Origin: Microcaldota archaeon
GTDB lineage: Archaea; Micrarchaeota; Micrarchaeia; Micrarchaeales; Micrarchaeaceae
Direction of reading: 5' to 3'
NCBI GenBank assembly: GCA_021836925.1
Contig: JAKBHG010000004.1
Coordinates: 8,254-16,158, forward strand
Length of the DNA stretch: 7,905 nucleotides
In this document: positions 1 to 7,905 of the stretch, in pieces
How positions within the stretch are numbered: the first letter of the stretch is position 1
Layout: each line of letters begins with the position of its first letter
The notes under the pieces: model-generated
Database searches by the model: none
Told to the model about the DNA's origin: nothing
The model's input: the letters and a program-made list of their open reading frames with translations, nothing else
Translations under genes and position numbers: made by a program

Positions 1-1
1 T

Positions 2-406
2 GGAGTCATATTCCGGGCATTCATGCCGACAAGGCACCTGGGAGGGATGCTCATGGCGGTTGCCATAGGATTCTACTTCTTCATGCCTGTGCTCTTCAGC
101 ATAGCGTACTACTACACCAGTACGAGTGCGATCGGCCAGCTCGAAGCAGTCACATCGGCTCTTGGCAGGTACGGCGGCTGCGTTCCAGGAGCCGCTACAT
201 GCTCCACTGCTATACAGAACTCCGTCTCTCCGACATCCCCGCTGGTTGAGTCGATAACCACGGCGAACCACACGCTCTCCGCGTTCTGGCTATCAACCAT
301 CTTCTATCCCGCGCTGATAAGCGCCATGACCTACGCGTTCATAATCCAGATTGCGGAGCTTATCGGCGGAATGGCCAAGACGTCAGCGAAGTTCAGGAGC
401 ATCTGA
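2..406 (+). CDS. C-terminal part of a polytopic membrane protein, possible VirB6/CedA-like channel subunit (5' end outside window)
   Basis: The frame is open from base 2 and ends with TGA at 404-406, giving 134 visible residues; the start lies upstream of the window. An ATG at 23 is in frame but is probably internal, because the frame before it also reads as protein. Two strongly hydrophobic segments are visible. The first begins just after the motif PTRHLGG (visible residues about 15-38) and the second lies near the end (about 100-124). A Ser/Thr-rich loop of about 60 residues between them contains two cysteines in GGCVPGAATC that could form a disulfide if the loop is outside the cell. The protein ends in a short basic tail. 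I do not recognise the family directly. Its place next to a VirB4-type ATPase operon makes a VirB6/TrbL/CedA-like transfer-channel role plausible, but that is inference. It converges on the 833-aa gene with only 22 bp between the stop codons. Confidence 0.8.
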   Translation, partial: GVIFRAFMPTRHLGGMLMAVAIGFYFFMPVLFSIAYYYTSTSAIGQLEAVTSALGRYGGCVPGAATCSTAIQNSVSPTSPLVESITTANHTLSAFWLSTIFYPALISAMTYAFIIQIAELIGGMAKTSAKFRSI

Positions 407-428
407 AATATCCGCGAGATCTGGATAG

Positions 429-2930
429 CTACATCCCGCGATCATGGCAGCTGCAGTAGCACGCCCGCGCCAGCCTCCTTTTGAGAATGGAGGGCAGGAA
501 CTTTGCTCCCTTCCCTCTTCGCTGCTGCTTTCCGATGCCGTATAATGCGTTGGCAAGCTGGATGCTTGGAAGGGGTGCTTGAGCAAACTGCCGCACGGCG
601 ATCTGCGGGAGCATTATTTTCTCGACCTGCGCAACTGTCCGGTCCTCCATGCGTTCCGGCGATGCGTCTGCCGGGAGGAAGACGGCACGAGGCAATTGCC
701 TGATGCCTGTCCCGACGGTCTTGCTGCTTTCTGAACCGCGCAACTCGATCTTCAGCCTATCAGTTGCGATGCCGGTTGTCCCGGAGAGGGCAATCTCCGC
801 GAAGCTCTCATCCTTCACTACGGCCATCCGGATTCTGTGCGTCTCATCAATCGGGGTGTGGATGAATATCGAATTGCCATTTACCTCGCGCAGCTCGTCG
901 AGAATAATGCGGCTTAGTCCTAGCTTTGTTGCTGCATGGCCGGATGCGTAACCTCCCTGCGCGCCAAGCGCCGCTATGACTTCCTGCCTCGATCGCCCTG
1001 CAGATGCGGCACCGAGCGTGGCATCCCTGATCATGGCCATGCTCCTTGTTGTTGTAGTTGGGACGGTGAACCGTCCGGGCGCCGGCATGACATCCATTGG
1101 CGATGCGGACTCGGCTGATGCTGCCGGTGCAAGGATTCCGCGGCGATCAAGGTTCTCCTCGTTTAGTGGCAGGGAAGCCGTGGCATGGCTGCTTGTGGTG
1201 CTCTTGCATCCAGCGGATTTCTTGACCGTGACGATCTCAATCCGCGCCTGCGGTGCCTGCACAATGCCGTGCTGCCTCTGTTGCGGCAACATAAAAACGG
1301 CCCCGTTGCCTGCCTGCACAAACCAGACATTGGCGTCGGCGGCCTGGGTGTTTAACGCCCGAAGCCTTGCCCGGGTCCTGCCGCTTTCCTCGGATGCACC
1401 CGGTGCGTATGTCTGTGTCCCTGCCGAATGGAACAGAAGCAGTGCAGCATTCTTCTCATAGTCAAAGCTGCCTATATCCTGCGCGGCGGCGGGGATTTCA
1501 ACCGGAATGCTCACGCCCTGCACCCCTGCAGCTTTGTCCGCGCTGTTCATGACTGCCATGTTTGGCAGCGCTGCGGCATGCGAAGCGCCTACCAGCATCG
1601 GATTGCCGAGTGAGCTTGAGAGAAAGGAGATTATCTCCCCTGCTGTGGCCCCTCTCCCGTAAATCTTCGATATTCCGTCGGATATGGTGCCATGGCCAAG
1701 GGCTGAGATCCCTATTCGTTCCAGTCTCTTGGCGCTCATCTGGTCTATCGAGCCCCCTGCAAACGAGACCACGCTGCCCAGCATCTTCACCACCGCCTTC
1801 TGCGCTTCGACGACAACGGACATGTTTCCCACCATCTGGGTGTACACGTCGGCCACGAGCCCGTAGCCAATGGCATGCACCTTCCTCTCCGCCGCAACCC
1901 TTGCTATCTCGAGATGGTCGGTCACTCCGCTCAGCAGCGTCACGTTGAATCCGGACTGCTTTATCTCAATGGCTTTTAGCACCAGCTCGAAGTTGTGTCC
2001 GTCCCCGAGATCCACGAGGAGAACCGACTTCCCGCCACCGATGTCGCTCTTCCTTGCCGCATCGAGGAGGTGCGCGCGGTCAAGCAGGTGGCCTATGAGC
2101 CTCCTCTCTGCGGTCTGCGCGTCAAGCCGCGAGAGTTCGCCGATGAATGGGCCGTCGATGCCACCTACGCCAAGCCCCATGGCGTACGAGAGCCACACCG
2201 CAAGGTTCGGGCTCCTGTTTATAAGACTCAACATCTCCGTTCCGATAGCACTTCCTGACACGAGCGCATCGAGGCCGTTAGACCTTGCGATTCCATAGAG
2301 CCACATGCTCGCCGGCTCCATGCCGAGCGAGTTTAGGAACCTGAGGCTCTCTCCGCTCAGCTTCACGGATTCATTCATGATTCTCCCAGTCGAGGCTACT
2401 GCCAGAGCTTGCGTCAAGTTCTTCGTGATGCTAACCACGTAGAGCAGTGAGCTGGCGTTAAGTTCATTGAGCCCGCCAAGCCTCTCAAGAAAGCCCTGGT
2501 CTGTGAGTGCGGCGAGGCTTCCACCGATGCCCCTTGTCTCATGCACCGCTACGATGAGCTCCGCAGCGGTTGTCGGCCTTGACTGTCCCATTCCCTGTAT
2601 CTGGTCAAGAAGCCTTTCTACGTTAAGGTTCTGCCCTGCCGCAGCATCCCGGAGCGCGAATTCACTGAACGTCGCGACAAAGTCCCCGCAGAGCGAGCCG
2701 AGCGCCTGTCCGAATCCGTCATCGCTCCTCCACTTCAACTTCGACTGATAGCAGTAGCAGAGTGAGAGAAGGTCCCTGAACTCGCCGATCTCATTGTGTG
2801 CCTCTGCCTTGGATATCTCCTTGCCCTTCCAATCCGAGATCCTTGCGCCGAAGTCATCGACCCTCCGGCTGAGCTCCTCTAAGGAGATCTCCCTTGACAC
2901 TCTCTGCGTCTGAACGGCCCCAGGCGGCAT
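429..2930 (-). CDS. 833-aa protein with degenerate B12-binding-like domain and a Fis-type HTH-like segment, function unknown
   Basis: The start is the ATG at 2928-2930. A TAG codon directly precedes it in frame, so no longer start exists. No Shine-Dalgarno site is seen. Residues 1-290 look mostly helical. Residues 300-425 read like the B12-binding Rossmann domain of methylmalonyl-CoA mutase: first strand KSVLLVDL, then DGH (310-312, H312 in the cobalt-ligand position), a strand ending VHAIGYGL (351-358), FAGG (390-393) and LGHGT (411-415). The family motif DxHxxG is altered (E315 replaces the last Gly), and the Ser of SxL is Gly. Residues about 575-640 are a Ser/Ala/Thr/Pro-rich linker. Residues 646-684 resemble a Fis-type helix-turn-helix (QGGY, HAATKLGLSR). 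The tail is basic and ends in a CYCSCH cluster. Arginine codons are mostly AGR up to about residue 500 and mostly CGN after it. The gene is divergent from the 3196 operon. It could be a cobalamin- or nucleotide-sensing regulator, or a protein whose B12 fold no longer binds cofactor. The ORF itself is secure; the function is not. Confidence 0.85.
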   Translation of the reverse strand: MPPGAVQTQRVSREISLEELSRRVDDFGARISDWKGKEISKAEAHNEIGEFRDLLSLCYCYQSKLKWRSDDGFGQALGSLCGDFVATFSEFALRDAAAGQNLNVERLLDQIQGMGQSRPTTAAELIVAVHETRGIGGSLAALTDQGFLERLGGLNELNASSLLYVVSITKNLTQALAVASTGRIMNESVKLSGESLRFLNSLGMEPASMWLYGIARSNGLDALVSGSAIGTEMLSLINRSPNLAVWLSYAMGLGVGGIDGPFIGELSRLDAQTAERRLIGHLLDRAHLLDAARKSDIGGGKSVLLVDLGDGHNFELVLKAIEIKQSGFNVTLLSGVTDHLEIARVAAERKVHAIGYGLVADVYTQMVGNMSVVVEAQKAVVKMLGSVVSFAGGSIDQMSAKRLERIGISALGHGTISDGISKIYGRGATAGEIISFLSSSLGNPMLVGASHAAALPNMAVMNSADKAAGVQGVSIPVEIPAAAQDIGSFDYEKNAALLLFHSAGTQTYAPGASEESGRTRARLRALNTQAADANVWFVQAGNGAVFMLPQQRQHGIVQAPQARIEIVTVKKSAGCKSTTSSHATASLPLNEENLDRRGILAPAASAESASPMDVMPAPGRFTVPTTTTRSMAMIRDATLGAASAGRSRQEVIAALGAQGGYASGHAATKLGLSRIILDELREVNGNSIFIHTPIDETHRIRMAVVKDESFAEIALSGTTGIATDRLKIELRGSESSKTVGTGIRQLPRAVFLPADASPERMEDRTVAQVEKIMLPQIAVRQFAQAPLPSIQLANALYGIGKQQRRGKGAKFLPSILKRRLARACYCSCHDRGM

Positions 2931-3028
2931 CTACCCACATCTGTAGTGGCTCTCATTCGCTATCGACACTACCTATTGTGTCTACCTCTACTACCTGCCA
3001 CAACCTTTGGTATAATCCCTGAAAAATG

Positions 3029-3037
3029 TATATAAAG
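3029..3037 (-). promoter_or_regulatory. Box A (TATA) for the 833-aa gene
   Basis: On the minus strand this reads CTTTATATA, a very good match to the archaeal box A, preceded by CGAAGCC where a BRE would lie. Transcription would begin about 25 nt downstream, near 3007, leaving a leader of about 77 nt before the ATG at 2930. The site is nearly symmetric (TATATAAAG on the plus strand), so it could also fire to the right; a start there would fall near 3056, at the foot of the hairpin. Confidence 0.5.
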
Positions 3038-3054
3038 GCTTCGCGATGGCCTGT

Positions 3055-3095
3055 TGAACGGAGGTACACAAAAAGTATTGTGGTACCACCGTTCA
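3055..3095. repeat. Imperfect inverted repeat / hairpin in the divergent control region
   Basis: TGAACGG (3055-3061) pairs with CCGTTCA (3089-3095). After one A-A mismatch, GGTAC (3063-3067) pairs with GTACC (3083-3087). After a single bulged G, ACAA (3068-3071) pairs with TTGT (3078-3081), leaving a 6-nt loop (AAAGTA). That makes 16 pairs in 41 nt. The element lies between the two divergent box A elements. It could be a two-fold operator, the 5' hairpin of a leader, or part of a small RNA made from the symmetric TATA at 3029-3037. The DNA symmetry is seen directly; the role is inference. Confidence 0.6.
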
Positions 3096-3146
3096 GCCTC
3101 CGCGTTCCATCCGGCCTGCTCCGCGGTTTCCGATGCCACTGTGCTA

Positions 3147-3154
3147 TTAATATA
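3147..3154 (+). promoter_or_regulatory. Box A (TATA) for the VirB4-like operon
   Basis: TTAATATA lies in an AT-rich stretch (CTATTAATATAAACA) just before the operon. The expected transcription start is about 25 nt downstream, near 3176, giving a short leader of about 20 nt to the TTG at 3196 or about 38 nt to the ATG at 3214. Confidence 0.55.
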
Positions 3155-3195
3155 AACATTGACATATCCATTAAATTGTTATAAGGGTAGAGACA

Positions 3196-4053
3196 TTGGC
3201 CTTGGAATTCCGCATGTTGCTCTTCATACTCCTGCTCGCAGGATCTCTCGCGCTCGCCCTCGTTGCGGCGTCGATTCCCCAGTATTTCATAATCCAGTTC
3301 ATACTTGGCCTAATTGCGATTGCGCTTGACATACTTGCGATGTCAACGAGATACTACACCTACCTCTTCGAGCCATTCTACAAGATGAAGAACAAGGTGG
3401 CCATAATAGACAACGGCGAGCCGTACGCGCTATCGCCTTCCGGAAACGCAATAATGAAGAGGGAGAAGGACCTGATCTACGCCACGGTATTCGTGAAGAT
3501 ACCTGTATACACGTCTGCAACCGAGATGGAGGACGAGGCGAAGAGGGACTTTGCGCAGACGTTCGGGAGGATGCTCTCCATAATCAAGGAGCCGTTCAGG
3601 CTGACCACGCAGCTGTACGTGCTCAACAAGGACGAGTACGCGGAGAAGATACGCAGCAAGCTTAACGAGGCACAGGAGAAGTACAGCCAGCTCGTGAGCA
3701 AGGAAGCTGCGCAGGATGCCACATCGAAGAAGGCCGTGAGCCCTGAGGCTGAGAGGATCAGGGGAGAGACCACGATGTGGAGGAACATGCTCGACAGCGT
3801 GAACAGGGCGAGGTCGCACTCACTGGTCTCCTATGCCGCGATCACCACTGTGGGGAACAGTGAAGAGGAGGCCGTCAACCTTGCACTCCTGAAGGGCGAC
3901 GAGCTCGCTACCGGCATAAGCACCACGCTTGGAATATCCGCATCGGTGGCCAGCGGCAGGGAGATACTTTACCTGATAGAGCCGGATTACATGATACCTG
4001 TGGCCAATCTCAGCCAGCAGATAAACGAGAGGGGAGCCGAGGCAGTCGTCTGA
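3196..4053 (+). CDS. Membrane-anchored protein: VirB3-like two-helix anchor plus VirB4 N-terminal-like domain (paralogue 1)
   Basis: Two membrane segments (about residues 7-27 and 31-50) are followed by a soluble alpha/beta domain (about 60-285) with a charged, coil-like stretch at 145-200. It resembles the next gene along its length: two helices, then LF.PF, then a YAT strand (LIYATVF, 93-99), and finally GREILYLIEPDYMIP (254-268), which matches 7 of 15 positions in the neighbour. The order of strands and helices recalls the region in front of the motor in VirB4/TrsE ATPases, and the two-helix anchor recalls VirB3/PrgI proteins, which are fused to VirB4 in some systems (known of those families). 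A detached motor-docking subunit is therefore inferred. I used the TTG at 3196 because it leaves a short hydrophilic N-terminus like the paralogue's; the ATG at 3214, directly before the first helix, is equally possible. First gene of the operon. Confidence 0.8.
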   Translation: MALEFRMLLFILLLAGSLALALVAASIPQYFIIQFILGLIAIALDILAMSTRYYTYLFEPFYKMKNKVAIIDNGEPYALSPSGNAIMKREKDLIYATVFVKIPVYTSATEMEDEAKRDFAQTFGRMLSIIKEPFRLTTQLYVLNKDEYAEKIRSKLNEAQEKYSQLVSKEAAQDATSKKAVSPEAERIRGETTMWRNMLDSVNRARSHSLVSYAAITTVGNSEEEAVNLALLKGDELATGISTTLGISASVASGREILYLIEPDYMIPVANLSQQINERGAEAVV

Positions 4054-4056
4054 GGG
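4052..4056 (+). promoter_or_regulatory. Shine-Dalgarno site for the 273-aa gene
   Basis: GAGGG overlaps the TGA stop of the upstream gene and sits 6 nt before the ATG at 4063. It is the clearest ribosome binding site in the window and points to coupled translation of the two paralogues. Confidence 0.6.
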
Positions 4057-4062
4057 TTTTGC

Positions 4063-4884
4063 ATGGACCAGGAAGGAATAATGTATCTCGCGGCAACTGC
4101 TCTGATAGCTGTGCTGATCATAATAACCGGCTCGGGATACGGTCCGCTCGGCATGGTGATGGTGATACTCGGGGCGCTGACCCTTGTAATCATAATAATG
4201 CTTAACTACGTCGACTTCGTCCTCTTCCCATTCTTCACCAAGACCCTCGGCATAACGATGGTTCCTGCTAACAGGTACACGATACCGAAGACCCAGGACT
4301 CGGTGATAAAGCTCGTCAACGGCATATACTACGCTACGGGATACCTCACCGGAAACCTCTACGGCTACGTCTTCCAGTCGCAGCAGGAGCAGCCGGATGA
4401 GGCCGCAATGGCGCTTGCGATGGACAAGTGGGAGAGGGTCGTGATGAATGTGAACTTCCCGTTCAAGTTCAACGTTATAACGATGTCGGAGAACGTGCAG
4501 AAGTACAGGGACGACCTCGACGGGCAGAGGGGATACCTGCAGTTCCAGATCTCGAGGGAGATGCAGAGCACGAATCCGAACCAGATGACGATAGAGGGCC
4601 TGCAGAGGCAGATGGCTTTGGTCCAGGCGAAGATGGACAGGGTAGCTACAGGAGAGCGGCCGATGAACACGCTGATATACATAGAGTCCACTGCCGTCGG
4701 GGTCAGCGAGAGGGAGGCGCAGGACGCGCTCACGAACCAGCTCAGCCAGCTCCAGACGGTCTTCAATGCGTTCGACCTCAACATAATGAGGATAACGGGA
4801 AGGGAGGTCTACCACCTCAGCCAGATGAACTACAGGATACCCGGCGAGCAGGAGCTGAGGAAGATCTTCCAGGAGCAGAAGTAG
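4063..4884 (+). CDS. Membrane-anchored protein: VirB3-like two-helix anchor plus VirB4 N-terminal-like domain (paralogue 2)
   Basis: This 273-aa protein starts 9 nt after the previous stop, with GAGGG at good spacing before its ATG. Membrane segments lie at about 7-22 and 29-52, followed by LFPFF. The soluble part has RYTIPKTQDSVIKL (71-84), a YYATGYL strand (89-95), a stretch around PFKFNVIT (133-140), and a helix (about 177-197) leading to TLIYIESTAVG (203-213) and a second helix (about 214-236). This last pattern, a helix with a basic or Gly turn, a beta strand and a long helix, is what I expect in the N-terminal region of VirB4/TrsE proteins. It ends with GREVYHLSQMNYRIP (246-260), shared with paralogue 1, and a short charged tail. 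It has no ATPase motif. The likely role is a membrane-bound partner of the ATPase encoded next, possibly as a heteromer with paralogue 1. The domain assignment is by eye and needs a profile or structure search. Confidence 0.85.
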   Translation: MDQEGIMYLAATALIAVLIIITGSGYGPLGMVMVILGALTLVIIIMLNYVDFVLFPFFTKTLGITMVPANRYTIPKTQDSVIKLVNGIYYATGYLTGNLYGYVFQSQQEQPDEAAMALAMDKWERVVMNVNFPFKFNVITMSENVQKYRDDLDGQRGYLQFQISREMQSTNPNQMTIEGLQRQMALVQAKMDRVATGERPMNTLIYIESTAVGVSEREAQDALTNQLSQLQTVFNAFDLNIMRITGREVYHLSQMNYRIPGEQELRKIFQEQK

Positions 4885-4886
4885 TG

Positions 4887-4894
4887 TTTTATAG
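4887..4894 (+). promoter_or_regulatory. Possible internal box A for a leaderless ATPase mRNA
   Basis: TTTTATAG lies in the 30-bp gap before the ATPase gene, with its centre about 24 nt upstream of the ATG at 4915. That is the box A to start-site distance, so a transcript beginning at or next to the ATG is possible. No convincing Shine-Dalgarno site precedes this ATG, which fits. It could also be chance AT-richness in the gap. Confidence 0.4.
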
Positions 4895-4914
4895 ATTCAA
4901 TGGGATAGATTGTC

Positions 4915-6420
4915 ATGTCGCTTGTAAGGATCCAGAACATAATGGGAAACGAGCTCTCGAAGAGGGTCTTCCTCAGCAGGCCGCCCGAGCCTCCGCACGA
5001 GTACCTCCTTAATGATCCTACGGACTCGATCTTCATAGGAACCACGAAGGTCTTCGGGGTCCCTTTCACGTGGACATTCGCGACGCTCACGAATCCGCAC
5101 CTTGCGGTGGTGGGAATCACCGGGGCCGGAAAGTCGTTCTTCGTAAAGACATTCCTACTCAGGGCTAGCTACATCTGGAACACCAACGCGATAATCATAG
5201 ACTGGGCCGGGGAGTACAAGGGCTGGGTCAAGCAGAGCGGAGGCATCGTGATCTCGCTCTCGAAGGGAGACTACATAAACATAATGGACCTCTCGGGGAT
5301 GAAGCCGATAGACAGGGTCAAGCAGATCATGAACTCACTCGACATACTCACCGACATCGTCGACTATCCCGAGCAGAGGAGGCTTACAGCGGAGGGCATA
5401 GAGCAGGCGTACGTGAATGCGGGATTCTCGCTCTCACAGGTTCCAGAGCCAAACGCCGATGCCCCGACCCTGAAGGAGGTAACGACGCTTCTCGAGGAGA
5501 AGCTCCAGGAGGGTTCGTACGAGTACCCCGCCGAGCTGGAGAATGCTCTCTACAGGCTCAGGCAGTTCACGAGGGAGGGAGAGGACTACTTCGCCAAGAA
5601 GTCGACGATAGACATAGCGAGGCTCGCGTCGTCGGGGCTCGTGGCTCTCGATCTGTCGGGGCTTCCTGACGAGAGGTTCAGGGCACTCGCGGCGATGTTC
5701 ATACTCCAGACATTGAAGGAGAAGATGCGCGCCGAGGGCTGGTCGAGCAGCAAGGGGCTCAAGGCGATAGTGGTTCTGGACGAGGCCTGGAAGGTCGCAA
5801 GCGACGACAGGAGCGATGCCATAACCATAGTGAGGGAGGGAAGGAAGTACCAGTTCGGGCTGATAGTTGCGTCGCAGAATCCTACCGACGTCAACGAGGC
5901 GATCTTCTCAAACGTGGGGACAACGGTGATGCTTAGGATAAGGTTCGAGAAGTTCATGAACTACCTTCAGGGATCGCTCAACTTCTCAAACTTCATAAGG
6001 GGGGAGATAGGGAAGTTCGGGGTTGGCCAGGCCGCGTTCGACATGTCATTTCACTCCGCTGTTCAGTTCCCCGACGTCTTTCTCCTGGACAGGATAGTGG
6101 GCGAGGAGCCTCTCGACGTGTACACGATAAGCATTGCCGAGATACTCACCCCGAGCGAGCTGGATGACCAGAGCATCCAGAAGGAATACTATCTTGAGAA
6201 GATAGACCTCAACTCCAAGCTGATAGAGGCCGGAATAGGTCCGGAGATCATCGCAGCGATCTTCAGGGAGCTTGACAAGAAGGAGAGGATAGCTGACAGA
6301 AGGGACATGGTCAGAATAATGATGGCCAGGGGCATCAACAGGGACGTGATAGTCGGGTTCCTGAGGAGCATAAAGGTGGTCGATACGCTGATAACAAGGA
6401 TATTCTCGTACATAGGCTGA
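4915..6420 (+). CDS. VirB4/HerA-type P-loop ATPase of a type IV secretion-like system
   Basis: This is a RecA-fold motor of the FtsK/HerA/VirB4 group, expected to power DNA or protein transfer at the membrane. Walker A is GITGAGKS (67-74), after NPHLAVV, as in VirB4 proteins. A second family signature, IIIDWAGEY (93-101), follows. Walker B is AIVVLDEAW (284-292), with D289 and E290 as the expected metal and catalytic residues. REGRKYQFGLIVASQNP (307-323) supplies the typical basic helix and sensor Gln. Residues 155-275 form the helical insert usual between the motifs. At 501 aa it lacks the roughly 200-300-residue N-terminal domain of standard VirB4; the two preceding genes may encode its equivalent. 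The C-terminus (about 430-501) carries two helical hairpin repeats (435-453 and 468-497), the second of which recurs in the next gene. Arginine codons are AGG in 27 of 30 cases by hand count. It has no membrane segment. CedB of Crenarchaeota is a plausible functional analogue; VirB4-class assignment is firm, substrate unknown. Confidence 0.93.
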   Translation: MSLVRIQNIMGNELSKRVFLSRPPEPPHEYLLNDPTDSIFIGTTKVFGVPFTWTFATLTNPHLAVVGITGAGKSFFVKTFLLRASYIWNTNAIIIDWAGEYKGWVKQSGGIVISLSKGDYINIMDLSGMKPIDRVKQIMNSLDILTDIVDYPEQRRLTAEGIEQAYVNAGFSLSQVPEPNADAPTLKEVTTLLEEKLQEGSYEYPAELENALYRLRQFTREGEDYFAKKSTIDIARLASSGLVALDLSGLPDERFRALAAMFILQTLKEKMRAEGWSSSKGLKAIVVLDEAWKVASDDRSDAITIVREGRKYQFGLIVASQNPTDVNEAIFSNVGTTVMLRIRFEKFMNYLQGSLNFSNFIRGEIGKFGVGQAAFDMSFHSAVQFPDVFLLDRIVGEEPLDVYTISIAEILTPSELDDQSIQKEYYLEKIDLNSKLIEAGIGPEIIAAIFRELDKKERIADRRDMVRIMMARGINRDVIVGFLRSIKVVDTLITRIFSYIG

Positions 6421-6425
6421 GACCG

Positions 6426-6722
6426 ATGGCCAACACATTCATCGTAAATCGGATAAAGCTCGAGAGGATACTCTCAGGGTTCAAGGTCAGCACGAAGAAC
6501 ATAAACGAGCTGCTCAACCAGATAAACAAGACGCACAGGCACGTCAACGCCCTGGCGTTCGTGGGCATGCTGCACAAGTATGGCCTCAAGCAGGAGGATG
6601 TATCCAACATACTCAGGAGGCTGGGCTTCGACGAAGTCACGATAACAGAGATGTTCAACATGATCGACGAGGAGAGGATAAACCAGACGTACGGGAAGAT
6701 AGTTGAGCTTTGGGTTGATTGA
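6426..6722 (+). CDS. Small helical protein sharing a repeat with the ATPase C-terminus, possible motor adaptor
   Basis: This 98-aa protein starts 5 nt after the ATPase stop, so the two are almost certainly co-transcribed and translated together. It is predicted wholly alpha-helical, with no membrane segment and no cysteine. Residues 48-77 (from MLHKYGLKQEDV to ITEMF) align without gaps to ATPase residues 468-497: 6 identities in 30 (G, L, R, I, T, F) plus many conservative changes on the hydrophobic positions. The gene uses the same AGG/ATA-rich codons as its neighbours. I do not recognise a named family. The shared hairpin and the tight coupling suggest a subunit that packs on, or evolved from, the C-terminus of the motor. 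That role is inference. Confidence 0.8.
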   Translation: MANTFIVNRIKLERILSGFKVSTKNINELLNQINKTHRHVNALAFVGMLHKYGLKQEDVSNILRRLGFDEVTITEMFNMIDEERINQTYGKIVELWVD

Positions 6723-6724
6723 GA

Positions 6725-7156
6725 ATGGCAGCGAAGAGCACGATGCGAAGGGCTAAGGCCGCGAGAGCGGAGACGAGAGGCGAGAGGGTCGTCTGCATAA
6801 TATGCGGGCATGAGAAGCCGGGCATAAGGATAAAGGAGGACAACGTCATAAGGTCGGTCAAGTGGATAAAGAGGAACGTGACCAGGAGCGAGAAGAACAA
6901 CACGCTCGTTGTATGCAGGGAGTGCTACCCGAAGTACACAAAGGACAGGGGCAAGTACACATCCAGGCAGGTCCTCTATGTGGCGCTGGGGATCGTCTTC
7001 GCAATATTCACGATAGTCCTGAATCCGGCGGCGGTTACGGTGCTGATGTCGATCGCGGTTATAGCGCTCTTCTATCTTCTCTCGCTGCTTAACTATGTGC
7101 CAGAGCTCGACATCCGCAGGAGGGATGGGGGAGCCGCCGAAGCGAAGGATAGGTAA
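6725..7156 (+). CDS. Membrane-anchored zinc-ribbon protein
   Basis: This 143-aa protein is read from the ATG at 6725, two bases after the previous stop; a TTG at 6719 overlapping that stop would add two residues. A very basic N-terminus (about 1-20, Arg/Lys/Ala) is followed by CIIC (24-27) and, 36 residues later, CREC (64-67). This pair of CxxC knuckles, the first continuing as CGHEKPG, is typical of a structural zinc ribbon. Two membrane segments follow (about 82-98 and 101-122), then a short charged cytoplasmic-type tail. With both tails charged and two helices, the zinc domain and the C-terminus should lie on the same side, probably inside. Last gene of the tight operon. It may anchor or regulate the machine, for example by binding nucleic acid or the ATPase, but no specific family is recognised. 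Confidence 0.82.
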   Translation: MAAKSTMRRAKAARAETRGERVVCIICGHEKPGIRIKEDNVIRSVKWIKRNVTRSEKNNTLVVCRECYPKYTKDRGKYTSRQVLYVALGIVFAIFTIVLNPAAVTVLMSIAVIALFYLLSLLNYVPELDIRRRDGGAAEAKDR

Positions 7157-7178
7157 TAAAAGTATGCCTTCGCAATAC

Positions 7179-7186
7179 TTAAAATA
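7179..7186 (+). promoter_or_regulatory. Box A (TATA) for the last gene
   Basis: TTAAAATA (in ACTTAAAATAG) lies in the 63-bp gap after the zinc-ribbon gene. The expected transcription start is near 7207, about 13 nt before the ATG at 7220. GGGG at 7206-7209 would then be at the very 5' end, so this mRNA would have almost no leader. The gap and promoter suggest the last gene is a separate unit. Confidence 0.5.
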
Positions 7187-7219
7187 GACGTCTGACAAGA
7201 TAATTGGGGTAATGTGAGC

Positions 7220-7905
7220 ATGGGAGAGGAAGCCGCTGCTGTCGCCACCGTTCCGAAGGTGGAGGAGATCTCGTTCAACGGGACTCTCACCGGCACCCTT
7301 GATGCGCTGAGGCAGAGACTCTCAAAGATCCCTTTCTACTCTACGAAGATCGATGCCGACCAGTTGGTGCTCGCCAGGGTGGAGAGCAGGAACATAAACA
7401 AGAAGCCGTATCTCTTCTACATGATAAAGCTCGGGAAGGACTCTGCGAGCGTCGTCTATTCGGTGCCCCCTGACACGAGCGAGAGGATGCGGAGGGCCTC
7501 GGTGATAAAGGACCTGGTCTCGGTCCTCGCGATAGCCGCAGAGTCGTACACCGTGAGCGAGACCAAGTTCTACGAGTACATCGACTCGGTAATAGACGAC
7601 CTTCTCAAGGGCCTCTCCGACAGCTACAGTGTTCTCTTCAACAAGTACGATGCGCTTCTCGCTGAGTACAGGGAACTCAAGAGGCTGAACCTCGAGCTCA
7701 GCTCCTCGAACAGGAATCTCACGCTCCAGGCCTCGCAGCTTACCGACCAGAACAAGGTCTATGGGGAGGAGCTGAAGACGCTCCAGAAGTACTCGGACAG
7801 CGCCCTGATGGCGATGGCGAGCGACTGGATAGAGGTTCACAACAGCACGATAGACATCGACGAGTTCGCAAAGACGTACGGGATAGGCGCACCGAGAGTT
7901 GAGCA
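7220..7905 (+). CDS. Coiled-coil protein with N-terminal alpha/beta domain and probable winged helix (3' end outside window)
   Basis: The frame is open from the ATG at 7220 to the window end, giving 228 full codons plus two bases; an in-frame GTG at 7214 is an alternative start. Residues 1-15 are an acidic/Ala tail. Residues about 16-110 look like an alpha/beta domain: strand EISFNG, a helix with ALRQRL, strands around QLVLARVES (48-56) and YLFYMIKLG (64-72), then a long helix. Residues about 115-192 are a coiled coil rich in Leu, Glu and Lys with heptad-like spacing. From about 195, ALMAMASDWIEVHNSTIDID and then EFAKTYGIGAPRVE look like the first two helices of a winged-helix domain, cut off by the window end. 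There is no signal peptide or membrane segment. Codon use is the same AGG/ATA type as the operon. Not recognised as a named family; a dimeric DNA- or protein-binding role is inferred. Confidence 0.88.
   Translation, partial: MGEEAAAVATVPKVEEISFNGTLTGTLDALRQRLSKIPFYSTKIDADQLVLARVESRNINKKPYLFYMIKLGKDSASVVYSVPPDTSERMRRASVIKDLVSVLAIAAESYTVSETKFYEYIDSVIDDLLKGLSDSYSVLFNKYDALLAEYRELKRLNLELSSSNRNLTLQASQLTDQNKVYGEELKTLQKYSDSALMAMASDWIEVHNSTIDIDEFAKTYGIGAPRVE

Follow-up and report, generated by a model that had tools for sequence, protein, structure and literature searches.

The question raised by this locus is whether the VirB4 ATPase of a transfer machine can be encoded in separate pieces, and what kind of machine those pieces would form. 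According to the available part of PMC12102498, VirB4 is a hallmark of all known T4SSs. Because VirB4 is a single chain, the roles of its N-terminal domain and of the outer half of its dimer are hard to dissect. The window analysed here is a stretch of 7,905 nucleotides from a Micrarchaeota archaeon (contig JAKBHG010000004.1, positions 8,254 to 16,158), and it was compared with 58 further loci, giving 59 sources in all. Its genes are listed in Table 1.

Table 1. Coordinates of genes, domains and motifs, numbered from the first letter of the window
Feature	Position	Strand	Basis or remark
Gene U, 3' end only	2..406	+	Multi-membrane-helix gene; in relatives, the final gene of a tandem series that precedes A
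Gene A, 285 aa, TTG start	3196..4053	+	ORF; predicted membrane hairpin and VirB4-N-terminal-domain-like domain
Gene A, predicted two-helix membrane anchor, residues 2-49	3199..3342	+	Model helices 2-26 and 31-49; hydropathy
Gene A, soluble domain, about residues 75-268	3418..3999	+	
Gene B, 273 aa	4063..4884	+	ORF; predicted membrane hairpin and VirB4-N-terminal-domain-like domain
Gene B, predicted two-helix membrane anchor, residues 3-48	4069..4206	+	Model helix 3-48; two hydrophobic stretches
Gene B, soluble domain, about residues 70-257	4270..4833	+	
Gene C, 501 aa	4915..6420	+	Putative motor of VirB4/HerA type, lacking the N-terminal domain
Walker A of C, GITGAGKS, residues 67-74	5113..5136	+	
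Walker B of C, VVLDEAW, residues 286-292	5770..5790	+	
C-terminal domain of C, about residues 412-500	6148..6414	+	Apparently paralogous to D
Gene D, 98 aa	6426..6722	+	Probable free-standing copy of the C-terminal domain of C
Gene E	6719..7156	+	Conserved after D; Cys-rich start, two membrane helices (helices seen in relatives)
Gene F, continues past window end	7214..7903	+	Conserved operon gene

The original prediction held that C has the motor motifs of VirB4/HerA and lacks the usual long N-terminal domain, and both points were borne out. Walker A and Walker B are present, as is ASQNP at residue 319. Motif counts cover the 53 C proteins with a length of 490-540 aa (6 of the 59 fall outside that range and were excluded): all 53 have the Walker A pattern and DEAW, 50 have [AS]S[QH]NP, and Walker A starts at residue 67-97 across them. 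Only 66 residues precede it in the window's C, and in the VirB4 profile alignment C begins at the motor domain (VirB4 motor E 2.3e-27). The N-terminal domain and motor that share one chain in VirB4, and the N-domain and ATPase that share one in CedB/CedD, are not joined in C but lie in separate genes. Pfam returned DUF87 (3e-14), AAA_10 (3.6e-14) and TraG P-loop (4.9e-11), with the cut-offs of PF01935, PF12846 and PF19044 passed, as for a Walker A/B motor of the VirB4/TraC type. The top NCBIfam matches, CedD (3.7e-18) and CedB (1.8e-17), were below cut-off: C scored 63.2 and 65.5 bits with CedB/CedD (NF041017/NF053655; cut-offs 700 and 600), 34.6 bits with the VirB4 model TIGR00929 (cut-off 643.1), and 50.9 and 42.5 bits with HerA models (cut-offs 800 and 970). 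These comparisons support the view that C is a bare VirB4/HerA-type motor plus its C-terminal domain.

A and B each have two hydrophobic helices within the first ~50 residues by hydropathy, followed in the models by a soluble domain. The prediction called these anchors VirB3-like, which holds only for helix number, position and analogy: by hydropathy and model, A and B have the two membrane helices adjoining VirB4 that mark VirB3/PrgI. It does not extend to the profiles. PF12666 (PrgI) had no Pfam match in the window's A and B or their family members among the families listed, and the anchors aligned with the PrgI profile at E 0.29, with a better reversed control (0.0067). Identity of the anchors with VirB3 was rejected as unproven.

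For the soluble domains, structural and profile evidence both point to a VirB4 N-terminal-like domain. The predicted models are of middling confidence (pLDDT 70.5 for A and 77.2 for B; pTM 0.42 and 0.59). Foldseek placed TrwK/VirB4 at ranks 1, 2, 3 and 5 for A, with non-significant E-values of 0.031-0.42; for B the best TrwK match, also non-significant, had E 0.31 and an unrelated entry took first rank. VIA-align fitted B well to the TrwK N-domain and A only loosely (rmsd 8.8 A). The matches of A and B fall on the same TrwK stretch, and among the structural matches listed for B only TrwK/VirB4 covered its whole soluble domain. By model, both domains appear to have the TrwK N-domain fold. In about two dozen hhalign comparisons against NTD-type alignments, the strongest was that of the combined A/B family with VirB4 NTD1, a colinear match of 159 columns at E 7.4e-8 (best control 0.0096). 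The smaller alignment A1 matched NTD1 at 5.5e-5 (0.0035 with query and template swapped) and A2 at 0.005 and 0.0066; with another NTD1 alignment the values were 0.0014 and 0.0086. The deep set alone matched NTD1 at 2.7e-4, and its comparison with four haloarchaeal seats (0.033) was no better than the reversed control (0.023). The half of the TrwK N-domain matched was the second by structure and the first by profiles, and a PDB search with the NTD1/NTD2 alignments (A4, A5), intended to place TrwK 220-380 in one half, left TrwK unmatched.

Family models were silent on both proteins. Pfam, NCBIfam and PADLOC gave nothing above cut-off for A and B, NF041427 (TrsD/TraD) was unmatched at E up to 1, and hmmsearch of PDB sequences with A1/A2 found no VirB4. 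PF03135 was unmatched by the window's A and B in Pfam, nor was it among the families listed for members of the A family (39 proteins; best 25 of 27 families) and the B family (48 proteins; best 25 of 34). This model was found in 2 of 301 genomes, a figure that undercounts conventional VirB4s; G004, outside those two, has one (L051, CD1110 300.7 bits). Still, A and B are paralogous, as the prediction of two copies had it, and they share with TrsD/TraD both remote colinear homology to VirB4 NTD1 and a gene position beside virB4. Computation from sequence and models thus supports A and B as two paralogous membrane-anchored proteins with a domain of VirB4-N-terminal type, in agreement with the likeness first proposed for them.

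The tail of the motor is also present twice. D aligned with the C-terminal domain of C at hhalign E 4.7e-22 (reversed control 0.0052), and tblastn with C as query matched the D region in L017, L023, L024 and L044, which supports D as a free copy of that domain. Two anchored genes lie upstream of C in 44 of the 59 sources, which was taken as more than chance. The remaining 15 comprise six with a single such gene, L033, whose contig stops inside B, six (L007, L018, L039, L043, L046, L048) on contigs that begin within or just before C, and L019 and L027, where other genes adjoin C; the single seat of L110 is at a contig end. A separate D was found in 53 sources and was missing in exactly the six one-copy loci, so that within the stretches examined it accompanies two seat genes in 44 of 44 two-copy and 0 of 6 one-copy loci. 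This association probably reflects one or two events in the tree rather than 50 independent cases.

We consider it probable that the locus supplies the energy module of a chromosomally encoded, T4SS-like machine in Micrarchaeota, with VirB4 in separate pieces. A and B would be held in the membrane by helical hairpins with their domains facing the cytoplasm, where they would form docking seats for a ring of C and take over in trans the tasks that VirB3 and the N-terminal domain of VirB4 have in R388. By hydrolysing ATP, C would then power transport, or the building of a pilus, by way of the multi-helix proteins whose genes lie upstream. Less surely, A may pair with B in the manner of the paired N-terminal domains in a VirB4 dimer, one seat carrying C and the other belonging to a motorless partner that may have D as its C-terminal domain. 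The VirB4 dimer of R388 consists of two full ATPases. The specific arrangement that departs from such dimers, with B and C as the working subunit and A and D as seat and tail of an engine-less second subunit, is unlikely. If a motorless partner did exist, half of twelve motors would have been lost and replaced by passive seats, and the outer VirB4s of a T4SS would be scaffold rather than motors.

Other readings of the same genes were weighed. It is possible, though doubtful, that A and B correspond to NTD1 and NTD2 of a single VirB4 N-region and that A, B and C make up one VirB4 equivalent, an arrangement like that put forward for CedB and CedD. Firmicutes plasmids divide VirB4 into an NTD1 gene and an NTD2-motor gene (two cases by model, the rest by reading), C is without NTD2, and the available part of PMC11868833 has the N-domains of CedB and CedD superposing on different parts of the VirB4 N-domain. 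B also matches NTD2 weakly (E 8.4e-4, reversed control 0.072) and A does not (0.11). However, A and B resemble each other and the one-copy forms more than either resembles NTD1 or NTD2, the TrwK stretch they match is shared, and some lineages have a single such gene beside C.

A reading without any secretion or transfer machine, in which C would be a HerA-like helicase acting on DNA or a motor that handles chromosomes, and A and B would be membrane adaptors whose alpha/beta fold does no more than resemble VirB4, is quite unlikely: VirB4-type models outscore HerA models for C and the reverse is true for three other ATPases of these genomes, the NTD1 match of A and B is colinear with clean controls, and relatives carry genes with multiple membrane helices upstream of A. 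It nevertheless draws on the HerA scores of C, its best PDB sequence match (a HerA-domain protein), and a topoisomerase VI B gene in 31 loci. The window genes and those upstream genes of relatives that were tested yielded no relaxase, coupling protein or VirB6, and profiles detected neither VirB3 among those upstream genes nor VirB6 kinship of U. The ranking of CedD/CedB is no proof, because HerA-looking ATPases of the relatives' genomes also score best with these models. Three other ATPases of these genomes reach scores as high as those of C (59-66 bits), and this lack of specificity lowers confidence in the split-VirB4 reading. Convergence on a common fold, with A and B as generic membrane adaptors that combine a ferredoxin-like fold with a coiled-coil hairpin and have no kinship with VirB4, would fit the non-significant Foldseek values, the lack of Pfam matches and the helical hairpins that dominate the structural matches. 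It is very unlikely in view of the long colinear profile match, the coverage of B by TrwK/VirB4, and a gene position that is that of NTD1/TrsD genes before VirB4.

A detached VirB4 N-terminus as such is already known; this locus differs in its two anchored seats and its motor without an N-domain. The available part of PMC12102498 describes TrsD/TraD as separately encoded and remotely homologous to the N-terminal part of VirB4; in Patescibacteria its gene is in most cases found with virB4. The pGO1-type monoderm systems with TrsD/TraD and TrsE and the Patescibacteria T4SS resemble this locus in having a gene of its own for that part. In TrsD-type systems, however, the motor keeps NTD2 (two cases, by model), and a single NTD1 gene accompanies a separate PrgI; operons of Geobacillus, Brevibacillus, Paenibacillus and Lysinibacillus have the order PrgI, NTD1-type gene, motor. 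By reading, the haloarchaeal plasmid VirB4 systems of Haloarcula pNG600 and Halobacterium DL1 have two hydrophobic helices and an NTD1-like region in a stand-alone gene immediately before the motor, the layout originally imagined, but with one seat copy and a motor of 694/735 aa in which Walker A follows a long region; Halomontanus/Halorussus have seat and motor fused (1108/1092 aa). The crenarchaeal DNA import system Ced also divides the VirB4 N-region between two partners, CedB and CedD, for which a hexamer of dimers is proposed (PMC11868833, available part), whereas each has an N-domain and its own ATPase in one chain. TrwK/VirB4 of R388 shares motor homology with C and, by model, the N-domain fold of A and B, but is one chain of 823 residues with VirB3 as a separate protein. 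TedB/TedA/TedC of Thermoproteales is an archaeal T4SS derivative whose VirB4-like ATPase is not described as split in the available part of PMC9905601.

The history of the seats is less clear. The four-group tree placed main-clade A beside second-module genes (96/98), with long branches and A in two places; without second-module genes, A and B each formed one clade. AU tests rejected none of the groupings tried (A+S2, p 0.30; B+S2, 0.21; S1+S2, 0.39; A+S1, 0.21; B+S1, 0.29), so an origin of A from the second-module seat and B from the first was not established. A one-copy ancestral state was dropped because the root of the tree is not fixed. The suggestion that this locus could show how VirB4 was assembled did not hold up, since separate N-termini of TrsD type were already known and the Micrarchaeota trees leave the order of events unfixed. 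Four genomes of deep relatives have two adjacent pairs, each of one seat gene and its own motor, which fits the idea of paired modules. The D profile scored 58-98 bits with eight first-module-type motors and 26-58 with five second-module motors, so origin of D from a second-module motor is not favoured; the D tree (87 columns) gave no resolution. The nearness of D to first-module motors lowers the probability of the motorless partner in its simplest form and leaves a first-module duplicate unaffected.

Seat genes and motor were found in most genomes examined of this DPANN phylum, which is known for host-attached archaea. The T4SS of Patescibacteria, with its detached VirB4 N-terminus, is reported in the available part of PMC12102498 as essential for growth on the host, and a possible DPANN counterpart would make that question testable in archaea. 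Because seat, motor and tail copy are separate genes, each can be expressed, removed or swapped singly, and the split layout lets biologists ask how such transfer machines assemble.

Among the flanking genes, F matched no family above cut-off in Pfam and NCBIfam. E had zinc-ribbon and PrgI matches in Pfam, all below cut-off, and was rejected as the missing PrgI because its match (E 5.3e-4) spans just 30 columns of membrane helix. A PDB search with 13 upstream multi-helix proteins gave only ABC-transporter matches (E 0.008), taken as membrane-helix noise, and one deep locus had a T4SS_pilin match below cut-off. U matches the C-terminal part of proteins of 365-404 aa with several hydrophobic stretches.

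The core claim of the original prediction, that VirB4 is split here between separate genes, was right: the seat, the motor and an extra tail are each encoded separately, and the predicted two copies of the seat are A and B, paralogous membrane-anchored genes with a VirB4-N-terminal-like domain. C is the bare VirB4/HerA-type motor and D a free copy of its C-terminal domain. According to two papers, the VirB4 N-terminus occurs as a separate protein, TrsD, which is abundant in Patescibacteria (PMC12102498), and the N-region is divided between two partners in CedB/CedD (PMC11868833). No report of such a system in Micrarchaeota was found in the open literature searched; what is described for ARMAN Mia14, type IV pili together with likely conjugative elements, is a different matter from a split VirB4.

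Coordinates of features in the window and in related loci
Feature	Position	Strand	Description
U (end), then A, B, C, D, E and F (starts)		+	U, multi-helix gene
R	window 429-2930	-	833-aa ORF between U and A
D	window 6426-6722	+	free tail
E	window 6719-7156	+	Cys-rich start and two helices
Haloarchaeal stand-alone gene	L115:1844-2857		337 aa
Haloarchaeal stand-alone gene	L116:1617-2738		373 aa
B-family gene	L026:4672-5471		two overlapping ORFs
Topoisomerase VI B subunit gene	L010:11437-13047	-	close to the operon
Small protein	L109:5004-5420		three helices
Small protein	L040:324-725		three helices

DUF87, AAA_10 and the TraG P-loop scored above the Pfam cut-off for C. The best NCBIfam scores, all below the curated cut-offs, were CedD (65.5 bits), CedB (63.2), TraC-F (60.3), CD1110-VirB4 (59.6) and VirB4_plasma (55.8), followed by HerA (50.9). 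Three other ATPases from the relatives' genomes (L050, L053 and L058) also had CedD or CedB as their top NCBIfam model (59-66 bits), so these two models do not discriminate. However, HerA models scored above VirB4-type models for those three, whereas the order is the reverse for C. In the PDB, C matched proteins of the HerA type as well as 4ag5, a VirB4-like motor, and 91 records of a plasmid collection matched it, 28 of the 40 matches listed being annotated traC. Profile-profile comparison showed that the VirB4 motor is where C begins (E 2.3e-27 over 346 columns), and thus the N-terminal region, including its second half (NTD2), is missing from it. On sequence grounds the short C is not a broken gene, since the frames listed across the phylum are 436-563 aa and most long relatives are explained by inteins. 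A search restricted to proteins of at least 583 aa, in which the best 7992 candidates by shared words were scored, gave 15 long relatives. Thirteen (P0160-P0172) have intein domains (PF14890 and PF14528, intein and homing endonuclease), and three of these bear intein or homing endonuclease names from their source; the other two are a protein with extra sequence on the C-terminal side and a remote bacterial protein.

The seat domain was compared using a combined alignment of 91 proteins (A, B and the deep one-copy forms) against 14 sequences of the first half of the VirB4 N-terminal region (NTD1) and 13 NTD2-region sequences. The combined family matched NTD1 colinearly over 159 columns (probability 94.5%, E 7.4e-8) and the NTD2 region at E 7.7e-4; the best of twelve reversed controls was 0.0096, and the best of eight other families from the A/B loci against both sets was 0.19. 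Of the smaller alignments, A1 alone gave E 5.5e-5 against NTD1 (0.0035 swapped round) and A2 alone 0.005 (0.0066 swapped round), and with another NTD1 alignment the values were 0.0014 and 0.0086. NTD1 and NTD2 have the same strand/helix order by reading, but comparing their profiles gave no match (E 0.11). Structure indicates TrwK 220-380 for A and B whereas profiles indicate NTD1, and TrwK 220-380 could not be placed on NTD1, as PDB searches with the NTD1 and NTD2 alignments gave no TrwK match.

Each of A and B has two clear helices. The original prediction called these anchors VirB3-like; the helix pair stands, but profile comparison gave no clear kinship with VirB3/PrgI. By reading, the motor of two haloarchaeal plasmids is preceded by a separate gene that combines two hydrophobic helices with an NTD1-like region, so a hairpin plus NTD1 cut from its motor exists outside Micrarchaeota. 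The combined family matched four haloarchaeal seats at E 4.2e-5, while the deep set alone (0.033) did no better than its reversed control (0.023). In Geobacillus and Brevibacillus plasmids there is a PrgI gene, NTD1 (CD1110-VirB4 profile positions 2-175) belongs to a product of about 320 aa that starts with a single hydrophobic stretch, and NTD2 and motor share a protein of about 636 aa (positions 183 onward). The genes are ordered alike in operons of Paenibacillus, Lysinibacillus and Levilactobacillus. In these Firmicutes plasmids NTD2 remains with the motor, whereas it is absent from C.

A genome scan with C found 49 loci with best-segment identities of 54-93%, and the titles of 45 give Micrarchaeota; named protein relatives are for the most part from Micrarchaeota. 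Of 59 sources (the window and 58 loci), 44 have two seat genes before C, including one with a 1.9-kb gap (L017) and one in which the B-family gene is broken into two ORFs (L026). Six have one seat gene (L040, L041, L042, L109, L110, which ends at a contig end, and L112), L033 is cut within B, and in six more a contig end falls inside C or right next to it. In L019 and L027 different genes lie upstream of C and the C-D block is apart from A-B; a seat gene is present elsewhere in the L019 genome, and none was found in that of L027. Across 301 genomes of the phylum the seat family occurs in 254 (E <= 0.001) and C in 250 (E <= 1e-60), with both in 242, seat only in 12, C only in 8 and neither in 39 (Fisher p 2e-30), a co-occurrence inflated because many genomes are metagenome bins of unstated completeness, from which neighbouring genes are lost jointly. 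PF03135 was found in 2 of the 301, and this model missed a conventional VirB4 in at least one more (G004). Conventional VirB4-type genes were seen in a few Micrarchaeota genomes, namely L051 (G004; 300.7 bits against CD1110-VirB4), L113 (G099) and L114 (G034), the latter two with NTD1/TrsD-like ORFs of 315-358 aa adjoining long PF03135 frames; these are possibly mobile elements.

In a tree of 52 proteins, A and B each formed one clade and the one-copy genes a third. Among nine genomes surveyed, four (G006, G015, G081 and G089) have two complete seat and motor pairs at separate places, in G020 the second seat and the second motor are on one contig but separated by 13 kb, G005, G099 and G104 each have a single pair, and in G093 one motor goes with two adjacent seats. 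AU tests rejected neither a grouping of A with the second-pair seat genes nor one of B with them. D matched the motor's C-terminal domain at E 4.7e-22 (0.0052 reversed) and is closer to first-module than to second-module motors. It has an ORF of its own in 53 of the 59 sources, namely each of the 44 two-seat sources and each of the 9 with the upstream side cut or rearranged, but in none of the 6 with one seat. This indicates that in the second-seat lineage the tail, too, is present twice, with no second motor adjoining. A bolder reading, of low probability, is that one half of the VirB4 dimer has lost its engine.

The R388 ring complex consists of six VirB4 dimers. In the system proposed here, A and B would supply both N-domains of the dimer from the membrane and C would supply the inner motor ring. 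The operon was found on contigs of up to 727 kb (L038) and 1.18 Mb (L104), and in 31 loci a gene for the topoisomerase VI B subunit (identified by Pfam in L010 and by BLAST elsewhere) lies close by, so the operon is chromosomal in these. It is probably a domesticated system of the Ced/Ted or Patescibacteria T4SS kind rather than one for plasmid transfer.

A tblastn search with R (E <= 1e-3) found nothing in the 49 related loci, and R gave a weak B12-binding-like match below cut-off (Pfam E 0.0064; methylmalonyl-CoA mutase C-terminal model 8.8e-4). A different minus-strand ORF of 323 aa occupies the equivalent position in L002. E was considered as PrgI and not accepted, as the profile-profile match covered the helix part only (30 columns, E 5.3e-4). 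Small proteins lie near the single-seat operon in L109 and L040; the former matches T4SS_pilin (PF18895) below cut-off (E 0.0013), and the latter had no match to this Pfam model. A conserved protein of 770-880 aa follows F in L002, L004, L010 and L045 (about 9.1-11.6 kb) and likewise in L040, L042 and L109. Two members tested had no Pfam family above cut-off, and the protein has a hydrophobic stretch near its start and another at about residue 520-630.
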